Part shown: in pieces, positions 1-57,274 of the stretch
Position numbering within the stretch: the stretch's first letter is position 1
Layout: each line of letters starts with the position of its first letter
Assembly: GCA_009841255.1 (NCBI GenBank)
Contig: VXMD01000064.1
Coordinates: 1-57,274, forward strand
From: Candidatus Poribacteria bacterium
GTDB lineage: Bacteria; Poribacteria; WGA-4E; WGA-3G
DNA: 57,274 bases
Reading direction: 5' to 3'
Program-made: the position numbers and the translations under genes
Notes under the pieces: generated by a model
Databases searched by the model: none
What the model was told of the DNA's origin: nothing
The model's input: the letters and a program-made list of their open reading frames with translations, nothing else

Positions 1-258
1 TGGGGAGGTAGCGGTGCCCTGTATCTGCAATCCGCTAAAGCAGGACTGAATCCCCAGTATGCGGCCTGTTTCTGTGGGGACTGTCCCACGCACGTAGTGT
101 TGAGGGTTGGGTCTTGAGCAACGGGCGCTTATTGAACCCCGTCAGGTCCGGAAGGAAGCAGCGGTAGATGAGTTGCTCGTGTGACGCAAGGGTGCCTGAC
201 CTGAGCTAACGACGCGGGCAACGCCTGGAGAAGCTTGTCAACCCTGGGTGCATAGTCA
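1..258 (+). ncRNA. ffs: Signal recognition particle RNA, large bacterial form (Alu plus S domain)
   Basis: The hallmark SRP domain IV is visible at about 146-172: GTCAGGTCCGGAAGGAAGC, with the GGAA tetraloop. GAGCAAC near 116 pairs with GTTGCTC near 172, and GGGTTG near 108 pairs with CAACCC near 238, closing the long S-domain arm. The 5' 60 bases (GGTAGCGGTGCCCTGTA followed by TGGGGA/TCCCCA pairing) look like the Alu domain of the ~265-nt SRP RNAs of Firmicutes and Thermus rather than the short 4.5S type. The 5' end may lie at or just before the window edge. The RNA would bind Ffh for cotranslational membrane targeting. Position just upstream of dnaX matches a common bacterial gene order. 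Confidence 0.93.
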
Positions 259-272
259 TCTTTGTTAAGGGT

Positions 273-402
273 TGTCAGCAGTCGGTTATCAGTTTTCAGT
301 TAAAGAGGTCTTGATGTAACAATGCCGCACTTTCTGAACCTACACTAAATTTGGGTAGATTGTTACAAAGGTGGCTCTTAGCCGACTGACAGCTGAAAAC
401 TA
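273..402 (+). repeat. Family A dispersed repeat, copy between ffs and dnaX
   Basis: Left arm is GTCAGCAGTCGGTTATCAG with further TCAG units; right arm is CCGACTGACAGCTGAAAAC. The arms are loosely inverted (TCAG against CTGA). The copy ends eight bases before the dnaX ribosome binding site. Relatives occur at about 4330, 6341, 11338, 11640, 12436, 12914, 15652, 16640, 18500, 19005, 21480 and 40138, all in the same orientation. Confidence 0.75.
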
Positions 403-418
403 TAGAAAGGATTGCCTG

Positions 419-2224
419 ATGTCTTATGAGGTTCTCGCTCAAAAATGGCGTCCCCAAAGATTTAACGACGTTGTCGGACAAGAGCACATTACCACAACGC
501 TGAAAAATCAGATCCTCTCCGAACGCATCGGGCATGCTTATCTATTTTGGGGACCGCGCGGTACCGGTAAAACCACAGTCGCCCGCATCCTTGCCAAAGC
601 TGTCAACTGTCCCAATCGCATTCAAGAAACTGACTTTGACTCTACCAAGACTGCTGAGCCTTGTAATCAGTGCGAGTTTTGCAACGAAATTTCGCAAGAT
701 AGATCCTTCGATGTAATTGAGATGGATGCCGCCTCCAACCGCGGTATTGATACGATCAGAGACCTCCGTGAAAACGTCAAACTCTCGCCCGCTATCTGTA
801 ACTACAAAATTTACATCATAGATGAAGCACACATGCTCTCACCAGAGGCATTCAACGCCTTACTCAAAACGCTTGAAGAGCCGCCTCCGCACGTCATGTT
901 CATCATGGCAACCACTGAGCATGCTAAAATCCCCAAGACAATCAGTTCGCGCTGTCAAGATTTCGATTTTCGACACCTCGAAGATGAAAAGATAATCGAG
1001 CGGTTGCAATTAATTGTCAAAGCGGAAGATATTTCAGCCGATATAGACGTACTCACGCTAATCACTCGGCAATCCGAGGGATGTTTGCGAGATGCAGAAA
1101 ACTTATTGGAACGTCTTGTTTCCTCTGCTGGCAAAAATTTAACAATTGAAGCTGTTGAACAGACCATCGGGCTCGGTTCCAGTTCGCTGGTCCAAGAACT
1201 TACGGAGGCGATAACGGAAAGAAATGTCGCAAAAGGGTTGAAAACACTAAATAATCTGGCGAAACAAGGCACAGATTTGTCCCAATGCTTAGATCAACTC
1301 ATAGGTTATTTCCGAGATCTACGACTTTTAGCAATTGATAGCAGTCTCAGTGAGCAGGTTCAGAGTCCTAAGTCAGATCTGTCCAGACTCAAGCAGAAGG
1401 CAGAACAGATGTCGGTAGGCAGGTTATCACGGATTATCAAAATCTTGATGCACACCAATCAAGACATCAAACAGTATGGTTATCCTCAACTTCAATTGGA
1501 GACAGCACTCATCCAACTCAATTCGCTTGAAGAAGGTATTCCTCTTGAGGAAATTATCGGCAAATTATCGACATTAGAGCAAAAATTCGATTCAGCAGGG
1601 CTTTCTGCGACAGCGCAACTCCCTCCGCAGCAGAACATATTTGCACCTCTGACAAATCAACCAAGCCCACAAGGTACATCGCCAGATTTGCCTCTCTCCG
1701 CAAAGCAAGATATGCCTACGTCAACATCATCCGATGCTGCCAAAGAGGGATCAGGCGCATCTCACAAGCGACACCTCTCGCCCCCTTCTTCACTGGACAC
1801 GAACGCGGCAATTCCTTCGCCAGTTTCACACGGATCTAAAGACCTGTCAGACCTCCCTTCATTCTGGGACGAGATAAAATCAAAACTGCCTGCGAAACTC
1901 AGACATGGATTGCTGGAGGGGGGTATCCCTACAGTGAATGGCACAGATAGGGTCGAGATTCCGTGTTTACCCTCGTTCCGTTTCTTACTAACGGATGGGG
2001 ACAAGAAAATTATAACCGACATACTAACGCAGGAAGTCGGCAAGCCTGTGAAAATCGAGTTAGTTGCCTCAGATACAGGATCAGAATCAGTGGTATCCGA
2101 GGATGTACCAAGAGAAAAAACAGAACGGAAAACACCAATGATGCGTAAAGTTGGAGCCCAGGAGGATCCACAACTTAAAACCGCTCTCGACCTTTTCGAA
2201 GCAACGGTTGTGGAGACTCAGTAA
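419..2224 (+). CDS. dnaX: DNA polymerase III subunits gamma/tau
   Basis: Clamp-loader ATPase of the replisome, 601 residues. The N-terminus SYEVLAQKWRPQRF is diagnostic. Walker A GPRGTGKTT lies at residues 45-53. A four-cysteine zinc site is C64, C82, C85 and C88. Walker B IIDEAH lies at 133-138, and the SRC arginine-finger motif at 177-179. A proline/serine-rich linker from about 410 to 490 leads to a tau-type C-terminal domain. The ATG at 419 is chosen because AAAGG precedes it by 8 nt and the family begins there. An upstream TTG at 371 would add 16 residues encoded by repeat sequence. I see no obvious slippery A-run for gamma frameshifting. Confidence 0.97.
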   Translation: MSYEVLAQKWRPQRFNDVVGQEHITTTLKNQILSERIGHAYLFWGPRGTGKTTVARILAKAVNCPNRIQETDFDSTKTAEPCNQCEFCNEISQDRSFDVIEMDAASNRGIDTIRDLRENVKLSPAICNYKIYIIDEAHMLSPEAFNALLKTLEEPPPHVMFIMATTEHAKIPKTISSRCQDFDFRHLEDEKIIERLQLIVKAEDISADIDVLTLITRQSEGCLRDAENLLERLVSSAGKNLTIEAVEQTIGLGSSSLVQELTEAITERNVAKGLKTLNNLAKQGTDLSQCLDQLIGYFRDLRLLAIDSSLSEQVQSPKSDLSRLKQKAEQMSVGRLSRIIKILMHTNQDIKQYGYPQLQLETALIQLNSLEEGIPLEEIIGKLSTLEQKFDSAGLSATAQLPPQQNIFAPLTNQPSPQGTSPDLPLSAKQDMPTSTSSDAAKEGSGASHKRHLSPPSSLDTNAAIPSPVSHGSKDLSDLPSFWDEIKSKLPAKLRHGLLEGGIPTVNGTDRVEIPCLPSFRFLLTDGDKKIITDILTQEVGKPVKIELVASDTGSESVVSEDVPREKTERKTPMMRKVGAQEDPQLKTALDLFEATVVETQ

Positions 2225-2334
2225 CCATAATTAGAAAAATGACTGTGCTCAATTACATTCCGCTCAGGTCTCGCCAAGACCGAACAGATCCTTTAACCCG
2301 ATCACGCCTTGGAAAAAACCATTGCAGAACGTAG

Positions 2335-2359
2335 TGGAGCAATGAGAGAAGGACCATAG
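2335..2359 (+). promoter_or_regulatory. Leader motif with five-codon mini-ORF before ybaB
   Basis: TGGAGCAATGAGAG occurs here and, identically, at 2690-2703 before recR. In both places the ATG opens a five-codon reading frame followed by a stop: M-R-E-G-P here (2342-2359) and M-R-V-G-S before recR (2697-2714). The GGAG to ATG spacing is only 2 nt, so translation is uncertain. It may instead be a duplicated ribosome-binding or mRNA-stability element. Confidence 0.35.
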
Positions 2360-2367
2360 TTAAAAAA

Positions 2368-2676
2368 ATGAAGATGAACGACTTGATGAAACAAGCACAG
2401 CAAATGCAAAAGCGAATGCTTGAAATTCGAGAGGAACTCGCAAACCGTACCGTTGAAGCAACCGTTGGAGGAGGAATGGTAACCGCTGTTGTCAATGGAC
2501 AACAGGAGGTTGTATCACTCCGCATTACACCAGAAGTTGTTGACCCGGAAGATACAGAAATGCTCGAAGATCTTGTTGTCGCGGCAGTCAATGAAGCATT
2601 ACAACAGTCGCAAGAAATGATGTCGGCAGAAATGAGCAAATTGACCGGCGGCATTAAAATTCCAGGGCTCCCGTAG
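2368..2676 (+). CDS. ybaB: YbaB/EbfC nucleoid-associated protein
   Basis: Small DNA-binding protein of 102 residues, typical for the family. It begins MNDLMKQAQQMQKRM, an amphipathic helix with the usual Met/Gln pattern, followed by the beta-rich core around GMVTAVVNGQQEVVSLRI and the acidic D-P-E-D segment. An alternative start two codons downstream (ATG at 2374) fits the family equally well. The dnaX-ybaB-recR order is widely conserved and supports the call. The protein coats the nucleoid and is linked to recombination-repair genes by context. Confidence 0.95.
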   Translation: MKMNDLMKQAQQMQKRMLEIREELANRTVEATVGGGMVTAVVNGQQEVVSLRITPEVVDPEDTEMLEDLVVAAVNEALQQSQEMMSAEMSKLTGGIKIPGLP

Positions 2677-2689
2677 CTTTTTAAATGAT

Positions 2690-2714
2690 TGGAGCAATGA
2701 GAGTTGGATCCTAA
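2690..2714 (+). promoter_or_regulatory. Leader motif with five-codon mini-ORF before recR
   Basis: Second copy of TGGAGCAATGAGAG, followed by the mini-frame M-R-V-G-S and a stop at 2712-2714, 12 nt before the recR ATG. See the copy at 2335. Conservation of frame and length in both copies is what makes it notable; function is not shown. Confidence 0.35.
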
Positions 2715-2726
2715 TTAGGTAGAGAA

Positions 2727-3341
2727 ATGCAAGAATACCCGAAACCGCTGGCGAAGCTGATTACGGAACTCCAAAAGCTGCCAACGATCGGTCAGAAGAC
2801 AGCGCAACGCTTAGCATTTTTCATGCTAAAGTTACCTGACTCTGAGACTGCCCAGATTGCAGAAGCCATTGCGCAGGTAAAACAACACCTATCGTACTGT
2901 GATATATGTGGCACGATTACAGACACAAATCCGTGCTATATCTGCACGAATCCACGCCGCGATCGGCAGGTGATTTGCGTCGTTGAAGAGTCTGATGACC
3001 TGTGGGCGATTGAGAGAACCAACGGTTATAAGGGGCTCTACCACGTGCTGGGTGGAGTTCTTTCACCACTGGACGGGACGGGTCCCGACGAACTCGGAAT
3101 TGATACGCTCTTTCAGCGGATTCGGGACGCCACTGTAGACGGGGAACCGGTGCGGGAAGTAATCCTCGCGACAAACTGGACAACAGAGGGACAAGCAACT
3201 GCGCTCTACCTTACACAACACTTGGAAACCTTTGAAATCGCTATCACTCGAATTGCTTATGGTATTCCCGTTGGAGGCGATTTAGAGTACATTGATGAGG
3301 TAACACTCGCAAAAGCACTTGAAGGTAGACGAAAAGCTTAA
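2727..3341 (+). CDS. recR: Recombination mediator protein RecR
   Basis: 204 residues, normal length. N-terminal helix-hairpin-helix (KLPTIGQKTAQRLAFFML, residues 17-34). Zinc finger from C58, C61, C70 and C73. Toprim core starts at VICVVEES (82-89) and continues through HVLGG and SPLDG. C-terminal RIAYGIPVGGDLEY is the conserved Walker B-like segment. RecR works with RecO/RecF to load RecA on gapped DNA. It closes the dnaX-ybaB-recR cluster. Confidence 0.97.
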   Translation: MQEYPKPLAKLITELQKLPTIGQKTAQRLAFFMLKLPDSETAQIAEAIAQVKQHLSYCDICGTITDTNPCYICTNPRRDRQVICVVEESDDLWAIERTNGYKGLYHVLGGVLSPLDGTGPDELGIDTLFQRIRDATVDGEPVREVILATNWTTEGQATALYLTQHLETFEIAITRIAYGIPVGGDLEYIDEVTLAKALEGRRKA

Positions 3342-3353
3342 GGTGAATAGCAA

Positions 3354-4325
3354 ATGGAAAAGCGATGGCTTGTCGCACTTTTAATGAGTCTGCATTGCGG
3401 TGTATTTGGTATAGCGTGCGCGGGGCCAGATTCAGACAACCGAAGTATAGGATTAAAAGACTCGGCTCGCGAGAGCGTCAGTACCGCGCGTGAAGCGAAC
3501 GCTGTCTTTGATGCACATCGCGCCTTTAATATGTTGGAGAAGCAGTGTGCATTTGGACCACGGCCTCCGGGTTCGGTTTCACATACGGAAACGCGGGATT
3601 TTCTGTTTACAGAACTTCAGAAATATGCAAACAGTGTAGCCCTTCAACCCCTTCAGTATAAAACAAAAACGGGAACCACGCTTCACCTAAACAATATCTT
3701 GGCAGAGTTTGGACCGCCGGCTGGTGGTGAGGCGCTTTTACTCGCAGCACATTGGGATACCCGTCCCTTCGCTGACCGAGATCCAAAACCGGAAAATCAG
3801 GATAAACCGATCTTAGGTGCCAATGATGGTGCTTCCGGTGTCGCTGTCCTTCTTGAAATTGCGAGAGTCCTAAAGGAACACCCACCGCCACGTAGAGTCG
3901 TCATCGTTCTTTTCGACGGCGAGGACTACGGTAGATCGGTCGAGGATATGTTTATCGGCTCTCGGTTTTTCGCTCGAAATTTGGGTAAATGGAAACCGGA
4001 TTATGGAATTTTGTTGGACATGATCGGGGACAAGGATTTGGCACTCCCGATTGAACGTTATTCTTGGAACGCAAATCGGGGGTTCGCGGAGGCAATCTGG
4101 CGGCGCGCAGCAACGCTCGGTTTAGCACCGTTTCAATCCCGTTTAGGTGACGCAATCTTGGACGATCATGTCCCACTCATCGAGGTGGGGATTCCAATGG
4201 TAAATATTATTGACTTCACCTATCCCTACTGGCATACAATAGAAGATACCGTCGATAAATGTAGTGCAAAAAGTCTTGAAGTCGTTGCTACACTTGTTAT
4301 CAGCATCATTTACGATGGACTTTAA
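3354..4325 (+). CDS. Exported M28-family peptidase / glutaminyl cyclase-like protein
   Basis: 323 residues. The N-terminus is hydrophobic to about residue 22 with a weak lipobox (G-I-A-C, Cys22), so a lipoprotein or Sec-exported protein is likely. Zinc-ligand motifs of the M28 fold are present: AAHWDTRPF (H and first D), LGANDGASGVAVLLE (bridging Asp), and LFDGEDYG (Glu pair). A later D-D-H-V-P supplies the last His. The close pairing of AHWDTRP with NDGASG is characteristic of bacterial glutaminyl-peptide cyclotransferases, but aminopeptidase activity cannot be excluded. It starts 12 nt after recR and is probably co-transcribed with it. Confidence 0.85.
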   Translation: MEKRWLVALLMSLHCGVFGIACAGPDSDNRSIGLKDSARESVSTAREANAVFDAHRAFNMLEKQCAFGPRPPGSVSHTETRDFLFTELQKYANSVALQPLQYKTKTGTTLHLNNILAEFGPPAGGEALLLAAHWDTRPFADRDPKPENQDKPILGANDGASGVAVLLEIARVLKEHPPPRRVVIVLFDGEDYGRSVEDMFIGSRFFARNLGKWKPDYGILLDMIGDKDLALPIERYSWNANRGFAEAIWRRAATLGLAPFQSRLGDAILDDHVPLIEVGIPMVNIIDFTYPYWHTIEDTVDKCSAKSLEVVATLVISIIYDGL

Positions 4326-4457
4326 TTGGTTATCAGTTGTTAATTACTAGTTGTCAGTAAAAGAGTTATTTGTGAAATTCACGGAACGCGCAACTCCCAC
4401 CAGTCTGAATCGAAAACTGGTAACTGAAAGCCTGCGCAGCAGGCGACTGACAACTTT
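4326..4457 (+). repeat. Family A dispersed repeat, copy before mnmG
   Basis: Left part GGTTATCAGTTGTTAATTAC and GTTGTCAGTAAAAGAG; right part AACTGAAAGCCTGCGCAGC followed by GGCGACTGACAAC. It fills the whole gap between the M28 gene and mnmG and ends 6 nt before the start codon. Confidence 0.7.
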
Positions 4458-4463
4458 TAAAAA

Positions 4464-6389
4464 ATGAATACATATCAAAAACATTATGACGTTATCGTAG
4501 TCGGTGCAGGGCATGCGGGGTGTGAAGCAGCACTTGCCGCTGCTCGAATGGGGTGCGAAACGCTCATCGTCACTATCAACTTGGACACCATCGCGAAGAT
4601 GTCTTGCAACCCAGCTATTGGAGGGCTCGCCAAGGGACATCTCGTTAAGGAGATAGACGCGCTCGGCGGTGAGATGGCAAAAAACATTGACAAGACTGGG
4701 ATCCAATTCCGACGTTTAAATACGAAAAAAGGACCCGCGGTTCGATCAAGCCGCGCACAAGCGGATAAAAAAGCGTACCAAGATAAAATGAAAAGAGTGC
4801 TTGAAGCACAAGAACAGCTCGATATCAAACAAGTATTAGTTGAGGAACTGCTCGTCGAAAATGGGCGGTGCATCGGAATTCTGAGCCAGACACGGACCGC
4901 TTATTTCGGGGAGACTGTGATTCTGACGACTGGCACTTTCCTGAAAGGCATAATCCATATTGGAGATGTATCGTATAGCGCGGGTCGAGCAGGCGAGTCC
5001 TCTGCTGAAAAACTCTCAGAAAGTTTTTTAAGTCTTGGATTTGAAATCGGTAGGCTCAAAACTGGCACGCCTCCTCGTGTCAATGCCCAAACGGTTGATT
5101 TCAGCGAAATGGAGATCCAGCCCGGTGATGAAAAGCCCCTCCCTTTCTCATTTTTAACCGAGCGAATTACACAGTCCCAACTCCCGTGTTACCTCACTTA
5201 CACGAATCAACAAACACATAAGGTAATCCAAGAGAACCTTCACCGATCCGCGATGTACAGTGGTCGTATCGTCGGCATTGGTCCCCGTTACTGTCCTTCA
5301 ATCGAGGATAAGGTGGTCCGCTTCGCAGAGAAGACAGAACATCAAGTCTTCGTGGAACCTGAAGGACGGGATACAGACGAAATCTACCTCAACGGTATTT
5401 CTGCGAGCCTACCTGAAGATGTACAGGTAGAGATGGTACATAGCATCAAAGGGTTAGAGAATGCTGAGATTATGCGCTTCGGATACGCCGTAGAATATGA
5501 TTTCGCACCAGCAACACAACTACAACCAACGCTTGAGACAAAACAGGTACCGGGGCTCTATTTCGCCGGACAACTCAACGGAACTACGGGCTATGAGGAA
5601 GCTGCCGCACAAGGGCTTATGGCAGGTATCAATGCGGCTCTAAAAGTAAAAGGTGGGAACCCTCTTGTCCTTGACAGATCGCAAGCCTACATAGCCGTAC
5701 TTATTGACGATTTGGTTACGTTGGACATCCGCGAACCCTACCGTATGTTCACATCGCGTGCCGAATACAGGTTAGTACTGCGAGAGGACAACGCAGATCT
5801 GCGACTCACTGAAATCGGTAGGCAGATCGGACTTGTTGATGATGACAGGTATCACCAGTTGGAAAAGAAAGCAGCGGCTATCGAAACAGAATTGGGACGT
5901 TTACAGGAAACCTTGCTCAAACCGACGCCTGCGACTCTGGAGAATTTGGCGAGTCTTCTTGAGACAGGCGCGTTGAAGCAACCGACATCCTTGGCAGAAC
6001 TTCTGAGACGCCCGGAACTCCATTACGAACAGATAACCAAGATCGTGCCTCCCTCTGAACCCTTACCACCAGCTGTGACGGAACAGGTAGAAATTCAGAT
6101 AAAATATGACGGATATATCCAACGACAACAGCGACAGATTCATCAATTCAAGAAATTGGAAAATTTCCGAATCCCTGACACATTCGATTATGCCAACGTT
6201 CAAGGGTTAAAGACAGAAGCACGTGAGAAACTCGCAAAGATTCGGCCCGCCTCTATTGGACAAGCATCACGCTTGCCAGGTGTTTCGCCGGCGGATATCT
6301 CTATTTTGATGATTATCCTTCATCAACAGAATGCAAAACAGCAGTCAGCAGTCAGCAGTCGGCAGTCAGTAACAAGAGATTTCCATTAA
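4464..6389 (+). CDS. mnmG: tRNA uridine 5-carboxymethylaminomethyl modification enzyme
   Basis: FAD-dependent partner of MnmE, which modifies U34 of tRNAs. 641 residues. Dinucleotide-binding motif VVGAGHAGCEAALAAARMG lies at residues 11-29. The signature SCNPAIGGLAKGHLVKEID follows, then GRLKTGTPPRV and GQLNGTTGYEEAAAQGL. The C-terminal domain (R-I-P-D and LPGVSPADI) is complete. The last ~15 residues (Q-S-A-V-S-S-R-Q-S and on) are translated from a family A repeat, so the original stop has been lost. The usual length is 620-630. It pairs with rsmG downstream, the classic gidA-gidB order. Confidence 0.97.
   Translation: MNTYQKHYDVIVVGAGHAGCEAALAAARMGCETLIVTINLDTIAKMSCNPAIGGLAKGHLVKEIDALGGEMAKNIDKTGIQFRRLNTKKGPAVRSSRAQADKKAYQDKMKRVLEAQEQLDIKQVLVEELLVENGRCIGILSQTRTAYFGETVILTTGTFLKGIIHIGDVSYSAGRAGESSAEKLSESFLSLGFEIGRLKTGTPPRVNAQTVDFSEMEIQPGDEKPLPFSFLTERITQSQLPCYLTYTNQQTHKVIQENLHRSAMYSGRIVGIGPRYCPSIEDKVVRFAEKTEHQVFVEPEGRDTDEIYLNGISASLPEDVQVEMVHSIKGLENAEIMRFGYAVEYDFAPATQLQPTLETKQVPGLYFAGQLNGTTGYEEAAAQGLMAGINAALKVKGGNPLVLDRSQAYIAVLIDDLVTLDIREPYRMFTSRAEYRLVLREDNADLRLTEIGRQIGLVDDDRYHQLEKKAAAIETELGRLQETLLKPTPATLENLASLLETGALKQPTSLAELLRRPELHYEQITKIVPPSEPLPPAVTEQVEIQIKYDGYIQRQQRQIHQFKKLENFRIPDTFDYANVQGLKTEAREKLAKIRPASIGQASRLPGVSPADISILMIILHQQNAKQQSAVSSRQSVTRDFH
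6341..6372 (+). repeat. Family A repeat overlapping the 3' end of mnmG
   Basis: Tandem CAGTCAG units, (cagcagtcagcagtcagcag)-like, read through as the C-terminal tail of MnmG. A possible right arm (GGCTGGAAGTCGATAGCC) lies at 6441-6459, so the element may span the intergenic hairpin. Confidence 0.7.
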
Positions 6390-6400
6390 ACAAAAACTCC

Positions 6401-6429
6401 TGTAAGGGTTGGGTAACCCAACCCCTACA
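6401..6429. repeat. Palindromic hairpin repeat (family D) between mnmG and rsmG
   Basis: TGTAAGGGTTGGG / CCCAACCCCTACA is a near-perfect inverted repeat with a short loop. A related hairpin, GGGCGAGG-TTG-CCTCGCCC preceded by TTGTAG, lies inside polA at 49119. It could terminate mnmG transcription, but there is no T-run after it. Confidence 0.7.
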
Positions 6430-6475
6430 AGGTTTCCGGGGGCTGGAAGTCGATAGCCAATAAGAGGCATGGCAA

Positions 6476-7177
6476 TTGGTGAGGTACGAGCAAGACTTAA
6501 AGGAGACGTTCAATCGTTACGGATTTCCGTTAACTGACCATCAACTGGCCCAGTTCAATCTGTATTGCACTGAATTACGACGGTGGAATGAACACATTAA
6601 CCTGACTGCGATCACAGATGACGATGAGATTGTTCATAAACATTTTCTTGATTCGCTCAGTGTCTTGAAACATATTTCATTGGGGATCGGTGATTCTGTG
6701 ATTGATATTGGGACTGGTGCCGGATTTCCGGGAATCGTATTGAAAATCTACGTGCCTGATATCCGGTTAACGCTCATTGAATCATCAAAAAAGAAGGTAA
6801 GTTTCCTAAAATTTATGATTGCCCAATTGAATCAGCATCAAGGGGTAAACGCGTATCAAAGGGTAGACGTTGAAATATTCGCGGAGCGTGCAGAAGTTTG
6901 TGCGCAACAGCAGAAACACGTTGGCGCATACGATTGGGTTTTCACCCGGTATGTCGCAGCGATTCGAGACTCGGCGGCGTACTGTATACCTCTGTTGAAA
7001 CCGACAGGAAAATGGGTGGCTTATAAGTCTGGTGATGCAACTATCGAAAGCGAGATTAACAAGAGTTCGGCGTGTCTCGAGGCACTCGGTGGAATCGTCG
7101 GAACTGTTTTGAAAAATCCAAAGTTTAATCGAAATTATGTTGTGATACACCGCTGCACCCCACAATCTTCGTTCTAA
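6476..7177 (+). CDS. rsmG: 16S rRNA (guanine-N7) methyltransferase RsmG
   Basis: 233 residues, about the usual length. N-terminal family block FNLYCTELRRWNEHINLTAI, SAM-binding motif VIDIGTGAGFPGIVLKI, then LIESSKKKVSFL. The start is TTG at 6476 or GTG at 6479. AGAGG at 6463-6467 gives 8-11 nt spacing, and the ATG at 6469 is out of frame. It follows mnmG as in many bacteria. It methylates G527 of 16S rRNA. Confidence 0.95.
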   Translation: MVRYEQDLKETFNRYGFPLTDHQLAQFNLYCTELRRWNEHINLTAITDDDEIVHKHFLDSLSVLKHISLGIGDSVIDIGTGAGFPGIVLKIYVPDIRLTLIESSKKKVSFLKFMIAQLNQHQGVNAYQRVDVEIFAERAEVCAQQQKHVGAYDWVFTRYVAAIRDSAAYCIPLLKPTGKWVAYKSGDATIESEINKSSACLEALGGIVGTVLKNPKFNRNYVVIHRCTPQSSF

Positions 7178-7241
7178 ACCGTTCCAAATTAAGCATCCCA
7201 GCGGGGTGCCATGTCTATAGCCAGGAGCAATAGGTAAAAAA

Positions 7242-7577
7242 ATGAATTTTGAAACAACGATTGAGCAGCAGAATATCTCCATCCTTCATGTGGAGGGAAA
7301 GATTCTTGGCACTGCATCTGACGCGTTCCGCAAAGAAATGGACGAGCAACTTCAAACCGGTCGCGATAAGTTAGTGGTTGATTTAATGAACGTTCCGTTA
7401 ATCGATAGCAGCGCGTTGGGAGCAATTGTGGTCACTTTGAAGTCCTGTCAGCAATCGGGTGGAAAGTTAGTGTTACTCAAGCCTCAAAAAGCTGTTAGAG
7501 AAGTTTTGGAGGTAACAAAGCTCAACACGGTCATCGAAATTTATGATACGGAGGAAGGCGCGTGCGCTGCCTTTTAA
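7242..7577 (+). CDS. STAS-domain anti-anti-sigma factor (RsbV-like), copy 1
   Basis: 111 residues, a single STAS domain. The phosphorylatable serine lies in PLIDSSALGAIV, preceded by LVVDLMNVPLID. The C-terminal TEEGACAAF matches the usual D-x-E-A-x-A-F end. It would bind and sequester an RsbW-like kinase when dephosphorylated. It opens a partner-switching cluster that ends with a second STAS protein at 12546. GGAGCAATAGG precedes the ATG by about 9 nt. Confidence 0.92.
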   Translation: MNFETTIEQQNISILHVEGKILGTASDAFRKEMDEQLQTGRDKLVVDLMNVPLIDSSALGAIVVTLKSCQQSGGKLVLLKPQKAVREVLEVTKLNTVIEIYDTEEGACAAF

Positions 7578-7587
7578 TTATACCTTG

Positions 7588-7845
7588 CGGCGTAAGACGC
7601 AGAAATACGCAGAAATACCCAAGCAATACGCAGAAATACCCAAGCAAAAACACCCCAAGCAAAAACACGTGCGTTCCTCAATCCGCCCTCTAGATGTAAA
7701 GCAAAGACAAATTATGCCATTTAAGGAAACCTAATTTCATTACGGGCTACGGGTTTGGGTTTACCCAAGGCAGCAGCCTGCAACAATACGCAGAAATGCC
7801 CAAGCAAAAACCTCAAGCAAAAACACGCAGGCGGATATACGGAAA
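7588..7845 (+). repeat. Composite repeat block: family B (AAATACCCAAGCAAAAAC) and family C
   Basis: Family B units with CGCAGAAATACCCAAGCA recur several times at 7599-7668 and 7788-7830, and again near 12958, 17583 and 34092. Family C, 33 identical bases beginning ATGTAAAGCAAAGACAAATT at 7694-7726, recurs at 15261-15293. GCGGATATACGGA at 7831-7843 is the reverse complement of 15241-15253. Apart from this I see no gene in the 276-nt gap. Confidence 0.85.
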
Positions 7846-7853
7846 AACACTTT

Positions 7854-10334
7854 ATGAATCAAACCGACCTGACCGAACCGCAAGGTAAATTAAAAATACA
7901 TTCCCAGTTTAAAGTGGGGCTACGCGGTCAGCAGGTAGTTCTGTTTTTGTTAGTTTCTTTAATGCCGTTGTTCGCTGTTGCCTTAACTATCAAATTTTTA
8001 GGCGAGAACGCTCTGAAGGAGTCTGTTGGCGAAAACCTTGTACTTCTTGCGCAAGAAAAACTCGCTCGAGCGGACAATGCTATCTCCGAAAAAATCGAAA
8101 AAATTCAAACAGAACTTCCAAACATCCAAGCAGCTGTTGTGTATTCAAACACTGCTAACGAGAAACAGAGCGTATTTCTCAGTGTATGGGCACGACTGGA
8201 GGACAGTATTCGCTTGCTTGAGACCTATGCGGGCTATAAAACTGAAGTAACCATTACAAATGCCGTCGGGTACGTCTTGCGTTCAAACGATCAACAGTTG
8301 GATTATGATACAACTAAAATGTTTCCACATCGAGTGCGAGACAGGGACTGGTGGAAAAGAGCCTATAACAACGGCATAGGTTATCCGTTTATAGAAGATG
8401 TCATCTATGATGAAGGACGGGGTGTACATTTTCTTCCGATTGCGCTGCCAATACGTACAACTACCCAAGGTGCCGTTACACAGGGAAGCAATAACACAGT
8501 CGGTGTGCTAAGAACTTTTCTGTTTTTACCTGAACTTACCAGTTTAGTTCAATCGCTACCGGAATTAGCGGAAACATATACGATTCTAACGAGTGCATCT
8601 GGCAAAATCATTGCGGCTTCACCCGAAAGCGGGTATCAAATAGATAATTACATTGAGATGAGCAATGCCGCAGAAGAGGCAATTATTGAAGGAAAAAAGG
8701 GCATTAATGGAAAGTATTATGACTATGAATCGGAAGGTGAGATGGACGCCTTCAATGAATCTCGCGTCTACGGTTGGGCGCGAACGCGGCGAAACAGCGA
8801 AGCGAGAACACGCTCAAGTGTGGAACCGTGGAAGGTTCAACAAAACTTTAGCAACTGGATAGTCTTTACTTCAAGTCCTATCGCATCAGCTTACGCCGGT
8901 ATTGTCAAACTGAACAGATATATTTTTTATGTTACCATCGGGTCAAGTTGTATCGTTGTATTAATTGCTTGGTGGGCTGCCCAGCGCATAGCTACACCTA
9001 TATTGAAGGTCGCACAAGCAGCACGTAGTATTGGACAAGGTGAATTTGAGAACGAGATTACTGTTGATAGCGATAATGAAGTCGGTGTTCTTGCTGAAGA
9101 ATTCAATGTGATGCGTCGGAACCTAAAAAATGCCGTTGATCGATTAACACAAGAAGAGAAAAAACTCACGGCTATTGTGGACAATCTCGGTGAAGGGTTG
9201 ATTGTTGTTGATTCGACTGGACGCGTACTCTACGTCAATCCTGTAGCCGAACGTCTACTGAATTTAGGGAATACCGTTGACTACGAAAATTTTATCGCTG
9301 TTGATACAGCAAACAGTAAAATCTGTTGGACAAAAACATTGGAAAGAGGAGGAACCCCAAAGACGGATAGAAGAACTGTTAATATGAAAATATTGTCCTT
9401 TGCTCGGCGTGAGATGACACAACATCAAACAGGCTTTGCGAATGCCACAGGTGCATTCGTCGTCGAAGTGGATGTCAATGGAAACTATCAACAGGACGGC
9501 GACAGTTCTCGAGTACTCCGCATCATAGCAAGCCATTTTTCTGATGAACATAATAACATCGGTGGCACCGTTTATGTCTTTGATGACATTACGAATGAAC
9601 ACGAAATAGAAAAAATGAAATCGGAGTTCGTTTCACTTGTGTCCCATGAATTGCGAACCCCGCTAACGTCTATCATTGGATTTATTTCGCTAATACTTGA
9701 TGGGAAAACCGGTAGAATTAATCAGAAACAGCGCGAAAGTTTGAGTCGTGCCCATCGCCAGTCGAAACGGCTTGCCGCTCTTATTAACGACCTCCTTGAT
9801 GTCTCCCGAATTGAAGCGGGACGTATCGAGATGAAGCAGGAGCGGGTACAAATAGACAGGATCGCCAAACGCCGGATCGAAGAGCTCCGTCCACAAGCGG
9901 ACCAGAAAGCCATCTCTCTGCTTTTTGAGAGGCAATCTAATCTGCCATCTATGATTGGGGATGCAGACCGAATTGGGCAAATTTTTATTAACCTCCTCGG
10001 AAATGCTATCAAATTCACACCAGATAATGGGAAAGTGACGGTAAGGATATCACAGTCTCTGCAGAATGGGAACGCAACCGACGGATTTCATGTTGAAGTC
10101 ATTGATACGGGTCCAGGAATTCCACCTGAGGATAGAGAAAAGGTTTTTGACAAGTTCCGACAACTCGGGAGCATCCAAGCGCGAAAACCACAAAGCGGCT
10201 CTGGTTTGGGACTTTCGATTGCCGCTGGGATAGTTGAAGCACACGGCGGACGATTATGGGTGGATAGCGGAGATAACGGACGTGGGTGCAACTTCCAGTT
10301 TTTTGTGCCGTTGGAAAAAGGGAAAAATGGCTGA
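7854..10334 (+). CDS. Membrane sensor histidine kinase (Cache-HAMP-PAS-HisKA-HATPase)
   Basis: 826 residues from ATG 7854. Reading from TTG 7755 would add 33 residues encoded by family B repeat, so it is rejected. TM1 at about residues 28-48 (VVLFLLVSLMPLFAVALTI). A large extracytoplasmic domain with Cache-like D-R-D-W-W-K-R-A follows. TM2 lies around FYVTIGSSCIVVLIAWWAAQ, then HAMP, then PAS (AIVDNLGEGLIVVDSTGRVL). The phospho-acceptor is in SLVSHELRTPLTSIIGF. The ATP lid comprises the N-box NLLGNAIKFTPD, D-T-G-P-G-I-P and G-S-G-L-G-L-S. It overlaps the next gene by 8 nt, so kinase and response regulator are probably translationally coupled. Confidence 0.95.
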   Translation: MNQTDLTEPQGKLKIHSQFKVGLRGQQVVLFLLVSLMPLFAVALTIKFLGENALKESVGENLVLLAQEKLARADNAISEKIEKIQTELPNIQAAVVYSNTANEKQSVFLSVWARLEDSIRLLETYAGYKTEVTITNAVGYVLRSNDQQLDYDTTKMFPHRVRDRDWWKRAYNNGIGYPFIEDVIYDEGRGVHFLPIALPIRTTTQGAVTQGSNNTVGVLRTFLFLPELTSLVQSLPELAETYTILTSASGKIIAASPESGYQIDNYIEMSNAAEEAIIEGKKGINGKYYDYESEGEMDAFNESRVYGWARTRRNSEARTRSSVEPWKVQQNFSNWIVFTSSPIASAYAGIVKLNRYIFYVTIGSSCIVVLIAWWAAQRIATPILKVAQAARSIGQGEFENEITVDSDNEVGVLAEEFNVMRRNLKNAVDRLTQEEKKLTAIVDNLGEGLIVVDSTGRVLYVNPVAERLLNLGNTVDYENFIAVDTANSKICWTKTLERGGTPKTDRRTVNMKILSFARREMTQHQTGFANATGAFVVEVDVNGNYQQDGDSSRVLRIIASHFSDEHNNIGGTVYVFDDITNEHEIEKMKSEFVSLVSHELRTPLTSIIGFISLILDGKTGRINQKQRESLSRAHRQSKRLAALINDLLDVSRIEAGRIEMKQERVQIDRIAKRRIEELRPQADQKAISLLFERQSNLPSMIGDADRIGQIFINLLGNAIKFTPDNGKVTVRISQSLQNGNATDGFHVEVIDTGPGIPPEDREKVFDKFRQLGSIQARKPQSGSGLGLSIAAGIVEAHGGRLWVDSGDNGRGCNFQFFVPLEKGKNG

Positions 10335-11604
10335 AACGATTTTAATTGTCGATGACGATCTTGACATCCTTGAATTGTTAAAAATGAACCTTGAACCGGA
10401 GGGCTACGACGTACGAACGGCGAGCGATGGTGAAAGTGCGGTGCGAAGCGCGTGTGAGAACCCACCGGATCTCATTCTTCTCGATGTAATGATGCCACAT
10501 AAAGATGGCTTTGAGGTCATTAAAGAGTTAAAAAATATAGAAGATACAAAAACCGTTCCAGTCATTTTGGTAACTGCCCGTGGACAAACAGAAGATAAAG
10601 TCCTCGGTTTGGATACTGGCGCGGACGATTATATTACCAAACCGTTTGACCTCCGTGAGGTAACCGCACGCGTTGAAGCCGTCTTAGGTAGAACTCGCCC
10701 TATCAAATACATTAATCCGTTAATGCATGCGATGGGGGACAAGTTCAGTGAAGAAGGGGTGCAACAACTCGCCGGGCATCTTCAAGCCGCCGCCGCTATT
10801 CAAAATAAATTGTTACCGGAACAGGCACCACATCTTGAAGGATTTGATATCGTGACCCTGCTTCAAAGTTCAACATCCGTTTCTGGTGACTTTTATGACT
10901 TCATCCCGTTGAATGAGACACAGATCGGACTCGTTCTCGGTGATGTAAAAGGTAACGGTATACCTGCAGCATTGTTGATGGTGATGATTCGGACAGCACT
11001 CCGCTTGCTCTGCGATGAGGAAGACACCCCCGCGTCAATCCTCAAACGGGTTAATGACTTAGTGGTCCGGGACACTGAGGCAGATTTGTTCGCAACAATG
11101 GTTTACGGTATATTGGACGTAGCAGACTCAACTTTCACCTATTCAAATGGAGGGCATTGTTATCCATTCCACTGGAAAAATACCAGCGAGATGGGGATCT
11201 TAAAGACGGAAGGCATGTTGATAGGCGCCTTTGAGGAGGCGACGTTTTCAAGTGACATTTGTTCTCTGGCTCCCGGCGATATCCTCGTTTTCTATACGGA
11301 TGGTATTACCGAAACGGAGGCTGGAAACGAGGGATTAGCCGTCAGTGGTCAGCAATCAGCCATTAGTAACGAGAGACTTCCTTTAAACGAGAACCTCTTA
11401 ACTGAAAGCCAAAGGCTGAAGGCTGATAGCCAATTTGCTGATAGCCACTACGGTGAAGATAGGCTTGCCTCATGTATTTCCAAAAACGCAGAATTGTCAG
11501 CATCAGCGTTACGCGAGGCGGTCGTTAACGATCTAACACTGTTTAGCGGAAGCACAAATCCTCATGACGACAGGGCATTAATTATTATCAAACGACATAT
11601 TTAA
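10327..11604 (+). CDS. Response regulator with PP2C (RsbU/SpoIIE-type) phosphatase output
   Basis: 425 residues. ATG at 10327 overlaps the kinase stop by 8 nt. Receiver domain 1-125 has acidic pocket D9-D11, phospho-acceptor D53 in ILLDVMMP, T in LVTARG and K in YITKPFD. A helical linker leads to the SpoIIE domain: SGDFYDF, GDVKGNGIPAALLMV, Y-S-N-G-G-H, and Y-T-D-G-I-T-E near residue 325. Between Y-T-D-G-I-T-E-T-E and Y-G-E-D-R-L the family normally has ~10 residues. Here ~45 residues rich in S/Q are encoded by an in-frame family A repeat. It would dephosphorylate the neighbouring STAS proteins. Confidence 0.94.
   Translation: MAETILIVDDDLDILELLKMNLEPEGYDVRTASDGESAVRSACENPPDLILLDVMMPHKDGFEVIKELKNIEDTKTVPVILVTARGQTEDKVLGLDTGADDYITKPFDLREVTARVEAVLGRTRPIKYINPLMHAMGDKFSEEGVQQLAGHLQAAAAIQNKLLPEQAPHLEGFDIVTLLQSSTSVSGDFYDFIPLNETQIGLVLGDVKGNGIPAALLMVMIRTALRLLCDEEDTPASILKRVNDLVVRDTEADLFATMVYGILDVADSTFTYSNGGHCYPFHWKNTSEMGILKTEGMLIGAFEEATFSSDICSLAPGDILVFYTDGITETEAGNEGLAVSGQQSAISNERLPLNENLLTESQRLKADSQFADSHYGEDRLASCISKNAELSASALREAVVNDLTLFSGSTNPHDDRALIIIKRHI
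11338..11458 (+). repeat. Family A repeat inserted in frame in the PP2C domain
   Basis: GTCAGTGGTCAGCAATCAGCC at the left; ACTGAAAGCCAAAGGCTGAA and GCTGATAGCCA at the right. Length is compatible with an open frame, and the insertion sits in a variable surface loop just before the conserved Y-G-E-D-R-L. Confidence 0.8.
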
Positions 11605-11639
11605 ATCAGGACGGGCATGCAGTGTGAAATTGCCCGTAA

Positions 11640-11728
11640 AACAGTCATCAGCCATCAGTCATCAGCCATCAGTCATCAGCCAGATACTTCTTCGCTGACT
11701 CCTGATAGTCGACGGCTGACCGCGAAAA
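11640..11728 (+). repeat. Family A repeat between the phosphatase and RsbW-like genes
   Basis: Tandem CAGTCATCAGCCATCAGTCA, then GCTGACTCCTGATAGTCGAC and GGCTGACCGCG. It lies immediately upstream of the GAAGGAG ribosome binding site at 11731. Translating it from ATG 11617 gives a 43-residue extension that I reject as artefactual. Confidence 0.8.
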
Positions 11729-11745
11729 AAGAAGGAGCTTCAAAC

Positions 11746-12438
11746 GTGGGCGAGAGAACTGAACAGGTTATTACGCTTTCTCTCCCAAGTTCAATGCAAC
11801 ACGTTGATCTACTCAAAGTCATTGTCACTGAGATTCTGAAAGAGACGGATTTCACAGACGATGTCCGAGAGCAGATTAACCTTGCTGTCATTGAAGCGGG
11901 TACAAACGCGACTAAGCAAAGCAACAAAGAGGAGCCGGGAAAACAGGCGATTTTTCAGCTGATTTTTGCTGAGAACCAATTAACGATTGCCACTGAAGAC
12001 AAGGGTGAGGAAGCGACGCGCCCAGACACTGAAACTGAACAGGTTATTAGCCTTTCGCTCCCAAGTTCAATGCAGCATGTTTACCTACTCGATGTTGTTG
12101 TCACCGAGATTCTGAAAGGGACAGATTTCACAGAGGACATCCAAGAACAGATTAACCTTGCTGTCATTGAGGGGGGTACCAACGCGATCAAACACGGCAA
12201 TAAAGAAAATCCAACTAAAAAAGCGACCATCGAATTCACTCTTGCTGAGGATAAACTTGAGATCGTCATTGAAGACGAAGGTGATGGGTTCACACGTAAG
12301 GAAGTCGCGGATCCCCTTGACCCGGAAAACTTGCTCAAAAGCAGTGGTAGAGGCCTATTTTTGATGGAAGCCTGCATGGACTCTGTAACTTATGAAAATA
12401 ATGGGACCATCATTAAGATGGTCAAATATATGAAATAG
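11746..12438 (+). CDS. RsbW-like serine kinase/anti-sigma factor with a tandem, partly decayed duplication
   Basis: 230 residues from GTG 11746, chosen because GAAGGAG precedes it by 9 nt and everything upstream is repeat. Two HATPase_c units, residues ~5-95 and ~100-230, share near-identical segments (ITLSLPSSMQHV and INLAVIE). The C-terminal unit is complete: N-box N-A-I-K-H-G-N, G1 box E-D-E-G-D-G-F, then the G-R-G-L-F-L-M-E lid. The N-terminal unit has N-A-T-K-Q-S-N, loses the second glycine of the G1 box (E-D-K-G-E-E-A) and lacks the lid and last strand. It probably binds a partner but not ATP. Expected partners are the flanking STAS proteins. Confidence 0.9.
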   Translation: MGERTEQVITLSLPSSMQHVDLLKVIVTEILKETDFTDDVREQINLAVIEAGTNATKQSNKEEPGKQAIFQLIFAENQLTIATEDKGEEATRPDTETEQVISLSLPSSMQHVYLLDVVVTEILKGTDFTEDIQEQINLAVIEGGTNAIKHGNKENPTKKATIEFTLAEDKLEIVIEDEGDGFTRKEVADPLDPENLLKSSGRGLFLMEACMDSVTYENNGTIIKMVKYMK

Positions 12439-12530
12439 TCGTCAGTCATCAGCCAAGAGGGCATTGTGGAATGGATGAACGAACGCAACTACCACACAGT
12501 TTTTTCAGCCGTTGCTGACTGCCGACTGCC
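12436..12530 (+). repeat. Family A repeat before the second STAS gene
   Basis: AGTCGTCAGTCATCAGCCA on the left and GCCGTTGCTGACTGCCGAC on the right give inverted arms. It occupies most of the gap to 12546. Confidence 0.7.
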
Positions 12531-12545
12531 ATCAAGGGTATTTCT

Positions 12546-12911
12546 ATGCAAGTCAACCTTCGACACAAAGGTAGCATTACAATTTTAGATATTGAGGGAA
12601 ACGTTATTGGAGCGGACGCCTTAGCTCTCAAAGACATCATTAATCAGCAGATTCAGATGGATGATAGCGATGAAGAGTCTGGGGAGAAACTCAACATAAT
12701 TTTAAACTTGGAACGGGTCCAGATGATGGATAGTTCCGGTTTAGGAGTGCTTGTCGCCTCTCATACCGCCATCCGACGCAACGAAGGGAACATAGTCCTC
12801 TTGAACCTCGGCGGCAACATCAGAAGTCTTATTGTCATGGCAAAATTAATGACAATTTTTGACTGCTATGATACGGAGGCAGAAGCGATAGCTGGAATCA
12901 TACGGACTTAA
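12546..12911 (+). CDS. STAS-domain anti-anti-sigma factor, copy 2
   Basis: 121 residues. STAS domain with the target serine in QMMDSSGLGVLV, preceded by NIILNLERV. It is longer than copy 1 by an acidic insert after the first helix (D-D-S-D-E-E-S). C-terminus D-T-E-A-E-A-I-A. With 7242, the kinase/phosphatase pair and the RsbW-like protein it makes a complete partner switch. No matching RsbW-controlled sigma factor is in the window. Confidence 0.92.
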   Translation: MQVNLRHKGSITILDIEGNVIGADALALKDIINQQIQMDDSDEESGEKLNIILNLERVQMMDSSGLGVLVASHTAIRRNEGNIVLLNLGGNIRSLIVMAKLMTIFDCYDTEAEAIAGIIRT

Positions 12912-12913
12912 GG

Positions 12914-13060
12914 AGTGTCAGTTATTAGTGAAATTGTTTTCGTTTCACAAGGGAAATCCGCAGAAATGCCCAAGCAAACACCCCAAGCAAAAACACCCTC
13001 TTGCAACTCTCACTGCGAGGCAAACCGATAACTGAAAGCCTGCGTAGCAGGCGAACGAAT
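12914..13060 (+). repeat. Family A repeat carrying a family B insertion
   Basis: GTGTCAGTTATTAGTG at the left and ATAACTGAAAGCCTGCGTAG at the right are family A arms. GCAGAAATGCCCAAGCAAAC near 12960 is family B. The nesting suggests that B inserted into A or that they mobilise together. Confidence 0.65.
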
Positions 13061-13074
13061 AACGAATAAAAAAA

Positions 13075-13803
13075 ATGGAAACACGTATCTCCAAAGACCT
13101 TGAAAAAAACACCAGTCTATGGCATAAATGCACCGGATGCCAAGAGTTCGCTTTCAAAAACGAACTTGAACGGAATCTTTATATCTGCTCGTATTGCGGG
13201 GCACTGTTTCCTCTCCTCGCTGAAAAACGGCTTGAGTATTTACTTGATGACTTGCCAACAACAGAAACCATATCCACTAAAGAATCAGGGCTTATTGCTG
13301 AAGGAATGATTTCAGAGCATCCAGTCTGCCTGTTTATCGCAGACATAGATGTGATTCCTGCGGAGCTCAATGCATCCTTTTTTCTTACAGCAATTGAAAG
13401 CGCCTTACAAAAACAGATCCCATTGATCACGATTGTCGCTTGTCAACCGAACGGACCGCAAGCCGCTTTAGCAGAAACCACCTACTTGACAATGCAGATG
13501 GAGCGATTAGCAGATACACCACTGCCTCATATCACTGTTTTAACTGAAACGGAAGTGTATCCACTGGCGACGTATCTCCCGGTCGGCGAACTGGTTATTG
13601 CAGAAGGCACAGTCCCCACTAAAAAATCAACATCACCGAATCTACAACCTGCATTGCATGCCCCAGAAGAACAACTTCTGACACAGCCATCATCGGAAAA
13701 AGACGTTGAACCCGACATAAGTGTTGATTGTTATGTCCCTCGTGAAGAGTTGCCAAGTACGTTGGGATTATTTCTGAAATTCTTTGTTAGCAATCAGTTT
13801 TAA
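13075..13803 (+). CDS. Divergent AccD-like protein (carboxyltransferase beta-subunit relic)
   Basis: 242 residues. The N-terminus is a clear AccD zinc finger: W-H-K-C-x2-C and then I-C-S-Y-C, with the family phrase N-E-L-E-R-N-L-Y-I-C and L-A-E-K-R-L-E-Y-L-L-D-D. The rest follows the crotonase-fold order of AccD at low similarity: F-F-L-T-A-I-E-S-A-L-Q-K-Q-I-P-L-I, H-I-T-V-L-T-E and V-P-R-E-E-L-P-S-T-L. The glycine-rich segments that build the oxyanion holes (S-G-G-A-R-M-Q-E and T-T-G-G-V) are missing. True AccD is ~280-300 residues. It is likely catalytically inactive, a regulatory paralogue or a decaying copy. Confidence 0.7.
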   Translation: METRISKDLEKNTSLWHKCTGCQEFAFKNELERNLYICSYCGALFPLLAEKRLEYLLDDLPTTETISTKESGLIAEGMISEHPVCLFIADIDVIPAELNASFFLTAIESALQKQIPLITIVACQPNGPQAALAETTYLTMQMERLADTPLPHITVLTETEVYPLATYLPVGELVIAEGTVPTKKSTSPNLQPALHAPEEQLLTQPSSEKDVEPDISVDCYVPREELPSTLGLFLKFFVSNQF

Positions 13804-13915
13804 CTATCTACTCGTGCCTTTAAATATTGTATCGGAGACGAGTGGATGGTTAAAGGGGCAGTCGCCGGTAAGAGGCGTTCGTTTAACCAAAGTCTCTTGC
13901 TACCGATAACTAATT

Positions 13916-15193
13916 ATGAAAAGAAACGTTTTGCGCACAGAAACCGGGCAGGTCGTTTATCCTCCCCGCATCTTGAACGCCAATCAGAAATTTAAAGAAA
14001 TCTTTGGCGACCCATCCGCATTTGTTGTGTCAGCCCCCGGCAGAGTGAACCTCATCGGCGAACATACAGATTACAACGACGGTTATGTTTTTCCAGTGGC
14101 GATTGATAAATATCTCAATATCGCTGCGCGAAAGCGATCTGATGGTCGTGTAAGGTTATATGCTTTGGATGTCAACGATTCTTACGAGTTCCGTCTGGAT
14201 ACGCTTCCTTCTATTCAGCAGGATGCCCCAGCATGGAGCCATTATCTCATCGGAGTTGCGGCTCTTCTACAAACATTAGAAAAAAAAGTATCTGGGATAG
14301 ATGCCATTATCACAGGCGATGTACCGATTGGTGCCGGTCTGAGTTCTTCAGCTGCACTTTCAGTTTCAGCTGCACTTACTTTCTTAGCCGCCAGTTCTAC
14401 GTCTGGGACTTCCGAAAGAGTACCGCAATCAGAGGTTGATAATAAAGAGCTCGCGGCGTTATGCCAGCGGGTAGAACATGAATTTGCCGGTGTTAATTGT
14501 GGTATCATGGACCAGACCATCTCGCTGCTCGGACAGGAAAATCAAGCACTGTTTCTGGACTGTCGTTCCCTTGAACACGAACATGTTCCACTCAACTTGG
14601 GGACCACCCACTCTATTGCTATTTGTAACACGAGGGTGAAACGCGAACTTGCCGCTTCTGAATACAATAAACGCCGCGCCGAATGTGAAAGGGGCGTGGC
14701 AATCCTTAAACAATGGTTGCCCGGGATCTCTTCACTTCGCGATATTACGCTAACGGATTTCAAAAAACATGAAGAAGAACTACCTGTATTAACACAGAAG
14801 AGATGTCGATATGTAATTGAGGAGAACACCCGTGTATTAGATGCGGTTGCTGTGCTGAAGGCACGACATCTACAAACGGTAGAAGAAACGGACGAATCTC
14901 TTACACAATTCGGTAGGCTGATGAACGCCTCACACAACGGGCTCCGAGATGATTATGAAGTGAGTTGTAGCGAGTTAGATTTGCTTACCGACATTGCCCG
15001 TAGGATCACAGGCGTAATTGGAAGCCGAATGACGGGGGCAGGTTTTGGTGGATGCACGGTTAACATCGTTCATAGAGACGTTTTAGAAACGTTCCAAACG
15101 CTCGTGACAGCGGAGTACTACAAACAGACCGGTATTGAACCTGAAATTTATCTCTGTAATGTCAGTGACGGCGCACAAGTTTTCTTTCTTTAA
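13916..15193 (+). CDS. galK: Galactokinase
   Basis: GHMP-family kinase of 425 residues that phosphorylates galactose at C1. Galactose-binding signature GRVNLIGEHTDYNDGYVFP, ATP-binding GDVPIGAGLSSSAALSVSA, and the third motif R-M-T-G-A-G-F-G-G-C-T-V. It is slightly longer than typical (~390) because of ~25 N-terminal residues and a short insert after A-A-L-T-F-L. No other Leloir genes are adjacent; the ROK sugar kinase follows. Confidence 0.95.
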   Translation: MKRNVLRTETGQVVYPPRILNANQKFKEIFGDPSAFVVSAPGRVNLIGEHTDYNDGYVFPVAIDKYLNIAARKRSDGRVRLYALDVNDSYEFRLDTLPSIQQDAPAWSHYLIGVAALLQTLEKKVSGIDAIITGDVPIGAGLSSSAALSVSAALTFLAASSTSGTSERVPQSEVDNKELAALCQRVEHEFAGVNCGIMDQTISLLGQENQALFLDCRSLEHEHVPLNLGTTHSIAICNTRVKRELAASEYNKRRAECERGVAILKQWLPGISSLRDITLTDFKKHEEELPVLTQKRCRYVIEENTRVLDAVAVLKARHLQTVEETDESLTQFGRLMNASHNGLRDDYEVSCSELDLLTDIARRITGVIGSRMTGAGFGGCTVNIVHRDVLETFQTLVTAEYYKQTGIEPEIYLCNVSDGAQVFFL

Positions 15194-15235
15194 TGATTCC
15201 TTGCGGTTCGGTCAGATGGGTTTGGGAAATGAAGT

Positions 15236-15330
15236 GCCTTTCCGTATATCCGCTTTCCAAATGTAAAGCAAAGACAAATTATGCCATTTAAGGCATAATT
15301 TCATTACGAGCTATGCATTTGGTTCTCCAA
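15236..15330 (+). repeat. Family C repeat upstream of the ROK kinase
   Basis: 33 bases from 15261 (ATGTAAAGCAAAGACAAATT onwards) are identical to 7694-7726. Similarity continues through ATTTCATTACGRGCTA into the flank. The preceding TCCGTATATCCGC is the inverse of 7831-7843. The 264-nt gap between galK and the ROK gene contains nothing else recognisable. Confidence 0.85.
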
Positions 15331-15457
15331 ATTTTAGTTATGTGAAAAGATTAGCAAAGGCGTGTAGCACTGCAACAACGGCACAGTGCGGGTTCAACAA
15401 AACACCGGTACACTGCTGAGAGATTCTAATAACACGCTTGGCGTTAAATTAAAAGAT

Positions 15458-16558
15458 ATGGAATATAGCATTGGCGTCGATCTTGGCGGAACGGATATCA
15501 AGGCTGGATTGGTCTCATCAGCAGGCGATATTTCTTGCCGTGTCGTGCTCCCTACAGATGTTGAAGTAGGAGGTCCCAAAGTAATAGCGGCTCGGATTGC
15601 GGAAGCCATTCGTCAAGTTCTTGTAAGAGCCGTCGGTTTCCATCAGAAAGAGAGTGGTCAGCGGTCAGGGTCGACTGCTGAAAGTCCAAAATCGAAAGCG
15701 ATTAAAAGCGATATCTGGATTGGACTGGGGGCACCGGGACTTATTATCGCTGAAACAGGGGTTGTCCATTTTTCACCTAATTTTCCGGGTTGGAGCGATA
15801 TTCCACTTGTTGATTATGTGAACACTGAACTGGCGAAGTTACACCTGCCAAAGGCGACCGCAAATGCTAACTCACAAACGCTGAGTGATGAACAGTACAA
15901 ACTTATATTAAGGGGTATGGACAACGATGTGAATGCGATGACATTGGGTGAACTTCGTCACGGTGCGGGTGTTGGATACAGAAACATCGTTGCATTAACA
16001 CTCGGCACAGGCGTAGGGGGCGGCGTCGTGATTGACGGGCACGTTTACCATGGAAGTCAAAATACTGCGGGGGAACTCGGGCATACTGTCGTTGAACCCA
16101 ACGGGCGTTACTGTGGGTGTGGGAATCAAGGGTGTCTTGAGGCTTATGCTGGCGCGAAAAACATCGTTGAACGGACGCAGGAAAAAATAGAGACAGGACG
16201 GTCTACGATTTTAGCGGAAGTAATAGGCAATGGGACAACGCTAACACCACGGCAAATAGCGGAGGCGGCACATAAGGGTGACAAAGTCGCAATGGAGATT
16301 TTTGCTGAGACAGGACGATACATAGGCATTGCCCTTACCTCAATTGCGCATATTCTCAACCCACAGATTGCAATCATCGGAGGCGGTATAGCGGAAGCCG
16401 GTGAAAAACTGCTCTTTAAGCCCATCCGGGCTGAGCTTTCCAAACGTGCTATGGATATTCCTGCGCGGATGGAGATCGTAAAGGCACACCTGGGAAACGA
16501 TGCAGGCATTGTGGGTGCAGCGATGCTCGCCCTTGAGAGTGAGAAACCGGCATTGTAG
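15458..16558 (+). CDS. ROK-family sugar kinase (glucokinase-like)
   Basis: 366 residues from ATG 15458; the upstream GTG at 15386 would add unconserved residues. ATP phosphate-1 motif S-I-G-V-D-L-G-G-T-D-I-K. Catalytic Asp in DNDVNAMTLGE. L-T-L-G-T-G-V-G-G-G-V, then sugar/zinc motif E-L-G-H-T-V-V-E-P-N-G and C-G-C-G-N-Q-G-C-L-E. A stretch near residues 65-86 (E-S-G-Q-R-S-G-S-T-A-E-S and on) is an in-frame family A remnant. Substrate is probably glucose or an amino sugar. Confidence 0.93.
   Translation: MEYSIGVDLGGTDIKAGLVSSAGDISCRVVLPTDVEVGGPKVIAARIAEAIRQVLVRAVGFHQKESGQRSGSTAESPKSKAIKSDIWIGLGAPGLIIAETGVVHFSPNFPGWSDIPLVDYVNTELAKLHLPKATANANSQTLSDEQYKLILRGMDNDVNAMTLGELRHGAGVGYRNIVALTLGTGVGGGVVIDGHVYHGSQNTAGELGHTVVEPNGRYCGCGNQGCLEAYAGAKNIVERTQEKIETGRSTILAEVIGNGTTLTPRQIAEAAHKGDKVAMEIFAETGRYIGIALTSIAHILNPQIAIIGGGIAEAGEKLLFKPIRAELSKRAMDIPARMEIVKAHLGNDAGIVGAAMLALESEKPAL
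15652..15702 (+). repeat. Short family A remnant inside the ROK kinase
   Basis: AGTGGTCAGCGGTCAGGGTC followed by GACTGCTGAAAGTCCAAAAT retains both arms in a deleted form and stays in frame. Confidence 0.6.
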
Positions 16559-16629
16559 CGCTGGAATTCAGGGTTATAAGCCCCTCCTACAACATGCTAC
16601 GGAAAAATTTATAGCTAGGGAGATCACAC

Positions 16630-17382
16630 ATGAAAAATACAGTCAGTAGTCACCAGTCAGCAGTCAGCCATCAGCAAGACGATGTTACTTCACCAGAAAA
16701 CCTCTTTGCTGAAGGTTTCCGAAAACTGAAAACCGAAAACCGCTTTCAAGGGGCTATCTTAGAAATTTTAGCAGTTTTCTGTTTGTTAATAATCCCGCTG
16801 AGTTGCACGAAGGTCCCAGAGGTTCCAGATTTCATCAAAGATACCTTCCAGCCAGAGATGATTGTCCCTGTGTTCGACCCAGACGCTCATATCATGCCGC
16901 AGACGGGTACTGTTGGTTATGTCAGAAACGGTGTGAAAGTAATGGCGGTGCCACTCAACGATGTGAAGGCGGTTGATGCCTTCGGTATCTTTATCTACAA
17001 TGGAACCGACCACTGGATATCCTTCAAGAAAAAGGATTGCCAGATGCTTGATGGCACCGGAAACGTTACAAAACCCATCGATAAATCACAGGAATCCTTT
17101 TACCTAAAAAAGAACTTCAGACCGAAGTTGCCACCGGAATTCGGAGCGGAAGTGTTCAGATGGGATAAGGCTATTAGAATACAAGGCGGTCCAGCAGTAC
17201 TCCCCAGAGAAGACATTGAGAAAACAAACGTGATGCCTGGACAATACTCGAGGTTTTTCCTCTATTTCCGTAAACGAAGTATTAAATATAGCAGTTTGCG
17301 GATCATTGTGCCAAGAGTCACGAGTGATTTCAATGAACAGCAAACAACTTTCGTTTTCAAATTTAAAGTGCAACGCGGCTAA
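16630..17382 (+). CDS. Lipoprotein of unknown function with a repeat-derived N-terminal extension
   Basis: 250 residues. GGGAG sits 8 nt before ATG 16630. Residues 1-39 (S-S-H-Q-S-A-V-S-H-Q-Q and so on) are encoded by a family A repeat. They precede a textbook lipoprotein signal: hydrophobic ILAVFCLLIIPLSC with the lipobox Cys near residue 57. The mature part has no family I recognise; it is rich in short beta strands (FGIFIYNGTDHWISFKKKD). An envelope role is likely. The next gene overlaps its 3' end. Confidence 0.75.
   Translation: MKNTVSSHQSAVSHQQDDVTSPENLFAEGFRKLKTENRFQGAILEILAVFCLLIIPLSCTKVPEVPDFIKDTFQPEMIVPVFDPDAHIMPQTGTVGYVRNGVKVMAVPLNDVKAVDAFGIFIYNGTDHWISFKKKDCQMLDGTGNVTKPIDKSQESFYLKKNFRPKLPPEFGAEVFRWDKAIRIQGGPAVLPREDIEKTNVMPGQYSRFFLYFRKRSIKYSSLRIIVPRVTSDFNEQQTTFVFKFKVQRG
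16640..16741 (+). repeat. Family A repeat placed between start codon and signal peptide
   Basis: AGTCAGTAGTCACCAGTCAG on the left, TTTGCTGAAGGTTTCCGAAAA and CTGAAAACCGAAAACC on the right. It follows the ATG by ~8 nt and is read in frame. Confidence 0.8.
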
Positions 17383-18499
17383 ACGCCCATGCGTGAAGTG
17401 GAAATTCCGAGAAAAAGTTGTGCAGTGTGCTAAAGTTGGGAAGTTTCAAAGTATACAAAAGTTTCAATGCCTCACTTTACGGACTTTACAGACTTTGGAA
17501 CATTTTACAGACTGCCTTTGCCTGCTCCTCCTCGTGCTCTGTTTGAGTTGTACCCTACCCGAGGGCGAAATTGTGGAGGGAAATACCCAAGCAAAAATAC
17601 CGATCGAAATCCTTCCTTCGAACCGTGAACGGCAAGCACCCCCTATATTGGGTATTCGTTACATCAAAACGCTCGGTAGGACCGGACAAGGCGCGGGCGA
17701 ATTTCGGACCCCTTTGGGGCTTGCGATAGATGAACAAGATAGAATCTACATCGCTGATGCCGGTAACAATCGGGTACAAGTGGTTGACGATGCTGGAAAT
17801 TATATCATAGAATTCGGAAGTCGCGGATGGCAGACAGGGGAGTTTGATCACCCTACAGATATAGCGTTGAGTTTTCAAAGAAGGTACCGCCTCTATGTAG
17901 CAGACACGGGTAATAATCGGGTACAATACTGCAATTTCGTCGATCGAATTTTTTATCCACTCAGTGAGAGCGCAGATGATGCCCTCCTCGACCGTCCTGA
18001 AGGTATCGGTATCGGACGAAATGGCGAGGTTTATGTTGTTGACACAGGCAATCACCGCTGGATTGAATTCAATGTCGCAGGCGTTCCCGTTGTGGCACGA
18101 GGGAGTTTCGGGAGTGGCAGTGAACAACTCTGGAACCCAACAGACTTGGATGTTGATGCCCACGGAAATGTTTACATCATTGATACGGGCAATCATCTGA
18201 TAAAAAAGTATGACTTCAGTGGTAATCCGATTGACATGTGGGGTGGCGAAGGCGACGCGCTTGGACAACTTCGGGAGCCAAGGCGTATCGCTTTAGACCA
18301 ATGGAATTACCTCTATGTAACGGACAGTGGCAACCGACGCGTTCAAGTGTTTGCCCCTGATGGCAGAAGCATCACAGAATTCAGTACCCCCGCGCTTCTT
18401 GAACCCGTAGGCATTGCCGTCTCGAAAACTGGACGTGTCTTTGTGAGTGATGCTGAAGCGAATGACATAAAGGTGTTCCAAGTTTTTCAGAAGAAATAG
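17333..18499 (+). CDS. NHL-repeat beta-propeller lipoprotein
   Basis: About 388 residues from ATG 17333; the start is uncertain (GTG 17393 is possible). A lipoprotein signal, LLLLVLCLSCTLPEGE, comes only after ~75 residues. The preceding stretch (K-F-Q-S-I-Q-K-F-Q-C-L-T-L-R-T-L) is encoded by repetitive TTTACAGACTTTA-type sequence, another case of repeat-derived N-terminus. Six NHL blades follow, each with an A-D-x-G-N-N-R-V-Q or D-T-G-N-H signature, giving a complete six-bladed propeller. Such proteins usually bind peptides, sugars or envelope partners. It overlaps the upstream lipoprotein gene, so the two are likely co-transcribed. Confidence 0.85.
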   Translation: MNSKQLSFSNLKCNAAKRPCVKWKFREKVVQCAKVGKFQSIQKFQCLTLRTLQTLEHFTDCLCLLLLVLCLSCTLPEGEIVEGNTQAKIPIEILPSNRERQAPPILGIRYIKTLGRTGQGAGEFRTPLGLAIDEQDRIYIADAGNNRVQVVDDAGNYIIEFGSRGWQTGEFDHPTDIALSFQRRYRLYVADTGNNRVQYCNFVDRIFYPLSESADDALLDRPEGIGIGRNGEVYVVDTGNHRWIEFNVAGVPVVARGSFGSGSEQLWNPTDLDVDAHGNVYIIDTGNHLIKKYDFSGNPIDMWGGEGDALGQLREPRRIALDQWNYLYVTDSGNRRVQVFAPDGRSITEFSTPALLEPVGIAVSKTGRVFVSDAEANDIKVFQVFQKK

Positions 18500-18612
18500 C
18501 CGTCGGCGCTCAGCCATCGGCATTGTCCCGCAAGCCTGCATACGGCTTGCGTGAAGAGCGTTCCGATGCACATCAGACATCTCTTGCTGAAAGCCGAAAG
18601 CCGAAGGCTGAT
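18500..18612 (+). repeat. Family A repeat supplying the start codon of the next gene
   Basis: GCCGTCGGCGCTCAGCCATC at the left, palindrome CGCAAGCC / GGCTTGCG in the middle, and GCTGAAAGCCGAAAGCCGAA followed by GGCTGATG at the right. The final ATG at 18611 is the best start for the downstream gene. Confidence 0.75.
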
Positions 18613-21600
18613 GGTTGTTCTTGTTTCTTTTTCTTTGTGTGTGCTACCACGTCTCGGTAGTCCAGCCCAAAACTCCCCTAACGACGAAACCAAAATCCTT
18701 GAACTTCCCACCTTTTCCGTCCTCCAGAAAACGGAGTCCGTTGAACTGAAAACAGGCGCGCAAGACTTTACGGTGAAGTACCCACCGATCCTTCCAAACA
18801 GCGAACGGATAACGAAAGCGGATGGAAAGGTGTTCGTACGGGGTATCGACTATCAGATCGATTTCTATTTAGGTAAAATCACTTTTGGTGAGCGAACAAC
18901 TACCGAGCCACCGACGGAGAAACTCTCCAGACTTAAGATAACCTACCGGACGCTACCCTTCGCGATTAAACAGGTTTATAAACGCGACCTTTACGGAACA
19001 GCAATCAGCGATCAGCAGTCAGCAGTCAGCAGTCAGCAGTCGGAAACCATCGGCAGTCAGCAAGGAGATCTTCTTACTGAAGATTTCCAACAGCCAACAC
19101 CCGACAACCAATTAGAGGTGTCTGGAAGTCAGACAGTCGGTATCTCAGTTGGCAGTGGACGCGGTGTGTCACCGAACCAAGAACTCCGCGTCAATGTGGA
19201 GGGGAAAGCCTCTGAAAATATCACCGTTCTTGCCCTGCTATCCGATCAGGATTTGCCTATTCAACCCGAAGGCACAACCGAAAATATTCAAGACATCGAT
19301 CAGAAATTGATTCGTATTACACATCCGAACATGAGGGGGACCTTAGGCGACTTTGAAGGATCGCTCGGTCCATCGGAATTTATTTTTTTTTCGCGCGCAT
19401 TAGAGGGGGTACAGGTTGAAGGCGATTTCAAGTGGGTGGACTTTCATTTCATTCCGACTGCTATTCCGAAGGGGCAGTCTACGAGTTTAGTCCTTCGCGG
19501 TGAGGAAGGACGCAGTGAATATCGGCTCACAGTTGATGGGCAATACGTCATTGTGAAAGCAGGTAGTGAAATCGTATGGCTGAACGGTGAGCGGATGCGG
19601 CGCGGGGAAAACAACGATTACATTATCCGTGAATATGGAGATCCAATTGTCGAGTTTAACAGTAAACACCTCATAACGAGCAACGACATGATTCGGATCG
19701 ACTTTGAATATATCCCGGAAGATCGGGCGTATCAACAGAATCTTTACGGACTCAGTAGCGTCTTCACGCTGCCGGGTGAACGTTTAACCTTTGGAGCATC
19801 CTATGCCGTTGAAGCAGATCTGAATCAACCCGAACAGACGTTAATCGAGTTTAAAGATGTAGAATTGGAGGCACTTCGCCAAAACATTCTTAATCCGAAG
19901 GAAGACGAATCACCGCTCATACCACCACAAAAGCATACCGTATGGGGACTGGAGAGTCGCCTGAACGTTACAGAACAGGCGTGGATTCAAGGTGAACTTG
20001 CTTATAGTAATCTTGATAAGAATACCTATTCCACTGTCGATCGGAAAGAGGTGAGTCGGGCATGGAAACTGATCGGCTACGCCGACTGGGACTTTGCGAC
20101 GTGGACCGACCACCTACACCCTAAACTGACCACAAATCTCGACATACGGTCAATGGATGCTGACTTTGTGCCTGTTGGTGCTTCAAGTAGTAACCGTACC
20201 CGTTCACGTTACGAAACACAATACGCCAAAGAGGGTTTTGATGATGCGTTCTTACTCGACACTGCAGGCAGATCACGAACTTCCCAAGACGAGAGAACCA
20301 TGGACTTCGACCTCCGAGTGATGCCAACGGATTGGTTAGCGGTTGACGCGGGAATCGGCAGGAGCGAAGAGAGGGACCCAGAACGCACGGAAACCGTCCA
20401 GGAGGCGACGGTGTCCAGCGGTGAAACAGAGGTTTTACCGACTGCCAATGCAACGATCCGCAACAATTTCAATTGGGGGGTCAACTTCAATCGCCAATCA
20501 GGTAGTGGACGGGTAAGTCCTACCCTCACGCGAGAAAGCACACTGCCTATAATTGGGCAAGAGAAGAATCCGGTAGAAGGGAATTCCGATTCCCGACAAG
20601 GCACATCTGCAAGCGCGCAACTCCTGAAAAGATTGCCGAATCTTCGTTGGGACGACTATCGTAGCAGTTCCCGGACGGAAGGGGTAGATTCAACGAGGAC
20701 ACAATCGCTACAGAAGTTTCGTCAAGAAGGGAATCTGTCGTATCCGCTCGGTCCGTTCAGGATTTTGGGAACACTGGGACGAGTGGAGTCGAACGAAACG
20801 CGTAATGCGACGCTCAATCGAAAGCGGAACCGCGCAACTGGACGTCTTGACCTCGCTGATTTCAAGTGGGCATCTTTAAACACCAGTTATGAGCTTGAGG
20901 AGGCTTTTGCGAAAGAACCGCTGCTGACTGTGGATGACGAGCCTATCGGCTTGTCGGATTGGCAACGCAACACCACGGCACGTACGTGGAAGGTAGGCAT
21001 TCTTTCACAGCAACAATCTTTTCTCAACGGAGGAGTAAATCTGACAGCAAACATTGCGCGTCGGATGTTGAAATCACACACTGATCTCGGTGCAGATACA
21101 ACCACACAACTTGCGGATGTTAACCTCCAACTCACACCCCTCAGTCGAGCAATTGATATAGAAATCGCCTATGAATTGGATAAAAAGCTGACGAGTCAAC
21201 GCCGCGAGGTTTATACCGACATCCATCCACACACGGGTGTTTTGCTCCAACCCGGCGAAGGATACTACGTGAAGTTAGACGATCTGCACTATGTAGAAGA
21301 TCCCGAGGAAGGTACCTATGTCAAGATTTATCAAAATGTGGGGGATAAACCGACAACAGCAGTAGATGCGGAATTCCGAGTCCGTTTTCAACCCCGCCAG
21401 TTTTTCGCACGGCGTGCCAGAGCAAGACAACAGCAGCAACGCGATTCAATGATGAAGCGCGACAGTTTACGCCCGAGTAGTCGTCAACAATCAGCGATCA
21501 GCGGTCAGCAAGCGGGCACTGTGGGAGACAAAACATCCACAACTGCCACACGGTCTACCGACAGCCAATTAGAGTGGTTTCTAAATGCCCTCCGAGGGCA

Positions 21601-22402
21601 AACACGGTTGTGGTTGACCGAAGAACAGGAGGTCGAGGATGCCGTATCCCTCTATCTACTCCAAAGTCTACAAGGCTCAGAAACGCTTTTCGGGCGCTTG
21701 AATCAGCACCATCGATTTGAATTTTCGCCCTCACCGGCATTCAGTTTCGAGTTCAACCTTCGTGCGGGCGAGACGCTCAATCGGCGGATTAATAACCAAG
21801 AACGCCACAGACGCCATCGGACGTATGATGTCGGTCTCTCGGTGAACCCAACGCGACGTATGTCCGTTGGTGTGAACTGGGAGCAACGCCGAGAAACTGA
21901 GAAATATAGTCAATTCCAAATTGAAGAGTTTACACAGGAAACCGAGACGATACCGAGCAGGGGAGAGCTTCCATCTACCCCTATCTCAGATTTGCGCCAA
22001 TTTGAACAGACGACTGAATTGAGCCTTCGATATGAACTGAGCAATTCTGTGCGCTGGAGCGGTATCGGCGGATATAAACGGACAACTGACGAAGAGCGTC
22101 TTGACGAGGAACCAGAAGCCAGAACGCGAACCTTTTTTTATGAAAATCGCGTCACGTATAGTCTCATCGGCAAGGGGCGCCTTGATGTGAACTACAAACT
22201 CGGCTACGGCGAGAGTCAGGGGGGTATCCCCTTTGCGCAATACACCTTCTATGAAGGCATCAGCCACGAAGTCCACACAACCGCAGACTACAGACTGCGA
22301 AGATTCACGGATTTGTTGTTTCGACTCAATTACCGTTTACTCTCCACGAAACAACGGAAACCCGAACACCGCCTGGAAATGACAGTCAGTGCCGAACTCT
22401 AA
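18611..22402 (+). CDS. Large exported beta-rich envelope protein, probably outer membrane
   Basis: 1,263 residues from ATG 18611, which begins a plausible signal peptide (MVVLVSFSLCVLPRLGSPA). The N-terminal half has short extracellular-type domains (F-V-R-G-I-D-Y-Q-I-D-F and T-L-G-D-F-E). The latter recalls SprA-like surface proteins of gliding bacteria, but I cannot establish homology. From ~residue 420 onward, alternating aromatic/charged strands of 10-14 residues predominate, with an extreme C-terminus of alternating residues (L-E-M-T-V-S-A-E-L), as in beta-barrels. Two in-frame family A inserts encode S/Q-rich loops (19000-19112 and 21480-21515). It converges with 22416 with a 13-nt gap. 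Confidence 0.7.
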   Translation: MVVLVSFSLCVLPRLGSPAQNSPNDETKILELPTFSVLQKTESVELKTGAQDFTVKYPPILPNSERITKADGKVFVRGIDYQIDFYLGKITFGERTTTEPPTEKLSRLKITYRTLPFAIKQVYKRDLYGTAISDQQSAVSSQQSETIGSQQGDLLTEDFQQPTPDNQLEVSGSQTVGISVGSGRGVSPNQELRVNVEGKASENITVLALLSDQDLPIQPEGTTENIQDIDQKLIRITHPNMRGTLGDFEGSLGPSEFIFFSRALEGVQVEGDFKWVDFHFIPTAIPKGQSTSLVLRGEEGRSEYRLTVDGQYVIVKAGSEIVWLNGERMRRGENNDYIIREYGDPIVEFNSKHLITSNDMIRIDFEYIPEDRAYQQNLYGLSSVFTLPGERLTFGASYAVEADLNQPEQTLIEFKDVELEALRQNILNPKEDESPLIPPQKHTVWGLESRLNVTEQAWIQGELAYSNLDKNTYSTVDRKEVSRAWKLIGYADWDFATWTDHLHPKLTTNLDIRSMDADFVPVGASSSNRTRSRYETQYAKEGFDDAFLLDTAGRSRTSQDERTMDFDLRVMPTDWLAVDAGIGRSEERDPERTETVQEATVSSGETEVLPTANATIRNNFNWGVNFNRQSGSGRVSPTLTRESTLPIIGQEKNPVEGNSDSRQGTSASAQLLKRLPNLRWDDYRSSSRTEGVDSTRTQSLQKFRQEGNLSYPLGPFRILGTLGRVESNETRNATLNRKRNRATGRLDLADFKWASLNTSYELEEAFAKEPLLTVDDEPIGLSDWQRNTTARTWKVGILSQQQSFLNGGVNLTANIARRMLKSHTDLGADTTTQLADVNLQLTPLSRAIDIEIAYELDKKLTSQRREVYTDIHPHTGVLLQPGEGYYVKLDDLHYVEDPEEGTYVKIYQNVGDKPTTAVDAEFRVRFQPRQFFARRARARQQQQRDSMMKRDSLRPSSRQQSAISGQQAGTVGDKTSTTATRSTDSQLEWFLNALRGQTRLWLTEEQEVEDAVSLYLLQSLQGSETLFGRLNQHHRFEFSPSPAFSFEFNLRAGETLNRRINNQERHRRHRTYDVGLSVNPTRRMSVGVNWEQRRETEKYSQFQIEEFTQETETIPSRGELPSTPISDLRQFEQTTELSLRYELSNSVRWSGIGGYKRTTDEERLDEEPEARTRTFFYENRVTYSLIGKGRLDVNYKLGYGESQGGIPFAQYTFYEGISHEVHTTADYRLRRFTDLLFRLNYRLLSTKQRKPEHRLEMTVSAEL
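19000..19112 (+). repeat. Family A repeat in frame inside the 1,263-residue protein, copy 1
   Basis: Four tandem CAGCAGT units (GATCAGCAGTCAGCAGTCAG) followed by a degenerate right arm. Encodes D-Q-Q-S-A-V-S-S-Q-Q-S-E-T. Confidence 0.8.
21480..21560 (+). repeat. Family A repeat in frame inside the 1,263-residue protein, copy 2
   Basis: CAACAATCAGCGATCAGCGG then TCAGCAAGCGG, with a right arm around CTACCGACAGCC. Encodes R-Q-Q-S-A-I-S-G-Q-Q. Confidence 0.7.
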
Positions 22403-22415
22403 TTCAGGAACGAGT

Positions 22416-24272
22416 TTATTGCATCCGCCCCATCTGAGTCATCATTTGGATCATCTGTATAAGCTGCTTAAAGTCACCGAGTTTAAGGAGTAGTTTCGCA
22501 CCAATGCTATTTTCCTGTCTTTTGGCAGAAAAACTGATACTATAGTCCTCCGGTAGATTCATAAAGATCCCCGAAAGTAGTTGCAGTGCTGCATTATTCG
22601 GATCCATCTCCCCCAACATCGGCAAAGAATTTTTAGTCGTGATCGCTGGAGAAATCGCAATGAAAATATTGTTGTCCATCCCCAATTGGTCAACGAGTTC
22701 CTGATAACTCGGGAAGTCAGAAAACTTCTCCTCGTTTCCGACTTTCCTATCAAGTGCCATTTGAATTGCTTCTGGACCCGTGCCCGTTGCGAAAAGGAGT
22801 TGCCCTTCGGTAAACCCGTAATACCAGTGCAATTCAGTGGGCATCAAACCAGCGATTTCCTCAGGGAATTCCTCGGGAAGCCTCTCGGTGAGATTCGGAA
22901 AAATGTAACTTTTAATTTCAACGCGGTTGTGCATCATCGACGGACCTGCATAAATACCGCCTTCGTGGAGTTGTTCCAGAAACACTTCATCCATATAGGT
23001 TTTGGCACGTTGCTTATCCTTCAATTCATAGATGAACAGAGAATCAGGTAACAAACTGCCCCTAAAGTTGAAGGAGACGCTCCACCGATCCACGAGCGAT
23101 TCATGAAAATTTTTTATTTCCTCAAAGAGCAAATCCCGCCGTGCTTGTTGTTCTGGCGTTTCCTGTGGAAAGGCTGCTAACAGGAGTTCGCTGAGTTCAA
23201 CCTGCAGCTGCGGGCACCCCTGAAAGGCACCGTTCATAGATGCGCGATTTGGTAGCTCGTCGAGAAAAGCCAATTCACCAGATACTTCTTCCAACATTTT
23301 CAGAAATTCACTATCGCTCCTGAGTTTTAGAGACGGCTTGATTTGGAGATCAGTTCCCTCCACTTCAAGTCTCACACTGATAGATTGAAGTTTCTCAATG
23401 GACTCTATATCTTTTTCAGGTATGTCTTCAGGTATCTCATCGAGGAAGGGGGCAATCATCTTGGATACTTCATCGTCATTCTTGAGGGTGACCAGTATCG
23501 ATTCCAATTCCTCCTCAAGGGGACGATCGAAGGTGTCAATAATGCCCTCAATATCAATGCACACTCCCCCTTGATCGTTTTCCCCCAAAACATCGGTCAG
23601 GAAAGTGCTGTAATTGGGGTTCTGTGTGATAGTCTGTGCTGCACTATTGTTATAAGTATCAATAACGTTCTCACAAACCCCATGGGGCGTTGAAAAAACG
23701 AGGATGTTCTCCAAAATAGCAAAACTCTGGTTACCTTCGGTGGCATTCCAATAGGTTACACCTTTATATTCCGCGGGTACACTGCCTTTCGCTTCAATTG
23801 TCTGTCTCATTACCTTAGGATCCATTAAATGCCCAAGTGCAGAGAGATGCAGTGGCTGCAAACTGGTAATAAAGACCGCGAAATCTCGGTTCACATCCAG
23901 CCCGATTTCTTCAAAGTCGGCTAAACTTTCAAACGCATCTCCGAAAATACGCTTCAAAATCTGCATAGATACGTTGGGAACATCGATTTGAGGGGAAAGC
24001 TCCGCCATCATCGTGTTAATTCTGTTATCCAATTCCAGCAGACTCGGACAGTAGATAACACCTAACGCTTCTTCAGGAATTAAGCGCAGCACACTGTCGT
24101 CTGGAACAGCAACTGCGGGACGTTCGGATTTCTGAGAGGGTGTATCTACGGGTGTCTGTTCGGGTCTCTCAGATGAATCTGGCGCGGCTTCTACCACGTT
24201 AAAACGGGTGAATAGCAGTGTTGTCAGAAGTACCAACGCGGTGAGGGATAAAAATAGATATTTCTTTTTCAT
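22416..24272 (-). CDS. Membrane-anchored exported protein, DUF3352-like
   Basis: 618 residues. N-terminal hydrophobic segment (LFLSLTALVLLTTLLF) then a proline/serine linker and a long soluble domain. The phrase V-P-D-D-S-V-L-R-L-I-P-E-E-A-L-G-V-I and repeated F-A-I-L-E-N-I-L-V-F-S-T type strands resemble proteins grouped as DUF3352, whose role is unknown. The C-terminus is rich in Met/Gln (L-I-Q-M-I-Q-M-M-T-Q-M-G). It lies downstream of the ECF sigma factor on the same strand, 216 nt away, and may be a distal member of that cluster. Confidence 0.6.
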   Translation of the reverse strand: MKKKYLFLSLTALVLLTTLLFTRFNVVEAAPDSSERPEQTPVDTPSQKSERPAVAVPDDSVLRLIPEEALGVIYCPSLLELDNRINTMMAELSPQIDVPNVSMQILKRIFGDAFESLADFEEIGLDVNRDFAVFITSLQPLHLSALGHLMDPKVMRQTIEAKGSVPAEYKGVTYWNATEGNQSFAILENILVFSTPHGVCENVIDTYNNSAAQTITQNPNYSTFLTDVLGENDQGGVCIDIEGIIDTFDRPLEEELESILVTLKNDDEVSKMIAPFLDEIPEDIPEKDIESIEKLQSISVRLEVEGTDLQIKPSLKLRSDSEFLKMLEEVSGELAFLDELPNRASMNGAFQGCPQLQVELSELLLAAFPQETPEQQARRDLLFEEIKNFHESLVDRWSVSFNFRGSLLPDSLFIYELKDKQRAKTYMDEVFLEQLHEGGIYAGPSMMHNRVEIKSYIFPNLTERLPEEFPEEIAGLMPTELHWYYGFTEGQLLFATGTGPEAIQMALDRKVGNEEKFSDFPSYQELVDQLGMDNNIFIAISPAITTKNSLPMLGEMDPNNAALQLLSGIFMNLPEDYSISFSAKRQENSIGAKLLLKLGDFKQLIQMIQMMTQMGRMQ

Positions 24273-24488
24273 GGGTTTCTCCTTAGGGATGTGAGACTCG
24301 CAGATACATCTACTCTCAATTTGGGCAAACGGATTTATTGTCTGAATTATACCATTTTTGGAGATTTAATGAGGGTATCTCGGAAGATTAAAACGTGAAG
24401 TGTGCTGGAGGGTTTACCTTTGTAAAATAAGTGGGAGGAAAACAGTGAAATAAGGGGATTTTCAATACAAGTTCGACTATTAAAATTA

Positions 24489-25817
24489 TCACAACGCCGC
24501 GTCTATAGAGATTTTCGCCAGAAAAGAATTGACCTTTCCTTTTCCGCTGAACGAATTACCGGTCGCTCCTAACTTAAAATGTGTGCCTTTGTCAAAACGG
24601 TGCGTGATTCTCCCCGACTTACCGGGTACAATCCCTGATGCTGAGGTGAGTATAACCTCAGGTATACCACCTGTTGGATGTTCACTATCGCTTGCAAACA
24701 GAATGAACGCGCCGGCTGCCTCGGCACTCCCAATCCAGAGATCGATCATGAGCAAACCCCCGTCTTTAAACGCCGTTGCATCAATTTCAACAACAGTGTA
24801 ATCTTGATAATCAGTCGTCGGTGTTCGGAAAATGCTCAAGACTTCCTGTAAAGGTTCTTCATCGCTCAATATAACATGTTTTGCCTGTGTGGAGAGAAGC
24901 CTCGGTACGTATTCGGTTTGATCAGCATTCGGCGCAAATCCATCACCTTTACTCGGTGTCATAGATTTACCGATTTGCGTCCGCACATCCGGTTTTGACG
25001 CAATATCCAGGACAGTAGGCGTGTCAATGAGTTCCACTGTCATTTCGGATGAGGCATCAAGGTCATAAGGCTGTTGGATACGTGCTAAGTATTGGCTATT
25101 TGCCCCAAATGCCATTACAACGAGGACAAGGGTTGAGGCAGCGAGTGCCCACGGCACGAACGGCTTACCGTTGGATGGTGGCGTAGGTTGGATACGAGAA
25201 ATCTCTTGCATGATATTCTCGGTAAGGTTTGCCCTAATTTGGAAACCCTCCAACGCCTCTCGGATCATGGGTTCTGCCTTCTTTAAGCGGTGCCGCGCGC
25301 GACGGAGTCGGCTCTTAACGGTACTTGCCGATACCCCTAGAAATCGGCTAATCTCTTCGCAGGTCATCTCTCCAAAGTAGTGGAGTGTAACGACAGTGCG
25401 CTCACTTTCCCGCAACCGGGCAAGCAATCTTTGAACGATATCGCGCTGTGCATCAGTAGCGGCTTTCGCCCGCTCTTCGGCAATGTATTGAGAATATGTC
25501 GTGCCTTCTATGAGCTTGATGTCTGTATCTTCTAAGGATTGCGTCTGCATCCGTTTTTTTCTGAGCCACGCGTGGCATTGGCGTGCAGCAATTCTATAAA
25601 GCCATCCCGCAAAACGATTCGGATCCTTGAGCGTCGATAGTTTTTTATAGACCCTCAGGAAGGTATCCTGCGTAATCTCTTCAGCGATGTGAAAATCCCC
25701 GACTTTCCGCCACGCAAGCGCGTGGACCTGCTTTTGGTATTTTCTTACCAATTTTGCGAAAGCATTTTCATCGCCTGTGAGACTGCGTTGAATTAGGTCT
25801 ACATCGTTGTTCTTCAT
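24489..25817 (-). CDS. Membrane-anchored ECF sigma factor with an extracytoplasmic C-terminal domain shared with two neighbouring selenoproteins
   Basis: 442 residues; GGAGG precedes the ATG. Sigma region 2 spans ~7-75 (E-E-I-T-Q-D-T-F-L-R-V-Y and F-A-G-W-L-Y-R-I-A). Region 4 spans ~125-180 (EISRFLGVSASTVKSRLRRA). A single TM segment at ~221-238 (WALAASTLVLVVMAFG) follows. After a linker, residues ~328-440 form a domain beginning L-S-I-F-R-T-P and containing Y-Q-D-Y-T-V-V-E-I-D-A-T-A-F and F-K-L-G-A-T-G-N. The same domain ends the selenoprotein genes at 25954 and 29382. The fusion implies signalling across the membrane by the sigma factor itself. No separate anti-sigma gene is adjacent. Confidence 0.92.
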   Translation of the reverse strand: MKNNDVDLIQRSLTGDENAFAKLVRKYQKQVHALAWRKVGDFHIAEEITQDTFLRVYKKLSTLKDPNRFAGWLYRIAARQCHAWLRKKRMQTQSLEDTDIKLIEGTTYSQYIAEERAKAATDAQRDIVQRLLARLRESERTVVTLHYFGEMTCEEISRFLGVSASTVKSRLRRARHRLKKAEPMIREALEGFQIRANLTENIMQEISRIQPTPPSNGKPFVPWALAASTLVLVVMAFGANSQYLARIQQPYDLDASSEMTVELIDTPTVLDIASKPDVRTQIGKSMTPSKGDGFAPNADQTEYVPRLLSTQAKHVILSDEEPLQEVLSIFRTPTTDYQDYTVVEIDATAFKDGGLLMIDLWIGSAEAAGAFILFASDSEHPTGGIPEVILTSASGIVPGKSGRITHRFDKGTHFKLGATGNSFSGKGKVNSFLAKISIDAAL

Positions 25818-25953
25818 CCGTTACCTCCAAAGTGGGATAACTTCATAACACACTGCAACAGCATCCTCTGCTAACGGGTTTTGTAGACACGTCAGCAGAA
25901 AATGATGTTAATGTTTATCCTTTTCTGTGGGCAGAAGGTTGACAGAATTTGAA

Positions 25954-27954
25954 TCACTCGACTTCATAAATGAGCCACATGCCTTCTACTTTTCGCATCT
26001 TAGCGGATACTTCCGGGGGAGCACCCCCAGGTACTCTCAACCGGAAGTGAAATTCATCACCCACATATTCGCTGCTCAAAATCTTTATATGACTCAGTAT
26101 TTGACTGATCTGAGCACGCACATCCTCCGGCATGCCCTCAAAATCGCTTTCAAATGTTCCCTTGGCACTCCCTGTAACCATCGAAAGCACTCCTTCTGAG
26201 TCAAGATTCTTAAACGCCTTCACGAAGGCGTTCATTGTATCTTCCGCAGATTGTTCAGGGCGCGGTGATGACACTTTTCCGGTCTCTGCTTCCTGATGAG
26301 GTTCAACAGAGATTTTTGCCCAAAAAGCGTTGACGCTCCCTTTTTGGCTGAACCGGCTGCCAGTACCTCCCAACTTAAAAATTTTACCCCGGTTGAAACG
26401 ATATTTGATTGTTCCTCTTTTACCGGGCGGAACGTCCCATGCAGAAGCAAGTGCTCTGTGAGGCATACCCTGTGTTGGGAGTTCGGTGTCGTCATCATAA
26501 AGATCAAACGATCCCTTGGGTTCAGCATTCCCTACCAGAATATCAATAGTAAGCAGACCGCCGCTTTTAAACGCTGTTGTATCGATTTCAATGACAGTAT
26601 AGTCTTGCAATCCGTTTCCTGGTGCTCGAAAAATGTTGAGGACCTCCCGCTTCGGTCTTTCGCTGGTGAGTTTAACATTCGAATCCTTTGATACAGCGTC
26701 TAATTCAGGAAGAGACTCTGAATCAGGTTCTAATGAAGGTTTCGCGGTCTCCTCCCGAAATCCGGGAAGTTTTCCATCTAAGGCTTCCGTGAGAAATAAA
26801 AGGTACCCGTTAGCACCGTTGTAAGGTGATGTGCGTTCATTGACGGGGAGTCTACCCAGGAGTTCAAATTCCGTTGATAGCACCAAGGAATCTGCGGGTG
26901 AGTATTTCTTCCAGCCTTTCATGATTGCTTGTGCTAAGGCGTGGGTTGTATCAAATGCCTTGGATTCACGCTCGCGTCTTTTAGCAATGGGTTCCCGCAA
27001 ACTCGGGACACGTCCTAATTCGGAATTGGGGACCCATGTATTGATGAAATTTTCATTCAAGAACACTATAATTTGATCGTCGGAGAGGACACCTGCCCTC
27101 AAGGATTTGCCGCTCCCTCAGCACGCCTCATCAGCAAGCGGTCCATCTATTGAGATGACGTGAATCGGTTTTTGCTGTGCAGGTCCCATTACCAATGCTT
27201 CCTCCAATGAAACCCAGTTGATTTGCTGCGATTTGTAGAAACGCAATACCATCTTGCGTTCAGCCGCTTCCTGTGTAATCGATGCTGCAAACTCGATGTC
27301 TGGGGCAATCTCTCTGACCTCAGCACGAAGTTCTATTTGCGGACAAAAACCGACATCTATGGTTCTGGTACTGTTTCGACCAACATCGAAATTCAGTACA
27401 CCTTCAGGAACGTACATCTTGAAAGAAGCAACCTTTTCCTTAATTCGATCAATGACAAGATGCCCGGTGAATTGAGACGGCGTAAATCGACCATCTGCTA
27501 AGATGAATTCTGCATGGATACGGAACACGATTTCAGCATATTTATCATTATAGGCGCGCAGGCATGCCCACAAACCATAGGAATCCCCCGCATTCATAAT
27601 AATATCCAGATTTGGCTTAGGGTGGAGTTGTCGCAGTAATTCCAGCACACCCTCTTCTTCTTCGATCTTCCAGAGATCACCAACAGAAACCGCTGTAGGC
27701 GGGAGGAACGCACGGAAAACCGATGTCGGATACCGCTTCTCCGACTCAGCGACTTGCAGATTTGCCAGTTCATCCCACTCTACATGAAAGCCATATTGTG
27801 TATATTCAATCGGTGCGATGAAACCTTTTACTAACACTTCCGCTATCCCATCAAGGTTTAGTGCAATTTTGTTGTCAGTTGTCGGGTGGTTGTCGGCATT
27901 CAGTTGTCCGCTCATCGCAACCAGCATAAGAAATCCGATCGTTAGGATTTTCAT
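25954..27954 (-). CDS. Exported selenoprotein, Cys-Sec thioredoxin-like, copy 1 (TGA at 27118-27120 read as Sec)
   Basis: 666 residues with Sec279. ATG 27954 follows GGAGAATTAAAA and starts a signal peptide (M-K-I-L-T-I-G-F-L-M-L-V-A-M). Residues ~25-270 form an unrecognised domain (L-L-R-Q-L-H-P and R-A-Y-N-D-K-Y-A-E-I-V-F-R-I-H). Then D-G-P-L-A-D-E-A-C-U-G-S-G-K-S-L-R-A runs into V-L-S-D...F-L-N-E-N-F-I-N-T-W, a thioredoxin-like pattern with C-U-G-S in place of CxxC. Next comes the ~110-residue domain shared with the ECF sigma factor, then a ~95-residue NTF2/DUF4878-like end. Downstream of the TGA the frame has no ATG or ribosome binding site. The gene's true stop is also TGA, so the code is not reassigned. 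Copy 2 at 29382 conserves everything around the TGA. Confidence 0.85.
27085..27120 (-). promoter_or_regulatory. Putative bacterial SECIS hairpin, selenoprotein copy 1
   Basis: Exactly 17 nt after the TGA, GAGGG-CAGGTG-TCCTC forms a 5-bp stem (one G-U) with a six-base loop containing GGU. Distance and the small G/U-containing apical loop match what is known of bacterial SECIS elements bound by SelB. The same hairpin is at 30156 in copy 2. Confidence 0.7.
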
Positions 27955-28047
27955 TTTTAATTCTCCTGTCATAATTAACACTAACATTCTACATCAACAA
28001 TGCCTACACAACAAGTCGTTTGTGTAGATTCTCGTCTCGATATATAG

Positions 28048-28076
28048 TGACGCGGGTAACCGACAAAACGGTTGCC
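28048..28076 (-). promoter_or_regulatory. ECF-type promoter of selenoprotein copy 1
   Basis: On the minus strand: -35 GGCAACC, 17-nt spacer, -10 CGTCA. Three copies in the window have identical boxes and spacing (others 31131 and 32803). The upstream AGAATTA is also conserved. Between promoter and ATG lies a hairpin, CTACACAA/TTGTGTAG (28002-28026). Confidence 0.8.
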
Positions 28077-28149
28077 TAATTCTAGAAAAAATTAGCAAAT
28101 TTAGATATAAATGTTGAGGATTAGGGAAGTTGCGTAGGTCTTGGTTAAC

Positions 28150-29199
28150 TTAATCCGTTTTAATTTTCCCCCATGTGGTTGTTAAGGAATGCGCTGAAGG
28201 TGAAATCTCTAAGACGTTTGAATTAGACCAATCTGCGCCGAAATTATTTCCTTCACGCGTAAGTTGCGTTGGGTTGCCACCGTTGACATCGGTTTTGTAA
28301 AGTTGAAGAACATCTCCTATATTATTACTGTAGATGAGTTGATTTCCTTGTGGGGACCATGTCGGATCAAGGGCGATACCATCGGCGACCTGTTGTAGTG
28401 CCGTGCCGTCCGGATTTGCGATGTAGAGTGTGCTGTTCCGAAACGAAGTACCTCCTCGCTCATTGAATCTCGCTCCACCAAGTTTACCGAAGGCGATCTT
28501 GTCCCCTTGTGGAGACCAGCGCGGTGAAGTCGTCCAACGCAGCTTCTCTGGACGGAGTACTTTTTGGGTGCGCGTCTGCAAATCGAAAAGTCCCAATGGG
28601 GTGTGTTTGAGCCCAGCTACTACAAAGATGAGTTGACTCCCATCGGGCGACCAACTCGGATAAAATCCTTTCGTTAATTTCTCAATGGAAGTCCCGTTTG
28701 GTACAGCAATATAAAGCGTGTGGTCCGCTGTAGGTGCGAATCGGGCACCGAATGCGCGGATTGCCTTTCGTTTGTCTGCTTGTGCGTAGGCGATGTGTTT
28801 TCCATCGGGGGACCAAGCTGGATATCTTCTATATTCATCGTCTTTAAACACCTTCTGGACATTCTTGCCATCTGGGTTCATAAGGTACAAATCGAAGACC
28901 CCATCTGTTCGATCAGAACTGAAAACTACCTGCTTTCCATTTGGTGACCAAGCTGGGTCATAGTCTTCTGCGGGGTGTTGTGTTAGATTCACCTGTTCGC
29001 TTCCATCGGGATTCATGCTATAGATTTCGGCATTGCCATCGCGTTTCGAGACGAAGACGATTTTCTCGGTCTCTGGGGCTTGTGCATATACACTGGTATT
29101 GTGACTAAACAGGAGTAATGCACTGATGGTGTAGCTCAGGATTAGAAACAGCCGAACGATTTGGATACCTGAATGTGTGAGTGTCGTTATGCCTTTCAT
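28150..29199 (-). CDS. Exported TolB-like beta-propeller (PD40 repeats) with C-terminal TWG tail, copy 1
   Basis: 349 residues from ATG 29199 (GGAG 11 nt upstream). Signal peptide with hydrophobic [15 protein letters not shown] then A-Q-A. Five to six PD40/WD40-like blades repeat the phrase P-x-W-S-P-[DN]-G-K-[QH] and [17 protein letters not shown]. The end, [11 protein letters not shown], is shared almost exactly with copy 2 at 33004. It is not the Tol-Pal TolB itself (no N-terminal TolB domain, no pal neighbour). Probably a periplasmic or surface binding protein. Confidence 0.88.
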
Positions 29200-29381
29200 A
29201 AGTGAATTCTCCTTTTCGCTTGTCTTGATATTTAAGAGTTTGAAGTGCCACCGTTTATTCAGACCCAAAATTAGCAAAGTTAAGACAGGTAAGGAGAAAT
29301 AGGCTTGCGCTTCATAGGAGGTCCTCCATCATGGACGAATTGAGAGCTTTGATTTTACACGATACGAAAATAATTTGAGTA

Positions 29382-31037
29382 CTATTCCAATGCTTGATTC
29401 GGTTCAACAGAGATTTTCGCCACGAAAGCGTTGACTTGCCCTTTCTTACCAAACCAATCACCAGTAGCCCCTAATTTAAAGTGCTGCCCTCGATCGAAAA
29501 GATGGGTGATTCTCTCTGTTCCACCGGGTGGAACTCCCCACGCCGAGACAATCGCGTTCCGCGGTGCGCCTTCTGTTGGGAGTTCGGCATCACCATGAAA
29601 CAGGTCGAACGAACCGGCAGCCTCGGCATGTCCGACGGAGATATCAATCGTGAGTACACCACCATTTTCAAACGTCGTCGCATCAATTTCAATAACTGTA
29701 TAATCTTGATAACCGGGTTCTGGTGTCCGAAAGATATTAAGGATCTCCTGTGAGGTCCGAACATCGTTGAGTACAACTTTCAAACTGTTCAAGACAGTAT
29801 CCGAATTGAGCGGTTCTGAAGTATCTTCACCGAATCCAGGTAGTTTTCCATCTAAGGATTCTTTGAGAAACGTTAGGTAACGTTGGCCCATATTTGTTCC
29901 GATAAGATCATTGACGGATTGTCTTCCCATCAATTCAAGATCCGGCGAGAGGATCAAAGAATCCGATGGTGAACGCTCCTTCCAACCTTTCATGATTGCC
30001 TGTGCCAACGGGTGCATTTTGTCGAATGGCTTGAACCCATGCTCGCGGCGCACTGCCATATATACTTTCTTATTAGGTGTGCGTTCCAATTCAAAATTCG
30101 ACACCCAAGTGTTGATGAAATTTTCGTTCAAGAACTCAATATTTCGGTTATCAGAGAGGACAACTGCCCTCAGGGTTTTGCCGCTCCCTCAGCACGATTC
30201 ATCCATCAACGGTCCATCGATGGAAATGGCGTGAATCGGCTTCTGCTGTGTTTGTGCCATTTCCAATACTTGATCCGACGGCACCCAATTAATCTGTTGT
30301 GACTTGTAGAAACGCAGTGTTAGGGCGTGCTCAGCGGCTTCTTGAGGAATGGATTCTGTGAATTCAACGTTTTCCAGAGGATCTTGTATGCCCGCACGAA
30401 GTTCCATTTGGCAAAAACCGCCTGCTACAACAGAATAACTTGCGTCTTTGTCCTTCTTCCAGTTAACATCAAAGTTTATGGGACCATCAGGGACGTACAT
30501 CTCAAAGAAAACAACCTTCTCCTCGATCCGATCGATCACAAGATGCCCAGCAAACTGAGATGGAGTAAACCAGCCGTCTTCCAACTTGAACTCTGCATGA
30601 ATCCGAAATACGATGTCTGCGAATTTATCGTTGTAAGCGCGTAGGCATGCCCACAACCCGCGAGAATCCCCTACATTTATATGCATATCCAAACTTGGAT
30701 TAGGGTGCAGCTGCCGGAGCAAAGTGAGTGCTCCTTTCTCTTCGACCTTCCAGGGTTCACCAATTGAAACTGGTTCGTCTGGAAGAAAAGTGTGGAAGAC
30801 CGATGCAGGATACCGCTTCTCCGGTGTAGCAGCGCGCAGATTCATCAAGGTATCCCACTCCTTAAAAGAGGTTTCGGACAAATTCTCCTCGATAGGCGCG
30901 ATGAAGCCTTTGACTAACACTTCAGATGCACCATCAAGATTAAGTGTAATTTTTTTGTTCTGTGTCAAGTCCGCATTAGCGTTTAATTGTCCGGTTATCA
31001 CAACCAGAATGAGAAATCCAATCGTTAGAGTTTTCAT
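29382..31037 (-). CDS. Exported selenoprotein, Cys-Sec thioredoxin-like, copy 2 (TGA at 30189-30191 read as Sec)
   Basis: 551 residues with Sec283. ATG 31037 follows ACAGGAGAATTAAAA; signal peptide M-K-T-L-T-I-G-F-L-I-L-V-V-I-T-G. Same architecture as copy 1 up to the shared domain: an N-terminal domain (L-L-R-Q-L-H-P, A-Y-N-D-K-F-A-D-I-V-F-R-I-H), then D-G-P-L-M-D-E-S-C-U-G-S-G-K-T-L-R-A and F-L-N-E-N-F-I-N-T-W. The C-terminal domain (Y-Q-D-Y-T-V-I-E-I-D-A-T-T-F to A-K-I-S-V-E-P) matches the ECF sigma tail more closely than copy 1 does. It lacks the extra NTF2-like end. A decayed gene is unlikely because the sequence after the TGA is as conserved between copies as that before it. Confidence 0.85.
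30156..30191 (-). promoter_or_regulatory. Putative bacterial SECIS hairpin, selenoprotein copy 2
   Basis: GAGGG-CAGTTG-TCCTC, again starting 17 nt after the TGA. Stem bases are identical to copy 1; only one loop base differs. Confidence 0.7.
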
Positions 31038-31130
31038 TTTTAATTCTCCTGTAATAAGTAATAATAACATTCTACACCAACAATGCCTACACGACAAATT
31101 GTTTGTGTAGATTCTCGTCTCGATATATAG

Positions 31131-31159
31131 TGACGCGAGTAACAGACAAAACGGTTGCC
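31131..31159 (-). promoter_or_regulatory. ECF-type promoter of selenoprotein copy 2
   Basis: Minus strand GGCAACC, 17 nt, CGTCA, preceded by ACAGAATTA. The sequence downstream (ACTATATATCGAGACGAGA) is identical to copy 1. Confidence 0.8.
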
Positions 31160-31274
31160 TAATTCTGTAAAAAATTAGAGAAAAGCGATACAGAGGACGG
31201 ATTTGGCTTACTCATAGGCGGAACCTGAACACAGATCCGGTTGGGGAGATACGAGACTGTGCATCCAACATATC

Positions 31275-31781
31275 CTACTGAAAGAAGATATTTCTTTCTT
31301 CTCTCCGTTGTTCCTTAAGGACATTTATATTAAATTGTTCTACGATGTTTCTGCATATCGTTCTTATGCTAGACGCATCATCATTATATAGTCCCATTAT
31401 AGGTTCTTGATAGAGATGCGTCGTTTCTTCATAGACCTGTCTACGGAGTTCTGGCATGTCCTCTGGAATCAGGCTAACAACGTTACTATTATCGTATGCT
31501 ATTAAAATACTGCACACTACTGCGACATCGCCAGTTTTTTCCTGCCTGTCTTTAGTTTTAGTCTCAATGGCAATCACAGATAACTTGTAGGTGCTCCATG
31601 TCGGATCCACCACATCAATGTCTCCGATCTCCTCGAGTTCCTCTATGAGGAGAGTTTTTACCCTCTCACCTACCTCGTTTTCATCGCTGAATACATGAAC
31701 ACCAACATCATACCGGACCTCCTGAGCATTTCCAATAATTACTATTGCTATACTTAGGGCTATTATTGAGAACCATTTCAT
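31275..31781 (-). CDS. Small exported protein of unknown function
   Basis: 168 residues; AAAGGAG precedes the ATG. Signal peptide M-K-W-F-S-I-I-A-L-S-I-A-I-V-I-I-G-N-A. The mature part has E-V-R-Y-D-V-G-V-H-V-F-S-D and a run of alpha/beta elements; no family recognised. There are no cysteines in the N-terminal half and two near the C-terminus. It lies between the LamG and selenoprotein genes and may belong to the same cluster. Confidence 0.75.
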   Translation of the reverse strand: MKWFSIIALSIAIVIIGNAQEVRYDVGVHVFSDENEVGERVKTLLIEELEEIGDIDVVDPTWSTYKLSVIAIETKTKDRQEKTGDVAVVCSILIAYDNSNVVSLIPEDMPELRRQVYEETTHLYQEPIMGLYNDDASSIRTICRNIVEQFNINVLKEQRREERNIFFQ

Positions 31782-31890
31782 GATTTATTCTCCTTTTCTA
31801 TCTGTAGTCTATAATTATCGATACACCTCCGACCAATGTGCGCGATGTGGCTGGGAAACTTCGTCAACGACATGTCGGTCCGAAAGAAGT

Positions 31891-32730
31891 CTACATATTT
31901 TCAGACTTTAAAGGAGTAACCGCTCTCCTTTTCATATCCGCCCACGTCGTTGCGACTTTATCGCTTGGTGAAACGGCAAGAAAGTTCCCCGTCATGGCTT
32001 GTTTGATTTCATTATCACTCAGTGCTCGCTGCCAGATTGCCGCTTCGTCAATAGAGCCATCCGTGAATGTAAGATGGGGTACGGCTTTTGCACATCCAAT
32101 CCGAACGTCTGCCTCATTGTCACCAAAGAAATCGAATTTTTTCTTTTCTTTTGCTATGACTTTACCATCTATATAGATTTTCATTGTTTCACCATCGTAA
32201 CTTCCAACAGCATGGTGCCATTTTTTTTTCCCCATTTTATGCGGAGTTTGGAGCTCCTGCCGATCCCACTTCCCTTCTACGTGTGATCCCAAGAGCAAAA
32301 AGATTTCTGGTCCGTTCCCGACATCAACACCACCGATACCGTAACAGTGCGCCCAACCAACCGGAACAACGAAATGACAGTCTTTTTCGAGCCAATGCAT
32401 CTTCTCGTTGTCCCATGTTTCTCCAGAATAAACCCATGCCATCATTGTTATTTCACCTATAACTTTCAATTTCTCTTGACCAGGGATGTTAACGCAATCC
32501 CCGCTTTGACCTTTAAGGCGGATTGCATTCCCATATTTACCCTTGACAATCTCGGTATTCTCAAGTATTTCTGCGTCAAGACCATTCCCAGATTCATCAA
32601 TAATCGTCCGACCTTTAACATTATCAAACGTCAAATAAAAAACGAGGTCTTCCTCCAAACCTGCGTTGGCAGAAGACACCAATAACAGCATAACGATACT
32701 CGAAAAAGCAGCAATAAATGCCCGTAACAT
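31891..32730 (-). CDS. Exported LamG-domain (concanavalin A-like) protein with TWG tail
   Basis: 279 residues from ATG 32730; AGGAGG 9 nt upstream decides this start over one 13 codons earlier. Signal peptide with L-R-A-F-I-A-A-F-S-S-I-V-M-L-L-L and A-N-A. LamG fold phrases: L-V-F-Y-L-T-F-D-N, I-T-M-M-A-W-V-Y-S-G, W-H-H-A-V-G-S-Y-D-G-E-T-M-K-I-Y-I-D-G and S-I-D-E-A-A-I-W-Q-R-A-L-S-D-N-E-I. The tail V-A-T-T-W-A-D-M-K is a variant of the shared C-terminal motif but is followed by 11 further residues. Driven by the third ECF-type promoter. Confidence 0.9.
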   Translation of the reverse strand: MLRAFIAAFSSIVMLLLVSSANAGLEEDLVFYLTFDNVKGRTIIDESGNGLDAEILENTEIVKGKYGNAIRLKGQSGDCVNIPGQEKLKVIGEITMMAWVYSGETWDNEKMHWLEKDCHFVVPVGWAHCYGIGGVDVGNGPEIFLLLGSHVEGKWDRQELQTPHKMGKKKWHHAVGSYDGETMKIYIDGKVIAKEKKKFDFFGDNEADVRIGCAKAVPHLTFTDGSIDEAAIWQRALSDNEIKQAMTGNFLAVSPSDKVATTWADMKRRAVTPLKSENM

Positions 32731-32802
32731 GTTTTCTTTTCCTCCTATGGAGTCATTTGAATCTTCCAAGATTTTTCACACAAATCTCGTGTCGATACAT
32801 AA

Positions 32803-32831
32803 TGACGCGGAGGATCGCAAAAACGGTTGCC
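32803..32831 (-). promoter_or_regulatory. ECF-type promoter of the LamG gene
   Basis: Minus strand GGCAACC, 17 nt, CGTCA, preceded by ACAGAATTA as in the two selenoprotein promoters. The spacer sequences differ, so box and spacing conservation is not just recent duplication. Confidence 0.78.
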
Positions 32832-33003
32832 TAATTCTGTAAAAAATCTGAAAATTAGATGCGGATGTTGGCAATTGAAAGCAAAGGGTATCCATTGCCT
32901 TTAATCTGGAATGATTTTTAAGGTGTGGGTTATTATTTTAAGGGTTCTGAGGCACAATCTGACAGATTATGCCACAAAGCTGGCAATTTACGTTATCGTT
33001 AAC

Positions 33004-34041
33004 TTAATCCGTTTTGATTTTTCCCCACATTGTCGTTAACAATTGCGCCGATGGCGAAACGCTTAATGTTGGATCAAACCAATCTGGACTCGAATTACTT
33101 CCGTCATGGGTCAATTGTGTTGGATCACCACCGTTCAGGTCGATTTTGAAGATTTGTGAGAAACCCACCCGAGCGTTGTAAATGAGTTCGCTGCCATCTG
33201 GAGACCAGGTTGGGCTGTAGGAGTTTTCGTCCGTAACCTGATGAAGGTTGCCACCAACGCTATCTATAGTGTGAATCGTGCCTTTATTAAACCTAAGGAA
33301 ACCTTGGGCATCAAAAGCAGCACCCTCGAGTTTCGCAAAGGCGATTTTGTCGTCTCGAGACCAACTTGGACCAAGTGTCCACGGCATCTCTTTTAAAAGG
33401 AGTATCTTTCGGGAGCGTCTCTGCAGATCGAAAATGCCTAGGGGTGTGCCTTTGCGTCCCCCCACCACAAAGGCTATCTCGCGTCCATCGGGAGACCAAC
33501 TTGGATTAAATCCGTCCGTCAATTTCTCAACGGAGTCCCCATTTACTGCCGCAACGCAAAGTGTGAGATCAGCGTAAGGGACAAATCGCATCCCAAATTG
33601 TAGTATCGCCTTTCCTGGGTCTCCCTGTGCATAGGCAATTCGTTTACCATCGGGGGACCATGCCGCCTCCATTCTGTATTTGCTGCTTTTAAATACCCTC
33701 CGGACATTTGTGCCGTCGGGGTCCATGAGATACAAATCGAAGATTCCATCTCGGTCTGAACTGAACAGGATCTGCTTCCCGTTCGGCGACCAAGTTGGAT
33801 TGTAATCCGCTGCGGGATGCTGGGTTAAATTTATCTGATCACTCCCATCGGAGTTCATGCTATAGATTTCAGCGTTGCCATCCCGTTTTGACATAAACGC
33901 GATTTTCGCTGTCTCTGGGGCTTTTGCCCACACGCCAATACTGCTACTGAACACGAGTAGCGTGATGATAACATAACTTAATATTGTAAACTTGGTATAA
34001 CCTCGATTCTCTGAACAAGGAAAAACATATCTACGTTTCAT
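33004..34041 (-). CDS. Exported TolB-like beta-propeller with C-terminal TWG tail, copy 2
   Basis: 345 residues from ATG 34041, GGGAG 6 nt upstream. Signal/anchor segment [14 protein letters not shown]. Paralogue of 28150 across its length (shared [17 protein letters not shown] and [13 protein letters not shown]). Ends [12 protein letters not shown]. The pair TolB-like plus selenoprotein appears twice in the block, consistent with segmental duplication. Confidence 0.88.
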
Positions 34042-34481
34042 TGGATACTCCCTATGCATGATTTTCGAGTTTTCAATAGACATATTGAAGAAACACCCAA
34101 GCAAAACTCCCTACGGGATGGAGAAATTGGCTGCAACCCCTTTTTGCAATGCTCTAAACCTTTGAGTAGCAACTTGGGTTAATAGAGTGTAGTGGCGCGT
34201 CCGGTCGAAAAGACACGACACTACCGATTCGGCATCTATTGCATAGAAACGTGGATAGACAGGCAGGCGTTGACACGTAGGTCAGAATAATATGGGTTAT
34301 TTTTCAAATGGAGAGATAACAGATATCCATAGAAAAACCACGGAATCCGTGTCATTCGCGATTCAGACGGACATCTGTGTAGAACTCTTGACAAAATAGG
34401 GAACATGCATAGAATAGTGTGCAAAACAGCGGAAATAGCACGTATCTCTTTGCAACGTTCAAAACGGAAAGGAAATAGTTA
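34042..34481. other. 440-nt divergent intergenic region
   Basis: Holds a family B fragment (ACACCCAAGCAAAACTCC at 34092), a GGTTGCAGCC-like stretch on the minus side, and a sigma70-type promoter facing the GH32 gene at 34388-34415. No ORF with a convincing ribosome binding site. Confidence 0.6.
34388..34415 (+). promoter_or_regulatory. Sigma70-type promoter of the GH32 gene
   Basis: TTGACA, 16-nt spacer, TAGAAT, about 66 nt before the ATG at 34482, which has AAAGGA upstream. Confidence 0.6.
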
Positions 34482-35828
34482 ATGATTCAGACGGCTTACA
34501 AGGAAGCATATCGTCCACAGTTCCACTTTACACCGAAAACGAACTGGACCAACGATCCGAACGGTTTAATCCACTACAAAGGCGAGTTTCACCTCTTCTT
34601 CCAGCACAACCCATTCAGTATCGACTGGGGCAACATGACGTGGGGACACGCCGTTAGCACAGACCTCGTCCATTGGAAGCAACTTCCGCATGCCATCCAT
34701 CCGGATGAACTCGGCACAATCTTCTCCGGTTCTGGTGTCGTGGACTGGAAGAATACCGGTGGTTTCCAGACGGGAGACGAAGCGGTTCTCGTCAATTTTT
34801 ATACATCTGCAGGCAGCCATGCCCCGAAAGAGGTCCCGTTCACACAAAGCATCGCTTACAGCAACGATCGCGGACGGAGTTGGACCAAATATGAAGGGAA
34901 CCCTGTGATTGAGCATATCGTTGGGAGCAACCGAGATCCGAAGGTGATCTGGCATGAACCGACGCAAAAATGGGTGATGGCTCTCTATCTCGACCAGAAT
35001 GACTATGCCTTGTTTGGTTCGACAGATCTCAAGGAGTGGGCGCGGCTCTCCGATCTTCAAATTCCCGATACAGAATGCCCGGATATCTTTGAGCTTCCGG
35101 TCGATGATGATCCCGATCATACCAAATGGGTTTTCTGGGGGGCGGCAGGGAAGTATTACGTCGGTGATTTCGATGGAACGACGTTTACACCGGAAGGTGA
35201 TGCACAGCGTGCTGATTACGGTGCCAATTTCTATGCGGCGCAAACGTGGAGCGATGTGCCAGAATTCGATGGCAGACGCATTCAAATCGCTTGGATGAGT
35301 GGCAGTAAACCGCCGGATATGCCCTTTAACCAACAGATGAGCTTCCCGTGCCAGTTGACCCTTCGAACCACTTCAGAGGGTATACGTCTACACCGAGAAC
35401 CGGTCGCAGAGATCGAAAACATCCACACGTATACGCACGCGTGGAGCGACCTTGCGCTCAAACCGGGTGAGGACCCACTTGCGGGATTGACGGGTGAGTT
35501 GTTCGATATCCGTGCTGAAATAGCCTTGAACGATGCGACTGCCGTTGGTTTCAAAATTCGCGGGCAGGATGTCCGTTATGATGTCGCATCTCAGGAACTC
35601 ACATTCTTAGAAAGGAGCGGACCCCTCACGCCACGAAATGGGAAAATCCGCTTGCAAATTCTGATTGACCGTATCTCTATTGAAGCCTTCGGGAACGACG
35701 GTAATCTCTCAATGACGTCCTATTTCCTTCCAGATTTGGACAATGCCGATATTGGAATCTATGCAGAGGGGAGCACAGCGACTCTCGTATCGCTGAAGGT
35801 ACACGAGTTAAGATCTTCGTGGGTGTAA
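34482..35828 (+). CDS. GH32 beta-fructosidase (levanase/invertase-like)
   Basis: 448 residues, no signal peptide, so probably cytoplasmic. Family nucleophile motif W-T-N-D-P-N-G, with F-H-L-F-F-Q-H-N-P and W-G-N-M-T-W-G-H-A-V-S. R-D-P-K carries the transition-state Asp, and the acid/base Glu is in T-E-C-P-D-I. The C-terminal beta-sandwich (I-S-I-E-A-F-G-N-D-G) is present. It hydrolyses fructosyl linkages in sucrose, inulin or levan. No transporter or fructokinase adjoins it, though a ROK kinase is 18 kb away. Confidence 0.95.
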   Translation: MIQTAYKEAYRPQFHFTPKTNWTNDPNGLIHYKGEFHLFFQHNPFSIDWGNMTWGHAVSTDLVHWKQLPHAIHPDELGTIFSGSGVVDWKNTGGFQTGDEAVLVNFYTSAGSHAPKEVPFTQSIAYSNDRGRSWTKYEGNPVIEHIVGSNRDPKVIWHEPTQKWVMALYLDQNDYALFGSTDLKEWARLSDLQIPDTECPDIFELPVDDDPDHTKWVFWGAAGKYYVGDFDGTTFTPEGDAQRADYGANFYAAQTWSDVPEFDGRRIQIAWMSGSKPPDMPFNQQMSFPCQLTLRTTSEGIRLHREPVAEIENIHTYTHAWSDLALKPGEDPLAGLTGELFDIRAEIALNDATAVGFKIRGQDVRYDVASQELTFLERSGPLTPRNGKIRLQILIDRISIEAFGNDGNLSMTSYFLPDLDNADIGIYAEGSTATLVSLKVHELRSSWV

Positions 35829-35869
35829 CATCTAACGAATAGGATGTGTTGGGAAGCCTAATTCGCCAG

Positions 35870-35911
35870 AAAGCGCGCTTGTAAGATAGCGGAAACTTCC
35901 AAGCGCGCTTA
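35870..35911. terminator. Bidirectional terminator hairpin
   Basis: AAGCGCGCTTG / CAAGCGCGCTT, 11 bp, closing a loop with a further GTAAG/CTTC pairing, between the convergent GH32 and A-type carrier genes. Each arm is itself the palindrome AAGCGCGCTT. Confidence 0.7.
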
Positions 35912-35962
35912 AATAGAATTAATATTTTAAATTGGTCATTTCTATGGGACAGACCAAATCTG

Positions 35963-36292
35963 TTAAACGCTAAACGACTCGCCACAGCCGCATGTGTTTT
36001 TAGCGTTTGGATTTGTTATTTTAAAGCCTGAATCCATCAAACCGTCGTTATAGTCGAGTACGGAACCTGCGAGATAGAGCGTGCTGCGAGGATCGATGAA
36101 AACCTTCAAGCCGTGAAATTCAAAAATTTTGTCGGTCCCTTTTGCGGCGCCAAACTCAAGATTATATTGGAAACCGGAGCATCCACCACCGACGACCTGC
36201 ATCCGCAAGCCGAGTTCGGATTCGGCTGGGGCTTCACTGTGGTTAATGAGAGTGATCGCTTTTTGGGCAGCAGATTCTGTAACGATAATCAT
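35963..36292 (-). CDS. A-type iron-sulfur cluster carrier (IscA/ErpA family)
   Basis: 109 residues. The three ligand cysteines are present: G-G-G-C-S-G-F-Q-Y and the C-terminal T-C-G-C-G-E-S-F. Conserved F-I-D-P-R-S-T-L-Y-L-A-G-S-V-L-D-Y. Its ATG overlaps the stop of the IscU-like gene (ATGA), so the two are translationally coupled. It would receive clusters and hand them to apoproteins. Confidence 0.95.
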   Translation of the reverse strand: MIIVTESAAQKAITLINHSEAPAESELGLRMQVVGGGCSGFQYNLEFGAAKGTDKIFEFHGLKVFIDPRSTLYLAGSVLDYNDGLMDSGFKITNPNAKNTCGCGESFSV

Positions 36293-36669
36293 GGTGATTG
36301 CACCTCCTTTTTAGACAAAAAATCAGCAATTGCCAGTTTTAGGACTTTTTCAGCAGTGTTCGCGTAACGCTGTTTATCCAGTGGCAGCCCGCCTAATGCT
36401 TCAGAGAGCTGCACAGCAGTAATCTCTAATGCCTCTGGGATATGGGCTCCCGTAATGAGTTCAGTGAGGATCGAGGCACTCGCGATAGCGTTAGGGCAAC
36501 CGAATGCCCGAAATTTTGCCGTAACGATCACGTCATCGGTTATTTTGAGTGTCAGTTTCATCATTTCCCCGTCAGCAGGGGAACCGACACTGGCTGTACC
36601 ATCTGCCTCGACGATCGTTCCGATATTGCGCGGGTTTTCGTAATGTTCGGTCACCTGCGGCGTATACAT
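36289..36669 (-). CDS. IscU/NifU-N-like scaffold protein lacking two of three ligand cysteines
   Basis: 126 residues. Starts like IscU (V-T-E-H-Y-E-N-P-R-N-I-G), but the usual G-N-P-x-C-G-D is here G-S-P-A-D-G. The middle Cys is kept in F-G-C-P-N-A-I-A-S-A-S. The H-C-S motif late in the protein is here R-Y-A-N-T-A-E-K. With a single cysteine, cluster assembly by the normal mechanism is doubtful; it may act as a delivery partner for the coupled A-type carrier. A perfect sigma70 promoter lies upstream. Confidence 0.88.
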   Translation of the reverse strand: MYTPQVTEHYENPRNIGTIVEADGTASVGSPADGEMMKLTLKITDDVIVTAKFRAFGCPNAIASASILTELITGAHIPEALEITAVQLSEALGGLPLDKQRYANTAEKVLKLAIADFLSKKEVQSP

Positions 36670-36736
36670 GAAACGTTTCCCACATCGTAGAAGAATGTGC
36701 GTCTACAATTTTATTCGGAAGAAACCTGTTTTTGCA

Positions 36737-36765
36737 ATTATACGATATTTCTAAACGATTGTCAA
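36737..36765 (-). promoter_or_regulatory. Consensus sigma70 promoter of the Fe-S pair
   Basis: Minus strand TTGACA, 17 nt, TATAAT: a perfect match to consensus, about 68 nt before the ATG at 36669. Confidence 0.85.
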
Positions 36766-36833
36766 ATTTTTAAGTTTGCAATTCCACTCCAATTCGCTTA
36801 AACTGACTCCAAACAAGTAGAGGAGAATGCACA

Positions 36834-37532
36834 ATGTTTCAGAGATTTCAAGTAATGCTCGGTTTAACCGTCTGTCTTCTGCTGGTCCAACCGTTTGCAA
36901 GTTTTGCTGTAGAAGAATTCAAGGTTTCAAAAAATGGAAAAGGTGAACAGATCTGGTTTGAGGCGGAAGCCTTTGACGAAAGGGATTCCGACGATGTCTA
37001 TAAATTGGGTAAAGGTGAAAAGGCTGTGGATCCCGCCGATGATGCCTTCGGGGATATTATAACGAACGCCGGTGCTGGTAAAAAAGGGTGGATACTCTAC
37101 CGGTTCGACATCAGTCGAGCGGGCGGCAAAGCCGGAGACTGGCGGTTCATCGGGCGTGTGATTAATCCGAGCAACCACTCAGACTGGTTGTGGGTTTTGG
37201 GCGATGATGGCGATAAAATTCCAGATGCGGCACCTGCTTTCGTCCGTCCTGATCACATCATCTTTGAAGAAAATATTCCTGAATGGACATGGAAAAAGAC
37301 GGGAGATTTTGGAAAGGATGCTGGGACCATTAATGAATTACAAGACGGTGAGAACGTCATGATGATATGGACACGGCAGAGTTCGCTCCAGGTCCAATAT
37401 GATGTCTTTTGCTGGTCCAGTGACTTGGAATATCAACCTACGGATGAAGACTACGAGAAAGCGGACGAAAAAACCTTGCCGGTGCATCCGGATGGATTGC
37501 TCACCACAACGTGGAGTCGGCTTAAGCAGTAG
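36834..37532 (+). CDS. Exported CBM-like beta-sandwich protein with TWG tail
   Basis: 232 residues; AGAGGAG precedes ATG 36834. Signal peptide with V-M-L-G-L-T-V-C-L-L-L-V and S-F-A. The start of the mature part (Q-I-W-F-E-A-E-A-F-D-E-R) resembles carbohydrate-binding modules of the CBM6/35 type, as do G-W-I-L-Y-R-F-D-I and Q-Y-D-V-F-C-W-S-S-D. Ends G-L-L-T-T-T-W-S-R-L-K-Q. Convergent with the Fur-family gene; stops overlap by 11 nt. Confidence 0.8.
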   Translation: MFQRFQVMLGLTVCLLLVQPFASFAVEEFKVSKNGKGEQIWFEAEAFDERDSDDVYKLGKGEKAVDPADDAFGDIITNAGAGKKGWILYRFDISRAGGKAGDWRFIGRVINPSNHSDWLWVLGDDGDKIPDAAPAFVRPDHIIFEENIPEWTWKKTGDFGKDAGTINELQDGENVMMIWTRQSSLQVQYDVFCWSSDLEYQPTDEDYEKADEKTLPVHPDGLLTTTWSRLKQ

Positions 37533-38022
37533 TTTCGTCGTCTGCGCCAGATGTCCTTGGTTCTAACTCTGCTTGGCACTCAGCACAGTAACCGATGATT
37601 TCATTACGGAAGCGCACGGCTTTAAAGTTGTGTGCTTCACATACCGCTTTCTGCAAAGCATCAATTTGGGGTTCTTTAAACTCAACAATTTGGTTACACC
37701 GAAGACAGATGAGATGTGCATGCTCCCGAAGCGAGTGAATACTCTCATAACGGGTGTTCTTCTGTGCATCGATAAACTCTGTCAACAGTCCACTTCTGAC
37801 CAGCAGCGGTAAGGTCCGGTAGATCGTCGGGCGCGATACCAGATAGCCGTTTCGACGCATCTGAACCAAGAGGTCTTCTGTCTGAAAATGTCCGGGATAG
37901 TCGAAGACTTGGTTTAAGACATCCAATCGTTTTTGGGTCAAGCGAAGTCCGCAACTTTTGAGATAGTCTTCAAACTGTTTTACAAACTCGGTTCCGTTCG
38001 TGGATTTTTCAACAGTTTCCAT
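37522..38022 (-). CDS. Fur-family transcriptional regulator
   Basis: 166 residues. Winged-helix segment L-R-L-T-Q-K-R-L-D-V-L-N-Q-V then V-S-R-P-T-I-Y-R-T-L-P-L-L-V-R-S-G-L. Metal site H-A-H-L-I-C-L-R-C and a second C-x-x-C (Y-C-A-E-C-Q) for structural zinc. Whether Fur, Zur or PerR cannot be decided by eye. Downstream of mqnE-mqnA and probably in the same operon (12 nt gap). Confidence 0.93.
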   Translation of the reverse strand: METVEKSTNGTEFVKQFEDYLKSCGLRLTQKRLDVLNQVFDYPGHFQTEDLLVQMRRNGYLVSRPTIYRTLPLLVRSGLLTEFIDAQKNTRYESIHSLREHAHLICLRCNQIVEFKEPQIDALQKAVCEAHNFKAVRFRNEIIGYCAECQAELEPRTSGADDETTA

Positions 38023-38034
38023 TTTTCGCCCCTT

Positions 38035-38874
38035 TCACTTGGACGCAAAAGACAGATCGCGGCCTGGCGGTGCTAGGTCATTCTTCACGGCATACTTATA
38101 AAAAAGTTCAAGACCTTTGATCGCAGATTCACCTAAGTCGTATTTAATGTAGTATAGCAAGTAATTGCGGCAAAGTTCTTCGGCTAAACCGAGTTTTCGC
38201 GCCTCAATCCTGGCAATTTCCGGGATTCGTGCGATACCCCGTACTTTTGATTCAAGGAGCAACTCCGGTAGATCACCGAGTTGCGCTTCCGTCCTGGCAA
38301 CCCAGCAGGCATAGACAAAGGGTAAACCTGTTAACTGATGCCACGCCTCACCGAGATCTAAGTTATATTCTGTTGAACCCAGATGCCGGAGTGCTGCGTC
38401 TCCGATGAGAAGGATTGCATCAAAAGGCGGATCCTGACGATCTTGAAGGACAGTCTTCGGATTGACTGTCGGTCTGCATGTTGTGAACGCTGGGAAGATT
38501 TGATACTTCTCAGCGAGTAGGATTTTTAGCAGCGTAATAGAGGAACGGGAATTCGTATCGAGCCCAATACGTTGAATCTCTGGAATCGGAATGCGACTGA
38601 AGAGTTGAATGCTTTTGACGCTTCCGTGAGACGCGATGGATATATCCGGCAGGATGCAGTACTTCGCGTCCGAAGGGTTCGCGCGAAAGTATTCGATAAT
38701 TGGAATTAACCCGACCTCGAGTTCACCTTCACTTAAAAGTGCCGCAATGCGGCTTGGTACATCAACACTGAGTGCAATATCCGTTTGGATTTCTTCGTTC
38801 AAAAGGGGATAAATGAGCGGTTTGGTGTTCAAGAACGAGACTGCGCCTACCCTTAGGCGGCTTTTCTGTACCAC
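38035..38874 (-). CDS. mqnA: Chorismate dehydratase, menaquinone futalosine pathway
   Basis: 279 residues. N-terminus R-V-G-A-V-S-F-L-N-T-K-P-L-I-Y is the MqnA signature; S-I-A-S-H-G-S-V-K-S-I-Q-L-F-S and I-L-L-I-G-D-A-A-L follow in order. It converts chorismate to 3-(1-carboxyvinyloxy)benzoate. GTG start 38874 lies inside the 3' end of mqnE (22-nt overlap), indicating coupling. Confidence 0.94.
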   Translation of the reverse strand: MVQKSRLRVGAVSFLNTKPLIYPLLNEEIQTDIALSVDVPSRIAALLSEGELEVGLIPIIEYFRANPSDAKYCILPDISIASHGSVKSIQLFSRIPIPEIQRIGLDTNSRSSITLLKILLAEKYQIFPAFTTCRPTVNPKTVLQDRQDPPFDAILLIGDAALRHLGSTEYNLDLGEAWHQLTGLPFVYACWVARTEAQLGDLPELLLESKVRGIARIPEIARIEARKLGLAEELCRNYLLYYIKYDLGESAIKGLELFYKYAVKNDLAPPGRDLSFASK

Positions 38875-39989
38875 TGATTTCCCTCTCGAATGATTTCATT
38901 GTAAAGTGTATCGCGCTCAACAGGTACGAAACCGGCTTCTTCAATGAGGTGTGTTAGCTGCGAAACAGAGACAGACTCTGGTGTGTCCGCGCCTGCCATG
39001 TGCGTAATCTTTTCCTCGGTTACGGTACCATCAATATCATCAGCCCCGAAACGGAGTGCAACCTGTGCCGTTTTCAAGCCGGTCATGATCCAGTACACTT
39101 TAATGTGCGGCAAGTTATCGAGCATCAAGCGTGCAACGGCGATGTTCCGAAGATCTGTTAGACCTGTTGTTGAAGGCAGGTATGCCATTCGGGTATTCGC
39201 GGGGTGGAACGCCAATGGAATGAAAGTCGAGAATCCACCAGATTTATCCTGCTGTTCTCGCAATCTGATGAAGTGATCAACCCGATCCTCGTTCGTCTCA
39301 AGATGTCCATACAGCATCGTCGCGTTGGTAGAAATACCGAGGCGATGCGCGATATCGTGTACCTCTAACCATCCCTCTGCGCTCAATTTCCCCGGACAGA
39401 TTTTCTCACGGGTCTCTTCTGCAAATATTTCAGCACCCCCTCCGGGCAAGGAATCTAAACCTGCTTCCCGTAGCTGCGTGAGAACTTCTTCTATTGACAT
39501 TTTAAAGATGCGTGAAAAGTGGTGAATTTCAACAGCGGTGAAGAATTTGAGGTGTACCTGTGGCATCCGTTCTTTGAGGCCACGGATCATGTCGAGATAG
39601 TAGTCGAAGGGCAGTTTCGGATGTAAACCCCCAACACTGTGAATCTCGGTGCATCCGTGTTCTATAGAATACATCGCCTTGTCTAAAAATTCATCAACAC
39701 TCATTTCCCAAGCGCCTTCGGTCTGCATGTTTTTTCGGGCAAAGGCGCAAAAATGGCACCGGGCATGTAGAATACAAACATTTGAATAATCTATATGCTG
39801 GTTGATGTTATAGTAAGCGACGTTTCCATTTAGGCGTTCACGGGCGTGATTCGCTATAAATCCAACGCCTGTAATATCCGAGCTTTCATAAAGCGCGACC
39901 CCCTCCTCAAAGGAGAGGCGTTGTTCCGCCTTGACCTTCTCATAAATTTCAGGCAACTTGGGGTCCGTAAAACGACTATAGTTCTCCAT
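38853..39989 (-). CDS. mqnE: Aminofutalosine synthase, radical SAM
   Basis: 378 residues. Signature L-D-S-L-P-G-G-G-A-E-I-F and K-I-C-P-G-K, S-N-A-T-M-L-Y-G-H, G-G-F-S-T-F-I-P-L-A-F-H-P identify MqnE rather than MqnC. The [4Fe-4S] motif reads C-I-L-H-A-R-C-H-F-C, i.e. C-x5-C-x2-C instead of the C-x3-C-x2-C I expect, followed by the normal A-F-A-R. It uses the MqnA product. mqnC and mqnD are not in the window. Confidence 0.93.
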   Translation of the reverse strand: MENYSRFTDPKLPEIYEKVKAEQRLSFEEGVALYESSDITGVGFIANHARERLNGNVAYYNINQHIDYSNVCILHARCHFCAFARKNMQTEGAWEMSVDEFLDKAMYSIEHGCTEIHSVGGLHPKLPFDYYLDMIRGLKERMPQVHLKFFTAVEIHHFSRIFKMSIEEVLTQLREAGLDSLPGGGAEIFAEETREKICPGKLSAEGWLEVHDIAHRLGISTNATMLYGHLETNEDRVDHFIRLREQQDKSGGFSTFIPLAFHPANTRMAYLPSTTGLTDLRNIAVARLMLDNLPHIKVYWIMTGLKTAQVALRFGADDIDGTVTEEKITHMAGADTPESVSVSQLTHLIEEAGFVPVERDTLYNEIIREGNQWYRKAA

Positions 39990-40069
39990 TATTTTTTGGT
40001 CCTAATCGGTTCTCCATTTTCCCACGAGGTTGGCAAGTCTCGACTTGCTATAGAAAGTGAAAAAATTGC

Positions 40070-40099
40070 TTGACACTTGTTTTTCAGTAAAGGTATTAT
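40070..40099 (+). promoter_or_regulatory. Sigma70-type promoter upstream of the isomerase gene
   Basis: TTGACA, 18 nt, TATTAT. A family A repeat separates it from the start codon at 40203. Confidence 0.6.
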
Positions 40100-40137
40100 A
40101 GCACAGTCGCTTTAAAGATGCAAGTCTTTTTTTAACC

Positions 40138-40186
40138 AATTAGTTATCAGTTATCAGCAGTCAGTAAAGACCGCTCAATCATCAGA
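40138..40186 (+). repeat. Family A repeat, short copy
   Basis: TTAGTTATCAGTTATCAGCA then GTCAGTAAAGACC, with CAATCATCAGAGG at the right. It lies just before AGAGGAAG and ATG 40203; the only copy seen in the right half of the window. Confidence 0.7.
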
Positions 40187-40202
40187 GGAAGAAAATAAAT
40201 TT

Positions 40203-41003
40203 ATGCCAAAATTAGGACTTATCCATTACAACTACGCAAGTAAATCGCTTGACGATTTTCTGAGATTCACGAGTGAAACGGGGTTCGGTTACGTTGAACT
40301 CCAGATAGGAGACGTCTGGAGTTCGGAGACTGCTGATCCCGAAAAAAATGCCGAAGCCGTGAGAGCACAAGTTGAAAGTTACGGCTTACAGGTCTCCGCG
40401 CTTGCGGCAGGAAACGATTTTGTTCTACTTGAAGAAGATGCTATCGGTTCTCAAGTCGCACGGATGGAGCGTATCGCTGGACTCGCGAAAGGCCTTGGCT
40501 GTTCAGTGCTCCGTACAGAGGGAGGGGCTGCGAAGGATGCCGTTCCGGAAAGTCGATGGGTTGAAGCGATGGCTGGGTGTCTGACACGATGCCTTGAATT
40601 CGCCGAACGGGATGAGGTCTACTTGGCAGTGGACAATCACGGTATCGTTACGAATGACGGTGACTTACAGGTGGAGCTTTTTGAACGTGTCGGTTCCAAA
40701 TATGTCGGTGCGAATATGGACACGATGAATTACCGTTGGGCGGGACACGATTTAGAAACCGTGGGTAGGTATTACGAGATCGTCGCGCCTTACACGTTGC
40801 ACACGCACTTGAAAGACGGAACGGGTTCACGTGGAGATTACCGCGGCGAGGCACTCGGTGAAGGTGAAATTGACCTCGCGAAGGCGATCCGCTGTCTGAG
40901 AGAAGCCGGCTATGATGGTGTCTGGTGCTGCGAATATGAAGGTAGAGAAAACGACGGCACAGGACAACGAAAAAGTTTTGCGTGGATGCAAGCGAACCTG
41001 TAA
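40203..41003 (+). CDS. Sugar phosphate isomerase/epimerase-family TIM barrel protein
   Basis: 266 residues, xylose-isomerase-like TIM barrel. Visible: F-G-Y-V-E-L-Q-I-G-D (first metal Glu region), Y-L-A-V-D-N-H-G-I-V-T-N-D, V-G-A-N-M-D-T-M-N-Y-R (metal Asp), T-L-H-T-H-L-K-D-G and the final W-C-C-E-Y-E-G-R. Substrate unknown. Followed 7 nt later by the SAM hydroxide adenosyltransferase, likely one transcript. Confidence 0.85.
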   Translation: MPKLGLIHYNYASKSLDDFLRFTSETGFGYVELQIGDVWSSETADPEKNAEAVRAQVESYGLQVSALAAGNDFVLLEEDAIGSQVARMERIAGLAKGLGCSVLRTEGGAAKDAVPESRWVEAMAGCLTRCLEFAERDEVYLAVDNHGIVTNDGDLQVELFERVGSKYVGANMDTMNYRWAGHDLETVGRYYEIVAPYTLHTHLKDGTGSRGDYRGEALGEGEIDLAKAIRCLREAGYDGVWCCEYEGRENDGTGQRKSFAWMQANL

Positions 41004-41010
41004 TCGAATA

Positions 41011-41829
41011 ATGAACCAGCCAGCTCCTATCATCACATTAACAACGGATTTCGGTACAAGCGATACTTATGTCGGCGTCATGAAGGGAGTCATCCTCGAC
41101 ATTAATCCGAATGCACAGATCATTGACCTCACGCACGCTATTCCACCCCAAGATATCCACGAAGCGGCTTTCTCAATTTATGCCGCCTATCGTTACTTCC
41201 CAAAAGGAACGATTCATATCATCGTAGTGGATCCGGGTGTCGGGAGCGATCGACAAGCGATCGTTAGCCGCATAGGCGATGCATTCTTCGTCTGTCCCGA
41301 CAATGGTGTGCTGAGTTATCTATTGCATAGCATTGGGAGCGAAGGGAGACATGCCATAGACGCCGTGGCGATTCAAGACAGTGCGTATTATTTGCCCGAG
41401 GTGAGCAACACATTCCACGGTAGGGATGTCTTCGCACCTGTTGCCGCGCATCTATCCCTTGGTGTCCCGCTTGAAGACATCGGTCCGCCCGTGCAAACGC
41501 TCGTTCAGCTACCGATCCCTAAAATAGATATCTCAGGGGATACCTTCGTAGGGCAGATTATTAAGATTGATAGGTTCGGGAATCTGATAACGAATATCTC
41601 GAAAGATGCCTTTGAAGCGTTTTTGGACGGCGATGTCACGTATGAAATCAGGGCTGGAAATACGAGTCTGAATCGATTGAACGCTGCTTACGCAGAATCT
41701 GGAGTCGACAAGCCTCTCGCAATTATCGGAAGTTCTGGGTTGTTAGAAATTGCTATAAATGGTGGGAATGCCAAGGAAGGTTTAGGAATAAAATGGGGCG
41801 ATCCGGTTGTGATTCAACGGTTCAATTGA
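41011..41829 (+). CDS. SAM hydroxide adenosyltransferase (DUF62 family)
   Basis: 272 residues from ATG 41011; a longer frame back to 40912 overlaps the upstream gene and is rejected. Family motifs: I-T-L-T-T-D-F-G-T-S-D-T-Y-V-G-V-M-K-G, D-L-T-H-A-I-P-P-Q-D, V-V-D-P-G-V-G and P-D-N-G-V-L-S. The family hydrolyses SAM to adenosine and methionine. The halogenase relatives (SalL/FlA) share the fold, but D-H-G-type residues for hydrolysis appear kept. Role in the cell unclear. Confidence 0.9.
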   Translation: MNQPAPIITLTTDFGTSDTYVGVMKGVILDINPNAQIIDLTHAIPPQDIHEAAFSIYAAYRYFPKGTIHIIVVDPGVGSDRQAIVSRIGDAFFVCPDNGVLSYLLHSIGSEGRHAIDAVAIQDSAYYLPEVSNTFHGRDVFAPVAAHLSLGVPLEDIGPPVQTLVQLPIPKIDISGDTFVGQIIKIDRFGNLITNISKDAFEAFLDGDVTYEIRAGNTSLNRLNAAYAESGVDKPLAIIGSSGLLEIAINGGNAKEGLGIKWGDPVVIQRFN

Positions 41830-41888
41830 ATATATAAGCCCACACGGGTTAAAATAAAATTAAACCCATAAAGGAGGAGAGAACGGAA

Positions 41889-42884
41889 TTGAAACAGATT
41901 ACTTTAACAGGAATCAAACCGACAGGGCAGCCGCACATCGGGAACTATCTCGGTATGATTAAACCTGCGCTGGAACTCGCGAAGGATTTTCAGGCACTCT
42001 ACTTTATAGCGGATTACCACGCGCTCACTACCGTAAAAGATAAAAAACAGCTAAGGCATTTAACCTATCAGGCGACAGCGACGTGGTTAGCATTGGGATT
42101 AAATCCAGACGATGTGATCTTCTACCGTCAATCGGACATTCCAGAGGTATTCGAGCTATCGTGGGTATTGTCGTGCTTCACAACAAAGGGTTTGCTCAAC
42201 CGCGCACACGCCTACAAAGCGATTGTTGACGACAATATCGCCGAGGGACGTGAAGAGGATAAGAACATTAACGCCGGACTTTTCACCTATCCGGTTTTAA
42301 TGGCGGCGGACATTCTGCTGTTCGGTACACACATCGTGCCGGTCGGACTTGACCAGCAGCAACACCTCGAAATTACGCGCGATGTTGCGCTAACCTTCAA
42401 CAAAAGTTACGGTAACGTCTTAACGGTTCCGGAAGCCGTGATTCGGAAAGAGGTGATGACGATTCCCGGTATCGACGGCAGAAAGATGAGCAAAAGTTAT
42501 AACAATGTTATCCCGATCTTCGCACCGCCTAACCAAATCCGCAAACCCGTCATGCGCATTGTAACCGATTCCAAGCGTCCGGAAGATCCGAAGGATCCAG
42601 ACGCATGTAACATCTTTGCGATCTACAGGCATCTCGCGGATGCAGATGCCGTTGCGGCGAAGCGACACCTCTATCTTGAGGGTGGACTCGCCTACGGCGA
42701 GATGAAAAAAGAGTTGTTTGCGTTACTGGAAACGACTTTTTCCGAGCAACGTGATCGGTATAACGTGTTAATGGACAACCCTGACGAGTTGGATAAAATA
42801 CTTGAAAAAGGTGGGGAAAAGGCACGCGATATCGCAGGACCGATTCTGGCGAAGGTTCGCAAAGCAGTCGGAGTGAGTTCTTAA
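41889..42884 (+). CDS. trpS: Tryptophanyl-tRNA synthetase
   Basis: 331 residues, normal size. HIGH-type motif P-T-G-Q-P-H-I-G-N-Y-L-G; K-M-S-K-S as G-R-K-M-S-K-S-Y-N-N. Start is TTG 41889, fixed by AAGGAGGAG 9 nt before and by family alignment to the very N-terminus. Class I synthetase charging tRNA-Trp. Confidence 0.97.
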   Translation: MKQITLTGIKPTGQPHIGNYLGMIKPALELAKDFQALYFIADYHALTTVKDKKQLRHLTYQATATWLALGLNPDDVIFYRQSDIPEVFELSWVLSCFTTKGLLNRAHAYKAIVDDNIAEGREEDKNINAGLFTYPVLMAADILLFGTHIVPVGLDQQQHLEITRDVALTFNKSYGNVLTVPEAVIRKEVMTIPGIDGRKMSKSYNNVIPIFAPPNQIRKPVMRIVTDSKRPEDPKDPDACNIFAIYRHLADADAVAAKRHLYLEGGLAYGEMKKELFALLETTFSEQRDRYNVLMDNPDELDKILEKGGEKARDIAGPILAKVRKAVGVSS

Positions 42885-42889
42885 TCGGA

Positions 42890-42913
42890 TGGCGAGCCGT
42901 CTCCGACTCGCCA
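42890..42913. terminator. Hairpin between convergent trpS and the WD40 gene
   Basis: TGGCGAG / CTCGCCA, 7 bp with a 10-nt loop. No T-run, so termination is inferred from position. Confidence 0.5.
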
Positions 42914-42922
42914 CCTCAATTG

Positions 42923-45472
42923 CTACTTCTGAATCAACATTTTACGTGTAGACGTAAAATCTCCCGCCGATAACGTGTAAAAGTAGACACCACTGGCGAC
43001 TTGCTCGCCGAATTCATTCGTCCCGTCCCAGTAGGCGGCACGACTCCGACTCTGATAAAGCCCCATAGGTTGATGTCCTAACGCCAGCGTTCGGACGACT
43101 GTCCCATTTGTGGTATAGATCGTCAGAGTGACCTCAGCGGATTCAGATAACTGATACGGGATCCAGGTCTCCGGATTGAACGGATTTGGGTAATTCGGTA
43201 GCAGTGCTGTCGTTTTCGGAACTAACATTTCCAGAAGATGTTCCAGTACCAGAATCCCGCGTTCATAGGAAATCCGATTCGGAAACCTTGGATTTTGAAG
43301 GATTCCTGATACGTCTTGTTTCGCGAGACGTAGCCACTGTGCCACCTGCGTTGTTGACAATGAACGCGCAGAAGGAGCACCCGCGACATTTCCCAAGGCA
43401 TTACCCATCAGCACGAGATCCTGAACATTAACGACCCCATCGCCGTTTAAGTCCGCACCCTTCTCACCAGGCGCTCCGAAACTTCCCGCAATCAGCACTA
43501 TATCCAAGATATTGACGATCCCATCGCCATTGACATCGGCGAGGATTTTCGCGGCATCTACCAGCATCGGGAATTTCCAGAGGAGCACGGTGCCATCAAT
43601 ACTGCCACTCGCAATCGTGTTGCCGTCTGGACTGACTGCGACACTCGTTATGCGCCATGTATGCCCTTCAAAAGTTGCCAACTGTTCTCCGGTGTCAATG
43701 TCCCACAAGCGGATCGTCGCGTCGTAACTCCCGCTGACGAGGATTCTGCCGTTTGGACTGAAAACAATACTCGTCGCATTTGCTGGACTCTCCGTAGGGG
43801 TATCCCCTGATTCCTCCACTGCTGCGTCGGGATCGATAGGTTCGACGAAGGTTTGCTGGAGTTCTGCGGTTGAAACATCCCACAGAGATACCTTATCTCT
43901 ACCGCCACTCGCAAGGGTCTTTCCATCCGGACTAAAGGCAACCGTTCTGACATCAGCGTCATGTTCAGTGATAACATGTAGCACGTCACCAGTTTCGATA
44001 TCCCACAGGCGAATGGTATCGTCTCGGCTGCCGCTAGCGAGTGTTTTACTATCTGGGCTGAACGCCAAGGTTTCAACGCCTGCCTCATGTTCCCATAGGG
44101 TGTCTATATGTGCCCCTGTGGTTGCATCCCACAAACGGATGCTATCGTCCTCGCTGCCGCTAGCGAGGATTTTCCCGTCGGGACTGAACGCGAGGCTTAT
44201 GAGGTAGGAATAATGTCCTCTGAGTGTCTTGAGATGCTCGCCAGTGACGGCATCCCATAAACGGACCGTATCGTCTTGGCTACCACTTGCAACGGTCCGT
44301 CCATCGGGCGCGAACACAACGATATCAACATCGTCTTGGTGTCCGATAAGAACATGTCGGAGTTGGCCGGTAACGGCATCCCAGAGTCGAATGGTCTTGT
44401 CCCAGCTTCGGGTGGCGAGCGTCGTCCCATCTGCACTGAATATAATATTCTTGACGGCATCTGTATGTCCAGTGATGGCTTTTAGCTGCTCACCTGTAGC
44501 AGGGTCCCACGAACGGATTGAGGCATCCCATGCACCACTCGTAAGTGTATCACCATCGGGCGTGAAGGTGATTCTATAAACATCAGCAGTGTGTCCAGTG
44601 AGCGTTCTAAGGTGGGTATCTGTGGCTGTATCCCACAAACGGATGGTATCGTCCTCACCTGCGCTGGCGAGGACGCTTCCGTCGGGACTGTACGCAAGGT
44701 GGTAAACGTGAGACGTATGTCCAGTAAGGGTCTGCTTGACTGTCCAGGTGGCGGTATCCCAGAGATGAATAATGGCGTTCCAATCACCACTGGCGAGCGT
44801 CGTCCCATCGGGGCTTAGCGCAACGGTGGCGACATCGTCCCGATGTCCAACGAGTGCTTGCTGGACTTCACCTGTCGTAACATCCCATATACCGATCGTA
44901 TCGTCCCGACTTCCACTGATGAGCGTGTTGCCGTCAGCGGTAAAAGTCAAACTGTTAACGCCCTCCTCATGCCCCTCAAGGGTTTTCAGGAGTTCGCCTG
45001 TTTCAGGATTCCATAGACGGATGGTAGAGCCTCTGCTACCGCTTGCGAGGATAGACCCATCAGGACTGAAAACGAGGCTGCGGACGTTCCTTCTCCGTTC
45101 CCTAAAGGTCTGCAGAAGGTCGCCTGTCGTTGCATCCCACACGTAGATGGTCCCGTCCGCACTTCCACCGGCGAGTATACTTCCATCAGGGGAATACGCC
45201 ATGCTCCACAATCCGGACGTATACACGGGAAGGTACCCGATTTCTTCATCGGTTGCTGTATCGTATATCCAAATGCCGATTGTCCCCGCAACAGCGAGCC
45301 GCGTGCCATCGGATGAATATTGAATCTCAGAGAGCCAGCCTTTACCGAGGCGCGCCGTGGCACCTTCGGGCAAATGCCATTGTTGGAAATCTTGGGCGAC
45401 ACTGTGTGGCACACACATCAGTGTTGCCAACAGAAAACAACATACAAAAGTGTATAAAGGTAATTTCTTCAT
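42923..45472 (-). CDS. Exported 14-repeat WD40 protein with dockerin-like pair and FlgD/T9SS-like C-terminal domain
   Basis: 849 residues. Signal peptide ending S-V-A-Q. Fourteen ~42-residue WD40 repeats (H-x5-V-x-x-L-A-F-S-P-D-G-K-x-L-A-S-G-S-x-D-D-T-I-R-L-W-D), enough for two seven-bladed propellers. Then two EF-hand-like dockerin units (D-V-N-G-D-G-I-V-N-I-L-D and D-L-N-G-D-G-V-V-N-V-Q-D). The end, Y-P-N-P-F-N-P-E-T and G-V-Y-F-Y-T-L, is the FlgD-Ig/type IX sorting-like domain. It uses this tail, not the TWG tail. Large antisense ORFs here are codon-bias shadows. Confidence 0.93.
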   Translation of the reverse strand: MKKLPLYTFVCCFLLATLMCVPHSVAQDFQQWHLPEGATARLGKGWLSEIQYSSDGTRLAVAGTIGIWIYDTATDEEIGYLPVYTSGLWSMAYSPDGSILAGGSADGTIYVWDATTGDLLQTFRERRRNVRSLVFSPDGSILASGSRGSTIRLWNPETGELLKTLEGHEEGVNSLTFTADGNTLISGSRDDTIGIWDVTTGEVQQALVGHRDDVATVALSPDGTTLASGDWNAIIHLWDTATWTVKQTLTGHTSHVYHLAYSPDGSVLASAGEDDTIRLWDTATDTHLRTLTGHTADVYRITFTPDGDTLTSGAWDASIRSWDPATGEQLKAITGHTDAVKNIIFSADGTTLATRSWDKTIRLWDAVTGQLRHVLIGHQDDVDIVVFAPDGRTVASGSQDDTVRLWDAVTGEHLKTLRGHYSYLISLAFSPDGKILASGSEDDSIRLWDATTGAHIDTLWEHEAGVETLAFSPDSKTLASGSRDDTIRLWDIETGDVLHVITEHDADVRTVAFSPDGKTLASGGRDKVSLWDVSTAELQQTFVEPIDPDAAVEESGDTPTESPANATSIVFSPNGRILVSGSYDATIRLWDIDTGEQLATFEGHTWRITSVAVSPDGNTIASGSIDGTVLLWKFPMLVDAAKILADVNGDGIVNILDIVLIAGSFGAPGEKGADLNGDGVVNVQDLVLMGNALGNVAGAPSARSLSTTQVAQWLRLAKQDVSGILQNPRFPNRISYERGILVLEHLLEMLVPKTTALLPNYPNPFNPETWIPYQLSESAEVTLTIYTTNGTVVRTLALGHQPMGLYQSRSRAAYWDGTNEFGEQVASGVYFYTLSAGDFTSTRKMLIQK

Positions 45473-45941
45473 AAAAAATACTCCTTAAAGTTGGAACGAA
45501 TGATCCTTTCTATTTTACAAAAGTGATCGTGTTCTGTAGTATTTGCAGAAAAAGTATCGTTAGTACTTAAGTCTCTCAGTTTATCAAAAAGATGGGAGGA
45601 TGTCAATTTTTTCGAGATAGGATTCAGAAGCGTTCAGCATGCAGTTATCATGCTTCGCAGTGAGAACAGTCGGAATTTGGAAATTCATCTGGAAGATTGA
45701 GATTAATTTTTTGTTTGTAAATGTTTCTGTAGGTACGCTATAATGAGAAAATAGCGTGTTCAGAAAAAAAACTTGCATTTTAATGCAAAATATGTCAATA
45801 TATATTTAACGCCTATTTTTAACGTTGCGCGGAACATCAGGCGATCAACACGCGCCGATAGTTTGATAGACAGTGGAGTAGTGCCATGAAACAGTCCGCG
45901 TTGCAACGCGGCAAATCTCTAAAGAAAGTGAGAGGATTCAA
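45473..45941. other. 469-nt divergent regulatory region
   Basis: Contains a possible promoter facing right (TTGTAA, 18 nt, TATAAT at 45739-45744) and the inverted repeat TTGCATT-TT-AATGCAA at 45773-45788. A 16-bp perfect palindrome, CCGCGTTGCAACGCGG, lies at 45896-45911, 30 nt before the LamG start. No ORF with a usable ribosome binding site. Confidence 0.55.
45896..45911. promoter_or_regulatory. Perfect 16-bp palindrome, candidate operator
   Basis: CCGCGTTGCAACGCGG is fully self-complementary and lies between the likely promoter and the ribosome binding site (GAGAGGA) of the LamG gene. A half-site-like GTTGCGCGG occurs at 45822. Confidence 0.45.
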
Positions 45942-46712
45942 ATGAAATTTAACGCTTTAACATTTATCCTGTTTAGTTTAGGACTGATGGTTATCAGCCT
46001 CGTTGCTGTGAACAGTAGCAATGCCGCAATTGACCCGAGCAGTGTTGTCGGTATTTGGCTGTTCGACGAAGCGGGCGGAGGCACAGCGATGGACTCCTCA
46101 GGAAACAATAACCATGGAACGATTGTCAACGCCCCCATTTGGGTGGATGGACGATTCGGTAGTGCTTTAGCATTTGACGGCAGCTGTGTCAATACGAACA
46201 AAAAACTTCTTAACGGCAAGAAGGAATTCACGGTTGTTGCGTGGATAAAACCGGGAACTATCACCGAGAATCGCATCGGGTTGATCGGGCAGAACGATTC
46301 ACCGGAGTTCGGTTTTATTGACCCGGGTACCGTTTCGCTGTGGACGCCGTCAGCCGGTATTAATAATAATCCATACGAGCATCCGCCGGGTGAGTGGCAC
46401 CATGTCGCCGCTGTGGCTTCCGGAGAATTCACGAAGGTTTATGTCGATGGCACTCCTACCACAAAAAATGGGCGATGGTCGAATCACGGCAGATCCGATT
46501 TCAACGTGAACATCGGGGGATGTGGCGTTTGGGATCCGAACGGCAATTGGTTCACAGGTGCAATGGACGAAGTCGGTCTTTTCCACTCACCTTTGACAGA
46601 TGCTGATATTAGTGACATCATGAACAATGGTTTGAGTGCTTTAGGGGTTGCGGTGGAACCGGCGGGGAAAATTGCAGTGACTTGGGGTACCCTCAAGCGG
46701 AAGGAATACTAA
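45942..46712 (+). CDS. Exported LamG-domain protein with TWG tail
   Basis: 256 residues. Signal peptide L-I-L-F-S-L-G-L-M-V-I-S-L-V-A-V and S-N-A. LamG phrases: V-V-G-I-W-L-F-D-E-A-G-G-G, F-T-V-V-A-W-I-K-P-G, E-W-H-H-V-A-A-V-A-S-G and A-M-D-E-V-G-L-F. Ends G-K-I-A-V-T-W-G-T-L-K-R-K-E-Y. Same family as 31891 but only distantly similar outside the motifs. Confidence 0.9.
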   Translation: MKFNALTFILFSLGLMVISLVAVNSSNAAIDPSSVVGIWLFDEAGGGTAMDSSGNNNHGTIVNAPIWVDGRFGSALAFDGSCVNTNKKLLNGKKEFTVVAWIKPGTITENRIGLIGQNDSPEFGFIDPGTVSLWTPSAGINNNPYEHPPGEWHHVAAVASGEFTKVYVDGTPTTKNGRWSNHGRSDFNVNIGGCGVWDPNGNWFTGAMDEVGLFHSPLTDADISDIMNNGLSALGVAVEPAGKIAVTWGTLKRKEY

Positions 46713-46722
46713 GCAATTAGCG

Positions 46723-46777
46723 CATAGGACGGGTTGAGGGAACGGCATGCGTTGCTGTATCCGCAACTCGTCCTATG
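46723..46777. terminator. Long inverted repeat after the LamG gene
   Basis: CATAGGACGGGTTG and CAACTCGTCCTATG pair at 13 of 14 positions around a 27-nt loop. Probably terminates the LamG transcript and, from the other side, the RRM gene; alternatively a palindromic repeat. Confidence 0.55.
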
Positions 46778-46958
46778 TCAATTTAAACGGATAAACCCCA
46801 GTTTAAGACTCGTTTAGAGAAAACAAATCTCAAAGCCGGGGCAAAATTTATCAGCGCAGCAGAACGCAAAACAGCCGTTGTCATCCTATTGCGATATGTT
46901 TTCGATCCAATTCCAACGTCTATGCGATTGGAATTGCATTGAAATTGTTAAAAACAGG

Positions 46959-47249
46959 TTACTCGTCTCTGCCCGCGTCGTCATACCGACGAGGCTCGCG
47001 GCGTTGCTCGCGAGGGCGCGCCGGGTTAACTTTCAGCGGACGTCCCATCATCTCTTGGCCATCCAATGCTTCTATCGCTCGCTCGCCGTCCTCTTGGTTT
47101 TCCATCTCAACGAAGCCAAACCCTTTGGAGCGACCATCGTACCGATCACGGATAATGGTAGCGGTAGCAACCGAACCATACTCGCCAAAGAGCTCTTCGA
47201 GGTCGGTTTCCGTGGCCGCATAAGGCACGTTGCCAACGTAGATATTCAT
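46959..47249 (-). CDS. Small RRM RNA-binding protein
   Basis: 96 residues: one RRM (RNP2 I-Y-V-G-N-V, RNP1 K-G-F-G-F-V-E-M) plus an Arg/Glu-rich tail, as in cyanobacterial Rbp and other bacterial glycine/arginine-tail RRMs that act in cold or stress responses. AAAGGAG precedes the ATG by 10 nt. Its promoter is ~360 nt upstream, giving an unusually long leader. Confidence 0.93.
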   Translation of the reverse strand: MNIYVGNVPYAATETDLEELFGEYGSVATATIIRDRYDGRSKGFGFVEMENQEDGERAIEALDGQEMMGRPLKVNPARPREQRREPRRYDDAGRDE

Positions 47250-47605
47250 CTCGTTTCTCCTTTTAGAAATTATATGTACCCTAACCCAGCATCACGAAGA
47301 CAATCGGCACATTCACGCGAACCGTGTCTCTCAAAAAACCGGTATAGGGAATAGAAATACGGGAAAATGAGAAAACTGAGCACTGTCAGCATTTTCAAAG
47401 GCAGAAATTTGGCAGCAAGCGTAGGCAGACATTGCAAGCAATGTCATATTGCAAAGATTGGCAAAGATTAACTCTCATCAATCTCTTGTCGGAAGCCTCT
47501 TCACACTTCACAATGAGTGCATTTTGGGTTCCAAACTGTAAAACTGTCAAAACACTACTCGTAACTTTGCCAGCGGACATTATCCACATTTCCCTTAGAT
47601 TTACA
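47250..47605 (-). promoter_or_regulatory. Long 5' leader of the RRM gene
   Basis: About 350 nt of untranslated RNA between a consensus promoter and the ATG. It contains short inverted segments (GCAAAGATT, GACATTGCTTGCAATGTC) and a 64-codon frame (47395-47589) with only a weak GGGA before its ATG. The arrangement suits autoregulation or a temperature-responsive fold, but that is inference. Confidence 0.5.
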
Positions 47606-47609
47606 TTAA

Positions 47610-47638
47610 ATTATATCACAATCTTTATTACTTGTCAA
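47610..47638 (-). promoter_or_regulatory. Consensus sigma70 promoter of the RRM gene
   Basis: Minus strand TTGACA, 17 nt, TATAAT, perfect in both boxes. Confidence 0.85.
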
Positions 47639-47708
47639 TATTAATTTTATCTCTTGAATAATTTTATCAAAACCTATCTCTAAAACCCTGAATTCATTCG
47701 GGGGACTA

Positions 47709-50606
47709 TCACTTCGCCGTCATCCAATTATCTCCGATGCCCGCCTCTGTCCGAAGCGGTACCCGAAGCGACATCGCCTCCTCCATCTCTTCACACACAA
47801 TTGCGGCATGCTCCGCCGCGAGTGCCTCCGGCGTTTCAAGGACCAACTCGTCATGAATCTGTAGAAGCATTTTCAACGGAAGTCTGTCCTTATCAATACG
47901 ATGCTGCACTTGGACCATTGCTGCCTTCATTAAATCTGCGGCGGAACCTTGCACCACGGTGTTGATTGCCAGCCGTTCGCCGAGGCTTCGCCGACTCCGG
48001 TTCGTGGCATAGATTTCAGGAATTGCGCGTCGCCTGCCGGTGAGTGTGCTAACGTACCCGTGATCCGATGCCTGCTGGACACACTGCTGCAGAAAGCGAT
48101 CGATCCCCGGAAAACGCGTTTTATAGTCATCAATCAGTGCCGCCGCTTCTCGCACGCGCATCCCTTTAATTCGACGTGAGAGACCTGTTGGCGAAACCCC
48201 ATAAATGATACCAAAATTAATGGTTTTCGCCTTATCACGCAGTTCACGCGTAACCGATGCAGCCGGAACCTCAAACACTTGCGAAGCGACGGCTGTATGA
48301 ATATCCAAATCTTGGGTGAAGGTTTCGATAAGACTTTCATCTTCGCTAAAGTGTGCGAGGATGCGAAGTTCAATCTGGGAATAATCCGCACAGATTAACT
48401 TATGCCCTTCTGGTGCCCTAAAAGCGCGCCGCAACTGTCTACCAATCTCAGTTCGGACAGGAATATTCTGTAGGTTGGGGTGATCGGACTTCAAACGCCC
48501 TGTGGCGGTTGTTAACTGATAGAGGTGTGTATGGATACGCTGTGTTTTGGGGTCAACAGCACTCTGGAGTTGCGCGAGATAGGTACTCTGTAACTTACGG
48601 AATTGCCGGTACTCAATTATTAAGCGTGGCACGCTGGTCTTCGGGGAGTTGATGTCCTCTCTCAGAGAGAGTGCCTCTAACACGGTTACATCTGTGGAAA
48701 CCTTGCCACTCCGCGTCCGTTTCACGGGTTTGAAACCGAGTTCATCAAACAGCACTTGCGCGAGTTGTCTCGGTGAATCAATATTGCACGGATATCCGAC
48801 GATTTCGTGAATTTCGTTTTGCCGAGCATCAACGAGTTCGCTAATCACAACGCTTTGGCGTTTGAGTTCTTCCTTATCGCAAACGATGCCGTTATATTCC
48901 ATTTCGGCAAGAATAGGCGCGAGCGGCGATTCTATATCACGCGCTAATGCCGTGATGCCCATCTCATCAAGTTTTGGCGTCAGAAAATGATAGAGTCGGA
49001 GGGCGATGTCAGCATCCTCTGCGGCGTAAATTGTGGCATGTTCCAATGGTACCTCATCAATCGTTTTCTGTTGTCCTGACTCCGCTTCAAACAGTTCACC
49101 TAAGTCTGTCGCTTGTAGGGGCGAGGTTGCCTCGCCCGTCCTATCGCCTGAATCCGTCGTCAGTTCCTGAAAAGAGATCATCTTGTGCCCTAAATGGAGC
49201 AACGCCAACGTATCAAGATTATGGGAGGGTGTCCGTGCGTCAACCAATTGACTTGCGAGCAACGTATCGAAAACGGCACCTTGGAGTTTAACACCGTTTC
49301 TGATAAGAATGCTCGCATCAAACTTCAGGTTGTGTCCACATTTCGGTAGTGCGGGATTCTCCAAAATCGGCTTAAGTGCCGAAAGCACGGTATCTGTATC
49401 CAGATGAGTTTCAGGTTGCGGCGAACGAACGGGCACGTAAACGCCTTGCTTCGGTTTCCATGAGAAACTTAACCCACACAGCCTCGCATCACGTTCCAAG
49501 CCATCCGTTTCGGTATCAAAACTGATAATCTCCTGGGTTTCCGACAACGTATCAACGAGATCTTTCAGTTGGTCGAGTGTAACAATCGCTGAATAGTCCC
49601 CTGTCTCAGCGGTCTCATAGTCGCCTTTGTCCAAAATGGCATCTGTTTTCTGTGCTAACTCCGCAATCCGTTCCTTGCGTGTTGTAGGTGTAGAAGCAAC
49701 AGCGGACGTAGAATCACCACCCGCAAGTTCCGTCACGACCTGTTCGTACCGCTTAAGTTCTAACTCTTGAAACAGCGGGAGGATCTTCTGAAGATCAAGT
49801 GGTTTGACCCGTGCCTGTTCTATGGAGAAGTCCACGGGAGCATCCCGTTTTAGGGTTACAAGTTCCCGTGAAAGATCGAGTTGTGAGCGTCCCTTCTCCA
49901 AATTTTCGCGTCGTTTCCCCTTAATCTCGTCGATGTTCTCAAAAATACCCTCGATAGAATTGTACTGCCGAATCAATTGTGCCGCCGTTTTCAAGCCGAT
50001 TTTCTCAATACCCGGAACATTGTCTGAGGTATCGCCCATCAGAGCGAGCACATCAACAACTTGTGACGGTTTTATGCCTTTCGTTTCCCACAACGACCGA
50101 ACGTCGATAATCTTATCGTTATGGAGGTCAAGCATTGTAACCCGGTCGCCGATTAACAACTGCTCAAGGTCTTTGTCTTTAGAAATAATGGTGACATCGA
50201 TATCACGCGCCTCTGGATCGTCAAGGATTGCTTGTGTGACGGAGGCGATGATGTCGTCCGCTTCCAATTCAGGTCTACCGAGCGTTAAGATACCGAATGC
50301 CTCAAGCAACTCCATAATGCGATGAATCTGTGTCACGAGATCATCGGGTGCTGGGGAGCGATTCGCCTTGTATTCCGAATAAAGTTCATTGCGAAACGTG
50401 TCCCCGGGTGTATCAATCGCGGCGACGATATATTTTGCCTGAAGTTGCGTCAAGATCCGAATAAGTGTACCAGCGAACCCGAATACAGCGTGTGTTGCTT
50501 CGCCGGTGATGCTGCTTGTCAATCCGCTACGAATCGCATAATAAGCCCGAAATATTTCGGCGTGCGTATCAATAATATAGACGGTATCTTTTTGCGCGTT
50601 CTGCAT
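47709..50606 (-). CDS. polA: DNA polymerase I
   Basis: 965 residues. 5'-nuclease domain 1-~300 (G-D-T-S-D-N-V-P-G-I-E-K-I-G-L-K-T-A). 3'-5' exonuclease domain keeps D-x-E in I-S-F-D-T-E-T-D-G-L and the late A-A-E-D-A-D, so proofreading is likely active. Polymerase motifs: D-Y-S-Q-I-E-L-R (~741), K-T-I-N-F-G-I-I-Y-G and Q-I-H-D-E-L-V. An extra ~30-residue loop in the exonuclease domain (T-T-D-S-G-D-R-T-G-E-A-T-S-P-L) is encoded by a family D hairpin repeat. The start ATG overlaps the previous stop (TAATG). Confidence 0.97.
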   Translation of the reverse strand: MQNAQKDTVYIIDTHAEIFRAYYAIRSGLTSSITGEATHAVFGFAGTLIRILTQLQAKYIVAAIDTPGDTFRNELYSEYKANRSPAPDDLVTQIHRIMELLEAFGILTLGRPELEADDIIASVTQAILDDPEARDIDVTIISKDKDLEQLLIGDRVTMLDLHNDKIIDVRSLWETKGIKPSQVVDVLALMGDTSDNVPGIEKIGLKTAAQLIRQYNSIEGIFENIDEIKGKRRENLEKGRSQLDLSRELVTLKRDAPVDFSIEQARVKPLDLQKILPLFQELELKRYEQVVTELAGGDSTSAVASTPTTRKERIAELAQKTDAILDKGDYETAETGDYSAIVTLDQLKDLVDTLSETQEIISFDTETDGLERDARLCGLSFSWKPKQGVYVPVRSPQPETHLDTDTVLSALKPILENPALPKCGHNLKFDASILIRNGVKLQGAVFDTLLASQLVDARTPSHNLDTLALLHLGHKMISFQELTTDSGDRTGEATSPLQATDLGELFEAESGQQKTIDEVPLEHATIYAAEDADIALRLYHFLTPKLDEMGITALARDIESPLAPILAEMEYNGIVCDKEELKRQSVVISELVDARQNEIHEIVGYPCNIDSPRQLAQVLFDELGFKPVKRTRSGKVSTDVTVLEALSLREDINSPKTSVPRLIIEYRQFRKLQSTYLAQLQSAVDPKTQRIHTHLYQLTTATGRLKSDHPNLQNIPVRTEIGRQLRRAFRAPEGHKLICADYSQIELRILAHFSEDESLIETFTQDLDIHTAVASQVFEVPAASVTRELRDKAKTINFGIIYGVSPTGLSRRIKGMRVREAAALIDDYKTRFPGIDRFLQQCVQQASDHGYVSTLTGRRRAIPEIYATNRSRRSLGERLAINTVVQGSAADLMKAAMVQVQHRIDKDRLPLKMLLQIHDELVLETPEALAAEHAAIVCEEMEEAMSLRVPLRTEAGIGDNWMTAK
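49119..49137. repeat. Family D hairpin repeat inside polA
   Basis: GGGCGAGG-TTG-CCTCGCCC, a perfect 8-bp inverted repeat preceded by TTGTAG. The same design is intergenic at 6401. Here it is translated in frame within the exonuclease domain. Confidence 0.75.
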
Positions 50607-51694
50607 TATTTTTCTACTGCCTCCTCATCCGGAAAGTGCCATTGACGTAAGGAGTCTGATGCTGACAAACCCGCCTCTTGTCCGAGCGCGAACGCAGTCG
50701 CAATCAGATTTCGCTCACCAGATATGATGTCACCCGCCGCGAAGAGTCCGGGAATCGTCTCTCCGCTGCTGTCCAACATTTGCATATCCTCGTTTGCGAT
50801 AATCAACCCTTCTTCGTCCTTTTGATAGTCCCATCCGTCAAGAAACTTCGTATTCGGGATAAGCCCTTCATCGACGAGAAAACCGTGGAAAAACAATTCG
50901 CTCCCATCAACCATCTCAAATCCTAAAAGGTCGGTTTTTTCACCGATATGCCGTTTAATCTTTGTTTCAATGATATTAATTTTACGGGCTTTCACCTGCT
51001 CTAACACAGGTGGAGACATCCCGTGGGGTCTACCGTTTGTTAGAATTGTAATTTTATCCGTAAAATCTTGTGCCCCAATCGCTGCCTCGTAGATATAGTC
51101 GCCAACACCGAGGAGTGCAAGATGTTCGTTGACATGGAGATGTCCATCACAACGGATGCAGACATGCCACCCTTTTCGATTGCCGGCATAGCGAAATACC
51201 GTCGCATACTGCTTATATAAACGCTCAGCATCGGGGTCAAATTCAATATCGGGCCACTTATCATCAAACCCAGCGGCAACGACGATAGTGCGAGATTTAA
51301 AAGATACCATTTCCATGGATGTATTTTTTTTCAGTGTTTTTGTAGATGCTTCGAGTTCAAATAGGTCGCCGTTCCGTGTGAGTTTCGCAACCATGCCGTC
51401 GCGTATATCAATACCTGTCTTGCGTTTCTCTGAACCCAGCATGAAATCGACGACGGGGCGGCTTTCCATCCATTTCATGAGTTCCTTCGCAAAGTGAGGT
51501 CCAATGATACCCGGAAAGACCGGCGCATCTTCAATTTCTACGGACTTTGACCAGTACGCGCGACCCCGACTAAAACTCACCTTTCCTGAGTGCAGCACCA
51601 AAACATGCCGCATTTGGTGACTCGCTGAAACGGCGGCTTGCGCCCCCGCAGGTCCCGCGCCAATCACTGCAACGTCGTAAATCGTTTCTTCCAT
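50606..51694 (-). CDS. Thioredoxin-reductase-like FAD/NAD(P) oxidoreductase
   Basis: 362 residues; AAAGGAGAAAAACC before the ATG. FAD motif V-I-G-A-G-P-A-G-A-Q-A-A; redox pair C-I-R-C-D-G at the place of C-A-T-C-D-G in TrxB; second nucleotide motif L-L-G-V-G-D-Y-I-Y; FAD-binding G-L-F-A-A-G-D-I. The pyridine motif lacks the usual G-x-G-x-x-A, so the electron donor is uncertain. It could reduce a thioredoxin-like partner, but no direct link to the selenoproteins is shown. Coupled to polA by TAATG. Confidence 0.85.
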   Translation of the reverse strand: MEETIYDVAVIGAGPAGAQAAVSASHQMRHVLVLHSGKVSFSRGRAYWSKSVEIEDAPVFPGIIGPHFAKELMKWMESRPVVDFMLGSEKRKTGIDIRDGMVAKLTRNGDLFELEASTKTLKKNTSMEMVSFKSRTIVVAAGFDDKWPDIEFDPDAERLYKQYATVFRYAGNRKGWHVCIRCDGHLHVNEHLALLGVGDYIYEAAIGAQDFTDKITILTNGRPHGMSPPVLEQVKARKINIIETKIKRHIGEKTDLLGFEMVDGSELFFHGFLVDEGLIPNTKFLDGWDYQKDEEGLIIANEDMQMLDSSGETIPGLFAAGDIISGERNLIATAFALGQEAGLSASDSLRQWHFPDEEAVEK

Positions 51695-51776
51695 GGTTTT
51701 TCTCCTTTTTTAACGCAATTAGTAGTTTTGGGCTTGATTAAATTCGATTTTACGTTTTATTCAGCAATCAGTAGAA

Positions 51777-52010
51777 TTAGGTTTTCAACCGCGGGTCAAT
51801 AGAACCATAAATCTGCCTAAATTCATTTAATCTGTTTTGGATACTGCTTAGATCGGTGTTGTAATCTTCGACATCAATCATTGATAAAAATTCGTAAGTA
51901 ATATTTAAATATATTTGAATAGAAAGAATCAAATGAAGAAAAGATATGGTCTTCTCCGCTTTTAAATCGGCCAAATTATTATATTGAGGAAGATCACCAT
52001 GTCCATTGAA
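51777..52010 (-). pseudogene. C-terminal fragment of a host gene cut by the IS end
   Basis: An open frame runs from the IS hairpin leftward (W-R-G-F-N-G-H-G-D-L-P-Q-Y-N-N, then S-F-L-H-L-I-L-S-I-Q-I-Y-L) to a stop at 51777. It has no ATG and no ribosome binding site; the only in-frame start is TTG 51974. It looks like the remaining 3' part of a helical protein. Family not recognised. Confidence 0.5.
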
Positions 52011-52067
52011 CCCTCTCCAATCTAAAGATTGGAGATTCCTTTTGTTCCTCGTGGGAACATTCTCCGC

Positions 52068-53261
52068 TCAGGCGGAGCAACATCGGCCTTCTAAGCGAAT
52101 TCCGACGGGCGATGCCATAGTCGCCGCTACTGGGGTGCCTAAACACCCAAGATACTTTTGTCTTATATTAATCGCACCAACGCCATCGCGGTGCCATTCA
52201 AACCCACACTTGCATTTGTAGTTACGCTTTTGAGGCTTATTCCTCTTACCACAATTCAAACAAGTCTGTGAAGTATACGCCTCATTAATCACTTCCACTT
52301 TGATACCTAAAGCCTTAGCTTTATAGGTTATCAGTTGCGTGATTTTACCAAACGCCCACTGATGCAGCTTTTGATTTGATTTCTTACCGTAATCAATATC
52401 ATCGCGTATATGCGTTAAATCACCCAAAACAATAGTGCCAACGCCTCGCTCTTCGCAAAGCTTCACAAACTTTGTAGTATGTTTGTGGAGTCCATCGCGT
52501 ATCTGATTATCTATTTTCTTGATACGTTTCCATTTACGTCGCACCAAATGCCACCATCGATGAGAATGACGCTCACACCTATCAATTTTCTTGTTCATAG
52601 ACGCGATAACTTTGTTCCTCAACCGGTATAAACTTCTAATATACCGCCCATTGAAAATCTCAGTAATCACACCATCATGAGACACCATAGGATGCACCTC
52701 GCCAATGTCAACGCCAACAATACCCTCCGCTTCCGACTCCACACTCTCATCAATCTTGTAGACAAAATGTAACTCATACTGACCCCTGTTATACACAAGA
52801 TTGATGAGAGCAGGAGCATTCTTTGTATCAAACTTTTCCGGCAAATTCACTACCAAAGACTTACCACGCCTGCCATTAGACAAGACAACCTGCTTACCAA
52901 ACAAACCCTCTTTGAAACGAATCGCCGACTTCTTCCAAGTGGTTGTTTGAAAGCGTTTCTCTTTATGCGGCGGCCTGGCGGTTTTATCGCCATTGCGACG
53001 CAACACCCGAAAACCATACCAATTCTTGAAATATCGCGAACGCACCTCTTGAATACTTTGTGAATGTAGTGGTTGAGACTTACTCAACTGCTTATCCATC
53101 CACAATTCACACGCCTTGGCACAAGGAAAGTAACCCCACGAACCATGCATATAGCACCAGACCTCCTGCAACGCCAAACACTCACCCCATACAGACGCTG
53201 AGGCAGAATTCAAAACATCCAAGTGTTCACTATACGGTATCTTGAGCTTGTAGGTTCGCAT
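52068..53261 (-). CDS. tnpB: TnpB-family RNA-guided nuclease (IS605 OrfB)
   Basis: 397 residues. RuvC-I Asp in V-G-V-D-I-G-E. The RuvC-II position reads I-V-L-G-D-L-T rather than I-x-x-E-D-L, so the usual catalytic Glu is Gly. Zinc ribbon is C-L-N-C...C-K-C; RuvC-III Asp in H-R-D-G-V-G-A-I-N-I. Basic N-terminal wedge/REC part. TnpB uses an element-derived RNA to cut DNA and favour IS retention. Variants with relocated RuvC-II acidic residues are known, so activity is not ruled out. Confidence 0.92.
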   Translation of the reverse strand: MRTYKLKIPYSEHLDVLNSASASVWGECLALQEVWCYMHGSWGYFPCAKACELWMDKQLSKSQPLHSQSIQEVRSRYFKNWYGFRVLRRNGDKTARPPHKEKRFQTTTWKKSAIRFKEGLFGKQVVLSNGRRGKSLVVNLPEKFDTKNAPALINLVYNRGQYELHFVYKIDESVESEAEGIVGVDIGEVHPMVSHDGVITEIFNGRYIRSLYRLRNKVIASMNKKIDRCERHSHRWWHLVRRKWKRIKKIDNQIRDGLHKHTTKFVKLCEERGVGTIVLGDLTHIRDDIDYGKKSNQKLHQWAFGKITQLITYKAKALGIKVEVINEAYTSQTCLNCGKRNKPQKRNYKCKCGFEWHRDGVGAINIRQKYLGCLGTPVAATMASPVGIRLEGRCCSA

Positions 53262-53360
53262 GGCTAACTCCTTTTTGCATGGTACCCGACATCACTCGGC
53301 GGAGGTAGAGACTGCCCTGTGGCAGGGCAGATGATGTTCTCTACCAGCCATGCACTGAAC

Positions 53361-53389
53361 AGCATATCAGAAAAACAAAAATCTGTCAA
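53361..53389 (-). promoter_or_regulatory. Sigma70 promoter of tnpB
   Basis: Minus strand TTGACA, 17 nt, TATGCT. Its -35 lies in the left arm of the inverted repeat 53378-53416. Confidence 0.7.
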
Positions 53390-53404
53390 GCAAACATTTT
53401 TTAC

Positions 53405-53433
53405 TTGACAGATTTTGAGTAATCCTGTAAAAT
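53405..53433 (+). promoter_or_regulatory. Second, outward-facing sigma70 promoter at the IS left end
   Basis: TTGACA, 17 nt, TAAAAT on the + strand. Its -35 is in the right arm of the same inverted repeat, so it reads away from the IS into the 3' end of the 53466 gene (antisense). Confidence 0.6.
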
Positions 53434-53465
53434 GAAATATCTCAACTGAAATAGCGGACGGTGCT

Positions 53466-53711
53466 TTAGCCCGGCTGGTTGAGATACCATTGAGCTTGGG
53501 TCAGGTTCATCATGGCTTTTCTCATATCAGAATTAAGTTTGTAGACGATTTCTGAATGCTTTTTAACAGCATGAATCATTTTCCTATGATAATCGGCAAT
53601 TCGCCGTTTCTGAACCTGATACGCTATCATCATTCTTTGAAGATCCTCGCTACTGATACCCTGTTGAAGGTCGCGGTAGTAGGCAACATTAGTGTGTAAA
53701 CGGGTAAACAT
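53466..53711 (-). CDS. Small helical protein of unknown function
   Basis: 81 residues from ATG 53711 (GGGAG 8 nt upstream). Mostly helix, with many Lys/His/Met (I-A-D-Y-H-R-K-M-I-H-A-V-K-K-H-S). No family recognised. An 8-bp inverted repeat, ATCTCAAC / GTTGAGAT, at 53440-53486 brackets its 3' end. Confidence 0.6.
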   Translation of the reverse strand: MFTRLHTNVAYYRDLQQGISSEDLQRMMIAYQVQKRRIADYHRKMIHAVKKHSEIVYKLNSDMRKAMMNLTQAQWYLNQPG

Positions 53712-53740
53712 TGGGAGTTCTCCCTTCTGCATGCTGATGC

Positions 53741-53775
53741 GAGAAAACAACGCTCCTGTTAAGCGTTGTTTTCTC
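53741..53775. terminator. Strong 14-bp hairpin upstream of the 81-residue gene
   Basis: GAGAAAACAACGCT - 7-nt loop - AGCGTTGTTTTCTC, perfect. It can terminate the 53852 transcript on the minus strand. It also lies in the leader of the 53711 gene, where it might attenuate expression. Confidence 0.65.
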
Positions 53776-53851
53776 TTTCTACACTAAAAGAATTCGGTAA
53801 TTACTATCCTTCCAGTATTATACCATGTCCGAACCTCAACCGCAAGGAAAT

Positions 53852-54085
53852 TCAACCGTTTACATACGAATCCCAGTCCCACACTGATTGATCGTTGGAA
53901 AGACTGGCTGCAATATCCCCGAGTGCTGGATATATCAGATCGCCATCTTCTGTGCAGAAATCTGTTCTCGTCCCATCAGGCGCAATCACATAGATTGTAG
54001 CATTATCGCCCTCATCTGCATCCGCATGAATCTCCTTGACGTGAGCAAGATTGATGATTATCTCAGGATATTTCACGATGAACAT
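53852..54085 (-). CDS. Small acidic protein of unknown function
   Basis: 77 residues; a strong AAAGGAGGTGAT precedes the ATG. Begins M-F-I-V-K-Y-P-E-I-I-I-N-L-A-H-V, ends W-D-W-D-S-Y-V-N-G. Probably a small beta/alpha domain of the kind found near toxins or phage-related loci; I do not recognise it. Confidence 0.7.
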   Translation of the reverse strand: MFIVKYPEIIINLAHVKEIHADADEGDNATIYVIAPDGTRTDFCTEDGDLIYPALGDIAASLSNDQSVWDWDSYVNG

Positions 54086-54116
54086 AATATCACCTCCTTT
54101 CCATAAGAATTAAAAA

Positions 54117-55406
54117 TTATTTTTGTTTCAATGCACCCCAAGTGGTTGTCTTTTTAATTTTTATCAGAGAGGGGGCAGCTGCTCCAGGATCCTTCATTTT
54201 TTTCAAAACTAATTCTAAATCCTTTTTATCTACGACACCATCCAAATTAACATCTGGTTTTATCGTACTATTTTTATCAGGATTTATGCCATAATTCGAG
54301 GCAACAACAATAAGATCTTGAGAGTCAACTTTACCATCTTGATTAACATCTTCTCTCAAATATAGAGCATCCAAATTGCCTTTGATAAATGGTATATTAT
54401 TGGGGACCAATTGTTTGTGAATTCTATAGTTACCATCGCGATCCATAGCTTTGACTATGAAATACTCGTGATGAGCTACAATGGGAGGCAAAGTAAATTC
54501 CTCATTGAACTTTTGAATGTGTATGCCAAATACATCCTTACCATGCTCAAATTGTTTATATGCGAATACTAAACCGTGTTGGCTTATAATTTGCACATAG
54601 TAAAGACTTACGGATTCAAATGAAAATTCAAATCCTATTTTGTTTTTCTCAAACCACGGTTGTGTTTCCATCTCGATAAAAGGCGCTCCCCCCACGCGAA
54701 AATCAATAGCACCGAGCGTAGGCTGAATGTTAAAATATTGGACGTAATCTAACCAATCAGTTTGCCAGGCATCCAGTTCTTTTGAATTAATATTCACATC
54801 GGAATTAAAACTCGCCATTAAATTGGACGATTCACCGTAATGACTCAATCCAAAAGCGTGTCCGAGTTCGTGTGCCACAACTATTGACAGTGCGCATTTT
54901 TCGTCTCGGACAACAACTGCTATACCGGAGTTAACACTCTCATATATAGTATCCTGATGGATATGTAACTTATCCGTAGCTACGCCGCAAATGTCCGAGT
55001 CAAACAAAGTAACTGGCGGATCCCCGAAGTCTGGATTCTCAAGGAACACAAGTATGACGTTATCGCCAGGCCATAAATGTTTTGGTATTTCATCGAGTAA
55101 ATCTGAATAGTGTTCATATCTTAAAGCATTAAATCTTCCATGCACTCTATGTATATGAATCTCATCGTTTTCGTCTTTCCCAACCTTAAAAGTTTTGGGA
55201 AATTTACCATGTCGTCTCATTTGTCTACGGAAAAACTCTTGAGCTTCCTTAATAGATGTATCTATATCCTCATCTATATTATCAGGTATTTCTGCGTCTG
55301 ACGGTACAAAGTGGACAACTTTTACGATTAAAGCCACTGCTTCAAATTGAATGTTCAGAGTGAATGTCAATCCGAGTATCAGAGTTAACAAAACTATATT
55401 TCTCAT
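54117..55406 (-). CDS. Exported matrixin-like zinc metalloprotease with dockerin-like repeats and TWG tail
   Basis: 429 residues. Signal peptide I-V-L-L-T-L-I-L-G-L-T-F-T-L. Catalytic zinc motif H-E-L-G-H-A-F-G-L-S-H followed by a Met-turn (N-L-M-A-S). C-terminal pair of calcium-binding loops (D-V-N-Q-D-G-K-V-D-S-Q-D and D-V-N-L-D-G-V-V-D-K-K-D) resembling dockerin type I. Ends T-T-T-W-G-A-L-K-Q-K. No cohesin is seen in the window, so the dockerin may simply be a calcium spacer. Confidence 0.9.
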   Translation of the reverse strand: MRNIVLLTLILGLTFTLNIQFEAVALIVKVVHFVPSDAEIPDNIDEDIDTSIKEAQEFFRRQMRRHGKFPKTFKVGKDENDEIHIHRVHGRFNALRYEHYSDLLDEIPKHLWPGDNVILVFLENPDFGDPPVTLFDSDICGVATDKLHIHQDTIYESVNSGIAVVVRDEKCALSIVVAHELGHAFGLSHYGESSNLMASFNSDVNINSKELDAWQTDWLDYVQYFNIQPTLGAIDFRVGGAPFIEMETQPWFEKNKIGFEFSFESVSLYYVQIISQHGLVFAYKQFEHGKDVFGIHIQKFNEEFTLPPIVAHHEYFIVKAMDRDGNYRIHKQLVPNNIPFIKGNLDALYLREDVNQDGKVDSQDLIVVASNYGINPDKNSTIKPDVNLDGVVDKKDLELVLKKMKDPGAAAPSLIKIKKTTTWGALKQK

Positions 55407-55458
55407 GATTAACTCCTCGCGTTAAACGCGCGTTAATGACGCGAATATTAAAAATTGT

Positions 55459-55487
55459 TTGACAATGATTAATTAATCGCGTATACT
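55459..55487 (+). promoter_or_regulatory. Near-consensus sigma70 promoter with internal palindrome, no gene downstream
   Basis: TTGACA, 17 nt, TATACT. GATTAATTAATC (55467-55478) lies between the boxes, a natural repressor site. The promoter points to the structured non-coding stretch. Confidence 0.7.
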
Positions 55488-55493
55488 TAAAAT

Positions 55494-55635
55494 GGAATGT
55501 GGTAGGAGGCCACAAAAAGCCTCCTACGCATTAAAAGTAAACCGATATGGCTACAAGCAAAAAAGTGCCATATTGAGAATCTGACTTGGGAGGTATCGGA
55601 TGGCAGTCCATGCCTCCCCCTTTTCTCAAGTGTAA
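55494..55635 (+). ncRNA. Candidate structured small RNA
   Basis: Starts ~7 nt after the -10. Hairpin 1: GTAGGAGGC / GCCTCCTAC (55502-55527). Hairpin 2: ATATGGC / GCCATAT (55545-55573). Hairpin 3: TTGAGAA, GGGAGG, ATGG against CCAT, CCTCCC, TTCTCAA (55573-55629), a nested stem that could act as terminator. No ORF of note. An IS-derived miniature element is the alternative. Confidence 0.5.
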
Positions 55636-55747
55636 TTATACCCTATCTAAAAAAGCATGTCAAATTAAAAATAGACGACTACATACAAAACGCAGTCGTC
55701 CAACTACTTCCTTAAAACTAACCCAGTCGCATGAACCACACCCTTAG

Positions 55748-55790
55748 CAGAGTCTACATCTCCAAGCTAAAGCATGGAGTTTTGACTCTG
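55748..55790. repeat. Solo IS200/IS605-like end hairpin
   Basis: CTCCAAGCTAAAGCATGGAG at 55760-55779 closely matches the IS right end at 52015-52034 (CTCCAATCTAAAGATTGGAG). CAGAGTC / GACTCTG flank it as an outer stem. Confidence 0.6.
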
Positions 55791-55880
55791 AAGATTTTTG
55801 ATAATTGAAAGAATCTCCTTTAAAATAGAAATGCCAACTAATTTATTTTCAGCATCATTATATGCATCTGTAATAAACAT
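55767..55880 (-). pseudogene. 5' fragment of a gene downstream of the methyltransferase, cut by the IS-like end
   Basis: ATG 55880 has a good AAGGAG 11 nt before it, overlapping the methyltransferase stop. The frame reads F-I-T-D-A-Y-N-D-A-E-N-K-L-V-G-I-S-I-L-K-E and stops (TAG) exactly inside the IS-like hairpin at 55767. Good start signals with an abrupt stop suggest truncation. As the next gene after a DNA methyltransferase it could once have been a restriction partner; that is inference. Confidence 0.5.
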
Positions 55881-55888
55881 AGTAAATA

Positions 55889-57181
55889 TTACTCCTTATT
55901 CAGTCTTGAGATCAGATATTCTTGTCCACGGTCACCTTTAACCCTGTTACAATGACCGCAAAGGAGTTGGAGATTTTCAATATGATCCGTTCCGCCACTG
56001 GTTTCAGCAATAATATGGTCAAGCTCTAAATGTCGCATCTGAAAATGCTCACCACACCCATTGCAATATCCCTCTTGTTCCCCATATAACCGTGTCTTGT
56101 TTTGAGGTGCGTTGTATCGGGGAATATCACCTAAATCTGTGCGTTTCGGAATATCTGTGCGTGCAATAATTTCCTGAAACAATCCCTGATCTGTTTTAAT
56201 ACGTTCAACAACCAATTCAGCGGCTTTTTCTGATATGTCAATACCTATCCAATCCCTTTGAAGTCTATCTGCTGCCACAAGTGTTGTGGCACACCCACAG
56301 AACGGATCAAACACCACGTCACTTTTGTTAGAAGACGCTTCGATGATTCTATTGAGTAGAGCAACGGGCTTTTGGGTTGGATAGCCAACCCTTTCTTTGG
56401 CTTGTGAGTTTATAGGGGGTATATCAATCCAAACATCTTGAACAGGGACACCCGGCATATCATCTAAAAATTGCTTTAATCTCGGTGTTCCATTGCGAGT
56501 GTAGTATAACTTACCAGATTTATGATATTCCTGCATAGTGGTAAACGGACACCGCCAAATTTTAGTAATGCCGTTCCATTCGTACTGATACCCACCGCCA
56601 CTTAAAGAGCCAGCGGTTAGGTCTCTGTCCAAAAATCTTTTACCATTTTCATCTGTATGCTTATACCTCTTGAGATACTCGTCAGAATAGGGTTGATATT
56701 GCTCATTAAGGGTGGGGGTATCACCTTTTGAATAGTAGAGTATAGTGTCATGAATACTCCCATAAATTGCAGAATCATTATGTGCTGCGGTTCGTTTCCA
56801 AACGACCTCATTCCGAAAGTTTCCCTTCCCAAACACCGCATCCATAACCAACTTGAGATAGTGACTCATTGTAGAGTCACAATGCAGGTAGATAGACCCT
56901 GTGTCTTTTAGAATACGCTTCATTTCCAGTAGCCGAGCAGCCATATAAATGAGATAGGATTTGTCGCTATTTGACATTGCAGCATGGATAACTCGGTTCA
57001 GAGCAGGATATTTGGTCTCAATTAGATCAAGCCAAGCGTTATCAACATCATCAAGCGTCCATGTATCTGTGAACTCAGCACCAGCCGCTTTAGAGCCAAT
57101 CGGTGCTGCGTAATTCGCATTGCTATTAAAGGGTGGGTCAAGGTAGATTAAATCTACGGATTCACCATTCATCCCACGCAT
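55889..57181 (-). CDS. DNA methyltransferase (beta-class, DPPF) fused to an HNH nuclease domain
   Basis: 430 residues as far as an ATG start allows. Catalytic motif D-L-I-Y-L-D-P-P-F-N-S-N; target-recognition region in the middle; SAM motif V-F-D-P-F-C-G-C-A-T-T-L-V-A-A. The C-terminal ~65 residues form an HNH domain: C-x-x-C, L-E-L-D-H-I-I-A, N-L-Q-L-L-C-G-H-C-N. The conserved N-terminal phrase I-F-T-G-D-N-L-P-I is encoded upstream of ATG 57181 without an ATG; an ATT at 57223 or a frameshift near 57235 are options. Product probably N6-adenine or N4-cytosine methylation. Confidence 0.9.
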   Translation of the reverse strand: MRGMNGESVDLIYLDPPFNSNANYAAPIGSKAAGAEFTDTWTLDDVDNAWLDLIETKYPALNRVIHAAMSNSDKSYLIYMAARLLEMKRILKDTGSIYLHCDSTMSHYLKLVMDAVFGKGNFRNEVVWKRTAAHNDSAIYGSIHDTILYYSKGDTPTLNEQYQPYSDEYLKRYKHTDENGKRFLDRDLTAGSLSGGGYQYEWNGITKIWRCPFTTMQEYHKSGKLYYTRNGTPRLKQFLDDMPGVPVQDVWIDIPPINSQAKERVGYPTQKPVALLNRIIEASSNKSDVVFDPFCGCATTLVAADRLQRDWIGIDISEKAAELVVERIKTDQGLFQEIIARTDIPKRTDLGDIPRYNAPQNKTRLYGEQEGYCNGCGEHFQMRHLELDHIIAETSGGTDHIENLQLLCGHCNRVKGDRGQEYLISRLNKE

Positions 57182-57274
57182 TATAGGCAGATTATCACCC
57201 GTAAATATCGTTTTGGGCTTAATATAGTGGATTCATTAATTACTTATACATCTGTATAATATCTTCAAGAGCTT

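Follow-up and report, generated by a model that had tools for sequence, protein, structure and literature searches.

Our study found two SelN-like putative selenoprotein genes and the gene of an extracytoplasmic function (ECF) sigma factor on the minus strand of the window, by which we mean the whole stretch of Poribacteria DNA that was analysed (57 274 nucleotides). The gene under study, copy 2, is crossed by a single in-frame TGA. The features, in window coordinates, are as follows.

24489-25817, minus strand: ECF sigma factor (Pfam Sigma70_r2 and r4) with one transmembrane segment predicted from hydrophobicity (residues 220-238) and, at its C-terminus, the domain that the SelN-like proteins carry
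25954-27954, minus strand: SelN-like putative selenoprotein copy 1, 666 residues, with a TGA stop at its end
27118-27120, minus strand: putative selenocysteine (Sec) codon of copy 1, also TGC-TGA, with a SECIS hairpin at 27085-27100
29382-31037, minus strand: SelN-like putative selenoprotein gene copy 2, a one-TGA frame of 551 residues with Sec at 283
29400-29789, minus strand: C-terminal beta-sandwich of copy 2 (residues 417-546), PliG-like or collagen-binding-domain-like by VIA-align, common to the sigma factor
29847-30299, minus strand: thioredoxin-fold domain of copy 2 (residues 247-397) with SCUG, by VIA-align
30156-30171, minus strand: bSECIS hairpin GAGGGC-AGTT-GTCCTC of copy 2, alignment columns 21-36 from the first UGA base, supported by pairing, covariation and codon constraint
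30189-30191, minus strand: putative Sec codon UGA of copy 2, beside TGC (Cys282-Sec283), with TGA kept at the distinct related sites gathered
30300-30959, minus strand: N-terminal SelN domain of copy 2 (residues 27-246) with FRIHAEF...FTPSQF.GH, by alignment to human SELENON
30972-31037, minus strand: predicted signal peptide of copy 2 (about residues 1-22, hydrophobic LTIGFLILVVITGQL), by hydrophobicity scan, an N-terminal helix of low confidence in the model

Copy 2 starts at an ATG at 31037, preceded by AGGAG, and stops at a TAG at 29382-29384, so that translation gives 551 codons when the TGA is counted as a residue. This confirmed the first-pass annotation, which had described the TGA at 30189-30191 as breaking an otherwise continuous frame. 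The TGA lies in the context TGC-TGA-GGG, and the protein around it reads D-E-S-C-U-G-S-G-K-T-L-R-A. Copy 1 is 61 % identical to copy 2 and carries an extra C-terminal tail of ~115 residues (25954-26300, minus strand) that found no convincing Pfam match. Elsewhere in the window, an open frame of 1283 residues (18551-22402, plus strand) had no Pfam match either. All seven loci of the source genome that cover the Sec site keep the TGA. Beside one SelN-like copy, separate frames with an N-terminal piece and a piece of the C-terminal domain (G000:C32:33858-34466) are perhaps a decaying paralogue.

The source genome carries the genes needed to read UGA as Sec. All four of selA, selB, selC and selD, which the first-pass annotation had proposed to look for, were found, with a tRNA-Sec (78.1 bits, TCA anticodon) that adjoins selB, selA at 596 bits and selD at 361 bits. 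The main objection foreseen in that annotation, a genome lacking selB or selC, is removed by this complete machinery. The selD gene (L048, G000:C31:125360-126283) has an in-frame TGA of its own, in KCAG-U-ASK, so the selenophosphate synthetase is probably a selenoprotein too. Downstream of the UGA, the consensus hairpin GAGGGC-loop-GTCCTC formed all six pairs in 75 of 78 distinct sites when two registers were allowed, compared to 0-13 % full pairing at other positions of the same sequences, and pairs 24-33 and 25-32 covary. The codons within this stretch are constrained, as Arg at UGA+7 is AGG or AGA in 77/77 sites, compared to an AGR share of 22 % at other Arg positions, and CTC encodes the Leu at UGA+11 in 77/78, compared to 16 % at other Leu positions. 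The apical loop is AGGU, AGUU or GGGU in 77 of the 78 sites and ACGU in one, and a G falls within its first two positions in 77/78. A G early in the apical loop is a feature of bacterial SECIS elements. With these parts observed, SelB, tRNA-Sec and the hairpin would decode the UGA as Sec, an incorporation that we infer.

Selection was compared on the two sides of the TGA in five orthologous pairs, and dN/dS was 0.13-0.25 before it and 0.15-0.24 after it, so selection at the protein level is similar for the two halves. A chance origin of the TGA is excluded by these low values on both sides together with the retention of the TGA across loci of the genome and the phylum. A real stop, whether from a pseudogene, a frameshift artefact or two separate genes, has a negligible probability: a few copies in the phylum do have an additional TAG or TAA in the matched stretch, and decayed or rearranged copies may exist, but nearly all copies seen retain the TGA, dN/dS is low on both sides and, as first annotated, the 120 codons that follow the TGA contain no start codon that has a Shine-Dalgarno-like sequence, so that the halves do not appear as separate genes with their own starts. 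Reading of the TGA as another amino acid, through an altered code or unspecific read-through, is only slightly less improbable. Gly occupies the site in one copy from another genome, as such a reading might allow, but the full Sec machinery, the conserved hairpin with its codon constraint and the TGA stop that ends copy 1 all argue against it. Copy 2 is thus very probably a genuine selenocysteine gene.

The family was present in 65 of 85 Poribacteria genomes, with up to 18 matches per genome and about 450 in all when the table is summed with fragments included. The TGA was found in all 19 loci from other Poribacteria, in which Cys-Sec is kept, and, with very few exceptions, among the family matches listed across the phylum. 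Homologues with Cys or UGA at the site had been suggested as a check in the first-pass annotation, and nearly all have TGA, with one GGA. This GGA (Gly) stands for the Sec TGA in a SelN-like copy of genome G061 (L090, around 2086), which has SelB and in which no tRNA-Sec was found. A natural loss of Sec decoding was not concluded for G061, as SelB and other TGA copies are still present. In total, tRNA-Sec was not found in seven family-bearing genomes, four of which have SelB, and it was found in 15 of 20 Poribacteria genomes that lack the family, so the presence of tRNA-Sec alone is not specific to the family. Five loci (L022, L087, L088, L101 and L105) belong to a subfamily that is more divergent and reads DDESC-U-ANGK; one of them, L022, keeps a Trp equivalent to human W453 and may therefore be nearer to the animal form. 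Outside the phylum, the family had no match in the 302 related genomes scanned, which are a sample of relatives rather than of all bacteria. A contig scan with close-relative patterns returned Poribacteria only, and no member was found in viral contigs.

Selenoprotein N is an animal protein, the loss of which causes human muscle disease. Judged from its sequence, the core of the bacterial protein (residues about 40-400), SCUG motif included, and animal selenoprotein N (SELENON/SEPN1) are homologues. A family HMM built from 36 Poribacteria copies scored 186.7 bits (E 6.8e-56) against a human SELENON sequence that was reconstructed, after the query had been seen, and checked at seven published positions; among 2000 shuffles the highest score was 3.7 bits. 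Of the 333 residues aligned to the reconstructed sequence, 32 % were identical, and in the stretch of 61 residues around SCUG 43 % were; the homologous part stops at the human C-terminus. The reconstructed letters agree with the published residues D80, M85 and Y86 (PMC7474598) and R291, H389, Sec462 and R466 (PMC8967691), and with the SCUG motif of SelN (PMC12839072). They disagree with the published C108, which falls in a stretch outside the matched part. R291, a published patient position, is conserved in the bacterial sequences compared, and R466 is Lys there. G273, H293, G315, N340, C461 and R469, which we take to be patient positions of human SelN, are likewise unchanged in these bacterial sequences.

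It is very unlikely that the family has no relation to SELENON and acquired SCUG independently on its thioredoxin fold. Such motifs can arise in other settings, as GCUG in thioredoxin reductases demonstrates, and the human sequence was a reconstructed one rather than a database entry. However, the similarity runs over about 330 residues and both domains to the human C-terminus, at 187 bits compared to at most 4 for shuffled sequences, and it takes in the published patient position R291 and the further patient positions H293, G315, N340 and R469. The first-pass annotation of an exported selenoprotein with a CU thioredoxin-like domain stands, whereas its novel domain and undescribed architecture give way to the two-domain core of animal selenoprotein N. 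It had also called the protein unrecognised, and full proteins indeed gave no match beyond chance in Pfam or NCBIfam, with weak matches to Pfam Thioredox_DsbH (PF03190) in a few members (best E 0.0045).

AlphaFold2 on 31 aligned sequences gave a model with a mean pLDDT of 79.9, in which the loop just before Sec is of low confidence. By VIA-align, residues 247-397 of this predicted model matched DsbH at Z 13.9 (2.9 Å over 125 residues), AGR3 and AGR2 at Z about 11.9-11.5 and DsbD gamma at Z about 10. Residues 417-546 were modelled as a beta-sandwich that matched PliG at Z 10.7 and collagenase collagen-binding domains at Z 9-10, again by VIA-align on the predicted model. The N-terminal domain alone was predicted at pLDDT 85; its best Foldseek match had E 0.067 and, at Z ≤5.6, outer-membrane barrels were the candidates, so no fold was assigned. 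A sequence search of the PDB found no SelN relative.

In the source genome, the C-terminal domain was seen only in SelN-like copies or fragments and in one sigma factor, which bears out the initial observation that it is common to copy 2 and the neighbouring sigma factor. In the sigma factor this domain is predicted to lie outside, a topology derived from one hydrophobic segment. Such a sigma gene comes after the SelN-like genes, in the same orientation, in 12 of 19 related loci as well as in the window, and genes for PD40 beta-propeller and LamG-like proteins are frequent neighbours.

Taken together, we hold with good confidence that copy 2 encodes a bacterial SelN homologue, an exported Cys-Sec protein that is most likely a selenol/thiol reductase or isomerase and is possibly coupled to the sigma factor. 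The signal peptide would place the protein outside the cytoplasm, and the motif and fold suggest that it acts on envelope disulfides. By the sequence pattern, Sec would sit at the start of the active-site helix, in the position of the nucleophilic Cys of CxxC, and attack substrate disulfides, and the adjacent Cys282 may resolve it as a Cys-Sec selenenylsulfide. It is probable that the redox proteins bind the same ligand as the sigma factor or make contact with it, with expression tuned to envelope redox stress, as the exclusive sharing of the domain and the synteny suggest. The coupling through the shared domain is our hypothesis, drawn from these two lines of evidence.

The same protein might instead serve as a dedicated redox sensor of the sigma factor, or as a repair enzyme for peroxides or oxidized surface proteins, rather than as a general disulfide reductase. 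We consider this less likely, although it is by far the best placed of the alternatives. The domain and synteny shared with a membrane-tethered ECF sigma factor would fit a sensor or repair role, as would the up to 18 matches per genome, which suggest many clients. However, at several loci, some of them on short contigs, no such sigma gene was seen, and the closest folds, DsbH, AGR2/AGR3 and DsbD gamma, are those of thiol/disulfide proteins.

A bacterial SelN was absent from the SelN reviews and bacterial selenoprotein catalogues searched, and no paper naming both Poribacteria and selenoproteins was found in the literature searched; subscription papers lay mostly outside this search, and an earlier report is possible. 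A 2026 catalogue does not name the family (PMC13188914), and a 2020 analysis placed SelN among the components accreted at the base of the metazoans (PMC7016017). One Sec SelN is present in the sponge Amphimedon (PMC3473315), which raises the question of gene transfer. Our tree, with one reconstructed human sequence, is unrooted, and the direction of transfer cannot be read from it. Poribacteria are known sponge symbionts. We tentatively suggest that the SelN core passed between bacteria and early animals, among which sponges are hosts of Poribacteria, and that in bacteria its multiple copies serve as a redox system of the envelope, connected to a membrane-tethered sigma factor by the outer domain common to both. 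If true, this would be a bacterial circuit that leads from redox state to transcription, and its basis would be a protein so far regarded as part of animal calcium and muscle biology. With a soluble bacterial relative that has neither anchor nor EF-hand, the structure and enzymology of the SelN core could be studied directly, and residues altered in patients could be tested in it. The family also adds to the bacterial selenoproteins, and is missing from Pfam and NCBIfam.

In comparison with animal SELENON, the bacterial form shares the N-terminal domain with FRIHAEF...F.P.QF.GH, the thioredoxin-fold domain with SCUGSG[KR].LR and LNE.FI.TW, the C-terminal boundary of the homologous part and a predicted targeting outside the cytosol. 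Unlike the animal protein, it has no EF-hand (the alignment has a gap over this region and Pfam detects none) and no type II ER membrane anchor, in place of which hydrophobicity indicates a signal-peptide-like N-terminal segment only, so calcium sensing would not be carried over. An ER is absent from bacteria in any case. It further differs in its extra C-terminal beta-sandwich, its multiple copies and a bacterial SECIS within the coding region. What is new is the occurrence in a bacterium, the lack of an EF-hand, the further domain at the C-terminus and the connection to a sigma factor. DsbH and AGR2/AGR3 are the closest solved folds of the Sec domain, which differs from them in showing only 11-16 % identity, in having CU for CxxC and in its fusion to the SelN N-terminal domain. 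The C-terminal domain has its beta-sandwich fold in common with PliG and the collagenase collagen-binding (PPC-type) domains, at 6-15 % identity. The neighbouring sigma factor resembles ECF sigma factors with membrane-spanning C-terminal extensions in combining Sigma-70 regions 2 and 4, one transmembrane segment and a further domain, but differs from them in that this further domain, which belongs to no Pfam family, is that of the SelN-like proteins.
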